Source: Bacteriovoracaceae bacterium (GTDB lineage Bacteria > Bdellovibrionota > Bacteriovoracia > Bacteriovoracales > Bacteriovoracaceae). From it: a stretch of DNA of 43,373 nt. Both the position numbers and the translations under genes were made by a program. Shown piece by piece: positions 1 to 43,373 of the stretch (the stretch's first letter is position 1; every line of letters starts with the position of its first letter). The stretch is from assembly GCA_016784965.1 (NCBI GenBank), contig JADHTQ010000040.1:1-43373 (forward strand). Reading direction: 5' to 3'. The notes under the pieces were generated by a model. That model saw only the letters and a program-made list of their open reading frames with translations. It made no database searches and had not been told where the DNA came from.

Positions 1-123
1 TTGTTGAAAAAAGAAAAAACGAGCAAAAGAAGTATTAAAGGAAAACGCTTGAAGTCCGCTTGGGACAACAACTATTTGCTGGCAGTCATAAGTGGCATGG
101 AGCGTCCTAATGTCAAAGATTAA
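1..123 (+). CDS. Small basic protein, possibly cut by the window start
   Basis: An open frame runs from the first base to a TAA at 121-123, giving 40 residues, about a third Lys/Arg in its first half, ending in GMERPNVKD. The window opens with two TTG codons in this frame, so it may be a complete short gene starting here or the tail of a longer one. No family is recognised. It lies 180 bp before another small basic ORF on the same strand. Low confidence because upstream sequence is missing. Confidence 0.35.
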   Translation: MLKKEKTSKRSIKGKRLKSAWDNNYLLAVISGMERPNVKD

Positions 124-229
124 GTGCGATCACCCTTTATTAGGGGACTTTTGCTGTTCATAGTACCGACTTATCGTGCTTTTTTGGATAAAAAGTGAAC
201 ATTTTTTCAATAAAATAGAGGGATTTTTT

Positions 230-250
230 AAAGTTTAAAGTTTAAAGTAT
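230..250. repeat. Short tandem repeat, three copies of AAAGTTT
   Basis: Three head-to-tail heptamers (AAAGTTT, AAAGTTT, AAAGTAT) lie in the AT-rich gap before the small ORF at 303. They could be a simple slippage repeat or direct operator sites; nothing decides between these. Confidence 0.5.
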
Positions 251-302
251 TTGAGGGTGTTATCCGAAATGAATTTGTGAGTAAGCTGCAAAAGGAGGTA
301 GG

Positions 303-467
303 ATGAAGAGATTGTGTAGTAAGCGCAATGGAAAAAAAATCAAAAAACCAATAACAATAAAAGAGATAAAGGCCAAAAAACATCTCAAACTTGTGATGTC
401 CAAAAAAAGTAAAAGTCAACAACAGGTACAAGTAGAAGTTGATCGCATGAGGAAAAAGGCAGCGTAA
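303..467 (+). CDS. Small Lys-rich hypothetical protein (54 aa)
   Basis: A 55-codon frame starts at ATG 303 behind an almost perfect Shine-Dalgarno (AAAGGAGGTAGG, 290-302). The product starts MKRLCSKRNGKKIKKPITIK and ends RMRKKAA; it is strongly basic, without a signal peptide or membrane segment, and its C-terminal half could form an amphipathic helix. No family is recognised. Its stop codon lies inside a hairpin (464-484) that probably terminates it and the convergent rpmE. The good ribosome binding site is the main reason to call it a gene. The size and charge suggest a nucleic-acid or ribosome-associated role, which is inference only. A 67-residue ORF on the opposite strand (228-431) is judged spurious. 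Confidence 0.55.
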   Translation: MKRLCSKRNGKKIKKPITIKEIKAKKHLKLVMSKKSKSQQQVQVEVDRMRKKAA

Positions 468-484
468 GTTTCTTAGAAACTTAC
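464..484. terminator. Bidirectional hairpin between convergent small ORF and rpmE
   Basis: A perfect 9-bp stem, GTAAGTTTC / GAAACTTAC, surrounds the loop TTA. It is followed on the plus strand by a T-rich stretch (488-499) and on the minus strand by GCTGCC then TTTTT. The stop codon of the 303-467 ORF sits in the left arm. It is placed between two convergent genes, as expected of a shared Rho-independent terminator. Confidence 0.55.
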
Positions 485-488
485 AAGT

Positions 489-710
489 TTATTTTTTCTT
501 TAACTTTGTATAGCTATTACCGAATTTCTTTCTGAATTTTTCAATTCTACCTTCAGTGTCGAGAACCTTTTGTTTTCCCGTATAATATGGGTGACACATA
601 GAGCAAATATCAACCTTTTTGATCTCTTTTGTGCTTCTGGTTTCAAACTCTTCACCGCATACACATTGAACTTTTATGTCTTTATATTCTGGATGAATAC
701 CTGCTTTCAT
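489..710 (-). CDS. rpmE: 50S ribosomal protein L31
   Basis: The 73-aa product ([20 protein letters not shown]...) matches bacterial L31, a small protein at the subunit interface near the central protuberance. It is the zinc-binding form: the CxC pair in VQCVCGE and the CxxC in DICSMC are all present, followed by the typical HPYYTGKQK. The ATG at 710 is preferred over the in-frame TTG at 716 because AGAGG at 722-718 lies 7 nt upstream of the ATG. In many bacteria rpmE sits just downstream of rho; here it is about 25 kb away from rho, near L33 and L28. Confidence 0.95.
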
Positions 711-898
711 TAACAACCTCTTTAATAACTTTTAAATTAATCTATGATTATGCAATTGAAGTAAACTGTGAGTAATCTGACCAATTTGTCATGTAATGTC
801 AAGTAGTAAGTGTAATTAGTAAATAAATGCGCATATCAGGGCATTTTTTGATTGTCAAAAAGGTCTATCTGCCGTAGTTTGTTGAGATTATACTGATC

Positions 899-904
899 TA
901 TAAT
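899..904 (+). promoter_or_regulatory. Candidate -10 box (TATAAT) for rpmG
   Basis: A consensus TATAAT lies 34 bp before the rpmG start codon in the 227-bp gap between divergent rpmE and rpmG. No good -35 is seen at 17 bp spacing; TTGTTG at 879-884 is only 14 bp away. The call rests on the -10 box alone. Confidence 0.35.
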
Positions 905-937
905 GAGCAGATCAATTGATTTAATTAGGAGGTCGTT

Positions 938-1117
938 GTGGCAAAAGGCGCCAGAGTTGTTATTCATTTAGAATGTCAGACTTGTCGAAAAAGTAATTTA
1001 CCCGGTGTGAGTCGTTATTCCACGACAAAAAATAAGAAGAACATGCCTGATCGTCTAGAACTTAAAAAATACTGTCGTTTTGAAAGAAAGCATACTGTAC
1101 ATAAAGAAATAAAGTAG
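938..1117 (+). CDS. rpmG: 50S ribosomal protein L33
   Basis: This 59-aa product starts at GTG 938, 4 nt after a strong SD (TAGGAGGT, 926-933). It has the typical L33 features [17 protein letters not shown] and a HTVHKEIK ending, with the longer loop (PGVSRY) also found in cyanobacterial and Bacteroidetes L33. L33 binds the large subunit near the E site. The first zinc pair (CQTC) is intact but the second is reduced to CRFE, so only three of four zinc cysteines remain. It is convergent with the DUF4340-like gene, 7 bp away. Confidence 0.93.
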
Positions 1118-1124
1118 CGACCCC

Positions 1125-2165
1125 CTAGATCCTGATTCCTTTTTGAATACCCCTAAAAGAACTTATTTTTTTCCTAAAAAAGAACAGTGTTTCTTTGTGT
1201 AAAATAAAAGGGTGCTTGCTGTCAGAAGCTTGAATTATAAAGTTTTGGCGCTTTTCCATTTTAACATCTGGTAGTGAGGAGATAATAGGGGAAATGAGGT
1301 AAGTCAGCAATGTTTGTTGGCCGTCTTTTTTAACCTCTAATGTATATAAGGGAGCTTGTTTGAATTTATCAATGGCCTCAATAAGTGGCTTGGTCATTTT
1401 GTCTAAAATAATTTGCCCCTTAAACGATGTGAGCTTTTCGATGTGTTGTTGTACTAAACTATGATTTAGAGGCCTTTTGTTAATTCCATTAACCCATTTA
1501 TTTTTTTGCTCGGCAATGTAAAGTTGGACGTTATTATTTTTCTTCTTCCCCTTATACAACTTTAAGGAAGCAATGTTTTGTGGTTTAAATGAAAACACTC
1601 GTGAGTCAATAAAGTCTGAGAGGTCGAGGGTCGTCAGTGGATACTTCATGGCATCTAAGTGATAGATAGCTTCTGTGTTAGAAAGCATACCATATGTTGA
1701 ATTGTCTATGGGATTGACTAACCCTAGCTGGAGTTTTTGCTGCGTGCCACCTTTGTTTTTTAGTGTGATCTCTATTTGGGGAGAGTTAAGTGTAAAGTTT
1801 AAAATGTAAATTGGATCTTTGGGAAAAATTTTTCTAATTTTAATCTGTTTTAGCGAGTATAGTATTTTCTCTACTGTTTTTACCTGTGCTTTTAAACTCC
1901 TTGGTGATGTTAGGTTCCAGGTACTATTTGGGGCAATATTTTTTTTAATTACAAAGCTTCCCAGGCGGTTTTTAAGAGTAATCTCAGTAATGTCGGCAAG
2001 CATTTGTTGGTTAAAGAGCAAGCGGGAGCCATCTAATTTATTCTGTTGCTCGATTGGGGCCTGAAAGAATTCACTAATTGATCCGCCAAGAAGAAGAAGA
2101 AGTGTGAAAAAGAATAACACCCAAGTTGAGATGGAACTTCTGTTTGCTAAAAAGCCTGTAAACAC
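1125..2165 (-). CDS. DUF4340-like membrane-anchored protein
   Basis: The 346-aa protein starts at GTG 2165 with GAGGT 5 nt upstream. A short N-terminus is followed by a hydrophobic segment (residues about 15-33) that anchors it with the rest outside. The body carries beta-strand-rich repeats (ITEITLKNRLGSFVIKKN, then WNLTSPRSLKAQ) typical of the DUF4340 family, which is often encoded beside Gld-type ABC transporters. No ABC transporter is in this window; the gene follows the PilZ-like gene by 46 bp in the same direction. Function is unknown. Assignment to DUF4340 is by pattern and would need a profile search. Confidence 0.6.
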   Translation of the reverse strand: MFTGFLANRSSISTWVLFFFTLLLLLGGSISEFFQAPIEQQNKLDGSRLLFNQQMLADITEITLKNRLGSFVIKKNIAPNSTWNLTSPRSLKAQVKTVEKILYSLKQIKIRKIFPKDPIYILNFTLNSPQIEITLKNKGGTQQKLQLGLVNPIDNSTYGMLSNTEAIYHLDAMKYPLTTLDLSDFIDSRVFSFKPQNIASLKLYKGKKKNNNVQLYIAEQKNKWVNGINKRPLNHSLVQQHIEKLTSFKGQIILDKMTKPLIEAIDKFKQAPLYTLEVKKDGQQTLLTYLISPIISSLPDVKMEKRQNFIIQASDSKHPFILHKETLFFFRKKISSFRGIQKGIRI

Positions 2166-2211
2166 TTACTACCTCATTTGAAATTTTTTTGTCATCTTTA
2201 GAGCAATTGTA

Positions 2212-2991
2212 TTACAGATTGTCAAGATCTGCAAACGCATCAAGGTCGCTGTCGGCATCTTTTCGGGCTGATGCTGCCTTCTTTTGAGCTTTTGCACTAC
2301 CTGTTTCATTAGGCTTAATTGATTGTACAAATTGTCTTAGAAGGGTTCTTTCACCTTTTTTTACAAAACTGAATTTAATACATGCACGGTAGGGCAACTT
2401 GCCTTTACTAATGACTCGACTGCGCATGTTGTAGGGACGGCAGTATAAAATTTGGGCATTTAGAATAAAGTTTTTTGGAATTAGAAACTCAATGATAACT
2501 GCCTGGCCTTCAATTAATGGTTTACTGCAAAAAAAGAACATCTTTTCCATGTCAACTTCAGACAGTAGAGTTTTGGCATGGATTAACTCGTTTTGAGGTA
2601 TGGCGGGTCTTCTTTGCTTGATTGTAAGACCTTGGCTTGGATCTTCACTTTGCTTATCGATAGGAACCACATTGTCATCGGGATCCTTCTCTTTTTCAGT
2701 AGCATCACCCTCAGCATCTTCAGCACTCTCAGCACCTTCAGCCACTTCACTTAAAACAGTAGAGTCATCTACGATGGCATGATCATCATCTTCATGGGCT
2801 TCAAAAACTGTGCTTGGTTTGGGCCCAGCGGAGTATTCCTGAACCACCTCATCAAGGTCTAGACTGGAAATATCATTACCACAGCGTTTAAGATTGTCTT
2901 TGACGATGTGCTCCACCTCTGATCTTAAAGTCCAGATGCGTAATGCAATTTTTTTGATAAATACAGGATCTTGTGAGCTGTTGTGTATCAT
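2212..2991 (-). CDS. PilZ-like domain protein with acidic linker
   Basis: The 259-aa protein has a helical N-terminus (about 1-45), a very acidic low-complexity linker (about 60-115, rich in D/E/A), a beta-rich domain (about 125-225) and a Lys/Ala/Asp-rich tail. The third part (VIIEFLIPKNFILNAQILYC, then YRACIKFSFVKKGERTLLRQ) resembles a PilZ beta barrel, many of which bind c-di-GMP. The canonical RxxxR is only suggested by KQRRP, and DxSxxG is absent, so nucleotide binding is doubtful. It is probably co-transcribed with the DUF4340-like gene. No signal peptide, so likely cytoplasmic. Confidence 0.5.
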   Translation of the reverse strand: MIHNSSQDPVFIKKIALRIWTLRSEVEHIVKDNLKRCGNDISSLDLDEVVQEYSAGPKPSTVFEAHEDDDHAIVDDSTVLSEVAEGAESAEDAEGDATEKEKDPDDNVVPIDKQSEDPSQGLTIKQRRPAIPQNELIHAKTLLSEVDMEKMFFFCSKPLIEGQAVIIEFLIPKNFILNAQILYCRPYNMRSRVISKGKLPYRACIKFSFVKKGERTLLRQFVQSIKPNETGSAKAQKKAASARKDADSDLDAFADLDNL

Positions 2992-3082
2992 ACCTACTAT
3001 TATAGGCCCTTACGCGAAGTTTTTCCTATTGCAATGAGGAAATGGAAAAAATTTCCGAAAAAAGTGTAGGATCTGTGGGTAT

Positions 3083-3316
3083 TTACGAGAAGAGATGTCT
3101 GTGCTTTTTTAGGAACTTAGAGAGTGAGCCGACCTTGTCTAGGGTTCGGATGGCACTTGCAGATAGCCGTAATCTAACAGTTTCACCAGTTTCTGGATCA
3201 AAAACCCTTTTTGTGTGCAAGTTTGGTTTTTGAGTCATTTTTGTTCTATTTTTTGCGTGGGAAACTTTATTTCCAACAAGTCTTCTCTTTCCAGTTAAAT
3301 CACATACTCGTGCCAT
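3083..3316 (-). CDS. rpmB: 50S ribosomal protein L28
   Basis: The 77-aa product starts MARVCDLTGKRRLVGNKVSH and contains the conserved NLHTKRVFDPETGE segment and a basic C-terminus, the normal size and pattern of bacterial L28, a large-subunit protein. Only Cys5 is present, so this is the form without the full zinc site. It follows atpE by about 90 bp on the same strand and may be read from its own promoter in that gap. Confidence 0.95.
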   Translation of the reverse strand: MARVCDLTGKRRLVGNKVSHAKNRTKMTQKPNLHTKRVFDPETGETVRLRLSASAIRTLDKVGSLSKFLKKHRHLFS

Positions 3317-3408
3317 TACAATATCCTTTTTAATCCAACTGTACGTATCGGTGATGCAGTATAGAGGTAATTAATAGAAAGGGCAAGTGCTTTTTAACTA
3401 CTTGGCGC

Positions 3409-3726
3409 CTATTGTTGGATGAAAAAGAAAATAGTTGCAAACATTAGGATTACCAATGATTCCATTAGGGCCAAGCTTACAACGAGGGGCTTGAAAAACT
3501 TGTCATCGGCGCTGGGGTTTCTGGCAATTCCCTCCATCGCAGCAGTGGCTACTTTGGATTGGGCCATTGTTCCAACCGCAACTGTGATACTAACCCCAAA
3601 AAAATACGCGAAATACTTGACCATTTCGCTCGTAAACATTGGGTCATCAGCACTTGCAAAGGCATCAACAGAGCAGAAGGTGGCAAGCAGCAGCAAAAGT
3701 ATCTTTAAATATTTGTTTTGGGGCAC
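3409..3726 (-). CDS. atpE: ATP synthase F0 subunit c
   Basis: The 105-aa protein has an N-terminal signal-like hydrophobic stretch (about 6-24), then the two c-ring helices joined by the polar loop ARNPSADD (F1-contacting ARNP). Helix 1 carries small residues at alternate positions (GVSITVAVG), replacing the usual glycines. Helix 2 has the ion-carrying Glu in LALMESLVIL. A Gln in helix 1 (MAQSKV) and a Ser after the Glu align with Gln32 and Ser66 of the Ilyobacter Na+-binding c subunit, while its Thr67 and Tyr70 are not kept. Start is GTG 3726 behind AAGGAG. No other atp gene is in the window. Confidence 0.93.
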   Translation of the reverse strand: MPQNKYLKILLLLLATFCSVDAFASADDPMFTSEMVKYFAYFFGVSITVAVGTMAQSKVATAAMEGIARNPSADDKFFKPLVVSLALMESLVILMFATIFFFIQQ

Positions 3727-3778
3727 AACGATCTCCTTAGATTATAGATTGTTGACTATTGATAATTATATTACATAA

Positions 3779-3805
3779 ATTATAATACATATGATAAGTA
3801 TGCAA
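3779..3805 (-). promoter_or_regulatory. Candidate promoter for atpE
   Basis: On the minus strand TTGCAT (3805-3800) precedes a consensus TATAAT (3784-3779) with a short 15-bp spacer, 53 bp before the atpE start codon. The region is very AT-rich, which lowers the weight of the match. Confidence 0.4.
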
Positions 3806-3849
3806 CATACAACCCAAATTTGTTTTTTTATATATTATAGGCAATAGAG

Positions 3850-4509
3850 ATGATTCATTACGTAGTGGCGAGTAACCCTGATGACAGGGTGTTTCATAGG
3901 GCTGCAAAAATTTTGAGTGAGGGAGGGGTAATCTCTTTTCCAACCGATACCAGCTGGGTGTTGGGGGTTAGTCCCAATAGTAAAACCAGTGTTGAAAAAT
4001 TGTACAAAATTAAACATGCAGTCAACAAAAAACACTTTAGTGTTGTTTGTAACTCAATATCTCAGGCGAGCAAATATGCATTTATCAGTGACTTTGCTTA
4101 TAAAAAGATTAATCGGGTGTTGCCCGGACATTACACTTTTATTTTTGAGCCAACCCGTGATCTACCTCGGGCCATCAAGCAATATCGGAAAGAAAAGCAA
4201 ATAGGGATCAGAATTCCAGATAGCATGATATGCAGTGGGTTGGTAGAAACGTGTGGCCATCCCATAGTTACAACCTCAATAACAAAAAACGTGCTGGAAG
4301 AACACCTAGATGGGAAGCAAGATATCGGTTTTACCGATGAAATTTATAGTTATCAAATTGAGTATGTTTTTCAAAATATAATTGATATGATAATAGACCC
4401 AGGTGAATATGAAATTTTTGGAGTTAGTTCTGTTGTGGACTTTTCAAGCAATGACGATATTCCTGTAGTTATACGCGAAGGAAGTGGGGAGCTGTCTCTG
4501 TTTTGCTAG
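3850..4509 (+). CDS. yciO: YciO/Sua5/YrdC-family protein
   Basis: The 219-aa protein has the YrdC-like fold: the nucleotide-binding start GGVISFPTDTSW, LYKIKHAVNKKHFSVVCNS, the PGHYTFIF strand, and IGIRIPD. True TsaC/Sua5 enzymes make threonylcarbamoyl-AMP for the t6A37 tRNA modification and carry a KxR motif; here the equivalent is KHA, and the sequence is closer to E. coli YciO, a paralogue with weak or uncertain TsaC activity. The C-terminal IPVVIREGSGE is also YciO-like. It may be the first gene of a run with lepB (41 bp downstream). Whether another TsaC exists in the genome cannot be seen. Confidence 0.85.
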   Translation: MIHYVVASNPDDRVFHRAAKILSEGGVISFPTDTSWVLGVSPNSKTSVEKLYKIKHAVNKKHFSVVCNSISQASKYAFISDFAYKKINRVLPGHYTFIFEPTRDLPRAIKQYRKEKQIGIRIPDSMICSGLVETCGHPIVTTSITKNVLEEHLDGKQDIGFTDEIYSYQIEYVFQNIIDMIIDPGEYEIFGVSSVVDFSSNDDIPVVIREGSGELSLFC

Positions 4510-4549
4510 TATTACAGTTGTTTGTGCGCTTAAAGTGGAGGCATATATT

Positions 4550-5266
4550 ATGATGACAAGAAGGCAAAAAATAATAAAAGAAGCAAAGTCTATGGCGCTA
4601 ATTGTAGTGGTCGTTTTTGCTTTTCGCTCCGTATTTTTTGAACCCTTTAGAATTCCTTCTGGTTCCATGATTCCTACTTTAATGATTGGTGATTTTATAT
4701 TGGTAAATAAATTTGCTTATGGATTTAAAGTTCCATTTTCAGACATGTACTGGGATCCAATCTATATTACTGAAACACAAAATCCTAAAAGGGGTGATGT
4801 GATTGTTTTTAAGTACCCCAAAAGCCCAGATTTAAACTATATCAAAAGAGTTGTAGGTCTTCCTGGCGATAGAGTTGAGATTATTGATAAAATTGTTTTT
4901 ATCAATGGCAAACCGATTGAGGTTAATGAAATTCCTGGCAAAAAGATAATGGCAGATATGGATGATAAGTTTAAAAAGGACGTATACAAGTTTTATAAAG
5001 CACAAACTGGGAACCATAAACACATAATTCAACTAAAGCAGAGCCAGTTTACCATTGCCACTTGGCCGGAGATTACCGTCCCCAAAGATCATTTTTTTGT
5101 AATGGGGGACAATCGAGACAACTCTTCAGATTCAAGGTTCTGGGGCTTTGTACCCTTTAGGCATATTAAGGGGCGTGCGATGTTTGTTTGGTTTTCAATG
5201 ATTTTTCCATTTAGTGATAACCCTTTTAAATTTCGACCATACAGAATTGGAACGGGTATTCATTAA
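4550..5266 (+). CDS. lepB: Signal peptidase I
   Basis: The 238-aa enzyme cleaves signal peptides from exported proteins at the outer face of the inner membrane. One transmembrane helix (about 15-30) is followed by box B with the nucleophile Ser39 (PSGSMIPTL), the general-base Lys99 (NYIKRVVGLPGD) and the late box GDNRDNSSDSR. Start ATG 4550 is chosen because AGTGGAG ends 9 nt upstream; an in-frame upstream extension to 4484 overlaps yciO and lacks support. A single N-terminal helix instead of two is common in many bacteria. It is followed by cheY after 23 bp. Confidence 0.95.
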   Translation: MMTRRQKIIKEAKSMALIVVVVFAFRSVFFEPFRIPSGSMIPTLMIGDFILVNKFAYGFKVPFSDMYWDPIYITETQNPKRGDVIVFKYPKSPDLNYIKRVVGLPGDRVEIIDKIVFINGKPIEVNEIPGKKIMADMDDKFKKDVYKFYKAQTGNHKHIIQLKQSQFTIATWPEITVPKDHFFVMGDNRDNSSDSRFWGFVPFRHIKGRAMFVWFSMIFPFSDNPFKFRPYRIGTGIH

Positions 5267-5289
5267 TTGACATAATTGGGAGATGTAAG

Positions 5290-5691
5290 ATGGCATTAAA
5301 CCTAGGAATGAGAGTATTGGTCATAGATGATATGGCGACGATGAGACGGATTATTTCACAAATGTTGAACAAGATTGGTTTTACTGATGTTAGTGAAGCT
5401 GAAGATGGTCAAGTTGCTTGGACAATTATACAGGCAGCTCAACAGGAAGGAAAACCCATAGAGTTTGTGGTGTCTGACTGGCGAATGCCTAAAATGTCAG
5501 GGCTCGAGCTTTTAACTGCAATAAGAAAACATCCAGAGTGTAAGGAAGTTCCTTTTTTAATGATCACTGCTGAGGCGGAAAGAGGGGATGTTGTATGTGC
5601 AGCAAAAGCAGGAGTAACTAACTTTATTGTTAAGCCATTTTCAGCAAAAGTATTAAAAGATAAAATTGAAGCGATTTTTCGTTCTAAATAA
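5290..5691 (+). CDS. cheY: CheY-like single-domain response regulator
   Basis: The 133-aa protein is a lone receiver domain. It keeps the acidic pair Asp13-Asp14, the phosphorylated Asp63 (SDWRMPKMSG), Thr93 (MITAEA) and Lys115 (FIVKPF). The switch aromatic is Phe112 instead of Tyr, and the domain has a slightly long beta2-alpha2 region. It is close to chemotaxis CheY proteins, which carry the signal from CheA to the flagellar motor, but no other che gene is nearby. SD GGGAG precedes ATG 5290. It stands at the head of a tight run with the 281-aa protein, arginine deiminase and GlgB. Confidence 0.9.
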   Translation: MALNLGMRVLVIDDMATMRRIISQMLNKIGFTDVSEAEDGQVAWTIIQAAQQEGKPIEFVVSDWRMPKMSGLELLTAIRKHPECKEVPFLMITAEAERGDVVCAAKAGVTNFIVKPFSAKVLKDKIEAIFRSK

Positions 5692-5713
5692 AGCTAAGAG
5701 GTAAAAACTAAAG

Positions 5714-6559
5714 ATGAATGAACAATTGAGTGGAATTGCTCACAAATACCAAGAGTTGTTAGAAAATTATGAACCCTATTTGCTATCCTATCCTGAAAAT
5801 TTTTCAAAATTTAACTTTAATCCATTTGGAGTGGAGATCCCTGAAAAAAATAGACTTTCATGTGTCAACTCTAAAAATGCTATTTTTTTTAATGCACTTC
5901 AAAGCTTAGATAAGCTTACATTTGGTCCGGTTGGGATGCCGATGGATAAGTGGATTTTCTTTGATTGTGGCGAAATGGTGGGAGGCATTTTTGGTTTTGG
6001 GATAAGGCCTAATAAGCTGGATGCAGATACACTTTGGCGTTATGACTTAATGGATATCAACTATGATGGATTGATCCCTTTGTCGATGTATATTTCTATT
6101 CCAATGGCCAAACCAGGTGCCTGGTTCGGCCATAATTTGTGTAGTGCCAACAGCTTTTTGGGAAATAAAATGCAGCTGTCAGGACTTGCATTTTTAACAA
6201 AAGTTTTAGGTGTTAAAACATTTAATATGAGGGAGTCATTTGGAGCAACACAATGGAATTCAGGAGCGCTAAATATACATTTGCAAATGACTGATATGGA
6301 TATCATAAGTGCTTTTACTCCTGCTCATTCATTTAATGAAACAATCACCTATCGTTCATTTTATGACGATAAGGCATTAATAAAATCATTATCGGGAGTT
6401 AAGCGAATTGTCTTTGATTGGGATAGACTTATTGTTGCAAATGATCGAGAAGCAATAAGGGAGCTACAAAGAGAAATTGAGTTGGGAGCAAAGTTTACAA
6501 TCATTGGAAGACCTTTGAATATCAACGATGAGATTTGTCTTCCACTTAGAGAAGGGTAG
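5714..6559 (+). CDS. Unrecognised 281-aa protein in cheY-arcA interval
   Basis: I do not recognise this family. The protein is soluble with no signal peptide, aromatic- and Phe/Gly-rich in the middle (FDCGEMVGGIFGFGI, GAWFGHNLCSANSFLG) and ends with an alpha/beta segment (KRIVFDWDRLIVANDREAIR). The alternation of strands suggests a single globular domain of about 200 residues. SD AGAGGT lies 11 nt before ATG 5714. It is 22 bp after cheY and 4 bp before arginine deiminase, so co-expression is likely. Codon use looks like the neighbours. It may be a lineage-specific enzyme or binding protein. Confidence 0.75.
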   Translation: MNEQLSGIAHKYQELLENYEPYLLSYPENFSKFNFNPFGVEIPEKNRLSCVNSKNAIFFNALQSLDKLTFGPVGMPMDKWIFFDCGEMVGGIFGFGIRPNKLDADTLWRYDLMDINYDGLIPLSMYISIPMAKPGAWFGHNLCSANSFLGNKMQLSGLAFLTKVLGVKTFNMRESFGATQWNSGALNIHLQMTDMDIISAFTPAHSFNETITYRSFYDDKALIKSLSGVKRIVFDWDRLIVANDREAIRELQREIELGAKFTIIGRPLNINDEICLPLREG

Positions 6560-6563
6560 TAAA

Positions 6564-7832
6564 ATGCAAAGCAGAGTATATTCTGAAATAGGCCGCCTGA
6601 AAAAGGTAATGGTACACTCTCCTGGTATGGAGATTGATAATATAGTACCAGAAGGGGCCAATGATCTATTGTTCGAGGATATTCTATTTGGTGAGCGGGC
6701 CAGAGATGAACATAAGATGATGTGTCGGATTTTAAAAAAATATGGCGTAACTCCTATTGATATTAAAGATCTACTAGAGGAGTCGATAGAAGCAGCACCC
6801 GAGCAAAATGTAACTGAGCTCTTAGCAGAATTTTGTTTGATGGAGAATTTATCTGAGGAGATAATGAATGATTTGCAGAGCTTTGATCCTGCAAAATTAG
6901 CAACGACTTTAATTGAAGGCATTTTGTTGCCACCAGAGTTGATGGACAATGATAACCTGTATCAACTCTCTCCGATCCCCAATTTGCTTTTTGCAAGAGA
7001 TCCTGTGATTGTTGCCTACGATCATGTCTTTGCCTCATCAATGGCCGAGGGGGCAAGAAATCGTGAATCGCGCATATTAACATTTATCTTTTGCCACCAT
7101 CCAGAATATAAAACACCAGACAAGATTATTGACCTAAATAAATTATCTAAAGTGGGAGGGAAGTTAACGCTAGAGGGGGGAGACCTATTGGTGCTTGATG
7201 AAAAAACGGTAGCAATAGGGTGGTCCAAACGCACCAGCCTAACCTCAATTAAGGTGTTGGCCTTAGAATTAAAAAGAATCGGTGTGAGTAACTTAATTGT
7301 TGTAAAGTTGCCTCACCTTACAAGCTTCATCCATTTAGATACAACCTTTACACGAATAAATCACGATGAGTGTTTAATATATCCCCCGCTTTTTGCAGAA
7401 GAAAGTAATGATCGGGCCCCCATTATTTATTATGATTTAGCAAAAGATGAGCTTGAGCCACAAACATTTGGCTTAATCTTTGACCTATTTAAAAAGTTAG
7501 ATATTTTCTTAAAACCAATCTACTGTGGTGGAAAAGACAGTCTTATTGATCAAAAAAGAGAGCAGTGGACCCAGGGGGCCAACTCCCTATGTATTGCTCC
7601 AGGCATTATTTTGATTTATGCCCGCAATGTTAAAACCATTAAGGAATTAACTGCTGCAGGATACTTGTGTATCAATGCGGTTGAAATATTGAGTCCTACT
7701 TTTGAACCGAACTTAAAACAAAAAACGGCCATACTCCTCAAGGGTGAAGAGTTGTGTCGGGCCAGAGGCGGGCCCCGCTGTTTAACTCACCCTATTTTAA
7801 GAGAGGATGTGTCAAATGAGTTATCTTTATGA
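6564..7832 (+). CDS. arcA: Arginine deiminase
   Basis: The 422-aa enzyme hydrolyses L-arginine to citrulline and ammonia. The family motifs appear in order: KVMVHSPGMEID, PNLLFARDP, TLEGGDLLVLDE, GWSKRTS, HLDTTFTRI, and the catalytic GGPRCLTHPILRE with Cys406. Length is typical. Start ATG 6564 follows AGAAGGG at 6549-6556; the frame could open earlier but would overlap the previous gene. No arcB or arcC is adjacent, so a complete ATP-yielding deiminase pathway is not shown here. The 3' end overlaps the next gene by 17 bp, suggesting coupled translation with the branching enzyme, an unusual pairing. Confidence 0.93.
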   Translation: MQSRVYSEIGRLKKVMVHSPGMEIDNIVPEGANDLLFEDILFGERARDEHKMMCRILKKYGVTPIDIKDLLEESIEAAPEQNVTELLAEFCLMENLSEEIMNDLQSFDPAKLATTLIEGILLPPELMDNDNLYQLSPIPNLLFARDPVIVAYDHVFASSMAEGARNRESRILTFIFCHHPEYKTPDKIIDLNKLSKVGGKLTLEGGDLLVLDEKTVAIGWSKRTSLTSIKVLALELKRIGVSNLIVVKLPHLTSFIHLDTTFTRINHDECLIYPPLFAEESNDRAPIIYYDLAKDELEPQTFGLIFDLFKKLDIFLKPIYCGGKDSLIDQKREQWTQGANSLCIAPGIILIYARNVKTIKELTAAGYLCINAVEILSPTFEPNLKQKTAILLKGEELCRARGGPRCLTHPILREDVSNELSL

Positions 7833-10239
7833 CTATATTATTGTGGGGGAGGGGCTTTTTGCCAGATTGGCCCTAGATATATTAGAAAAAAGGCATGTTT
7901 CAGTTACCTTCTTAGAGCAAAGTAGCAAGTCACCGCAGGCACACGTTGAAAAAATTGAAAAAACTACAGATTTCTATGAGATCAAAACATCTCCAAGAAT
8001 TTACTATGCTCAACACGTAGTCTTTGCGCTCAAGGCTCATGATTGCGCTAAGTTGCTTGATAATATCGATGCAAAGCTTGCGAGGGAATTATCAAAATCA
8101 ACAGACAGCAAACCCAATATGAAAAATATTCAGAAGTTGTTAAATAACCACCCCCACCTTTATTTGGTGGGTAGCTTTATTGAAGACCAAAAGGTTTTAG
8201 AGCAACTTGAGAGTATTAAAGTAATTGAAAACAGCGATTGGTGTGTCCCCAAGCTTGTACAAGATGATGGGTATTTAACTCACTTTAAAGATATAATAAA
8301 AAATCGCCAGAAAAAAACTAAGGTAAAAGAATTTGAACTTGTCGGCAAAGACGGTGATTTATCTTCCTTTGCAACTGGATACCACTACTTTGGCCTTCAT
8401 AGGACCAAAAAAGAATGGATCTTCAGGGAGTGGGCACCAAATGCGACGGCAATTTATTTTGTAGGTGATTTTAATGGCTGGCAAGAAGATGAACGTTTTA
8501 AATTAAAGAAAAAGGATGTAAATGGTGTTTGGGAAATTCATATTTCCTTTGATGATCTGGCCCATAAAAATCTCTATCGCTTAAAGGTTTATTGGGAGGG
8601 TGGAGATGGTGATCGCATTCCGTCTTACTCTAACTATGTTGTGCAAGATGAGAAAACCCACATTTTTAATGCTCAGGTTTGGTCTCCGCCAAATCCATAC
8701 GAGTTTAAGCAGAAGATACCATCACTCAACGGTCAGGCTCCTTTGATCTATGAAAGCCATGTGGGAATGGCCCAAATAGAGGGAAAAGTTGGTTCTTATA
8801 AAGAGTATATAGAGCATACCCTTCCAAGAATTGTAAAGGCCGGATATAACACCATTCAGCTGATGGCAATCCAAGAACACCCGTATTATGGGTCATTTGG
8901 TTATCAAGTTTCAAGCTTTTTTGCCCCGTCTTCTCGTTTTGGCAACCCTGATGAGCTTAAAGAATTAGTCGATGCCATTCATAAAGAAGGGTTGATGGTA
9001 ATTATGGATATCGTCCACTCTCATGCAGTTAAAAATGAAATTGAAGGGCTTGCAAAATTTGATGGTACTTCTCATCAGTATTTTCATGAAGGAGCAAAAG
9101 GGCAACACCCCTCTTGGGATACAATGTGCTTTAACTATGGCAAAAATCAAGTGCTTCACTTTTTGTTATCAAATTGCAAGTATTGGATAGAAGAGTTTAA
9201 GTTTGATGGTTTTCGTTTTGATGGTGTGACTAGTATGCTCTATTTTGATCATGGTCTTGGTAAAGCATTTTCAAGTTACGATGATTATTTTAACCCCAAT
9301 GTCGATGAGGATGTGACCACGTACTTTAGTCTTGCCAATAAGCTAATTCATCAAATTAATCCCAATGCTCTTACCATTGCCGAAGATATGAGCGGTATGC
9401 CAGGGCTTGGTATGAAATTTGAAAATGGTGGTGTTGGGTTTGACTATCGTTTGGCAATGGGGATTCCCGATTTTTGGATCAAACAGCTAAAAGAAAAAAG
9501 TGATGAAGATTGGAACATGGAGATAATGTTCTATGAGTTGATCAATAGAAGAGATGATGAGGGCACCATTACCTATGTTGAGTCCCATGACCAAGCATTA
9601 GTCGGTGATAAGACGATAATCTTTCGCTTAATTGATAAGGATATGTATACCAATATGGGAGTTGATAACCGCAACTTGATGGTCGATCGCGGTATTGCCC
9701 TTCATAAAATGATTCGTCTTTTAACTGCAACAACAGGTGGCAGTGGATATTTGAATTTTATGGGGAATGAGTTTGGACATCCAGAGTGGGTTGATTTTCC
9801 ACGTGAAGGCAATAACTGGTCTTACCACTACGCAAGACGACAGTGGAACCTAGTTGATGAAGACAATCTTTGTTATAAATTTTTAGGTCAGTTTGATCAG
9901 GAAATGGTAAAGCTGCTTAAAGACTATAGTGTATTAGGTAGTACAAAACCCAATATAGTCCACGTCCATGTCAGCAATCACACCTTGGTATTTTCACGCT
10001 CCGGGCTTTTATTTCTTTTTAACTTTGATGCTTCCAATTCTTATACAGACTATAGCTTTGATGTTCCACAAGGAGAGTATAAGCAACTATTTTCTTCAGA
10101 CTGTGATCGCTTTGGGGGACATAATCGTTTGGAAGATGGTCAAATTCATCACACCACAAATTGGCCCGCAACTGACTTGAAAACAATGCTGTCAGTTTAC
10201 CTGCCAGCAAGGACTGCTATAGTTTTAAAAAAGTTGTAA
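7816..10239 (+). CDS. glgB: 1,4-alpha-glucan branching enzyme with N-terminal flavoprotein-like extension
   Basis: The 807-aa protein makes alpha-1,6 branches in glycogen. From about residue 146 it follows the eukaryote/Bacteroidetes-type branching enzymes: N-terminal helices, CBM48 (about 185-280, FREWAPNATAIYFVGDFNGW), a GH13 barrel with DIVHSH (Asp about 398), nucleophile Asp469 (FRFDGV), acid Glu523 (IAEDM) and His591-Asp592 (VESHD), and a C-terminal beta domain. Residues 1-145 are extra: YDYIIVGEGLFARLALDILE resembles the FAD-binding start of amine-oxidase-type flavoproteins, with QHVVFALKAHDCAKLL and LYLVGSFIEDQ like later parts of that fold, but most of it is missing. ATG 7816 is chosen for AGAGGA 8 nt upstream and lies inside arcA. 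Confidence 0.92.
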   Translation: MSYLYDYIIVGEGLFARLALDILEKRHVSVTFLEQSSKSPQAHVEKIEKTTDFYEIKTSPRIYYAQHVVFALKAHDCAKLLDNIDAKLARELSKSTDSKPNMKNIQKLLNNHPHLYLVGSFIEDQKVLEQLESIKVIENSDWCVPKLVQDDGYLTHFKDIIKNRQKKTKVKEFELVGKDGDLSSFATGYHYFGLHRTKKEWIFREWAPNATAIYFVGDFNGWQEDERFKLKKKDVNGVWEIHISFDDLAHKNLYRLKVYWEGGDGDRIPSYSNYVVQDEKTHIFNAQVWSPPNPYEFKQKIPSLNGQAPLIYESHVGMAQIEGKVGSYKEYIEHTLPRIVKAGYNTIQLMAIQEHPYYGSFGYQVSSFFAPSSRFGNPDELKELVDAIHKEGLMVIMDIVHSHAVKNEIEGLAKFDGTSHQYFHEGAKGQHPSWDTMCFNYGKNQVLHFLLSNCKYWIEEFKFDGFRFDGVTSMLYFDHGLGKAFSSYDDYFNPNVDEDVTTYFSLANKLIHQINPNALTIAEDMSGMPGLGMKFENGGVGFDYRLAMGIPDFWIKQLKEKSDEDWNMEIMFYELINRRDDEGTITYVESHDQALVGDKTIIFRLIDKDMYTNMGVDNRNLMVDRGIALHKMIRLLTATTGGSGYLNFMGNEFGHPEWVDFPREGNNWSYHYARRQWNLVDEDNLCYKFLGQFDQEMVKLLKDYSVLGSTKPNIVHVHVSNHTLVFSRSGLLFLFNFDASNSYTDYSFDVPQGEYKQLFSSDCDRFGGHNRLEDGQIHHTTNWPATDLKTMLSVYLPARTAIVLKKL

Positions 10240-10240
10240 C

Positions 10241-10858
10241 TTAGTTGATGGGGTAAGAAAGACCTACAGAAAACCCTGAATAGCTATCTTTAATGTTAAC
10301 TCCAAGTTCTGTATTTACTAACAAATGGTTATATCCTTTAAATGGTAGCTTGCCGTTGATCCCAATGCGCATAGTGATCGTTGTTTTATAAGTTTCGTTA
10401 TTACTAGACAAGTTGAGTCCTGCTGGTATTGCCACATAGGGAAAAGATTCATGACCCCAAAAGCTGAAACCCTTAGAGAGGATGGGAGTAATGCTAATAA
10501 TATTTCTTCTGCTTTCATATTCTTTAACATTTGCAAAAGATGTTTTAACAGAAAGCCTAGGTTGCTTCATATAGTCAGGAAACACTTCATAATCTACGCC
10601 AACAAATAGCCTGCCACTGCTACGCTCACCTCCAGAAATACCAAGACCGGTATCGATAGTTGCTTGGTCAGTTATCTTTTGAGCATATCTTATTTGCGCT
10701 CCGACACCTCCATCTTCGGATATAACTCCGGTAAACTCAGAAGCGATCATCTTTGTATTTTTGGAGCTAGGGAATGTTGAATATCCAACTCCGTAGGCCC
10801 AAAGGTTAGCACTGGTAAAAAAAATCAAACAGATTAGAAGTAATTTTTGAATCTTCAT
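10241..10858 (-). CDS. Secreted beta-barrel-like outer membrane protein
   Basis: The 205-aa protein has a clear signal peptide (about 1-21, cleavage after ANLWA) and a mature part with alternating hydrophobic/polar strands (GVGAQIRYAQK, GRLFVGVDYEVF, ISITPILSKGFSFWG, VNTELGVNIKD, GFSVGLSYPI), as in small outer membrane barrels of 8-10 strands. No named family is recognised. SD AGGGGAT precedes the ATG. Convergent with glgB, one base apart. Role unknown. Confidence 0.65.
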   Translation of the reverse strand: MKIQKLLLICLIFFTSANLWAYGVGYSTFPSSKNTKMIASEFTGVISEDGGVGAQIRYAQKITDQATIDTGLGISGGERSSGRLFVGVDYEVFPDYMKQPRLSVKTSFANVKEYESRRNIISITPILSKGFSFWGHESFPYVAIPAGLNLSSNNETYKTTITMRIGINGKLPFKGYNHLLVNTELGVNIKDSYSGFSVGLSYPIN

Positions 10859-10921
10859 AGGGCATCCCCTTTGAGGTTGTATATCGTTATAGTAGTATTT
10901 TAGCTGTGATAAATGTTGTCG

Positions 10922-11659
10922 TCAATAATCTAATCTAGTTTCTGAAGCAGTCCCAGATAAATTTAAGTACATATGAGCTTCTTGATTCCTAGGATCTTTG
11001 GCCAAAACATTTTTCCACTCGGTTTGGGCCTCTAAGATGCTTCCTACCCCATAATATAAAACTCCGAGAGAAATTCGCGCTGGAAGGTAAGATGGATCTT
11101 CATTTTTTAAGGATTTAAGTTCATCAAAGGCCTTAGACATAAGGCCTTTTTTGGCATATACCTTGGCGATTTTAATTCTGGCCTCAAATTTTAAAGGATT
11201 TAATCTGATACACTTATTATATTCAAATAGTGCCTCGTCAAACCTATTATATCCCATATATAAGTCACCAATTTCAAAGTGTTTCAGTGCAAATTTTTTA
11301 TTAACGTGGGTGTCGTTGATCCCCTTACTTACTGCAGTGTTATTTTTCACCCTAGAGCTGGCAACTTCGAAAACTTTTTTTGCTTCTTCGTATTTGCCGA
11401 TATCGTTATATAACACAGATAAGCTGATAGCAGCGTCTGTGTGAGCAGGGTCAAGGGATAAAACCTTATTGAATGCTTTAATGGCCTTGCCAATTTCACC
11501 ATTTTGGTGAAATATGTTTCCCAAGTAAAAGAATGCTTCGATGTTATTGTAATTTATTTCAATAACCTCATCGAACAATTTTTTGGCATTTTTAAAGCGA
11601 CCGCTGTTAAAGTGTTCTTTTGCTTTTTCTACTAATTCTTTTTCTCTTTGGTTGATCAA
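10922..11659 (-). CDS. TPR-repeat protein
   Basis: The 245-aa protein starts at TTG 11659 with AAGGATGT upstream and consists of five to six tetratricopeptide repeats. Typical units are AKKLFDEVIEINYNNIEAFF, KAFNKVLSLDPAHTDA and ALFEYNKCIRLNPLKFEA. There is no signal peptide, so it is probably a cytoplasmic scaffold. It lies 30 bp downstream of the BamD-like gene on the same strand; both are helical-repeat proteins and likely co-transcribed. The partner cannot be deduced. Confidence 0.8.
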   Translation of the reverse strand: MINQREKELVEKAKEHFNSGRFKNAKKLFDEVIEINYNNIEAFFYLGNIFHQNGEIGKAIKAFNKVLSLDPAHTDAAISLSVLYNDIGKYEEAKKVFEVASSRVKNNTAVSKGINDTHVNKKFALKHFEIGDLYMGYNRFDEALFEYNKCIRLNPLKFEARIKIAKVYAKKGLMSKAFDELKSLKNEDPSYLPARISLGVLYYGVGSILEAQTEWKNVLAKDPRNQEAHMYLNLSGTASETRLDY

Positions 11660-11689
11660 AATTACATCCTTTTTTGTGTTGGTTTGGTT

Positions 11690-12451
11690 TTAAACCTTAC
11701 AAATATCGGCAAAATCAGCAAGCTTACTTTTAAACTCGTCCACTGCAGTGGAGCTGTATTCTAAATAGTATTCATAACACTTCTTTTTATCATTTAGCAG
11801 GACAGAACTTTCTAATACTCGCAGCATAGCATGTTCTCTCAGGGAACTTTTTTTAAAATTGCCTAGAATCTGTAAGTAGCGATATCTTGCTGCAGAATAT
11901 GACTGGGTTTTAAAATAAAAATCTGCAATATATTTTTCTTTTTGTTCTAGCATATTATTACATTTGTTGATTTTTTCTTGGGCCTTTTTGTTATATTGAC
12001 TGCCAGGAAATCGCTGTAATAATTCGACATAATAGGCAATGGCCTGCTTTGCGACCGATAAATCTCGCTCATGGGTTGATGGGAGTTGGTTGAAATAGGA
12101 CTCTGCAATTTTAAAGACAACATAATCTAGTTTTTTATGTTTGGGGTGAAAGTCTCTAAACAATGTGTAAGCTGCTGCAGATTCGATATAATTTTCTTGA
12201 TCAAACATAATATCTGCTTGTAACAGCTCTGCGTGTACCGCATAGTAACTGTAAGGGTGTTTAGACCTAATTATGTTTAGCTTCTCTATCGCAGCGATAT
12301 AATGACCATCTTTTTTAAGTAGAATGGAGTCCTTGTATAGAATTTCTGCTTCAGTTTTGCCTGTAGACTTTATCGTACTACAACTTGCAAAAAGAGCTAA
12401 AATGGTTGACAACATAAGTATAGTTTTAAGAATTTTTTTATAAAATGACAT
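11690..12451 (-). CDS. bamD: BamD-like outer membrane assembly lipoprotein
   Basis: The 253-aa lipoprotein has a signal peptide with lipobox ending at Cys24 (ALFASC), then TPR-like repeats typical of BamD/YfiO: SILLKKDGHYIAAIEKLNII followed by RSKHPYS, and later YYVELLQRFPGSQYNKKAQE with the KI..CNN.L continuation. BamD works with BamA in inserting beta-barrel proteins in the outer membrane. ATG 12451 is chosen because TTGGAG at 12466-12461 gives a 9-nt spacing; the TTG that begins the SD is an alternative. The length matches the family. A more general tol-pal-type TPR lipoprotein is the main alternative. Confidence 0.8.
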   Translation of the reverse strand: MSFYKKILKTILMLSTILALFASCSTIKSTGKTEAEILYKDSILLKKDGHYIAAIEKLNIIRSKHPYSYYAVHAELLQADIMFDQENYIESAAAYTLFRDFHPKHKKLDYVVFKIAESYFNQLPSTHERDLSVAKQAIAYYVELLQRFPGSQYNKKAQEKINKCNNMLEQKEKYIADFYFKTQSYSAARYRYLQILGNFKKSSLREHAMLRVLESSVLLNDKKKCYEYYLEYSSTAVDEFKSKLADFADICKV

Positions 12452-12533
12452 GAAATAAAGCTCCAATAAATTAGCTAATTAGCCAAACATCGTAGCATCA
12501 CAGTGAACGCTTCGTCTAGGTGTCAAATAAAAG

Positions 12534-13592
12534 CTATTTGGCTTGGGTGCTATATATACCGTAGTATATTTCGGTGATCAAAAGTTTAAAAGCAGCAGCA
12601 AGTGGAATTGAAATAACCATCCCAATAATGCCAAGATAGTGCGAGCCCAGAATGACGCTTATGACAACAGTCAGGGGGTGCAGATCAACTATCTTTGATA
12701 CCAGGAGAGGAAAAACGATTGCCAGGTCAATGGCATTTGCCACTGTATATAAAATTACTACTGCACCTAGTTCTGAGCTGGCCCCATATTCGGCAAGGGC
12801 AATTAAGATGGCAGGTATTGTTCCAAGCAGTGGACCAAGGTAGGGGATAATATTGGTTACTCCCGCCAAAAGTCCCAAAAGAAGTGCAAATCTTACATTC
12901 ATAACCAACAGGCCGGAAGTAATTATAATTCCTACAATACTGGCCTCAATGAATTTTGCAAAAATGTAATCACCCAGTTGTTTGTTGAATTGATAAAACA
13001 AGTAATAAAAGCGCTCAAAAATGACGTTTGGCGTAAGCTCCAAAATCACGCACTTAAACCTCGATGCATCTTTCAAAAAAAAGAATAAAAACAGTGGGAC
13101 TAAAAAGATCCACTCTATAATTGATGCAACTATATTGGGAACATTGAGCAAAATTACCTTAGTGCCCATTTTTCCATAATTTAGTGCGTCCCCTAAAAAT
13201 TTGGTACCAATTTCGAAGCCAGTTCTGGTTTTTACCTCTTTTTGAAATTTATTGTAAGTTTTTGTGACATATTTTTCTACTTTTGGAATATAGCGCTGAA
13301 AGTGCAGTGCTTCATTTTTAATAATTGGCACAACTTTAATAATTGAATAGGCGGATAATATTAGTATTCCAACAAACAAAAAACTAATGGAAACTTTGCG
13401 GGTGAAGCCAAATTTCATCAATCTGGGAATTATAGGGTCGAGAATTAGCCCCAATACGTAGGCAAAACCCAAGGGAATCGCAAGGCGCGGGAGACTAATG
13501 AGGATAATAATTGCGGCCGTAAAGATAGAGATGAAAAAAAACACCCTTCCGTATTGAATGTATCTACTGTTTTTAGTGTTAGCAGTTTTCAC
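12534..13592 (-). CDS. AI-2E family (PerM/DUF20) membrane transporter
   Basis: The 352-aa protein has about eight hydrophobic segments in the AI-2E transporter layout: two N-terminal helices, a helix-linker (residues about 85-135), then a helical core with GVTNIIPYLGPLLGTIPAIL, the family signature, and a C-terminal DLHPLTVVISVILGSHYLGI. Members export AI-2, other small molecules or serve as Na+/H+ antiporters; substrate cannot be read here. It starts at GTG 13592 whose bases overlap the stop of the upstream cyclic-nucleotide-binding gene (GTGA), so translation is coupled. Confidence 0.88.
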   Translation of the reverse strand: MKTANTKNSRYIQYGRVFFFISIFTAAIIILISLPRLAIPLGFAYVLGLILDPIIPRLMKFGFTRKVSISFLFVGILILSAYSIIKVVPIIKNEALHFQRYIPKVEKYVTKTYNKFQKEVKTRTGFEIGTKFLGDALNYGKMGTKVILLNVPNIVASIIEWIFLVPLFLFFFLKDASRFKCVILELTPNVIFERFYYLFYQFNKQLGDYIFAKFIEASIVGIIITSGLLVMNVRFALLLGLLAGVTNIIPYLGPLLGTIPAILIALAEYGASSELGAVVILYTVANAIDLAIVFPLLVSKIVDLHPLTVVISVILGSHYLGIIGMVISIPLAAAFKLLITEIYYGIYSTQAK

Positions 13593-14299
13593 TTTTTCTT
13601 TTCGCCCTTTTTTCCACTTTTTTTCTCTATGGTGTCTTCACCATTTTCATCAATGCTATCTTCTAAGGTCTTTAATCGATGTTTTAATCTTTTAACTTCC
13701 TTTGTGATTGAATAAAGTCGATTGGCGATAATTACTGATACTGCTCTTAGCAGTTTGGTAGCCACAATGGGGTGATCGATGATTAGCTCTTCCATGTCAG
13801 GTTTAAAAAAGCCAAGTAGTTCACACGAATCTTTGGCGATTACAGTAGCGCTTCTTAAACTATTGTCCTGCAGTAAAGCCAGTTCGCCAAAATAATCATA
13901 TTTTTCTAGGGATAGAATTAGAAACTCATCGTTGTCTGGTTCCTTGGGCCTTTCTTTTTTCGACTGGGAGGCCTTCAAGTCAGCAAGCATATGTTGCATT
14001 GTTATATCAACGTAGCCCGAGTAAATAAAATAGAATCCGATACCTAAATCATTTTGTCTGAAGATGACCTCATTATCGGCAAAGCTTCTATGGTGTAAGT
14101 ACTGCGTCAATATCCGAAGTTCATTATCGTTGAAGTTCTGGAGGACATTGATTTTTCTTAAAAACTTAGGAATACGTTCTTTTTTGGAGCCAACAAAGGT
14201 AGTTGCTTGCCAAAAATATTTAATAATTGAAATATCGAGTTTAGGAGGGAGGGGCTCTCCCAGTTTTATTGATTTACTGACATCTTTTTCATAACTCAT
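13589..14299 (-). CDS. Cyclic-nucleotide-binding domain protein without DNA-binding domain
   Basis: The 236-aa protein has a central cNMP-binding beta roll (about 45-175): FLRKINVLQNFNDNELRILT, EVIFRQNDLGIGFYFIYSG and the phosphate-binding cassette YFGELALLQDNSLRSATV with its Glu and Arg. A charged insert (about 108-130, KASQSKKERPKEPDND) splits the domain. The C-terminus is a predicted helix and a Lys/Glu tail, with no helix-turn-helix, so it is not a Crp-type regulator. It overlaps the AI-2E transporter gene by 4 bp, suggesting that it senses a ligand for, or docks on, that transporter. Confidence 0.82.
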   Translation of the reverse strand: MSYEKDVSKSIKLGEPLPPKLDISIIKYFWQATTFVGSKKERIPKFLRKINVLQNFNDNELRILTQYLHHRSFADNEVIFRQNDLGIGFYFIYSGYVDITMQHMLADLKASQSKKERPKEPDNDEFLILSLEKYDYFGELALLQDNSLRSATVIAKDSCELLGFFKPDMEELIIDHPIVATKLLRAVSVIIANRLYSITKEVKRLKHRLKTLEDSIDENGEDTIEKKSGKKGEKKK

Positions 14300-14333
14300 G
14301 TAAAATACCTGCTGAAGTAGGGTGCACGCTTTG

Positions 14334-14999
14334 TTAGTATAATGCTACATCATTTTTTTTGACCCATCCAACTAAATATTGGGGCCTTTTTACATAAAAC
14401 CAACCATTATAAAATTCTTTTACGATAAACTTACTTCCCTCTTTGATCTCAAAAGCTACGGGGTAAATGTTTGATGGACCTTCTCTTAGTGGAGTATTCT
14501 TTATGGCTATGGCGAAGCTAACATTTTCTAAGTAGAAGTGTGAATAAATTATGGGGGCCATTGCAATTAGTAAACTAAGGCCCATGGGCAGGGCCTTTTT
14601 GATAATTTTCTTTTTAATAAAAGCTAAGAAGGTAATGATCAGCAGCAAGGTGATTGTATAGTAACCTGCTGCTGGCATGTTAAGCGACCAAGATAAAAAT
14701 TGATCCTGCCAATGTGAAGAATTGCTGATATCTGAAACATTAATAATTTTTTTTACTGTACTTAGATTGTTGATCACTTTGCTATTTATAAAATCGTTGT
14801 TGATTGCTTTTTCCAGATTGTAGCGCGCGGCACCGTAGTCTTTTAACTGTATTTGTACTGTTCCTAAATTGTAATGAAATTGTCCTGTGCGAAATGCGCT
14901 TTTATTCTCTAAGAGATATTTATGAACTTCAACAAATTTTCCATCTTGATATAACTTGTCTAATTTAGCCGTTAATTCATTTGATCTAGTATTTTTCAT
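14334..14999 (-). CDS. BatE-like TPR/SH3 membrane protein
   Basis: The 221-aa protein has two TPR-like units at residues about 10-75 (FHYNLGTVQIQLKDYGAARY), two transmembrane helices (about 112-128 and 137-153) and a C-terminal SH3-like domain (TPLREGPSNIYPVAFEIKEG, then GWFYVKRPQYLVGWV). This is the order of BatE proteins from the Bat (aerotolerance) loci, but no batA-D is in the window. ATG 14999 has no obvious SD. It is divergent from the aminotransferase operon, with only 52 bp between. Role inferred as an envelope scaffold. Confidence 0.65.
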   Translation of the reverse strand: MKNTRSNELTAKLDKLYQDGKFVEVHKYLLENKSAFRTGQFHYNLGTVQIQLKDYGAARYNLEKAINNDFINSKVINNLSTVKKIINVSDISNSSHWQDQFLSWSLNMPAAGYYTITLLLIITFLAFIKKKIIKKALPMGLSLLIAMAPIIYSHFYLENVSFAIAIKNTPLREGPSNIYPVAFEIKEGSKFIVKEFYNGWFYVKRPQYLVGWVKKNDVALY

Positions 15000-15051
15000 A
15001 GTGCTATCATTTTACACAACTTTGATTAAGCTTACAAGAAAAGGAAAGATG

Positions 15052-16446
15052 ATGGGTTTTAGTGATGTGAGTGAAGTGAGTGATGATGTCCAAAATCAGG
15101 TTGATCAATTATTTTCAGTGATTTTAAAAAGGCAACAACAAGTAAACTCACTTAAAAGGCCGATAAAGGGCAAAGAAAAACTTATTGAGAAGACATTAGG
15201 TGATTACGCAAAATTCAGAGGAAGAGGTTTTTTTTACAATTACCTATCCTCAGGTAAGGGGCATGGCCCCTTTACAGAGCTGGTAGATGGATCAGTAAAG
15301 TTTGATCTGATTAATGCAATTGGTGTCAACCTCTTGGGTCACTCTCACCCTTTATACATCAAAGCTCACCTCGAAGCGGCTTTATCAGATTCAATTATGT
15401 GTGGGAATCTGCTGCCCTACCAGGAGTCATATAAAGCTATGGGGCATCTTCTTAAGGCAGTTGAGGGATCTCGTTTAAAGCATTTTTGGTTTGCGGGATC
15501 GGGTAGTTTTGCAAATGACACTGCTTTAAAACTTATTTGGCAAAAAAAAGCACCGGCCTATAAAATTATTGCTTTTGACAACTGTTTTGCCGGTAGATCA
15601 GTGGCCACTCAGAATATAACGTCTAATGTAAATTACCGGGAAGGCATGCCAACATCTGTAGAAGTGGAGCATGTTCCGCACTACGATTACCGCGATCCTG
15701 TTAATTCTTTGAAAAATACGATTAAGGCTATGGATGAGGTTTGGCAAAAAGATCCAGGTGCATATTGTGCGCTGGAAATAGAGCTAATCCAAGGAGAGGC
15801 GGGATTTATTTATGGAACCAAAGAGTATTACGAAGGCGTCTTTAAGTGGGCCAAAGATAAAGGACTCTATATTTGGGTTGATGAAGTGCAAACTTTTGGC
15901 CGAACCAGGGAGTTGTTTGCCTACCAAATGTTTGGTTTAGACAAGTACGTTGATATTGTAACGATTGGCAAAGCTTTGCAAGCATGTGGTACATTTTATA
16001 CCGAAGAGTTAAACCCAAAACCGGGTTTAATTGCTGGCACCTTTCATGGATCTTTGGTCTCTTTAAATGCTGCAAGTAAGATAATTGAGTATTTAACGGG
16101 AGGTAACTTCTATGGTGATGATGGTCGCATTCAAGAGCTAGAAAAGCAGTTTATCTGTAAGCTTAACCATCTTATGCAAGGATCTTGTAAAGGTATTATA
16201 AGGTATGTTGGAGGTATTGGCACCATGATCTCCTTTGAGGTGGCAGATGCTTCCAAAGAGCAGAGTATTAAATTTTTAAAACAACTATTTAACAATGGAA
16301 TAATTGCCTTTTCAGCGGGAAAAGATCCTGTGCGCATTAGGTTTTTGCTTCCACTTTGTTTAACTGATGAGCATATAAATCAAATATTTCAAATTTTAGA
16401 AATGACCTTACATGAAGTTTTTAAACCCCAAGGAGAAGTAACATGA
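15052..16446 (+). CDS. PLP class III aminotransferase (ArgD/AstC-type context)
   Basis: The 464-aa enzyme has the class III layout: the PLP-phosphate loop GSGSFANDTALKL, FDNCFAGRS, IELIQGEAGF, the pyridine-binding Asp in WVDEVQTFGRTRELFAY, the Schiff-base Lys in TIGKALQ, GTFHGS and a C-terminal IRFLLPLCLT. Two usual residues differ: the Glu of GTEAN-type loops is Phe, and the His of FHG is Ala. Because it overlaps an AstD-like gene and precedes argC-argB, it probably moves an amino group to or from an N-acylglutamate semialdehyde. AAGGA at 15041-15045 favours ATG 15052; ATG 15049 is equally in frame. GABA- or lysine-type activity cannot be excluded. Confidence 0.82.
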   Translation: MGFSDVSEVSDDVQNQVDQLFSVILKRQQQVNSLKRPIKGKEKLIEKTLGDYAKFRGRGFFYNYLSSGKGHGPFTELVDGSVKFDLINAIGVNLLGHSHPLYIKAHLEAALSDSIMCGNLLPYQESYKAMGHLLKAVEGSRLKHFWFAGSGSFANDTALKLIWQKKAPAYKIIAFDNCFAGRSVATQNITSNVNYREGMPTSVEVEHVPHYDYRDPVNSLKNTIKAMDEVWQKDPGAYCALEIELIQGEAGFIYGTKEYYEGVFKWAKDKGLYIWVDEVQTFGRTRELFAYQMFGLDKYVDIVTIGKALQACGTFYTEELNPKPGLIAGTFHGSLVSLNAASKIIEYLTGGNFYGDDGRIQELEKQFICKLNHLMQGSCKGIIRYVGGIGTMISFEVADASKEQSIKFLKQLFNNGIIAFSAGKDPVRIRFLLPLCLTDEHINQIFQILEMTLHEVFKPQGEVT

Positions 16447-17960
16447 AGTATACACTTAAGGGAAACTATTGGAACGGAATCTATACATTGCCCTCTGCTT
16501 CAGGACCAGAGAGTGCTGAAAAAATAGAAACGAAGTATTGTCCAGCGGATCTTTCTACTACGTTGTGGCAATGTCACATTTCGTATCAGCACGTTGACAA
16601 GGTTATCGAATCTGCTTGGGATGGTTTTGAGGTATGGAAAAATGAAGTTGTTAAAAAAAGAGTAGAATTTATTAATCGCTTTAAAAAAGCTCTCATTGAC
16701 CAAAAAGAGCAAATTATTAATGCACTTTCTTTGGAGACAGGAATCACCCATTGGGAAAGTACACTAGAGTTTGATGAAACGATTAATGCTATGAGTTTTG
16801 CAATCGATAACTGTCAAGAAAAATTAAAACCGCAGCAATTAAAGCTAGAAGAAAACGCAATTGGAAATGTTTTTTATCGTCCACTTGGTCCAAGTTTGAT
16901 TATTGGTAACGATATTCAGTCTTTTAGTTTTATCAGTGCTTACTTAGTTCCAGTACTTCTTTCGGGAAATAGTATTATCTTGCACCCGTCGCTAAAGCTT
17001 GCTTACAGTGCCCAGTTAATCGTAGATTGTTTTCATAAAGCAGAATTTCCAAAAGGTGTAATTAATCTTTTACAGGGTGATAAAGAAACCACCAAAAGAT
17101 TATTAAAGGAAAAAGCAGTTAAAGGTGTTTATTTTACAGGTAGAAAGGAGATGGGTAAGTTTGTAATTGAAAATACTTACCAAGATTTAAGTAAATTAAG
17201 TACTCTAACATTAAGTGGTAAAAACCCCTGTATTATTCATAAGGATGTCGATATCGACAGTGTGATGGCCGAATTGCTTAAGGCAGTGTTTTTAAGTTGT
17301 GGGCAACGTATTACTTCCACTTCAATGGTTGTTATTCACAATGATATTAAAGATGAATTTATTACAAAATTTCATACACTGGCAAAAAGGATAATCATAG
17401 ATCACCCTATTGAGTCAAAAAAACAACCTTTTTTAGGGCCTTTAATTGATAAACAGGCACTAGATAGCTACCTCATGTTTATCGGGATGGCCAAACGAGA
17501 AGGCATTGAGGAAATAATGCGCGGTAAGAATGTGGAAAAAGAACATAAAGGGTATTATGTGTCACCATCAATTCACTACGCAAAAGATTTAAACCAAAAA
17601 GGGCACTTCATTTCTAGTGAAATTATGGGACCAAACTGTACGTTTGTCTCTTATGATACCATTGAACAAGCTGTAGAGATTGCCAATAAAACTGAATTCG
17701 GGTTAGTCTCATCGATTTACACTAAAGATTCTAAGCTTTCTGATTTTTGCCTGCAGCAGTTACAACACGGTCAAATCAATATAAATACACCGACTACCAA
17801 CATCTCTTTTAGACTGCCATTTGGAGGTATTAAAAACTCTGGGAATTTCCACCCGATAGGTGCAAACTTAATTAACTCGTGTGTATACTCTCAAAGTAAT
17901 TTACAAATGAATAATGTTGTAAGCAGTGATATCAAATCACTAATTGGATTAGAGGAATAA
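16443..17960 (+). CDS. AstD-like aldehyde dehydrogenase fold, catalytic residues lost (pseudoenzyme)
   Basis: The 505-aa protein spans the whole ALDH fold and aligns with succinylglutamate-semialdehyde dehydrogenase (AstD): PLGPSLIIGNDIQSFSF, YFTGRKEMGK, LTLSGKNP, FLSCGQRITST, SEIMGP, FRLPFGGIKNSGN. At each catalytic site the residue is changed: the nucleophile Cys of GQRC is Ile (GQRIT), the base Glu of LELGGKNP is Thr, and the Asn of the PYNFP segment is Ile; KPSE, which contacts NAD, is HPSL. The frame is intact. It starts at ATG 16443, overlapping the aminotransferase stop by 4 bp, and is 15 bp before argC. Probably a non-catalytic binding or scaffold protein; a different activity is possible. 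Confidence 0.85.
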   Translation: MKYTLKGNYWNGIYTLPSASGPESAEKIETKYCPADLSTTLWQCHISYQHVDKVIESAWDGFEVWKNEVVKKRVEFINRFKKALIDQKEQIINALSLETGITHWESTLEFDETINAMSFAIDNCQEKLKPQQLKLEENAIGNVFYRPLGPSLIIGNDIQSFSFISAYLVPVLLSGNSIILHPSLKLAYSAQLIVDCFHKAEFPKGVINLLQGDKETTKRLLKEKAVKGVYFTGRKEMGKFVIENTYQDLSKLSTLTLSGKNPCIIHKDVDIDSVMAELLKAVFLSCGQRITSTSMVVIHNDIKDEFITKFHTLAKRIIIDHPIESKKQPFLGPLIDKQALDSYLMFIGMAKREGIEEIMRGKNVEKEHKGYYVSPSIHYAKDLNQKGHFISSEIMGPNCTFVSYDTIEQAVEIANKTEFGLVSSIYTKDSKLSDFCLQQLQHGQININTPTTNISFRLPFGGIKNSGNFHPIGANLINSCVYSQSNLQMNNVVSSDIKSLIGLEE

Positions 17961-17975
17961 AAGGAACTAAAAAAA

Positions 17976-19031
17976 ATGAAAGAAAAAATTAACGTTGCTA
18001 TTATGGGAGGCTCAGGTTATGCCTCAGCAGAGCTTATTAAACGTTTAGTAGAACACCCACACGTGGAACTAAAGAGGATATCGAGCATAGATTATGTCGG
18101 AGAAAACATCGGTGTCGTTCATAAAAATTTTGGTAATAGACTTCCATTTATTTTAGAGAATCTCACACCTGCCCAAGTTGCAAATGACTGTGATTTAGTA
18201 TTTTTAACTCTTCCCCATAAAGTGTCGTATCAAATGGTACCAAAGCTCATGCCAACCGGAGTTAAAATCATTGATTTTTCCGGCGATTATCGCATGAAAG
18301 ATGTTTCGGTGTATGAGTCTCATTATAAAACTACTCATACCAATCCCGAAAACATTGAATCATTTGTATATGGTTTGCCTGAACTTAATAAAAATTTAAT
18401 AAAAGAGGCACATTTTATAGCAAACCCAGGGTGTTTTCCCACCGCAGTGGCACTAAGCCTTTTGCCTTTGGCCCAAAATGGCTTATTAACAACCAAAGTC
18501 AGAGTAGTAGGTCCCACCGGCAGCAGTGGAAGTGGTGTGCATCCACAAGCTGGCACTCACCATCCAGTAAGGTCTAGAAACTTAAAAAGCTATAAACCGC
18601 TATTTCACCAACATCAACCTGAAATGGAGCAAGTTTTAACTCAGGCAGGTGGCAGAGATATTTCAGTGGATTTTATTCCCATGTCGGCACCCCTTACTCG
18701 CGGTATTTTAACCAATGCGATTGTTGATTTACCAAAAGATATAACAATGGAAAAAATTCAAAAGCTATACACTGACTACTACAGTGATAGTCCGTTTGTT
18801 AGAGTTTTAAGTGAGAAAAAGTACCCGGAAACAATCTCTATAGCTGGAACAAATTTTGTCGACATTGGAATTTCTTTGCGGCAGGAGCGCAGTGGAAGCA
18901 AAAGTTTTGTTGCAATTGCTTCAATAGATAATTTAGTAAAAGGGGCCGCAGGCCAAGCTGTGCAAAATATGAATCTCATGTATGGATTTGATGAAATGAC
19001 AGGCCTTAATGATTTTGGACAGTGGCCTTAG
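17976..19031 (+). CDS. argC: N-acyl-gamma-glutamyl-phosphate reductase, LysY-like
   Basis: The 351-aa reductase converts an acylglutamyl (or LysW-aminoadipyl) phosphate to the semialdehyde with NADPH. It has the N-terminal Rossmann motif IMGGSGYASAELIKRL, VFLTLPHKV, DFSGDYR and the catalytic Cys153 (NPGCFPT). The segment THHPVRSRNLKSYKPLFHQH and the end GTNFVDIG / IDNLVKGAAGQAVQ are closer in pattern to LysY of Thermus than to E. coli or Bacillus ArgC. Position between the aminotransferase/ALDH pair and argB supports arginine (or LysW-type lysine) synthesis; the carrier group cannot be decided from this window. No LysW-like gene is seen. Confidence 0.88.
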   Translation: MKEKINVAIMGGSGYASAELIKRLVEHPHVELKRISSIDYVGENIGVVHKNFGNRLPFILENLTPAQVANDCDLVFLTLPHKVSYQMVPKLMPTGVKIIDFSGDYRMKDVSVYESHYKTTHTNPENIESFVYGLPELNKNLIKEAHFIANPGCFPTAVALSLLPLAQNGLLTTKVRVVGPTGSSGSGVHPQAGTHHPVRSRNLKSYKPLFHQHQPEMEQVLTQAGGRDISVDFIPMSAPLTRGILTNAIVDLPKDITMEKIQKLYTDYYSDSPFVRVLSEKKYPETISIAGTNFVDIGISLRQERSGSKSFVAIASIDNLVKGAAGQAVQNMNLMYGFDEMTGLNDFGQWP

Positions 19032-19033
19032 CA

Positions 19034-19855
19034 ATGTGTGACTATCAAACCATAGTAGTAAAGTTTGGTGGGGAAATTACCCAGTCTCCCCCTTTGCTGG
19101 CAAATTTAGCAGCTTCCATTGAAAAAATCCATGCAGGTAAAAAAAATGTAATCCTAGTGCATGGAGGAGGACCAGTTGCTACAGAGCTTGGCCAAAAATT
19201 AAGCATTGCACCCATTATGGTAGGAGGTAGAAGGGTAACATGTGAGCAAACACTAGAAGTAATGAAAATGACCCTTCCGGGTATTGTTAACTCAAACGTA
19301 TTGGCCGTTTTAAAAAAATTTAAGTTGCCAGGAGTAAGTGTCAGTGGAATTAGTATTGTAGATGCCATTACACGCCCACCCAAGGTAGTTTCAGGCAGTG
19401 ATGGAAAGGTGATCGATTTTGGATACGTTGGCGATATCCTTGACATTAACACAACACTGCTGTCCCACCTTCTAAACAAGCACTTTATACCTGTGATAAG
19501 CCCTTTATCCTGTGATGTTAATGGGAAAATATTAAATATCAATGCAGATACAGTCGCATCTCAAACGGCCAAAAAAATAAAGGCCTATAAGTTAGTTTTG
19601 ATAACTGAAATAGGTGGTGTATTTGAAGATATTAACGATAAATCATCGAGGTTAAAAATTCTAACCGCGGACAGTGCCAGGCAAAAAATTGCAGAGGGTA
19701 TAATTCAAGGGGGTATGATACCCAAAATTGAGGAGGGTCTAAAGCTTCTACAGGGCCACTTAAGTAGTTTTCATATAGTTGGTATCAATTCTTCCGAGAC
19801 ACTCTTGCAAGAAATTAATAACCCAGGAAGTGTGGGAACTGCGATTGTAGAGTAA
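19034..19855 (+). CDS. argB: Acetylglutamate kinase (ArgB/LysZ family)
   Basis: The 273-aa kinase phosphorylates the gamma-carboxyl of N-acylglutamate. It has the amino-acid-kinase features VVKFGGE, VILVHGGGP, VGGRRVTCEQTLEV, DFGYVGDI, NINADTVASQTA, LITEIGGVF and GGMIPKIEEGL. The N-terminus is short, without the extra helix of the arginine-inhibited hexameric forms, so feedback control may be weak or different. ATG 19034 lies 2 bp after the argC stop; GTG 19022 is an in-frame alternative overlapping argC. It is the last gene of the four-gene run, meeting the charged-protein gene tail to tail. Confidence 0.9.
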   Translation: MCDYQTIVVKFGGEITQSPPLLANLAASIEKIHAGKKNVILVHGGGPVATELGQKLSIAPIMVGGRRVTCEQTLEVMKMTLPGIVNSNVLAVLKKFKLPGVSVSGISIVDAITRPPKVVSGSDGKVIDFGYVGDILDINTTLLSHLLNKHFIPVISPLSCDVNGKILNINADTVASQTAKKIKAYKLVLITEIGGVFEDINDKSSRLKILTADSARQKIAEGIIQGGMIPKIEEGLKLLQGHLSSFHIVGINSSETLLQEINNPGSVGTAIVE

Positions 19856-19856
19856 T

Positions 19857-20339
19857 TTAGCTTTGCTTTTTGTTGATTAACAAACCCAAAGAAGTAGATT
19901 TTGATAAATCATCTTTCATCATTTTTTCTTGCTCTATTGTAACTGATCCGGTTTCTTGATAGGTTTCTAGGACTTCTCGGCCTTTTAAACGCTTTTGGCT
20001 TTTTTCAGATTTTTTTAACTCATCTAGTATGAAGACATTTACATTTACCTTCTCTTTGCCATTTTTTGAGTTGGGTGGATTTTTTTCGTTTTGTGTCCCT
20101 TCTTCATCTTTTTTGTCTTCTGCATTTGCTTGATCATCAACGGCTTCTTTTTCTGTGTCTTGAGCTTTCTCGTCTTTAGCTTCAGATCGTCCTAATATCT
20201 TATTAGTAAGCATCTGGGTTAGTGACCTTTTTTCTTTGGACACCGATTTGACAGTGAGTCTCTCCATTTCAAATGGAGTGATAATCTTTAAAAGATTCAT
20301 CAATAAATTGTCACGTATAATTTTTTTCTTTATTGCCAT
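19857..20339 (-). CDS. Charged, largely disordered hypothetical protein
   Basis: The 160-aa protein has a basic N-terminus (about 1-55, MAIKKKIIRDNLLMNLLKII), an acidic low-complexity stretch (about 55-95, rich in E/D/K/N) and a mixed-charge C-terminus (KSEKSQKRLKGREVLETYQE). There is no signal peptide or membrane helix. An SD (AAAGGAGAG) lies upstream of ATG 20339. No family recognised; it may be an adaptor with short binding motifs at both ends. Confidence 0.65.
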   Translation of the reverse strand: MAIKKKIIRDNLLMNLLKIITPFEMERLTVKSVSKEKRSLTQMLTNKILGRSEAKDEKAQDTEKEAVDDQANAEDKKDEEGTQNEKNPPNSKNGKEKVNVNVFILDELKKSEKSQKRLKGREVLETYQETGSVTIEQEKMMKDDLSKSTSLGLLINKKQS

Positions 20340-20366
20340 TGTTGAAATGCTCTCCTTTTAAAATCC

Positions 20367-20451
20367 TTGCGACAATACTACACGTAACCTATCGGACAAT
20401 TACATATAACATTGAGCGACAAGAAGTATCGCAATTATATTAATAGGTTAC
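20367..20451. promoter_or_regulatory. Interleaved inverted repeats upstream of tRNA-Asn
   Basis: Two pairs of inverted repeats alternate: TTGCGA (20367-20372) with TCGCAA (20429-20434), and a 9-bp pair GTAACCTAT (20384-20392) with ATAGGTTAC (20443-20451). An inner GCGA...TCGC hairpin (20416-20432) competes with the first pair. The A-B-A'-B' order could fold into a pseudoknot if transcribed, or could be operator sites between the divergent charged-protein gene and the tRNA. Seen directly; meaning unknown. Confidence 0.35.
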
Positions 20452-20478
20452 AAAACAAAATAATTGTAGACAAACTCT

Positions 20479-20508
20479 TTGTAACTTTTTATATATCTAT
20501 GATATATT
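20479..20508 (+). promoter_or_regulatory. Candidate promoter for tRNA-Asn
   Basis: TTGTAA (20479-20484) and TATATT (20503-20508) are separated by 18 bp and end 13 bp before the mature 5' end of the tRNA. Both boxes are close to the sigma-70 consensus in an otherwise AT-rich gap. Confidence 0.5.
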
Positions 20509-20521
20509 CTTTAAAAATTAC

Positions 20522-20598
20522 TGGGGAGTAGCGCAGTTGGTTAGCGCAGTAGACTGTTAATCTATTGGTCGTGGGTTCGAGTCCCACCTTCCCAGCCA
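20522..20598 (+). tRNA. tRNA-Asn (GUU)
   Basis: A full cloverleaf is present. The acceptor TGGGGAG pairs with CTTCCCA (one G-T pair), the discriminator is G, and CCA is encoded (20596-20598). The D arm contains AGTTGGTTA, the anticodon loop is CTGTTAA with anticodon GTT at 20556-20558, and the T arm contains GGTTCGAGTCC. It is a lone tRNA, 8 bp from the end of the convergent response-regulator gene. The downstream sequence shows no integrase or attachment-site duplication. Confidence 0.97.
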
Positions 20599-20605
20599 CA
20601 TTTTG

Positions 20606-20989
20606 TTATTTCACTTTATTCTTTAGATGCAATTGATGGATATAATCGTTAACAATAGTGACAATTTTTTGGTTATTAAATGGTTTTTTTAAGTACACTG
20701 CAGCACCCTGGCTTAGAACATTATCTTCGCTGTGTCCTGAAATAATAATTACATAGGTTTGTCGGTAGTTGCTTTTAATCCATCTAAGAAGGCTTAGACC
20801 GTCTTCTCCTGGCATCTTTATATCTGAAATAACGATGTGCTGAGCTTCAAACTCAATAATTTCTTTGGCCTGGGACACATTGGCTGCTGTTTTGATCACA
20901 CAGTTGTCTCGTTTAAGTATGATTGAGAGAAGTTTCCTCATTGATCTCTCATCATCAACTACTAGGATTTTTACGTTCGCTCCACTCAT
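20606..20989 (-). CDS. Single-domain response regulator with shortened alpha4 region
   Basis: The 127-aa protein is a receiver domain only: Asp12-Asp13, phosphorylated Asp56 (ISDIKMPGEDGL), Ser84 (IIISGHS) and Lys102 (YLKKPF) are in place. Between SG and KKPF there are about four residues fewer than in CheY, so the alpha4 part of the output face is shortened. It follows the histidine kinase by 25 bp on the same strand and is its likely partner. With no output domain it must act by protein contact or as a phosphate relay. SD CGGAG precedes ATG 20989. Confidence 0.88.
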   Translation of the reverse strand: MSGANVKILVVDDERSMRKLLSIILKRDNCVIKTAANVSQAKEIIEFEAQHIVISDIKMPGEDGLSLLRWIKSNYRQTYVIIISGHSEDNVLSQGAAVYLKKPFNNQKIVTIVNDYIHQLHLKNKVK

Positions 20990-21014
20990 GATTTATAACT
21001 CCGCTTAACTTCAG

Positions 21015-22658
21015 CTATGCGTTGGTCAATAATGGCAATATTATACGAAATGTAGTCCCCTTATTGGAGGTTTCATGGCAACATATTTGCCCTTTGTGAT
21101 CTTTTATTATGCCATATGATATTGAAAGACCAAGGCCCGTTCCCCTATCAGTATCTTTGGTTGTAAAAAAAGGATCAAATATGCGGTCAATTTTTTGCTC
21201 ACTTATGCCCATGCCACTATCTTTAAAATCTAATACCACGCAATCAGCATTTACTTTTGAAGATACCAAAAGCATGCCCTCTTGGGCCTTATCAACACTG
21301 GAGATAGCATCTCGTCCATTTGTAATTAAATTAGTAAAAACTTGCTCTAGACGAATTTCGTTGCCAAACACTTTTGGCCCACCTTTGTCTAGGTCGAGCT
21401 GATACTTAATGTTGCCAAGCCGTAGCTGTTCTTTAAACAATATAAAAGAATTATTGATGACTTCATTAACATCTACAGATTTGTTGATCTGTTCATTTTG
21501 TCTTGAAAAGACTCTAAAATGTTTTATGATTTCTCTCATTCTGTTGTAGTTGTTTGTAATTTCTATGAAATATTCTTCAGTATCTTTTGATATAACCTGC
21601 TCGTGGGATGAGATATAATCTCTCAAGGCTTGGGTAAATCCAATGATGGATTGTAGTGGATTATTTAGTTCATGGGCAAGGCCTGCACTTAGTTCGCCCA
21701 GTGAGGCCAGTTTAGCACTTTGGATTAGTTGAACTTGGGTTTTTTTGAGTTTTTCATTGATTGTTTCTAATTCAAGAACTTTCTTTTTTTCACTTTTTGC
21801 TTTTGCAGTTACAGTTGCAAGAGATTTCTCTTTTTCTAGGAGGGCCCCTAGACCTATGGCCATTTGATTAAAGGTCAGGGATAGTTCGCCCAACTCATCC
21901 CTATTGTGGTTTTGTACCCTTCTGTCCAGATTACCGGCTGCTATATCTGTGGCAGCATCTTTGATTTTTTTAAGTGGCACTGTAATTGATCTTGATATAA
22001 TGAGTCCAACTATAATTGCTATTAAAAAAGTAAGGAGGGTTGTGATTATAACAGTCCTTTTAAGGAGAGTTGCTTCCGTTAAAATTTCGTTAGCTTCTTC
22101 TGAAATTTCTTGTGTAGAATCTCGTTCAAACCACCTTATTTTTTTTAGTAGTTCAATACCACGTTTTTCTACCTTTTCTTCAAAGTAATCACCTGCTTGA
22201 TCGTATCCCTGTTGAGTGCATATAAAAATGGTTTTTAATAAACCTTTTTTATATTGCAAGTAATGATCTTTTATACTTTTTAGGTTTTTGAGTTCATTAA
22301 CTTCATCTTGTTTTTCTTCATCTTCTGCGGCTTTAATCCCTTTGTTAATTGCTTGTTCTGCTGCCTTTAACTGTTTTTCAAAGTTATCAAAACTAGAATC
22401 TATTTCTGCTTTTGCCCTTATGATCTCACTTGATCTGCTTTCAATGTGTTCTAGTAAGTATTCTCTGATGTAGACTTGCATTTTAGTCAACTCAAAGACC
22501 ATTTCAGCGGCACTGGAGATTTCTTGTAGATTACTTTCTGATACTTCATGAACGTCATTAGTCATTTCATCTAAGCTTTCAAAAGATATGTAACCAACAA
22601 TTAAAATTAAAAAAGTGATTAGCAGAAAGCCGAAAGTTAATTTGTGACTGATCTTCAT
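21015..22658 (-). CDS. Membrane sensor histidine kinase (HAMP-HisKA-HATPase)
   Basis: The 547-aa kinase has a first transmembrane helix (about 8-27), a helical periplasmic sensor of about 170 residues, resembling four-helix-bundle sensors (MCP-like), a second membrane helix (about 201-222), HAMP (SITVPLKKIKDAATDIAAGN), a coiled coil (about 265-310), HisKA with His329 (GLAHELNNPLQSIIGF), and an ATPase with N box NLITNGRDAI, DSGMGI and GTGLGLSISYGI. It senses a signal at the cell envelope, autophosphorylates His329 and passes phosphate to a receiver, most likely the adjacent one. The ligand is unknown. Confidence 0.92.
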   Translation of the reverse strand: MKISHKLTFGFLLITFLILIVGYISFESLDEMTNDVHEVSESNLQEISSAAEMVFELTKMQVYIREYLLEHIESRSSEIIRAKAEIDSSFDNFEKQLKAAEQAINKGIKAAEDEEKQDEVNELKNLKSIKDHYLQYKKGLLKTIFICTQQGYDQAGDYFEEKVEKRGIELLKKIRWFERDSTQEISEEANEILTEATLLKRTVIITTLLTFLIAIIVGLIISRSITVPLKKIKDAATDIAAGNLDRRVQNHNRDELGELSLTFNQMAIGLGALLEKEKSLATVTAKAKSEKKKVLELETINEKLKKTQVQLIQSAKLASLGELSAGLAHELNNPLQSIIGFTQALRDYISSHEQVISKDTEEYFIEITNNYNRMREIIKHFRVFSRQNEQINKSVDVNEVINNSFILFKEQLRLGNIKYQLDLDKGGPKVFGNEIRLEQVFTNLITNGRDAISSVDKAQEGMLLVSSKVNADCVVLDFKDSGMGISEQKIDRIFDPFFTTKDTDRGTGLGLSISYGIIKDHKGQICCHETSNKGTTFRIILPLLTNA

Positions 22659-22793
22659 AATAAGTATTCCTAATAAAAGTTAGGTACTATGAATTCTTAT
22701 AATCACAAAAGATAGTTGAAGTAATAAATTTTGATGGAAAAATCACCACAATTGGAAATTTATTTGATTTTATAAACATTACAATAGGAGTAT

Positions 22794-22985
22794 TTAAGCA
22801 TCAAGCCCTTGTTCATCGTTATCATATTGTTTATATATGGCCGCAGTTAGATTTGCGTTTACCACTTTTTTGTATTCGTCAGTAATCTCAATGCCAAACT
22901 CCCGGGCCTTTTCAATTACACTGTTAAATAATTGCTCATAAAGCTCTTCTGTCTCTACAACATATTTATTTTTTTCCACTAACAT
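22794..22985 (-). CDS. Small acidic hypothetical protein (63 aa)
   Basis: The protein starts MLVEKNKYVVETEELYEQLF and is acidic and helical, with two predicted helices (about 10-27 and 32-55). ATG 22985 is chosen because a very strong SD (AAGGAGGAGGTG) lies 5 nt upstream; the frame could open earlier but the extension would cover the SD. It is 135 bp upstream of the histidine kinase gene on the same strand. No family recognised. Confidence 0.7.
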   Translation of the reverse strand: MLVEKNKYVVETEELYEQLFNSVIEKAREFGIEITDEYKKVVNANLTAAIYKQYDNDEQGLDA

Positions 22986-23194
22986 AAAACACCTCCTCCT
23001 TGGGTTCAATCACTATTTTACCTAGATATCTGTAGATAAAAAGCAATTTTAACAAATTTATTTAAATAATTTGTATCTATGTAATTATTAAAAGCGGGCC
23101 GTACGTCAACTAGGCAAAATTTACCATGATGGGTGTAGGTTTCAACATAATACTTGAGGGATTCTGTGCTTCTTTTGCCAATTAACTTTGGAAA

Positions 23195-23223
23195 TTGACA
23201 CTAATAATAAACAGATGCATATT
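23195..23223 (+). promoter_or_regulatory. Candidate promoter for the L,D-transpeptidase gene
   Basis: A consensus TTGACA (23195-23200) is followed after 17 bp by CATATT (23218-23223), ending 27 bp before the start codon. It lies in the 265-bp gap between divergent genes, which shows no other gene or strong hairpin. Confidence 0.5.
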
Positions 23224-23250
23224 AGATTTATTCATATGAAGGTGCTTTAA

Positions 23251-24180
23251 ATGGTTGTTGTTTTTTTTATTGTTCTTACTTTAGTAGGGTACTCACAAGC
23301 AGAGGCAAAGCAGATAGATACACTATTGCCACAGAATTTGCTTAGACTTGATCGGGACTTTTCCCCCCATGCCATCATTGTTGAAAAATCGACTAGGAAG
23401 TTACATATCTTTAAGGCTCAAGATCAAATTCCAAAAAGAATTAGGTCGTTCAATGTCGCCATTGGAGAAATAATTGGTAGGAAAGAAAAAAGAGGAGATA
23501 AAAAAACTCCAGAAGGTATTTATTGGGTGCAAAAATATCTTACCGCTAAAAACATTTTTACTATGTATGGACAGGAGGCAAAAATCTACGGGAATGGTGC
23601 CTTCGTACTTAACTACCCAAATTTAATAGATAAAAGCTATGGTAGAAAGGGAAGTGGTATTTGGATTCATGGCACAGATGACGTCAACAAGATTTCAAAG
23701 GGGCGCTCCTCAAAAGGTTGTGTTGTACTAACCAATACAGATTTAGTCAGAATCTCAAATTTTATTCAGCTAAGGGCCACTCCAATAATTTTAGTTCGAA
23801 AAATTAACTACTTAACAGTTAAAAAGTGGAAACAGCTAAAATCAGATATTACCGGTTTGGTTCGCAAATGGAAGAGCGATTGGGAAAATGAAAATTTTAA
23901 CAACTATATAGACTTTTATCATGAAAATTATTTTGATCCATTTAGGAAAAATTTAAAGCAATTTGAAAACTATAAAAAAGCTGTATTTAATAATCCGGGC
24001 AAGCCCCATGTGAAATTGACCAATACAGTGTTTTTGCATCACCAAGAGTATATGATCATAAGGTTTGCACAGGCCTATCATTCAAAAACAGTAAGAAGTT
24101 ACGGTGTAAAAAAACTTTATGTAAAAAGAAATGAAGAGAATAAATGGAAGATAATATCAGAGCAATGGAATAGAATTTAA
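23251..24180 (+). CDS. Secreted L,D-transpeptidase (YkuD) with C-terminal extra domain
   Basis: The 309-aa protein has a signal peptide (about 1-19, SQAEA cleavage region) and a YkuD catalytic domain (about 42-182): AIIVEKSTRKLHIF, GDKKTPEGIYW, and the active-site pair His140 (IWIHGTDD) and Cys157 (SKGCVVL). Such enzymes make 3-3 crosslinks in peptidoglycan or attach proteins to it. The C-terminus (about 195-309, NNYIDFYHENYF and KWKIISEQW) resembles an NTF2/SnoaL-like domain seen after YkuD in some relatives. In predatory Bdellovibrio some L,D-transpeptidases act on the prey wall; whether this one does cannot be told. Confidence 0.92.
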   Translation: MVVVFFIVLTLVGYSQAEAKQIDTLLPQNLLRLDRDFSPHAIIVEKSTRKLHIFKAQDQIPKRIRSFNVAIGEIIGRKEKRGDKKTPEGIYWVQKYLTAKNIFTMYGQEAKIYGNGAFVLNYPNLIDKSYGRKGSGIWIHGTDDVNKISKGRSSKGCVVLTNTDLVRISNFIQLRATPIILVRKINYLTVKKWKQLKSDITGLVRKWKSDWENENFNNYIDFYHENYFDPFRKNLKQFENYKKAVFNNPGKPHVKLTNTVFLHHQEYMIIRFAQAYHSKTVRSYGVKKLYVKRNEENKWKIISEQWNRI

Positions 24181-24211
24181 TACATCAAATATTTTTAAGG
24201 AGTAGGGACAA

Positions 24212-25396
24212 ATGGGTACAACAAAATTGATGAAGAGATACATATTGCTGTTTTTTATTGGCGGGGTCGTAGGCTTTGTTGTGTTTAAATTTACTAGTAG
24301 CACAGAACCCACTTTAAAACCAAAAGAGCTAATGAGCAGTACTGCTAAGTGCTCTATAGGTGATCAATCCAAAAAAGCTGAAGATACGCCAAACATTAAA
24401 GACCTGGCTCTAATGAGGCTCGACGACAAATACTACACTAAAGAGTTGCTTCCAAAAAATATTCAAAGAACATTGTATAAAATTGAAAACGAGAGGTTTC
24501 AACAAGTATCAGGTTACTTGCAAGAATTTGCGGTACGTTTGGCCTTATCTAAAATGAATGGACAAACTGAAAATGTTCCAGCGCTTGATCAACTGCTTCC
24601 CAAAGTAGACATAACAGATGCCCAGATGGGGAAATTTTTTAATGAAAATAAGGGAAAATTTCCTCCTAATGTAACATTTGCAATGATGAAAGCTCAGATT
24701 AAAGATTATTTACACAATAGAAACTTTGCCAGTATGTTTTCAAATGAAGTTAAAATATTGGAATCAAGTAAACGCCTTGAAATACTTGTGGATAGGCCCA
24801 TTGCCCCAATGATCACTTTGGCAATAGATAAGTTTCCAAGTTTAGGAAACAGTGATTCTAAAAACACTCTCATCGAGGTATCAGATTATATGTGTGGACA
24901 TTGCCAGGGTGTTCACGCTGAAGTTAGAAAGGTTGTTGAAATGATGAAAAACAAGCTAAAGTTTGTTCAAATCAACTTCTCTTTAAACCCCGGTGGGCAA
25001 AGTGGAACTTTAATTCGAGGGGCATATTGCGCTAATGCTCAGGGAGCAGACAAGTTTTGGAAATACCACAATCTTACCTTTGAGGCAATGGCACATGAAG
25101 AACATGATCACAGCAAGCATGATCACAGCAAGCATGATCATAGTAAACATGGGGAAGAAGATCGGGCCAAGAATTTACAAAAGGCAATAAAATTGGCAAA
25201 AAATTCGGGCCTTGATGTCAAGAAATTTAAACTTTGTATCAATAGTGATGAAAGTATGGGCCACATTAGAGAAACCAACAACATGCTATCAAAAGCCGGT
25301 ATCTCCAGTACTCCCACCTTCTTTTTAAACAACAGAAAGTTAGAGGTTGGACATAAAGGACTGATGAGTGCTTTAATTGAGAACTTAATTAAGTGA
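24212..25396 (+). CDS. Membrane-anchored DsbA-like thioredoxin-fold protein with His-rich repeat
   Basis: The 394-aa protein has an N-terminal membrane anchor (about 8-26), a helical region (about 75-190) with a VDITDAQMGKFFNENKGKF segment similar to the N-terminal part of SurA/PpiC chaperones, and a DsbA-type thioredoxin domain with active site Cys228-Gly-His-Cys231 and the cis-Pro in SSTPTFF. The helical insert carries a triple HDHSK repeat (298-312), a likely metal-binding stretch. Predicted role is disulfide exchange in the periplasm. SD AAGGAG is 8 nt before ATG 24212. The 3' end overlaps convergent ruvX by 12 bp. Confidence 0.88.
   Translation: MGTTKLMKRYILLFFIGGVVGFVVFKFTSSTEPTLKPKELMSSTAKCSIGDQSKKAEDTPNIKDLALMRLDDKYYTKELLPKNIQRTLYKIENERFQQVSGYLQEFAVRLALSKMNGQTENVPALDQLLPKVDITDAQMGKFFNENKGKFPPNVTFAMMKAQIKDYLHNRNFASMFSNEVKILESSKRLEILVDRPIAPMITLAIDKFPSLGNSDSKNTLIEVSDYMCGHCQGVHAEVRKVVEMMKNKLKFVQINFSLNPGGQSGTLIRGAYCANAQGADKFWKYHNLTFEAMAHEEHDHSKHDHSKHDHSKHGEEDRAKNLQKAIKLAKNSGLDVKKFKLCINSDESMGHIRETNNMLSKAGISSTPTFFLNNRKLEVGHKGLMSALIENLIK
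25103..25147 (+). repeat. Three tandem 15-bp units coding HDHSK
   Basis: Units at 25103-25117, 25118-25132 and 25133-25147 encode His-Asp-His-Ser-Lys three times, followed by another His. Copies 1 and 2 are identical; copy 3 differs at third codon positions only, all silent. It lies within the DsbA-like gene. Confidence 0.9.
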
Positions 25397-25852
25397 TTTG
25401 ATAAAATCCTCTAAAATAATTGCAGCACAAAGTGCATCTATTTGCTTGGGATCAACTTTGAAATTATAGTTGGGAGAGTTTTTCATCCTATCTTTTGCTT
25501 CGTATGTTGTTAAAGTTTCATCCTGAAAGTAGAGGGCAACATTTTTGCCCATCAATACTTTTAAAAGGGCCTCTCCAAATTCTCTGACCCGTGTAGTCAT
25601 ATCCGATTCCTTGCCATCTAGTAGCAGAGGTAAACCAAGGATTACTAGATCAATGGATTCATCGTCGACAAGCTGAGCAAGTTTTTGAATTAACTGCTCA
25701 TCACCCTCATAGATAACCTTACCAAAGGGCAAGGGATATGGGTCACGTCCCGGACGGAAGGTTGCAAGCCCTGTGACTTTAGTGCCATAATCGATGGCAA
25801 GAATTTGTTTGTTGAGATATTTTTTGTAATTTATGAAATTTTTCAGGTTCAT
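25385..25852 (-). CDS. ruvX: RuvX/YqgF family putative pre-16S rRNA nuclease
   Basis: The 155-aa RNase H-fold protein has the expected motifs: first Asp in ILAIDYGTKVTGLA, VILGLPLLLDGKES, the Glu in QDETLTTYEA and the last Asp in IDALCAAIILEDF. YqgF members mature the 5' end of 16S rRNA; some were proposed as Holliday junction resolvases. It has about 15 extra residues before the core. ATG 25852 has no clear SD. Confidence 0.92.
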   Translation of the reverse strand: MNLKNFINYKKYLNKQILAIDYGTKVTGLATFRPGRDPYPLPFGKVIYEGDEQLIQKLAQLVDDESIDLVILGLPLLLDGKESDMTTRVREFGEALLKVLMGKNVALYFQDETLTTYEAKDRMKNSPNYNFKVDPKQIDALCAAIILEDFIKSLN

Positions 25853-25921
25853 AGTTATCTTATATTCTTTAAATTTTGGAATTTAAACCTATTTATTCTG
25901 CCTATTTTTAGATAAATGATC

Positions 25922-25952
25922 TTGACAAGGTGGCCGATAAATATAATATAGT
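25922..25952 (+). promoter_or_regulatory. Candidate promoter in the rho leader region
   Basis: TTGACA (25922-25927) is followed by overlapping AT-rich -10 candidates (TATAAT 25942-25947, TATAGT 25947-25952); none has exactly 17 bp spacing. The start codon of rho is over 110 bp downstream, so a leader that could serve rho autoregulation is possible. The rest of 25953-26063 shows no strong hairpin. Confidence 0.4.
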
Positions 25953-26063
25953 CCTTATAGACATTAGTTTTTTATCTTAAAAATACTCAAAAAGTGATAA
26001 ATCGCATTATTCTAACATATCGGTTGTAAAGTAGTAATCTAATTAAGCTAGGAGAAAAATCGA

Positions 26064-27311
26064 ATGCATCTCAACGATCTCAGAGAAAAAAACATTAATG
26101 AATTGACTGTAATGGCGGGTGAGTTAAAAATTGAAAACCCCGGAAACATGAGAAGACATGAAGTTATTTTTGCCATTTTAAAGGCCCATGCAGGCAATAA
26201 TGAGGAAATTTACGGTGAAGGGGTGCTTGAAATTCTGCCGGATGGTTTTGGATTCTTAAGATCTCCAGGCTACAACTACTTACCTGGTGCAGACGATATA
26301 TATGTTAGTCCGAGCCAAATCAGGCGTTTTGGTCTAAGAAAAGGTGATACAGTCTCCGGGCAAATTAGGCCACCAAAAGATGGTGAAAGATATTTTGCTC
26401 TCCTAAAGGTGAATCACGTTAATTTCCAAACACCTGAAGCTCATAAAAAGACAGTACTCTTTGATAACTTAACGCCACTTTATCCAATGGATAAAATCAG
26501 TCTAGAGCATTTACCTGCCAACTACTCAACCAGGATCATTGACCTGTTTGTTCCTCAGGGCTTTGGTCAACGTTGTTTGATTGTTGCTCCTCCTAAAGCT
26601 GGTAAAACGGTACTTTTACAAGATATGGCAAACGCAATTTCTGCTAACCATAAAGATTCAATGGTCATTGTTCTTTTGATTGATGAAAGACCAGAAGAAG
26701 TTACCGACATGAAGCGTAACGTTGCAGCTGAGGTTGTCTCCAGTACTTTTGACGAGCCAGCAAATAGACACGTTCAGGTTGCTGAGATGGTAATTGAAAA
26801 GGCAAAAAGATTAACCGAAGCTGGTCAAAACGTTGTTATCTTGCTTGACTCCATAACAAGACTTGCCAGGGCATACAACACAGTTGTTCCCCCATCGGGT
26901 AAAATCCTTTCAGGTGGTGTTGATTCAAATGCACTTCACAAGCCAAAGAGATTCTTTGGTGCTGCGCGAAATATCGAGGATGGTGGATCTTTAACGATTA
27001 TTGCAACATCATTAATTGATACAGGATCTAGAATGGATGAGGTTATCTTTGAAGAATTTAAGGGTACTGGTAACTCAGAGATTCAGTTAGATAGAAAATT
27101 ATTAGAAAAACGAATTTTTCCTTGTTTGGACATTAATAAGTCATCAACCAGGAAGGAGGACTTATTGATGCAAGACGCCGATCTTCAGAGGGTTTTCTTG
27201 CTGCGAAAAGTTTTACACCCCATGAACACTATTGATTCCATGGAGTTTATGTTAAGCCGTATCACCAAGACAAAAACAAACATTGAGTTTTTTGATTCAA
27301 TGAGTGGCTAG
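26064..27311 (+). CDS. rho: Transcription termination factor Rho
   Basis: The 415-aa hexameric RNA helicase ends transcription of untranslated RNA. It has an N-terminal helical Rho_N part ([20 protein letters not shown]), the RNA-binding cold-shock-like domain ([15 protein letters not shown]), Walker [13 protein letters not shown], Walker [17 protein letters not shown] and the Q/R loops ([20 protein letters not shown]). Length is typical for Rho without insertions. SD TAGGAG precedes ATG 26064. It heads the run rho-DUF1385-prfA-prmC-murA. Confidence 0.97.
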
Positions 27312-27318
27312 TAGCGTA

Positions 27319-28125
27319 ATGAAGCTCTTGGGGACCAAGCGAATACCCCTTACAGGTCAGGCAGTAAGTAAAGGAGTAATTATCGAAACTCCTAATGCAC
27401 TTGTCGTGGCTTCTTTAAAATCCCAAGACCGTATTGAGTTCAAACAACTCGAAGATCAATCTTTAAGCACTAACACGCTTGTCTCTCTACTTATAATTTT
27501 ATTTTTGATAGTACTTCCCCATGGTGTTGCTGCCTTAATAGAATACTTAGTGATAAATATCTGGAATCTGCAAAGTATACAATTCCACCTCCTCGATGGA
27601 ATCATTAAGGCAACGTTGCTAGTAGGATACTTGTTTTTTATACGGCTATTGCCAGAGATAAGCTCCCTACTAGAAAACCACGGAGCTGAACATCGAGTGC
27701 TCTCTATCTATGAAGCAGGTGAGGAGCTGACTGTGGAAAACGCGAAAAAATATACCAATATCCACCCAATGTGTGGAACCACTTTGTTATGTTTTTTCCT
27801 CTTTTTCTCTACGATAATATTTTCGATAATTTTAATTTCACTTCCTATAGCAGCTACATTTCCATTTGTGTTAAGTCACATATTGGCCTTAACATTAAAG
27901 TTGGTTTTAATTATACCAATTGCAGGTGTAAGTTATGGTATATTTAAGTTTTTACAAGAAAACTCAAATAGTTTTGTCGCCAAAATTGTCAGTACTCCAG
28001 GTATGGTACTGCAAAAATTAACTACCAAAACACCCAGTGATGATCAGTTAAAGGTAGGGATTTCTGCAATTTTAGCAGCACTATCTTTAGAAAAAAATAT
28101 AAGTAGGAAACAAAATTATGTTTAA
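27319..28125 (+). CDS. DUF1385 (YqhQ-like) membrane protein
   Basis: The 268-aa protein has the DUF1385 features: the N-terminal GQAVSKGVIIETPNALVVAS, membrane helices at about 60-80 and 85-105, the central HGAEHRVLSIYEAGEELTVE, NIHPMCGTT, then two or three more helices and a cytoplasmic tail. The function of the family is not settled. ATG 27319 lacks an SD and lies 7 bp after the rho stop; GTG 27304, overlapping rho, is an alternative, and coupled translation is likely either way. Its place between rho and prfA is a conserved arrangement. It overlaps prfA by 8 bp. Confidence 0.9.
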   Translation: MKLLGTKRIPLTGQAVSKGVIIETPNALVVASLKSQDRIEFKQLEDQSLSTNTLVSLLIILFLIVLPHGVAALIEYLVINIWNLQSIQFHLLDGIIKATLLVGYLFFIRLLPEISSLLENHGAEHRVLSIYEAGEELTVENAKKYTNIHPMCGTTLLCFFLFFSTIIFSIILISLPIAATFPFVLSHILALTLKLVLIIPIAGVSYGIFKFLQENSNSFVAKIVSTPGMVLQKLTTKTPSDDQLKVGISAILAALSLEKNISRKQNYV

Positions 28126-29185
28126 TAAACTAGATGAAGTGGTAAATCGCTACGAAGAACTGACTGAAAAACTTGCTGATCCATCAATCTATGACAGGCA
28201 GTCTGAATTTCGCAAAATTTCTGAAGAGAGGGCAAACCTAGAAGAGTTAGTAGAAGTTTATAAGGTTTACAAAGATAAAAAAAATGACCTAGAAGAGGCA
28301 AAATCAATCTTGAAGAACGAAAAAGATGAAGAGTTGCGGGATATGGCCAAAGAGGAGTTGAATGAACTACAAGTTGAGATGCCAGTGCTGGAAGATAGAT
28401 TAAAAATCTTGCTGCTTCCCAAAGATCCACTAGACGAAAAAGATGTTATGATTGAAATTCGCGCTGGAGCAGGGGGAGATGAGGCATCAATTTTTGTCGG
28501 TGATGTATATCGCATGTACCAAAACTATATTAAGCAGTTGGGATACAAATCTGAATTAATCTCCATAAGTGAGGGGGATGAAGGGATAAAAGAGATAATC
28601 TTTAACGTTACCGGAGACAAAGTATATTCGCGTTTTAAATATGAATCGGGTGTTCATCGTGTACAACGGGTGCCCAAAACCGAGTCACAAGGGCGCGTTC
28701 ATACCTCCACAATTACGGTAGCAATTATGCCCGAAGCTGATGATGTGGAGTTTGAGCTTGATATGAATGATGTGAGAGTTGATGTATACCGCTCTGGAGG
28801 TTGCGGTGGGCAGTCTGTTAACACCACTGATTCTGCTGTAAGGGTAACCCATATTCCAACCGGTACAGTTGTTGCCATTCAAGATGAAAAATCTCAGATC
28901 AAAAATAAAGATAAGGCCCTCAAAATTTTGCGCAATAGGATATATGACAAAATGGTGCATGAGGCACAAGCTGAAGAAGCGGCCTTGCGCTTGGGTATGG
29001 TGGGCAGGGGGGATCGCTCAGAGCGAATTAGAACTTATAATTTTCCCCAAGGAAGATTAACTGACCATCGAATCGGATTGACTCTTTACTCTTTGGATAA
29101 GATAATTGAAGGAGACATGGCAGCTGTTGTCGAAGCACTTATGGCCCACAATCAGGCAGCACTGCTGAAGGGACAAGAAGATTGA
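28118..29185 (+). CDS. prfA: Peptide chain release factor 1
   Basis: The 355-aa factor ends translation at UAA and UAG. It has the N-terminal coiled coil, IEIRAGAGGDEASIF, the stop-codon reading PxT as Pro186-Lys-Thr188 (RVPKTESQGR), and the catalytic GGQ with Gln232 in SGGCGGQSVNTTDSA. The GGQ is flanked by Cys before and Ser after, where Ala and His are more common. The neighbour prmC methylates this Gln. Length and end are normal. SD TAGGAA precedes ATG 28118. Confidence 0.97.
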   Translation: MFNKLDEVVNRYEELTEKLADPSIYDRQSEFRKISEERANLEELVEVYKVYKDKKNDLEEAKSILKNEKDEELRDMAKEELNELQVEMPVLEDRLKILLLPKDPLDEKDVMIEIRAGAGGDEASIFVGDVYRMYQNYIKQLGYKSELISISEGDEGIKEIIFNVTGDKVYSRFKYESGVHRVQRVPKTESQGRVHTSTITVAIMPEADDVEFELDMNDVRVDVYRSGGCGGQSVNTTDSAVRVTHIPTGTVVAIQDEKSQIKNKDKALKILRNRIYDKMVHEAQAEEAALRLGMVGRGDRSERIRTYNFPQGRLTDHRIGLTLYSLDKIIEGDMAAVVEALMAHNQAALLKGQED

Positions 29186-30036
29186 GTCAGCTAGGAAAAT
29201 TTTTTTTAGGCAACAGTCAACTAATCAAAAAAAATTACCCCGGTATTACTCTGAGGCGATTAGAAGAGGAGTTTAAAGACTACTTGGCCCAGAGTAAGCT
29301 CACCGATAAGATCAAAGAATTAGAGTTTTTTGACAAGTTATGCAATGGAGTACCCCTTGCATATATTACAGGCAAGATAACCTTTTATAAGTCAGAATTT
29401 TTTGTTGATTCCAGCGTTTTAATTCCACGCATGGAAACTGAACTTTTGGTTGAACAAGCAATAAAAGATATAAAGAGCAGTTTTAAAAGATCTCACGATG
29501 AAAATTTTAAGATTTTAGATTTAGGAGTTGGCTCAGGGGCAATCATTCTTTCAATTTTACAAGAAATTGACAGGCCTATTTCGGCCTTTGCCACGGATAT
29601 TAGCCAAGCAGCGCTAGAGGTTGCCAAAAGAAATTTTTTTTTCCTGCGCTATACATTTTCTAGAAAGTCTACACTTGAATTTATAAAAATGGATAGACTA
29701 TGTGGGTTTGAGCAAAAGTTGCATATGATAATAACAAATCCGCCATATATAAAAGAAAAAAACGACCGAGTTGGTGTACACCACCAAGTACACTCTTTTG
29801 AGCCCCACACTGCCTTATATCTTCCAGATGACAAATATAATGAATGGTTTGAAGAACTTTTCAAGCAATCTTTTAGTCAACTTTATAATGGTGGTATTTT
29901 TTTGATGGAAGGCCATGAAAATAATCTAAGTGAACTTAAAGCTATTGCCAAGTCAGTTGGTTTTATAAATACCGAGGTGATTTTTGATTTGACCAGGAGA
30001 CCGAGGTTTTTAAAGGCCCAAAAAAGTACTACTTAA
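29182..30036 (+). CDS. prmC: Release factor glutamine methyltransferase
   Basis: The 284-aa SAM-dependent enzyme methylates the GGQ glutamine of RF1/RF2. It has a helical N-terminal domain (about 1-75, PLAYITGKITFY), the SAM motif ILDLGVGSGAIILSIL, FATDISQAALEVAK and the catalytic ITNPPYI. It starts at TTG 29182, overlapping the prfA stop (TTGA), so translation is coupled to its substrate. Confidence 0.95.
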   Translation: MSQLGKFFLGNSQLIKKNYPGITLRRLEEEFKDYLAQSKLTDKIKELEFFDKLCNGVPLAYITGKITFYKSEFFVDSSVLIPRMETELLVEQAIKDIKSSFKRSHDENFKILDLGVGSGAIILSILQEIDRPISAFATDISQAALEVAKRNFFFLRYTFSRKSTLEFIKMDRLCGFEQKLHMIITNPPYIKEKNDRVGVHHQVHSFEPHTALYLPDDKYNEWFEELFKQSFSQLYNGGIFLMEGHENNLSELKAIAKSVGFINTEVIFDLTRRPRFLKAQKSTT

Positions 30037-30046
30037 AAGTTACAGA

Positions 30047-30078
30047 CGCTTAAACAAGCGTGCACTTTGGAGGTGCAC
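30047..30078 (+). promoter_or_regulatory. Two adjacent hairpins around the murA ribosome binding site
   Basis: CGCTT/AAGCG (30047-30060, loop AAAC) is followed at once by GTGCAC/GTGCAC (30060-30078) whose 7-nt loop TTTGGAG contains most of the murA SD (GGAGGT, 30069-30074). The second stem would hold the last SD bases and end one nucleotide before ATG 30080. This may tune murA translation or separate it from prmC. Confidence 0.4.
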
Positions 30079-30079
30079 T

Positions 30080-31339
30080 ATGGATAAATTATATATTACA
30101 GGACCTGCAACATTAAAAGGAAGCGTGGCTATTTCGCGCTCAAAAAACTCCTACCTGCCTATCATGGCCGCATGTTTACTTAATCCCAATCCCGTCCATT
30201 TAAAAAATTTACCAGAACTTAGGGATATCAGGACAATGCTAAACCTGCTCAAAAAATTAGGTGTACAAGTAGAAAAAAAGGGCAACATTACAACTTTAAA
30301 TGCCGCCAATATCACTTCTACCACTGCAACCTATGACTTGGTTAAAACCATGAGGGCTTCTGTTTTAGTTTTAGGTCCACTACTGGCCCGCTTTAACAAA
30401 GCAGATGTGTCTCTACCAGGAGGATGCGCAATAGGCGAGCGCCCTATAGATATACATTTAAAAAATCTTACCAAGCTTGGGGCAAATATAAACTTGCAAG
30501 GTGGGTACGTAGAAGCCACTTGTAGCAAACTAACTGGAAGCCACTTAGTGCTAACTTTCCCATCTGTGGGGGCCACAGAAAACTTGATGATGGCCGCTAC
30601 ACTATCTTTAGGAAAAACTGTAATTGAAAATGCTGCTTTAGAGCCAGAAATTGCTGATTTGGCCCACTTTTTAACACTGATGGGTGCAAAAATCGAAGGG
30701 ATTGGTACCTCTAAAATTACAATTTTTGGATTGTCTAAAATTTCTGACTTTTGTGAAGTTGAGTATGAAGCAATTGCTGATAGGATAGAGGCCTCAACTT
30801 ATCTGATTGCAGCACTTATTACCAACTCACAAGTGCTGATTGAAAAATTTAATCCAACCCATATTGATGCAGTAATTGGAGTACTAAAAGATATGGGTGC
30901 AAACTTTGAAATTGGCCCAGACTTTATTAAAGTTAACAAGTCTAAACTAAGCAGGGCAAAGATTGACACTTCGCCATACCCGGGATTTCCCACCGATGTA
31001 CAGGCCCAACTAATGGCATTGTTAGCTGTGAGCGAAGGTTCCTCTAGAATTTCAGAACATATTTTTGAAAACAGGTTTATGCATGTTCCAGAACTTAAGC
31101 GATTGGGCTGCCAGATTGAACTAAAAGGTAGATCTGCTTTTATTGAAGGTGGCAGCAAACTAATGGCCGCACCAGTGATGTGCACAGACTTAAGGGCCTC
31201 AGCTGCCCTAGTGCTTGCTGCCTTATCAGCACAAGGGACTACTCAAATTGGAAGGGTATATCATCTAGACCGCGGTTATGAAAAACTAGATCAAAAATTA
31301 AGGCAGTTAGGGGTTGAAATTCAAAGAGTTAATGAATAA
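30080..31339 (+). CDS. murA: UDP-N-acetylglucosamine 1-carboxyvinyltransferase
   Basis: The 419-aa enzyme transfers enolpyruvate from PEP to UDP-GlcNAc, the first step of peptidoglycan synthesis in the cytoplasm. It keeps the Lys-Asn pair near 22-23 (ISRSKNSYLP), the active-site Cys116 in LPGGCAIGERPIDIH (the target of fosfomycin), SVGATENLMMAA and the catalytic Asp in FPTDVQAQ. Length is normal. It ends the rho-prfA run 43 bp after prmC. Confidence 0.96.
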   Translation: MDKLYITGPATLKGSVAISRSKNSYLPIMAACLLNPNPVHLKNLPELRDIRTMLNLLKKLGVQVEKKGNITTLNAANITSTTATYDLVKTMRASVLVLGPLLARFNKADVSLPGGCAIGERPIDIHLKNLTKLGANINLQGGYVEATCSKLTGSHLVLTFPSVGATENLMMAATLSLGKTVIENAALEPEIADLAHFLTLMGAKIEGIGTSKITIFGLSKISDFCEVEYEAIADRIEASTYLIAALITNSQVLIEKFNPTHIDAVIGVLKDMGANFEIGPDFIKVNKSKLSRAKIDTSPYPGFPTDVQAQLMALLAVSEGSSRISEHIFENRFMHVPELKRLGCQIELKGRSAFIEGGSKLMAAPVMCTDLRASAALVLAALSAQGTTQIGRVYHLDRGYEKLDQKLRQLGVEIQRVNE

Positions 31340-31349
31340 CAAGTTATTC
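31334..31349. terminator. Small bidirectional hairpin formed by two convergent stops
   Basis: GAATAAC and GTTATTC form a 6-7 bp stem with a minimal loop and contain the stop codons of murA and of the convergent 248-aa gene. The T-tract is poor on either strand, so it may end transcription only weakly. Confidence 0.3.
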
Positions 31350-32090
31350 AATTAATTTATCTAGGCCACTAAAAAGGGCAGTGATGATCGCTCTTTGCAA
31401 GTGATTCATTTGATATAGCTTGCCCATAATTAATACAGGACTTTCTTTAATAGAGGCAACTGATACCAACTCCCCCTTTTGTTGATTGTATTCACTAATA
31501 TCAAAAAAAGTATCAAAACGGACTTTGTGAAGATCCATTAATTTAATATCAAATTCTGAAGCGGCTACCGGCAAGGGGATCCTGCTACCTTCAATCTTGG
31601 CCCGAACTAATGTATTTTTCTTTGCTTCTCCAACATCGTTATAGATTAGATTGAGCTCTTTGGTACCTAAATTCGACTTTAAAATAAACCACAGCTCCTC
31701 AAAAAAGCTAGTTCTATCATTTGGCCAAAGTGTTGCAAGGTTGTCCAAAACATTAAAGAGCTCTTCAATCAATGAGATATTATTTTGTAAAATCCACAGC
31801 TCCTGTACTTGAAGAAAGATCGAAAAGGCATCCTCATAACTTAAGTTTTCAAATTTCTCCAGGGTTAAAGAAAAGGCATTGCCAGTTCTTACGGGGAAAA
31901 AGCGATGTTCTGTTTTAAGCAGTCCAATGGACTCTTCGCTTAGCTCTTCTTTTCCATAAAAAGCGGCTTGAATATTCTTTTGTTTTAATTCATTAACTAC
32001 GCATGTTTCACTACTGTGGTTTTTTCCAAACTCAAAAAATCTAAGGATAAAATGGGTATCAGACTTAAGGTATGCTAGGGAAAATTGCAT
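31344..32090 (-). CDS. Hypothetical protein (248 aa)
   Basis: No family recognised. The protein is soluble and mixed alpha/beta: a strand-rich start (MQFSLAYLKSDTHFILRFFE), a long helical middle (about 80-150, EDAFSIFLQVQELWILQNNI) and a beta-rich end (ELVSVASIKESPVLIMGKLY). No signal peptide. It is monocistronic, convergent with murA and divergent from the secreted 213-aa protein. The layout suggests a lineage-specific regulator or adaptor, but this is a guess. Confidence 0.65.
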   Translation of the reverse strand: MQFSLAYLKSDTHFILRFFEFGKNHSSETCVVNELKQKNIQAAFYGKEELSEESIGLLKTEHRFFPVRTGNAFSLTLEKFENLSYEDAFSIFLQVQELWILQNNISLIEELFNVLDNLATLWPNDRTSFFEELWFILKSNLGTKELNLIYNDVGEAKKNTLVRAKIEGSRIPLPVAASEFDIKLMDLHKVRFDTFFDISEYNQQKGELVSVASIKESPVLIMGKLYQMNHLQRAIITALFSGLDKLIE

Positions 32091-32207
32091 GAACTACTTC
32101 CTTCAAAAAAAAATTTCACGTAAAGTTTCAATATACACTAAAATAATCATATTTTAACTCACATTTTGTAAAAATTGCTTTAAAATGGAGTTATATAAGG
32201 GTGTATT

Positions 32208-32849
32208 ATGGTAAGCATCACAAATATTTTTTTAAGTCTGATAGTGCTATCAACGTTATCGATGCCGGAGGTGACCAAGGCCCAAGATGAGCGCTTTATA
32301 CGCAATATATTTACCCTAGAGACTGAGCAAAAAATCAAGGCCCAGACCAAATGGTATACCAGCAGCCCATACTATGAGCTTGATCTCAACCAGGACGGTC
32401 TTGATGAGAGTATTGTAACTCAAAAAAGAGATGGTCAAGATTATCTCAATATTCATGGAAATCTTAAAAAAAAGTTATACTCATTCCATTTGACGCCGAA
32501 GGGGAAAAATTCCAAGATTTATAAATTGTCTCTGCGAAGAGTTTCAAGTAGCAGCAAAGTGCTTATTGTTTATTACTATGAGGGATACGTAAAGTATCTA
32601 GATTTTATTGGTACTGCAAGACTCTACCTGATCAATATTGATAATAATGATTTAAGAAGCATAAACATTTCTAAGGGGCCTGTGTTTTGGGTAGAAGAGG
32701 AGCAGTTTGAGGGCAAGTATAGTCGCAGTAAGTTTACAGTTGATCTATTTGATTACAACAATGATGGGATAAATGAGGTTACAGTAAAATATAACAGTAT
32801 TTCCAGAGTTTATATGTATTCAAGACCGGGGCATTGGGTAAAGATATAA
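32208..32849 (+). CDS. Secreted protein with two Ca-binding-like DxNxDG loops
   Basis: The 213-aa protein has a signal peptide (about 1-25, cleavage near VTKAQ) and a mature beta-rich region. Two loops, DLNQDGLDES (about 60) and DYNNDGINEVTV (about 184), match the calcium-binding loops of FG-GAP/VCBS-type repeats. The total is too short for a complete propeller, so it may be a small single-domain member. Location periplasmic or secreted. It is preceded by a weak SD (AAGGGTG). Confidence 0.65.
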   Translation: MVSITNIFLSLIVLSTLSMPEVTKAQDERFIRNIFTLETEQKIKAQTKWYTSSPYYELDLNQDGLDESIVTQKRDGQDYLNIHGNLKKKLYSFHLTPKGKNSKIYKLSLRRVSSSSKVLIVYYYEGYVKYLDFIGTARLYLINIDNNDLRSINISKGPVFWVEEEQFEGKYSRSKFTVDLFDYNNDGINEVTVKYNSISRVYMYSRPGHWVKI

Positions 32850-32869
32850 TTTATTTTTAGTTTTTTAGT

Positions 32870-33409
32870 TTATGAGGCCTTTGGCAGATCGTAGTGATCG
32901 TCGCTGTCACCATTATCATCATCGTCATCATCACCATTTTCGGGCTTACGATCAACTACTGTTGGTCGTCTAAACCTTAAAGTACCATCGATGACCTTAT
33001 TGGCAATTTCCCCTCTTCTTCTTTCTACGACATGTACCATCCCAAGCCATATAAAAAGCGGTAAAGTCAGCAAAAAAATGGTGATAATTATGCCCGGGGT
33101 GCCACTTTCTGTTGTCGGCCGGTACGTTCTTGGGAGAACTTTTGAAGTACTTTGCTTTTTAGGCTTAATTTTATTTTTTTTGAACTGGTATCCCTCAACA
33201 AGCCTTTTGGGACCTGATAGCTTGTTTTCAAAATCGATCTCCATGGTCGGCTCTACTGCTGGCTTTCTACTGTATGCATTTAATGGAAGTATTAGTGTCA
33301 AGACAGTTACAATAAGAAGCCCGGCAAAAAAATGATCTAAAAAACCTTTTTTGTGCACAGCGCTTGTTGAATTTTGTTTATTAACCAACAAAAACCCCCT
33401 CTTTATCAT
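32870..33409 (-). CDS. Hypothetical protein with two membrane segments and acidic tail
   Basis: The 179-aa protein has a hydrophobic segment at about 28-46, a proline- and lysine-rich extracytoplasmic stretch (about 47-105), a second helix (about 107-126), then a cytoplasmic tail starting VERRRGEI and ending in a run of Asp (GDDDDDDNGDSDDH). The tail could bind cations or basic partners. No family recognised. Confidence 0.6.
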   Translation of the reverse strand: MIKRGFLLVNKQNSTSAVHKKGFLDHFFAGLLIVTVLTLILPLNAYSRKPAVEPTMEIDFENKLSGPKRLVEGYQFKKNKIKPKKQSTSKVLPRTYRPTTESGTPGIIITIFLLTLPLFIWLGMVHVVERRRGEIANKVIDGTLRFRRPTVVDRKPENGDDDDDDNGDSDDHYDLPKAS

Positions 33410-33531
33410 TATATATCTAGAGTAGATAATATTAAAGTCGGCAATTGTTGCTGCTATTTTAACTATTTTTTGAGATACTTATGATTGTGAAATAAAACAA
33501 GTATTTATGATATAAACCTGGAGGTTCAGAT

Positions 33532-33819
33532 ATGTCTGTAAAGGTTATTTTATCGAGAAAGGTACGAGATGATGTGCGTGAGGAGCTGACCCCACTATTG
33601 ATACAATTGAGAAACTTAGCAATGGTACGTCCAGGTTACATTTCTGGTGAAACATTGATAAACATGGACGACCCTAGGGATTTTTTAGTGATTAGTACGT
33701 GGAAATCCCATCAAGAATGGAATTCCTGGGTAAATGATGACAGAAGAAAAGATATTCAAAAAACAATAGATGCCCTCTTAGATGGACCAACGGTTTATAA
33801 AGTTTATTTTCATGGTTGA
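33532..33819 (+). CDS. Antibiotic biosynthesis monooxygenase (ABM) domain protein
   Basis: The 95-aa protein is a single ABM-type ferredoxin-like dimeric alpha/beta domain: VKVILSRKV, the central RPGYISGETL, FLVISTWKSHQEWNSWVND and a final VYKVYFHG. Members include heme-degrading and quinone monooxygenases but many have no known activity; no heme-ligand residues can be assigned here. SD GGAGGT is 7 nt before ATG 33532. It precedes the PEGA lipoprotein by 9 bp. Confidence 0.85.
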   Translation: MSVKVILSRKVRDDVREELTPLLIQLRNLAMVRPGYISGETLINMDDPRDFLVISTWKSHQEWNSWVNDDRRKDIQKTIDALLDGPTVYKVYFHG

Positions 33820-33828
33820 TTAGTTGAT

Positions 33829-34938
33829 ATGCAAGAAGTTATAAAAAGTTCACTATTTGGGTTAATTACACTACTACTTGTAATTATGACCTCATGTTCT
33901 ACGGTTGAAGATGGAGCAGACCAAAAGAATGTAAAAAGGCCTATTTTAGAAGAACAAACTGGACCTACTGGGAACCTTTACGTTCAGTCCTCACCACCTA
34001 ATGCCACCATCTGGATAAATAAAGAAAAAATTAGACCTAGAACTGTCAGTCAGGGAGCACTGCAAGTACCTTTGGCACTTGGTAGCAACAAGCCGTGGGA
34101 AATTGTAGTACAGGCCAAAGGTCACAAACAGTCTGTGCCGCAAACTGTAACTATGGAAGAGGGAGAGGATAAATATTTATTTTTTAAGTTAGATCCCAAA
34201 AAAGCCAGGTTACACTTGAAAACCAAACCACCGGGATTTAAATTTACAATAAATAACAAGATTACTGGCGTCACAAACAAAAGCTTAATCTTACCTCAGG
34301 GTGTCTATGATATTGTAATAGAGCTTAAAAAAAATAAGTTGAGAAAAAAAACTATAATATTAGGGCCAGGTGAGAGAAAAAAATTATTTTTAAATCTCAA
34401 GCAAGAGGAGACTTCAATTTTTAAATCGGCCAAGCGAGTTAAATCAGTATGGCCGGGCCCATTTTTTAACTTTGGAATAGTCTTTTCAGGGGCCCACGTT
34501 GAAAATCCACCCGGAAAGGGGTCTTCAAGTACACTGGGCCTTGAGCTTGGCATTAATCACAAGTATTCTGGATTTATGTTGGGGATTGGGTATAACTCAA
34601 AGACTAACAAAGTGACTGAAAACGATGAGCTCAAAGAAACCTATGATCGCGATCATAAGTATTTAGTTTTGAAAAAAGGATTCCCATTTTATTTTTTAAG
34701 ATATGCAACGACCTTGGGGGCCAGTATTGGACTCGGAACAGCTAAATACAACCTATTTGAGTTGGAGCCATCAATAAGGTCGAGTTTGTTTTTTATAGGG
34801 GGATATGTAACCTTTATGGATATGATTAATTTTGAAATTAGACATGAGAGTACAACTAAGACTTTTCAAGCTCCATATGCTGACAACACAAAACTAACTG
34901 GGACATATTTTGGAATTTCTATTGGATTTTACCTATAA
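33829..34938 (+). CDS. Lipoprotein with PEGA domains and C-terminal barrel-like region
   Basis: The 369-aa protein has a lipobox ending at Cys23 (VIMTSC), two PEGA-type beta domains (about 44-120, LYVQSSPPNATIWINKEKI; about 122-190, LHLKTKPPGFKFTINN) and a C-terminal part (about 205-369) with alternating strands and a final aromatic (YFGISIGFYL), as in outer membrane barrels. PEGA domains are often found in surface proteins. It begins right after the ABM gene with no SD. It likely sits at the outer membrane. Confidence 0.75.
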   Translation: MQEVIKSSLFGLITLLLVIMTSCSTVEDGADQKNVKRPILEEQTGPTGNLYVQSSPPNATIWINKEKIRPRTVSQGALQVPLALGSNKPWEIVVQAKGHKQSVPQTVTMEEGEDKYLFFKLDPKKARLHLKTKPPGFKFTINNKITGVTNKSLILPQGVYDIVIELKKNKLRKKTIILGPGERKKLFLNLKQEETSIFKSAKRVKSVWPGPFFNFGIVFSGAHVENPPGKGSSSTLGLELGINHKYSGFMLGIGYNSKTNKVTENDELKETYDRDHKYLVLKKGFPFYFLRYATTLGASIGLGTAKYNLFELEPSIRSSLFFIGGYVTFMDMINFEIRHESTTKTFQAPYADNTKLTGTYFGISIGFYL

Positions 34939-35329
34939 AAATGGGTGTGCTTTGGCCCTGACAATGTTTTTTTTGTTGTCATGCACCAACTCAGACATCT
35001 ACTCTAAAAATGAGATGTGGAAGATTGCTGTGGCCCAAGAGCCCAATATAGTTTTGCTTTTACCAAAGGACTTAAACAGTGGGGTCAAGTGTCGTGATTA
35101 TGGGGCAGGGTGTATTGGTGGCGTTAGGGTGCGGCTACGCAAAGTAGATCTAACATTGGTGGAGTTTGAAACCAAAGAGCATGCCAAAAATGTAGCTGCT
35201 CGTATAAATCAGTATTATGTGCGCAATTGGGTTTTTGATAATGCGATGAAAGAACCAGTGTTAGAACACTTTATTAAAAAGACATATAATGCACAAAGAG
35301 GATTGCCCTTAAAAAAAAGAGGCAATTGA
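34910..35329 (+). CDS. Small lipoprotein (about 125-139 aa)
   Basis: The frame has a lipobox, ALTMFFLLSC, followed by a mature domain with two cysteines (CRDYGAGC) and strand-helix content (VRVRLRKVDLTLVEFETKEH). The start is unsure: TTG 34910, TTG 34922 or TTG 34952 are possible, the first two overlapping the PEGA gene. The mature part resembles no family I know. Likely co-expressed with the PEGA lipoprotein. Confidence 0.65.
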   Translation: MEFLLDFTYKNGCALALTMFFLLSCTNSDIYSKNEMWKIAVAQEPNIVLLLPKDLNSGVKCRDYGAGCIGGVRVRLRKVDLTLVEFETKEHAKNVAARINQYYVRNWVFDNAMKEPVLEHFIKKTYNAQRGLPLKKRGN

Positions 35330-35342
35330 AGCCAGGCTAACT

Positions 35343-35774
35343 TTAGTGTTTTCCTATTTCAGACATGGTTTTACCAAGAGATTTTGACTTCCTCTGGTAA
35401 AAATTATTGTTTTCACTAAACTCAGCTTCTTCTTTGCAAGAAATACAAAGATTGGCAGTCGGTCTGGCAATAAGCCGCTCAAAAGAAATTTCATTAGCAC
35501 AGTCTTGGCAGAATCCATAACTGCCCAACTCAATTTGCTCGAGGCTCTTGTTCACCTTTTTCAAATAAAAGATTTCTCGATTTCGAAAACGTAGCTCATG
35601 AGAAGCCTGGATATTAATACTTGCCTCATCCAAAACATCACTTAGCTCATTTTTATCTAAGCAGAATCGATCGCTACTTCTTTCCTTTGCGGAGAAACGC
35701 TTGCGGTCAACTGTTAACTTATCCTTAATTGCAGCAATTTGTTTGTCAGAAAGATGATGATTTTCTCTAAGCAT
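35343..35774 (-). CDS. DksA/TraR-family zinc-finger protein
   Basis: The 143-aa protein has a coiled coil (about 15-85) whose tip keeps the DxxDxA motif (SDVLDEAS) used by DksA in the RNA polymerase secondary channel, and a C4 zinc finger CX2CX17CX2C (FCQDC...CISC), followed by a C-terminal extension. DksA works with ppGpp to alter transcription initiation. A second member lies at 38302, and this one has the complete Cys4 finger. A perfect palindrome lies just upstream of its start. Confidence 0.87.
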   Translation of the reverse strand: MLRENHHLSDKQIAAIKDKLTVDRKRFSAKERSSDRFCLDKNELSDVLDEASINIQASHELRFRNREIFYLKKVNKSLEQIELGSYGFCQDCANEISFERLIARPTANLCISCKEEAEFSENNNFYQRKSKSLGKTMSEIGKH

Positions 35775-35777
35775 AAT

Positions 35778-35787
35778 GAGTTAACTC
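35778..35787. promoter_or_regulatory. Palindrome GAGTTAACTC over the DksA-like gene's SD
   Basis: A perfect 10-bp palindrome lies 4-13 bp upstream of ATG 35774 (minus) and overlaps its Shine-Dalgarno (GGGAG). It could be a regulator binding site or a chance match. Confidence 0.3.
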
Positions 35788-35900
35788 CCATGTTAGATTC
35801 AATAACCTTAAAGATTAGAGTGCATGAGCAGTAATAATAAGGGGAAAGACAGTAATCGTAAACAGTTTTAATCAGTTATTTTCTTACAAAAAATGACTTT

Positions 35901-36242
35901 TCATAGAAATGTTGTACCACAATATGGACAAAATTTCCAAAACTGTGGTTCTAGTTCGTTTTGGCAAGAGCGGCAAGTGTGTACGGCGTCAAAGATGTCA
36001 ATTGAGTCACTACCCATAAAGATATCGGGTCTTAGTGCCCTGATAGTTTGTGGGTGAGCTTTGTATCCACCGGGAACAAGGGGATCTGGCAGAAATTTGG
36101 CGGGTGCAATGGTTTTATCTGCTCTGATGTGTACTTGAACTTGCTTGTGCCTGTCAACGTCATACTCAGGTCTGCCGGCAATGTTTTTTAGCGACTTGAG
36201 GCGCTCATACATATTTTGAGGATCGAAATTTTCATCAAACAT
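35901..36242 (-). CDS. Zinc-ribbon hypothetical protein (113 aa)
   Basis: The protein has a C-terminal zinc ribbon with two CxxC pairs (CRSC and CPYC, 15 residues apart) and an N-terminal unclassified part containing YDVDRHKQVQVHIRADKTIA. ATG 36242 is preferred to the adjacent GTG 36245, with AGGAAG upstream. No family recognised; a nucleic-acid or protein contact role is possible. Confidence 0.65.
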   Translation of the reverse strand: MFDENFDPQNMYERLKSLKNIAGRPEYDVDRHKQVQVHIRADKTIAPAKFLPDPLVPGGYKAHPQTIRALRPDIFMGSDSIDIFDAVHTCRSCQNELEPQFWKFCPYCGTTFL

Positions 36243-36320
36243 CACTTACTTCCTGTTGGGGCAAAGGTCCTTAAATGGGCATCGCTTTGATTATAGCAAA
36301 AAATTATTTTAAATGCTAAA

Positions 36321-37043
36321 ATGTTCGCTATGGATAATTTCCCAATTAATTCAATTTACTTGGCCACTGAAGGTGAGGGGATTTACCTCGGGACAGTGCA
36401 GGTTTTTCTACGTTTTCAAGGTTGTGCTGTCGCTTGCAAAAACTGCGATTCAAAAGAAACTTGGGACTTTAGTGGCGGCGAAAGTTTTACTCTGGAAAGA
36501 GTAATAGATGCGATTTATACAAATGGCAATAATGGCAAGATTAAGCGCGTTTCAATTACAGGGGGAGATCCCTTACACTCCCGTAACCTAAATCCAGTGC
36601 TCACTTGTATTGCTGCACTTAAGAAGAATGATTATTATATAAACCTGGAGGCTTCTGGCCTCTCAGTTGTCGATGAAATTTTTTCAAAGATAGATTTTAT
36701 AAGTTTTGATTTTAAGACGCCATCAACAGGAGTGACAAGCGACCATGACCTGATAGTTGAGTTGGCCCATAAGTATCCCTATAAATTTCAAATCAAAGCA
36801 GTAATTGAGGATGAAATGGACTTTCAGGTGACATTTGATGCCTACAGCAAGGTCAAAAGAGCACTAAAGATCGATACGTTAAACTTTCCCTGGTGCTTAA
36901 CACCAGTTTATAATTTAAAAGAAGCATTTCCCGTTGAACGTTTTAAACGTGTTATAAAGTGGAATCAAGATGTCGGTGGTCCATTTCGCGTTATAGGTCA
37001 ACAACATAAATGGATTTATGGCCCAGATGAGAGGAGGGTCTAA
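36321..37043 (+). CDS. queE: 7-carboxy-7-deazaguanine synthase (radical SAM)
   Basis: The 240-aa radical SAM enzyme makes the deazapurine core for queuosine. It has the EGEGIYLGTVQVFLRFQGC start with cluster cysteines Cys35, Cys39 and Cys42 (CAVACKNC), the SAM-binding SITGGDPL and a typical C-terminus. The ATG 36330 is an alternative start. No other queuosine gene is next to it. Confidence 0.9.
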   Translation: MFAMDNFPINSIYLATEGEGIYLGTVQVFLRFQGCAVACKNCDSKETWDFSGGESFTLERVIDAIYTNGNNGKIKRVSITGGDPLHSRNLNPVLTCIAALKKNDYYINLEASGLSVVDEIFSKIDFISFDFKTPSTGVTSDHDLIVELAHKYPYKFQIKAVIEDEMDFQVTFDAYSKVKRALKIDTLNFPWCLTPVYNLKEAFPVERFKRVIKWNQDVGGPFRVIGQQHKWIYGPDERRV

Positions 37044-37081
37044 CTTACTTTGGGCCAATAATTACATATGGGAGCATTTAG

Positions 37082-38125
37082 TTGAATATAAAAAAATTAT
37101 TATTCATAGGAATTTCCATTTTAATAATTGGCATCGCTATTGTGGGATCAATGTTTTATTATCATCTACAGGTGTGGAGGTATAAGGGGGCTAACACGCA
37201 GTTTCTCGTACGAAGCGGTGAAGCATTTTCTAGGATTAACTATCGGCTCTATAAAAAAGGATTAATTAGTAGCGCCACTATCTTTTATAGATATGCCAAA
37301 TACACCAGCTTGCTAAACAAGTTTAAAGCAGGCAGGTACTTGATTAAACACAACTCAAGTATGGCCGATGTTGCTGATATATTATTAAAGGGCAAAAGTA
37401 TAATTTATAAGGTTACGATTCCTGAAGGCAAAAACCTATACGAAATTGCTAAGATTTTGGCCCGTGAGAAGGTAACTTCCTCTACTGAATTTATTAGATT
37501 GGCAAAAGACTCTGAGTTTGCCAAAAAATTCAATATTAATGCAGCAACTCTTGAAGGCTATCTCTATCCGGATTCTTACTATTTTGGCAAAGATGTAAAT
37601 GCTAAGAGGGTAATTGAAACTATGATTAGGACTTTTTGGCGCAAGGTGCAGCCGCTAGATTTTACCCAATCCAAGCTCTCTTTTCATGAGGTAATAATTT
37701 TGGCCTCCATTGTCGAAAAAGAAACGGGTGCCGCCCATGAAAGGCCTCTCATTGCAGGTGTATTTGCCAACCGTTTAAAAAAGAAGATGCGCTTGCAGTC
37801 AGATCCAACAACTATTTATGGAATTTATGAAAATTTCAATGGAAATTTAAGAAAGAAACACCTTCAGAAAAAAACCCCCTATAATACTTATCGCATCAAT
37901 GGACTACCCATTGGCCCCATTAGTAATCCCGGGGTGTCATCTATAAAAGCAGTTTTAAATCCCGCCGAACATAAGGCCATTTATTTTGTGAGCAAAAATA
38001 ATGGTACCCATGTCTTTACCTCAACTTATCGAGAGCATTTAAAGGCAGTCCGCAAGTATCAAAAAAGCAGAAGATACAGGTCAGGAAGGAGCTGGAGGAA
38101 CCTTAAGAAAAAAAGAGTCAATTAA
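37082..38125 (+). CDS. mltG: Endolytic murein transglycosylase MltG
   Basis: The 347-aa protein starts at TTG 37082 after GGGAG. It has one membrane helix (about 5-25), a LysM-like part (VTIPEGKNLYEIAKILAREK) and the YceG/MltG catalytic region: LEGYLYPDSYYFG, ILASIVEKETG with catalytic Glu212, RLQSDPTTIYG, PYNTYRINGLPIGPISNPG. MltG cuts nascent glycan strands and sets their length. Confidence 0.94.
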   Translation: MNIKKLLFIGISILIIGIAIVGSMFYYHLQVWRYKGANTQFLVRSGEAFSRINYRLYKKGLISSATIFYRYAKYTSLLNKFKAGRYLIKHNSSMADVADILLKGKSIIYKVTIPEGKNLYEIAKILAREKVTSSTEFIRLAKDSEFAKKFNINAATLEGYLYPDSYYFGKDVNAKRVIETMIRTFWRKVQPLDFTQSKLSFHEVIILASIVEKETGAAHERPLIAGVFANRLKKKMRLQSDPTTIYGIYENFNGNLRKKHLQKKTPYNTYRINGLPIGPISNPGVSSIKAVLNPAEHKAIYFVSKNNGTHVFTSTYREHLKAVRKYQKSRRYRSGRSWRNLKKKRVN

Positions 38126-38187
38126 ACAGCAAAAATTGGGCAAAACCCAAGAAATTGTGAAAATAATAACAAAAAGAACTTTTTTCC

Positions 38188-38262
38188 CCTTGTGTCGAAA
38201 CAAGGATACGGTGTAGAATATGTAAGTGCAATATTCGAACCTGCCGACCATATGAGATTGCA
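38188..38262 (+). promoter_or_regulatory. Promoter and leader hairpin of the second dksA-like gene
   Basis: CCTTGT/ACAAGG (38188-38205) forms a hairpin overlapping a possible -35 (TTGTGT, 38190-38195); TAGAAT (38214-38219) follows after 18 bp. In the presumed leader, AGTGCAAT (38225-38232) can pair with ATTGCATT (38257-38264). Seen in sequence; regulation is inferred. Confidence 0.35.
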
Positions 38263-38301
38263 TTGGAGGCATCATTTACTTCAATCAAGGAGGAAGTAAG
38301 T

Positions 38302-38673
38302 ATGGATAAGGACGAATTAAACAAGTTCAAGGAGATCCTGTTAAAACATAAAACGCGGATTTTAAATGGGGGCATTCTAAAGTCGTCAGAGGACCTTCAT
38401 GTATCACCAGACGATTTAGCAGATGAGACTGACCTAGCTACCACAGTTATAAACCAACAAGTCACTTTTAATATCAGACAACGCGAATTTAGAAAGCTTA
38501 GGGCCATTGAGGCTGCCCTTTATAGAATTGAAGATGGAACTTATGGATACTGTGAAGAATGCGATGAACTTATTGGCAACAAACGCCTAGTTAATCAACC
38601 CTGGACTACACTTTGTATTACCCATGCGGAAGAGAGAGAACGCGAGAGTGCTCTGTTTCTAAGGCAGGCCTAA
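38302..38673 (+). CDS. dksA: DksA-family RNA polymerase-binding protein
   Basis: The 123-aa protein has a coiled coil with the DxxDxA tip (ADETDLATT), REFRKLRAIEAALYRIEDGT, and a zinc finger YCEEC...CITH in which the last Cys is His (CX2CX17CX2H). It has the usual length of short DksA proteins. ATG 38302 is chosen because of the strong AAGGAGGAA SD at 38287-38295; an upstream extension lacks one. With the 35343 gene there are two DksA-like proteins within 3 kb. Confidence 0.9.
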   Translation: MDKDELNKFKEILLKHKTRILNGGILKSSEDLHVSPDDLADETDLATTVINQQVTFNIRQREFRKLRAIEAALYRIEDGTYGYCEECDELIGNKRLVNQPWTTLCITHAEERERESALFLRQA

Positions 38674-38683
38674 TCGAATCTAG

Positions 38684-38700
38684 TGTCTAAATTTTAGACA
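38684..38700. promoter_or_regulatory. Perfect inverted repeat TGTCTAAA-T-TTTAGACA
   Basis: An 8-bp stem with a single central base lies 10 bp after the dksA stop, without a T-tract. It fits an operator better than a classical terminator; as a hairpin, the loop would need to open two pairs. The gap 38674-38911 otherwise holds the promoter described next and no gene. Confidence 0.35.
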
Positions 38701-38850
38701 ACCGCATATTCTATTTATGAAAAGTATTTTTACAATCTTGTAACCCATTGCCAACACATTGCGCAATTCGGCACACTTATTGCAATTTATATGTTTAAAC
38801 ATGTGGGTTGGTGCAATGCGGTATGTAAAAATGACAATTTCTGCAACAAT

Positions 38851-38879
38851 CTGACAAAATAGTTGAAATTTAATATAGA
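38851..38879 (+). promoter_or_regulatory. Candidate sigma-70 promoter of the subtilase gene
   Basis: CTGACA (38851-38856) and TATAGA (38874-38879) have a 17-bp spacer and end 32 bp before the ATG. Both boxes match the consensus in five of six positions. Confidence 0.55.
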
Positions 38880-38911
38880 TTGTGGTTACACATCTAAACG
38901 GAGTAGAAGCT

Positions 38912-40354
38912 ATGCTTGGACAATTCTTTAACAAGGTACTGATCGCTTCCATAGTTTTGGGTGGTCTTTATATCGTTCTCGATGATCTCGATTTAAGTAC
39001 CATTGATCAAAAAGTAAACAATCAGGTTACTCAAAGCACCAAAACCCAGCGAACTCGTTATTATGGTGATGTCGCAAAAACTGTTAAGCAACAAGCTTCA
39101 TTAAAAAAATCAATTGTTAAGGTAAATAAAAAGACCACTACCAAAAAGAGAGTAAAAAAGTCTTCCATTAAAGTTGCCAAGAAAGCTGCCAACCAAAATC
39201 GCATTGTTAGACGCAATAAGTTGCGCCCTAAATCGCGTACCAAAATTGTCCGCCGTAAGGAGCAAAACCCGTCAATTTATAATATTTCAGAACTCTACTC
39301 TCCATACACAAGTTGGGGAATTTCACCACTTAGTGGCCCGAGCTCAATTAATTTAGTTGATGCTTGGAAAAACTTTAAGAAAAGAAAGCAGGTTGTAGTT
39401 GCAATTATTGACACAGGTATTGATCCGAAGCATCCTTTTTTAAAAAATAACATCCATGTCTCTGAAGGGGCAAAAAATTCAAAAAATTATGGTGTAGATT
39501 TCTCTAAAGGTAAAAAATATTTAAGCCAGCCAAATGATACCCATGGACATGGCACTCACGTGGCAGGCATTATTAAAAGTATTTTTCCTGATGTGAAGCT
39601 ACTTGTACTTAAGTATTACAACCCAGATGCCTCTGGCAAAGAAAACTTAAACTCTACCATTGAGGCCCTGCGTTATGCGGTTGAAAGTAACGTTGATGTA
39701 ATCAACTACTCAGGTGGAGGACCAGAGCCATCCATGGAAGAGCTAAGAATTCTAAAGAGAGCTCAGGCCAAAGGTATTATTGTTGTAGCAGCAGCGGGAA
39801 ATGAAGAGTCTAATATTGATCGAAAAAACAATGCATACTACCCAGCAAGCTATGGGCTTTCAAATATCATTACAGTAACTGCTCACGATCAAAGACTAAA
39901 CATTTTGTCTTCATCAAACTATGGAAAAAGAACAGTAGATATTTCTGCTCCAGGTCACAGAATAAGATCAGCTCTACCTAACACTCGTGTGGGCTACCTA
40001 ACGGGGACCAGCCAAGCTACAGCTTTTGCCAGTGGTGTTGTCGCTCTTCTTAAGTCTCAATTTCCAAACCTCGGTCCTTCGCAGATCAAGTATATTTTGA
40101 GAAACTCGGCCACTAAAAATCGCAAGTTTGCCAAAAAGTGCATCTCAGGCGGTGGACTAAATGCATCCAATGCCCAAAAGCTTGCCTATAATATTGTTAA
40201 GACCCGCGATACTAGAAGCTCTAGACATATCGCAACGGGCTCTAAGTTACATAAAAAAGTACGCAAGAGCTCAATTATCCACGCACAGCAAAAGCCAAAG
40301 GGAAAGATTATTTATCGCATTGGTGCTAGTGTTAATAATAGGCGTTCGCCGTAG
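38912..40354 (+). CDS. Secreted subtilisin-family serine protease with Lys/Arg-rich flanks
   Basis: The 480-aa protein begins at ATG 38912 after AACGGAG. It has an N-terminal hydrophobic segment (about 8-24), a very basic region (about 45-125, e.g. KKTTTKKRVKKSS), then an S8 domain with Asp167 (IIDTGID), His213 (HGHGTHVAG), oxyanion Asn297 (AAGNEE) and Ser367 (GTSQATAFASG). The tail is again basic. The basic flanks may act as a pro-region removed on activation, or bind polyanions. Likely exported. In a predator such a protease could digest prey, which is inference. Confidence 0.9.
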   Translation: MLGQFFNKVLIASIVLGGLYIVLDDLDLSTIDQKVNNQVTQSTKTQRTRYYGDVAKTVKQQASLKKSIVKVNKKTTTKKRVKKSSIKVAKKAANQNRIVRRNKLRPKSRTKIVRRKEQNPSIYNISELYSPYTSWGISPLSGPSSINLVDAWKNFKKRKQVVVAIIDTGIDPKHPFLKNNIHVSEGAKNSKNYGVDFSKGKKYLSQPNDTHGHGTHVAGIIKSIFPDVKLLVLKYYNPDASGKENLNSTIEALRYAVESNVDVINYSGGGPEPSMEELRILKRAQAKGIIVVAAAGNEESNIDRKNNAYYPASYGLSNIITVTAHDQRLNILSSSNYGKRTVDISAPGHRIRSALPNTRVGYLTGTSQATAFASGVVALLKSQFPNLGPSQIKYILRNSATKNRKFAKKCISGGGLNASNAQKLAYNIVKTRDTRSSRHIATGSKLHKKVRKSSIIHAQQKPKGKIIYRIGASVNNRRSP

Positions 40355-41014
40355 TTATTGCAAAAACAGAAGATAGCGATAGTAAGCCAAGGAAAAGGAA
40401 ATAACAATTATTGACATTGTACTGACAATGATGAGCGAAGCTGGTCTGATTGCTCCTGCAATATAATACTGAAACATAAAATAATACAAAGTGACCTTTT
40501 GATCTAGGTAGGCTTGTTCTTGTTGCTTAATCATATTTGCAAATGTTGTCGATAGCTCATCACTAACTTCGAATTTATGCAACTTTTTAATCAAAGTTTG
40601 TCCTGTTGTATTATAAGAAATCATCTCTTTGATGAGAGATTTTAGTTCATAAAAATATAAAACATGTGCATTTTTATTATAGCGATCACCACTTAAGTTG
40701 TGGGGATTGGCAAAATATTCGACCAAGACTTCATAGCGATTGAACATACTTCTTTTGTACCTTTGGGTCGCTTTAGATCTTTTTCGCTCTAGGTATGGAT
40801 AGCGCCAAATGATCTTACTTTGACTGTTCCAATATTCGCTTTTTTTTGTAAAAAAGCTGCGCTCACCTAGTGGATCACCTAGTTTATCAAACTCAAGCTG
40901 GATACCACAAACTTCACATTTACTCTCACCGACAAAAATAGAGTTGCACTTGTTGCATTTTTTCCTGAGCTCATTGTTGTCTTTTGTAAAATCCTCAATA
41001 TTTATAATATCCAT
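40355..41014 (-). CDS. Zinc-ribbon protein with a C-terminal membrane helix
   Basis: The 219-aa protein has an N-terminal zinc ribbon (CNKCNSIFVGESKCEVC), a long basic-helical middle part (about 60-170) and one transmembrane segment near the C-terminus (about 195-213). It would be tail-anchored with the ribbon in the cytoplasm. No family recognised. It is convergent with the subtilase and divergent from lnt. Confidence 0.65.
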   Translation of the reverse strand: MDIINIEDFTKDNNELRKKCNKCNSIFVGESKCEVCGIQLEFDKLGDPLGERSFFTKKSEYWNSQSKIIWRYPYLERKRSKATQRYKRSMFNRYEVLVEYFANPHNLSGDRYNKNAHVLYFYELKSLIKEMISYNTTGQTLIKKLHKFEVSDELSTTFANMIKQQEQAYLDQKVTLYYFMFQYYIAGAIRPASLIIVSTMSIIVISFSLAYYRYLLFLQ

Positions 41015-41070
41015 ATTAATATTTAACGAAAAAAACTGGGCATTGGCAAACTAAGTGAAAAAATCGTAAG

Positions 41071-42750
41071 ATGTCATTTATGAATAAAAGGGAAAAAATA
41101 TTAAAATACCTCATACCGTTTCTTGGAGGGCTGCTCTATGGAAGCGGCTATCCAATGCCCTACTCTTTAATCTTTTTTCCAGGTCCCATTTCTGGGATTG
41201 CTTTACTTATGTACTCATTTTCTTTTATCCATCATGATAAAAATAATGCATCGGCTCCCATAAAACAGGACATTTTAGTTTTTTTGTTTTTCTGCCTTGG
41301 ATATTACAGTTTGGGGTATTATTGGATTCCACAGTTGATGAAGGTTTTTGGCAATATACCCATTCCCTTTAACTACCTGGTAGGCTTACTATTTCCCTTG
41401 ATAATTGCGCCACAATATTTATTGTTTTTAATCGTCGTTCGCCTAATACAGAAGAAGGTGACATGGTCAGTTTTTTCAAAATATTATGCTCATACTTCAA
41501 TGAAAAATGTTGTGCTTGCAATGCTTTTGACGCTATTTGAGTATTATACCCCTCAACAGTTTCCTGCACACATCGGTCACCCCTTTTTTCTATTTGTGCC
41601 CTATTTGGGGCTTGCTCCAATTTTTGGAGCACCACTATTTTCTTTTGTCAGTTTTTGGATTTCTTTGACTTTGGTAACGTTTATAAAAATTAAAAAAATT
41701 GATTTTTGGGCGCTAGCTACTACAGTTTTGTTTTTGTTATTTAATATCTTTTTACCACTAGATTTTAATCCAACAAAAGACGCAAAAGTCAATAACATAC
41801 GTTTGGTACAGGCCAATATTGGTAACCTGATGAAGGTGGACTCAGAGCATGGTGGATTTAGGTCTAGAAGCACAGTTAAACACAGATATGAGCGCTTAAG
41901 CACCAGACCAACACAAGTACCACTTGATCTAATTGTCTGGCCTGAGACGGCCCTACCTGGTGTTTTAAATTCAACATTGATTAAGCAAAGACCCCGTTTT
42001 GTTCCCATGATAATTAGGAAAATTATCGATAAGATGCAGGCCCAGATGTTTATTGGGGGATATGATAAAACTGGCAAGAGGGACTTAAACTACTTTGAAA
42101 CTCAGTTTAATACGGCCTTTTTATTTGCTCCAGACCAAAGCAGCGTGTATAACGCCAAGTTGGTGGACTTGTACCACAAAATTAAATTGATTCCATTTGG
42201 CGAGACCCTACCTTTTGGGCCTTTTAATAAATACTTAAGTGGGCTAATTTCGAATATCTCGTATTTTGGAACAGGTAAGAGCTTTACTCTCTTTAAATTG
42301 AGAAATGACACCTATTTTACGACCGCGATTTGTTATGAAATTTTATTTTCCAGTTTTATGAGGGAATATTTAAATTCTGTGACAACACCCCCACACTTCA
42401 TACTAAATCTGACCAATGACTCCTGGTATGGTGATACAGCAGAACCCTATCAACACCTGTTTTTAGCAAAATGGCGGGCGATAGAATTCCAAATTCCGGT
42501 GGTCAGAATGACAAATACAGGTGTAACTTCTGTAATTTTTCCCGATGGGCACGAAAGTAGGCAGATGGAAATATTTGCCGAGGATATTTTGGATATTAAA
42601 CTAGTAACTCCACAGAGACTTCCCACTATTTTTCAAAAGTGGGGGCTAGCTCCATTGTATATTTTGTGGGTTATTTTATTTGCTTTAATTATGATAAGCA
42701 CCGTTTTACCGCCCTTTAGACAGGATAAGAATGTCTCAGAAGCAAGGTAA
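41071..42750 (+). CDS. lnt: Apolipoprotein N-acyltransferase
   Basis: The 559-aa inner-membrane enzyme adds the third acyl chain to lipoproteins, which this genome makes in number. Several membrane helices cover the first 230 residues. The nitrilase-like domain has Glu292 (VWPETALPG), Lys370 (YHKIKLIPFGE) and nucleophile Cys421 (AICYEILF), the known Lnt triad, followed by LTNDSWYGDTAEPYQH. ATG 41071 lacks a strong SD; ATG 41080 is an alternative. Confidence 0.94.
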   Translation: MSFMNKREKILKYLIPFLGGLLYGSGYPMPYSLIFFPGPISGIALLMYSFSFIHHDKNNASAPIKQDILVFLFFCLGYYSLGYYWIPQLMKVFGNIPIPFNYLVGLLFPLIIAPQYLLFLIVVRLIQKKVTWSVFSKYYAHTSMKNVVLAMLLTLFEYYTPQQFPAHIGHPFFLFVPYLGLAPIFGAPLFSFVSFWISLTLVTFIKIKKIDFWALATTVLFLLFNIFLPLDFNPTKDAKVNNIRLVQANIGNLMKVDSEHGGFRSRSTVKHRYERLSTRPTQVPLDLIVWPETALPGVLNSTLIKQRPRFVPMIIRKIIDKMQAQMFIGGYDKTGKRDLNYFETQFNTAFLFAPDQSSVYNAKLVDLYHKIKLIPFGETLPFGPFNKYLSGLISNISYFGTGKSFTLFKLRNDTYFTTAICYEILFSSFMREYLNSVTTPPHFILNLTNDSWYGDTAEPYQHLFLAKWRAIEFQIPVVRMTNTGVTSVIFPDGHESRQMEIFAEDILDIKLVTPQRLPTIFQKWGLAPLYILWVILFALIMISTVLPPFRQDKNVSEAR

Positions 42751-43063
42751 ATCTCTTTGCTGCCAATAATAATTTGCAGTACAACTTGAACCACTCAAAT
42801 AGTAAATCACTGAAATTTATCGCAAATATAGCAAATGCAAAAAATAATTTGCTCCACAAGTCATACTCACTTAAAATTAAATTATAAGCATTGAGATCAA
42901 TACTAGTTCATCAAATATGATGATAGTATTTTTTAGTGCGCATACTTTAAGTCGCATAGAAGTTTTTTATAGTAGGTGCTTCTCATCTTTACTATTAAGG
43001 TGGGCGCAAAAAAGCATAAATAGACTATGGCCATCTCAATTGGTCAGTATCTTGGAGGTAATC
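42751..43063. other. AT-rich intergenic region before the prepilin gene
   Basis: No ORF with a ribosome binding site is present in these 313 bp. Scattered GCAAA/TTTGC words (about 42802-42851) and CTGC/GCAG (about 42770-42788) could form weak hairpins. The last 65 bp hold the candidate sigma-54 site and the SD of the prepilin gene. Confidence 0.6.
43001..43016 (+). promoter_or_regulatory. Weak candidate sigma-54 promoter for the prepilin gene
   Basis: TGGGCGC-AAAAAA-GCA has the invariant GG and GC separated by 10 bp (GG 43002-43003, GC 43014-43015), 48 bp before the ATG. Other consensus positions (TGGCAC, TTGCA) are poor. Pilin genes are often sigma-54 dependent, which is the only further support. 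Confidence 0.25.
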
Positions 43064-43373
43064 ATGAAAAAATTAACTAGGATCAAAAGATCCATGAGTG
43101 GCTTCACGTTAGTGGAGTTAATGGTTGTTGTTGCCATCATCGGCATTTTATCGGCGATTGCAATTCCTAACTTTAAAAAGTATCAGGCAAAGTCAAAAAC
43201 TAGTGAGGCAAAGATTAGATTAGCAAGTTTATATATGGCGGAGACATCTGCGCTGACGGATTATGATACGTATGCATCGTGTCTTGCCGAAATTGGTTTT
43301 GAATATGATCCAAATGGCTCGCACTTTTACGCAGTTGGATTTGGTGCAACGAGTACTCAGAACGCTCGTATTG
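43064..43373 (+). CDS. Type IV prepilin (5' part; cut by window end)
   Basis: The visible 103 residues start [13 protein letters not shown] followed by the type III signal [19 protein letters not shown], cleaved after Gly13, with Glu at mature position 5. The long first helix continues ([20 protein letters not shown]) and then a globular part begins. SD GGAGGT is 4 nt before ATG 43064. It is a PilA-like major or minor pilin; the missing C-terminus with the disulfide loop would decide. Type IV pili are required for predation in Bdellovibrio. Confidence 0.92.

Follow-up and report, generated by a model that had tools for sequence, protein, structure and literature searches.

An AstD homologue without its catalytic residues in an arginine-type operon of a predatory bacterium is probably a silent partner protein

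Introduction

Why would an arginine-type operon keep an unbroken gene for an aldehyde dehydrogenase (ALDH) that has lost its catalytic residues? The question is raised by a contig of a Bacteriovoracaceae bacterium (JADHTQ010000040.1). We refer to this whole stretch, of 43,373 nucleotides, as the window. The gene resembles astD and lies between genes for an aminotransferase and for ArgC. A first-pass annotation, made from the letters of the window, proposed that the protein binds the labile semialdehyde made by ArgC and hands it to the aminotransferase, or that it regulates the two. Here, we describe the gene, its relatives in 129 genomes and the readings that these permit.

Results

A full-length AstD-like protein without catalytic residues

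The gene, which we call pseudo-AstD, and its neighbours are listed in Table 1. The frame of 505 codons is uninterrupted, and in 2000 base-shuffled versions it was never open. The gene is full length, as the first-pass annotation had it. The same annotation named four active-site replacements, and each of them holds when the protein is aligned with AstD of E. coli and with the wider family. The nucleophilic Cys, the general base Glu, the oxyanion Asn and the Lys of the KPSE motif are all replaced. Locally, the lost nucleophile and base sit in GQRIT (I290) and LTLSGKN (T256), and the E. coli motifs PYNFP and KPSE have become NDIQS and HPSL. The Cys/Glu/Asn set of the AstD equivalog family (TIGR03240) is thus absent (I290, T256 and I158). 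We infer that dehydrogenase activity has been lost. Annotation by overall similarity could label such a protein an active semialdehyde dehydrogenase.

Table 1. Features of the pseudo-AstD locus. Positions are those of the window.
Feature	Position	Strand	Basis
Class-III aminotransferase, PLP Lys and Asp kept; stop codon overlaps the pseudo-AstD start (ATGA)	15052..16446	+	
pseudo-AstD, full-length ALDH-fold protein of 505 aa without catalytic residues	16443..17960	+	
Ile158 codon, replacing the oxyanion Asn (E. coli AstD N145)	16914..16916	+	alignment
His181 codon, replacing the cofactor-site Lys (E. coli AstD K168, KPSE motif)	16983..16985	+	alignment
Thr256 codon, replacing the general base Glu (E. 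coli AstD E243)	17208..17210	+	alignment
Cys286 codon, 4 residues N-terminal of the lost nucleophile	17298..17300	+	alignment
Ile290 codon, replacing the nucleophile Cys (E. coli AstD C277)	17310..17312	+	alignment to E. coli AstD
argC, N-acetyl-gamma-glutamyl-phosphate reductase	17976..19031	+	TIGR01850, 375 bits (cut-off 234)
argB, acetylglutamate kinase, overlaps argC	19022..19855	+	TIGR00761, 178 bits (cut-off 151)

The protein matches the Pfam Aldedh family (PF00171) with 302 bits (cut-off 23). It is a single domain, matched in one stretch, and the two tandem ALDH domains of ALDH16A1 are not found. The top NCBIfam matches are succinylglutamate-semialdehyde dehydrogenases at 260 and 242 bits, well short of the curated cut-offs of 514 and 579; the second of these is TIGR03240. 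The AlphaFold model predicts one confident and complete ALDH fold (pLDDT 93.6). Its best solved match is the succinylglutamate semialdehyde dehydrogenase AstD of P. aeruginosa (Z 50.0, 1.9 Å over 483 residues), and the top PDB matches listed are all ALDHs. Trees place the protein as an orthologue among the AstD sequences of the bacterial family, and so does the shared position of the gene behind the aminotransferase. The evidence supports the original suggestion that it descends from an AstD-type enzyme whose substrate was an N-acylglutamate semialdehyde. Alignment and model together describe a folded homologue whose catalytic residues are lost, as expected of a pseudoenzyme.

Genes for arginine metabolism in the same genome

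The flanking genes are as first described, with a caution for the aminotransferase. This protein is only ~25% identical to E. coli ArgD/AstC, and its 152 bits against TIGR00707 do not come near the cut-off of 410. The Lys and Asp that serve PLP are retained in every aminotransferase compared, and the enzyme encoded upstream of pseudo-AstD is apparently active.

The genome to which the window belongs (G000) spans 4.6 Mb in 126 contigs. We found no further AstD-like gene in it; there is one other match, whose 25% identity covers only part of a frame of 1422 residues. The genome encodes ornithine carbamoyltransferase (OTC), carbamate kinase and argG-argH. OTC, ArgG and ArgH make arginine synthesis from ornithine plausible. 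A search of the genome for ArgJ found none. Candidates for an N-acetylornithine or N-succinylornithine carbamoyltransferase proved to be aspartate carbamoyltransferase and YgeW, so there is no evidence in G000 for a route by acylated transcarbamylation. Scans for promoters and terminators gave matches at chance level. The window also carries an arginine deiminase gene (6528-7832, + strand) of atypical sequence (TIGR01078, 266 bits; cut-off 489). Together with OTC and carbamate kinase, this points to a deiminase route, which apparently replaces the AstA route of relatives.

Altered active sites probably belong to one clade

The host group comprises predatory bacteria, and AstD relatives occur in 121 of the 129 genomes at E < 1e-60. 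One contig scan returned a single close relative by name, Bacteriovorax sp. BSW11_IV. The substitutions are conserved in orthologues only in part. Loss is common to one clade of eight sequences, but the other 109 of the 117 aligned orthologous sequences keep all four residues (N, K, E and C) and the replacing residues differ by lineage. The nucleophile is Ile in G000, Ala in G056 and Phe in G128; the other five altered proteins keep Cys. Changes elsewhere are E to H and N to F in G056, E to N and N to R in G128, E to Q and N to C in G063, and E to N and N to C in both G126 and G127. Only Asn differs in G023 (to D) and in G121 (to I). All eight frames are full length and open despite deep divergence.

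The altered sequences form one clade in the full tree (SH-aLRT 100), where their branches are longer. We considered whether shared active-site letters created this grouping, and rejected the idea because the clade persists once those columns are removed. A mixture-model tree built in this way from 35 rows, with no distant outgroup, gave the clade a support of 95/96; this tree held seven altered sequences, one of the near-identical pair G126/G127 being omitted. When the outgroup consisted of very distant ALDHs, the altered sequences dropped to an unresolved base, which we take as long-branch attraction. Monophyly is thus likely, not certain. Branching within the clade differs between trees. In a tree of neighbouring conserved genes, all eight altered genomes group with G058, G059-G061 and G109 (13 genomes, support 97). 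The ALDH orthologue is missing from G059, G060, G061 and G109, where the aminotransferase is still present.

Loss of AstA and adjacency of argC-argB

Around intact genes the order is mostly aminotransferase-AstA-AstD, and AstA is found in 111 of the 129 genomes. Another branch of the family has AstA nearby but not immediately before AstD. Judged by gene order, aminotransferase-AstA-AstD is the ancestral and general arrangement of this bacterial family, and a putative catabolic unit. A search of 24 genomes found AstB in just one; the ancestral operon was therefore not the complete E. coli AST pathway. A route by ornithine succinylation would need no AstB.

Our search of the 129 genomes found no AstA in seven of the eight altered ones (G000, G023, G056, G063, G126, G127 and G128). 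In the eighth, G121, AstA is still in the operon, only Asn has changed and a second, intact AstD is encoded elsewhere. The state of G121 suggests an order of events: Asn changed first, AstA was lost next, and then Glu disappeared from most lineages and Cys from some. The extra AstD of G121 (L282, contig C8, 8082-9692) is identical to a protein of G120 (L073); its neighbourhood differs and has neither AstA nor the aminotransferase.

The argC-argB pair lies directly downstream of the ALDH gene in only three genomes (G000, G056 and G128), and these are the three without the nucleophilic Cys. The chance of this coincidence is 4e-6 if kinship is ignored and 1 in 56 within the eight altered sequences. 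The context of argC, argB and aminotransferase recurs, with the same Cys loss, in two other genera. A tree of ArgC and ArgB neither supports nor rejects a single recruitment (p-AU 0.18). The altered protein is retained without argC-argB in G063, G126 and G127, and in G023 the pair is elsewhere. Related argC-argB genes lie elsewhere in G058 and G040-G042, which have an intact ALDH. G059-G061 have argC-argB and this aminotransferase, and no ALDH orthologue. A separate locus of G061 (L221, contig C70, 7039-9209) has another ArgB/ArgA-like kinase gene, divergent and coding for 425 aa, with an ArgC-like gene behind it; the ArgC match contains two stop codons. G061 has its intact argC-argB elsewhere.

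The fold is held and the pocket is not

Selection was measurable in one pair, G126/G127, the lineage of the window having no close relative. The two ALDHs differ at 10% of residues, with dN of 0.054 and dS of ~1.9, giving a dN/dS of ~0.03 that is rough since dS is near saturation. For the aminotransferase of the same pair the ratio is higher (0.08-0.09). Judged from these codons, constraint on the altered ALDH is clear in G126/G127, and the prediction of a dN/dS below 1 holds for this pair, which is not the window's own. No same-strand gene lies directly behind the ALDH gene in G126, G127 or G063, so polarity does not explain its retention.

We compared 104 positions that are near-invariant in intact relatives. 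The window protein keeps 52% of those in the pocket versus 82% of the others. For E. coli AstD, a distant but active enzyme, the pattern is reversed (77% versus 70%). Across the altered clade, 48-61% of pocket residues and 65-83% of other conserved residues are kept. We found no residue that all altered proteins share and that sets them apart from intact ones. Invariant residues of the nucleotide site include Glu393 and Gly233. Since the pocket has been freed without a common new constraint while the fold is held, the pattern is that expected of a structural or regulatory, non-catalytic, role.

Discussion

We consider it rather probable that an AstD has here turned into a pseudoenzyme that is kept as a non-catalytic partner of the aminotransferase. 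Pseudo-AstD probably works as a silent partner protein, not as an enzyme. Its gene would descend from the astD of a catabolic aminotransferase-astA-astD operon. In one lineage AstA would have been lost, with the arginine deiminase/ornithine carbamoyltransferase route in its place, and AstD would have lost its catalytic residues. The protein would have been retained in folded form, with its gene closely coupled to that of the aminotransferase. It could stabilise, scaffold or allosterically affect the aminotransferase by a presumed contact, and may still hold nucleotide or semialdehyde.

With argC-argB directly behind the gene, the operons of three genomes plausibly make ornithine or arginine. 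A live AstD beside ArgC would oxidise N-acylglutamate semialdehyde back to N-acylglutamate, wasting ATP and NADPH. Loss of the oxidation avoids undoing the product of ArgC, so silencing may have been an escape from a futile cycle. In E. coli, AstC and ArgD can functionally replace each other (PMC3590144); thus, a catabolic aminotransferase can serve biosynthesis. In G059-G061 and G109 the aminotransferase persists with no ALDH orthologue, so the partner is not universally needed.

Other roles can be weighed against the same evidence. A metabolite carrier, binding the labile N-acylglutamate semialdehyde without oxidation and passing it from ArgC to the aminotransferase, would suit a protein whose fold is predicted complete, whose ancestor used this type of substrate, whose gene sits between those two genes and whose loss of Cys coincides with argC-argB. 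However, the pocket is the least conserved part of the protein and is filled differently in each lineage, which is unexpected of a conserved ligand site, and G059-G061 combine argC-argB and this aminotransferase without an ALDH orthologue. Three genomes have the altered protein but no argC-argB, so handover from ArgC cannot be its only role. As a general role, the handover put forward by the first-pass annotation is contradicted by these genomes (G063, G126 and G127) and by G023. We therefore regard the carrier as unlikely. The fuller scenario, in which AstA was swapped for ArgC-ArgB, AstD was killed and the dead protein became a carrier or scaffold channelling semialdehyde to the aminotransferase as a catabolic operon turned biosynthetic, we hold equally doubtful. 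Rather improbable, too, is that the eroded pocket gained another activity, such as hydrolysis, or a different ligand. Strong purifying selection, the Cys retained in five of the eight altered proteins and the invariant Glu393 and Gly233 would fit such new catalysis, but no residue is specific to and common to the altered clade, and the three catalytic positions differ by lineage. Differing pocket residues argue against a shared new catalysis.

A decaying relic, maintained by nothing more than chance or operon polarity, would account for the longer branches of the altered clade and for the outright loss of the gene from G059-G061 and G109. Yet the gene has stayed open in eight deeply diverged genomes, the window protein keeps most of its conserved residues outside the pocket (0.82), and G126 and G127 retain the gene with no same-strand operon gene behind it. 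Decay as the main reading was rejected on the dN/dS of that pair and on retention in eight genomes; we think it very unlikely. Least credible of all is a protein that is still a dehydrogenase by way of another Cys, for instance Cys286, close though this is to the lost nucleophile. Two relatives with the normal nucleophile carry a Cys at the position of Cys286 too, which makes this residue an unlikely substitute and led us to reject it. Moreover, the position is not Cys in L108 and L074, the other members lacking the nucleophile, and Glu and Asn are lost as well.

The partner reading can be set beside known systems. Long PutA proteins have a non-catalytic C-terminal domain of the ALDH superfamily that serves oligomerisation and channelling of glutamate semialdehyde. 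Pseudo-AstD would share an inactive ALDH fold with that domain but is free-standing, whereas the PutA domain is part of a bifunctional enzyme. Active AstD (TIGR03240; PDB 3ju8, 4kna and 5u0l) resembles pseudo-AstD in its whole fold, in giving the best profile and sequence matches, and in an operon with an acylornithine-type aminotransferase. It differs in that pseudo-AstD lacks Cys, Glu, Asn and Lys and lies beside argC-argB in a genome without AstA. The human pseudoenzyme ALDH16A1 likewise has an ALDH fold without the catalytic triad (PMC10650815), but it belongs to another, eukaryotic, ALDH family outside amino acid biosynthesis. In GRM1 microcompartment loci, one of two AldDHs has Ser or Pro for Cys, and a scaffolding or regulatory role has been suggested for it (PMC4207490). 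This is again a bacterial, operon-borne ALDH without its nucleophile; it differs in that its metabolosome locus also has an active copy next to it, whereas we found no intact copy in G000 and the context there is arginine metabolism. The first-pass statement that no pseudo-ALDH was described in this role thus needs qualifying: pseudo-ALDHs are already known, but in open-licence papers we found none in arginine metabolism.

The family offers a natural stepwise series from enzyme to pseudoenzyme within one operon. It starts from an AstD that is intact and accompanied by AstA. Next, Asn is lost while AstA is still there; then AstA is gone and Asn, in most cases along with Glu, has changed; and last, Cys is lost where argC-argB joined. 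Intact, altered and gene-less relatives that share the same aminotransferase are living comparisons. They make it testable why an enzyme that would undo a pathway is silenced and not deleted, and whether catabolic enzymes persist as structural partners when the direction of an operon changes.

Further genes of note

Several further genes were observed. A branching-enzyme-like protein of 810 aa with CBM48 and alpha-amylase domains (window 7807-10239, + strand) is an odd neighbour of the arginine deiminase gene, whose end it overlaps by 26 bases. On another contig of G000, a ygeW-ygeY-type cluster (L253, contig C39, 4721-8302) includes a carbamate kinase of 376 aa that matches its profile in two stretches. 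The arginine deiminase gene is also overlapped by a gene for a 281-aa protein (window 5714-6559, + strand) without a match in Pfam, NCBIfam or PDB sequences. Its homologues are 49-53% identical. Their genes are found between those for OTC and arginine deiminase (G128 and G040), after OTC (G056), behind argC-argB (G023) and ~6 kb from argC-argB (G061). An AlphaFold model (pLDDT 86) has a weak likeness to GNAT acetyltransferases (best Foldseek E 4e-4), and the protein might be the missing N-acetylglutamate synthase.
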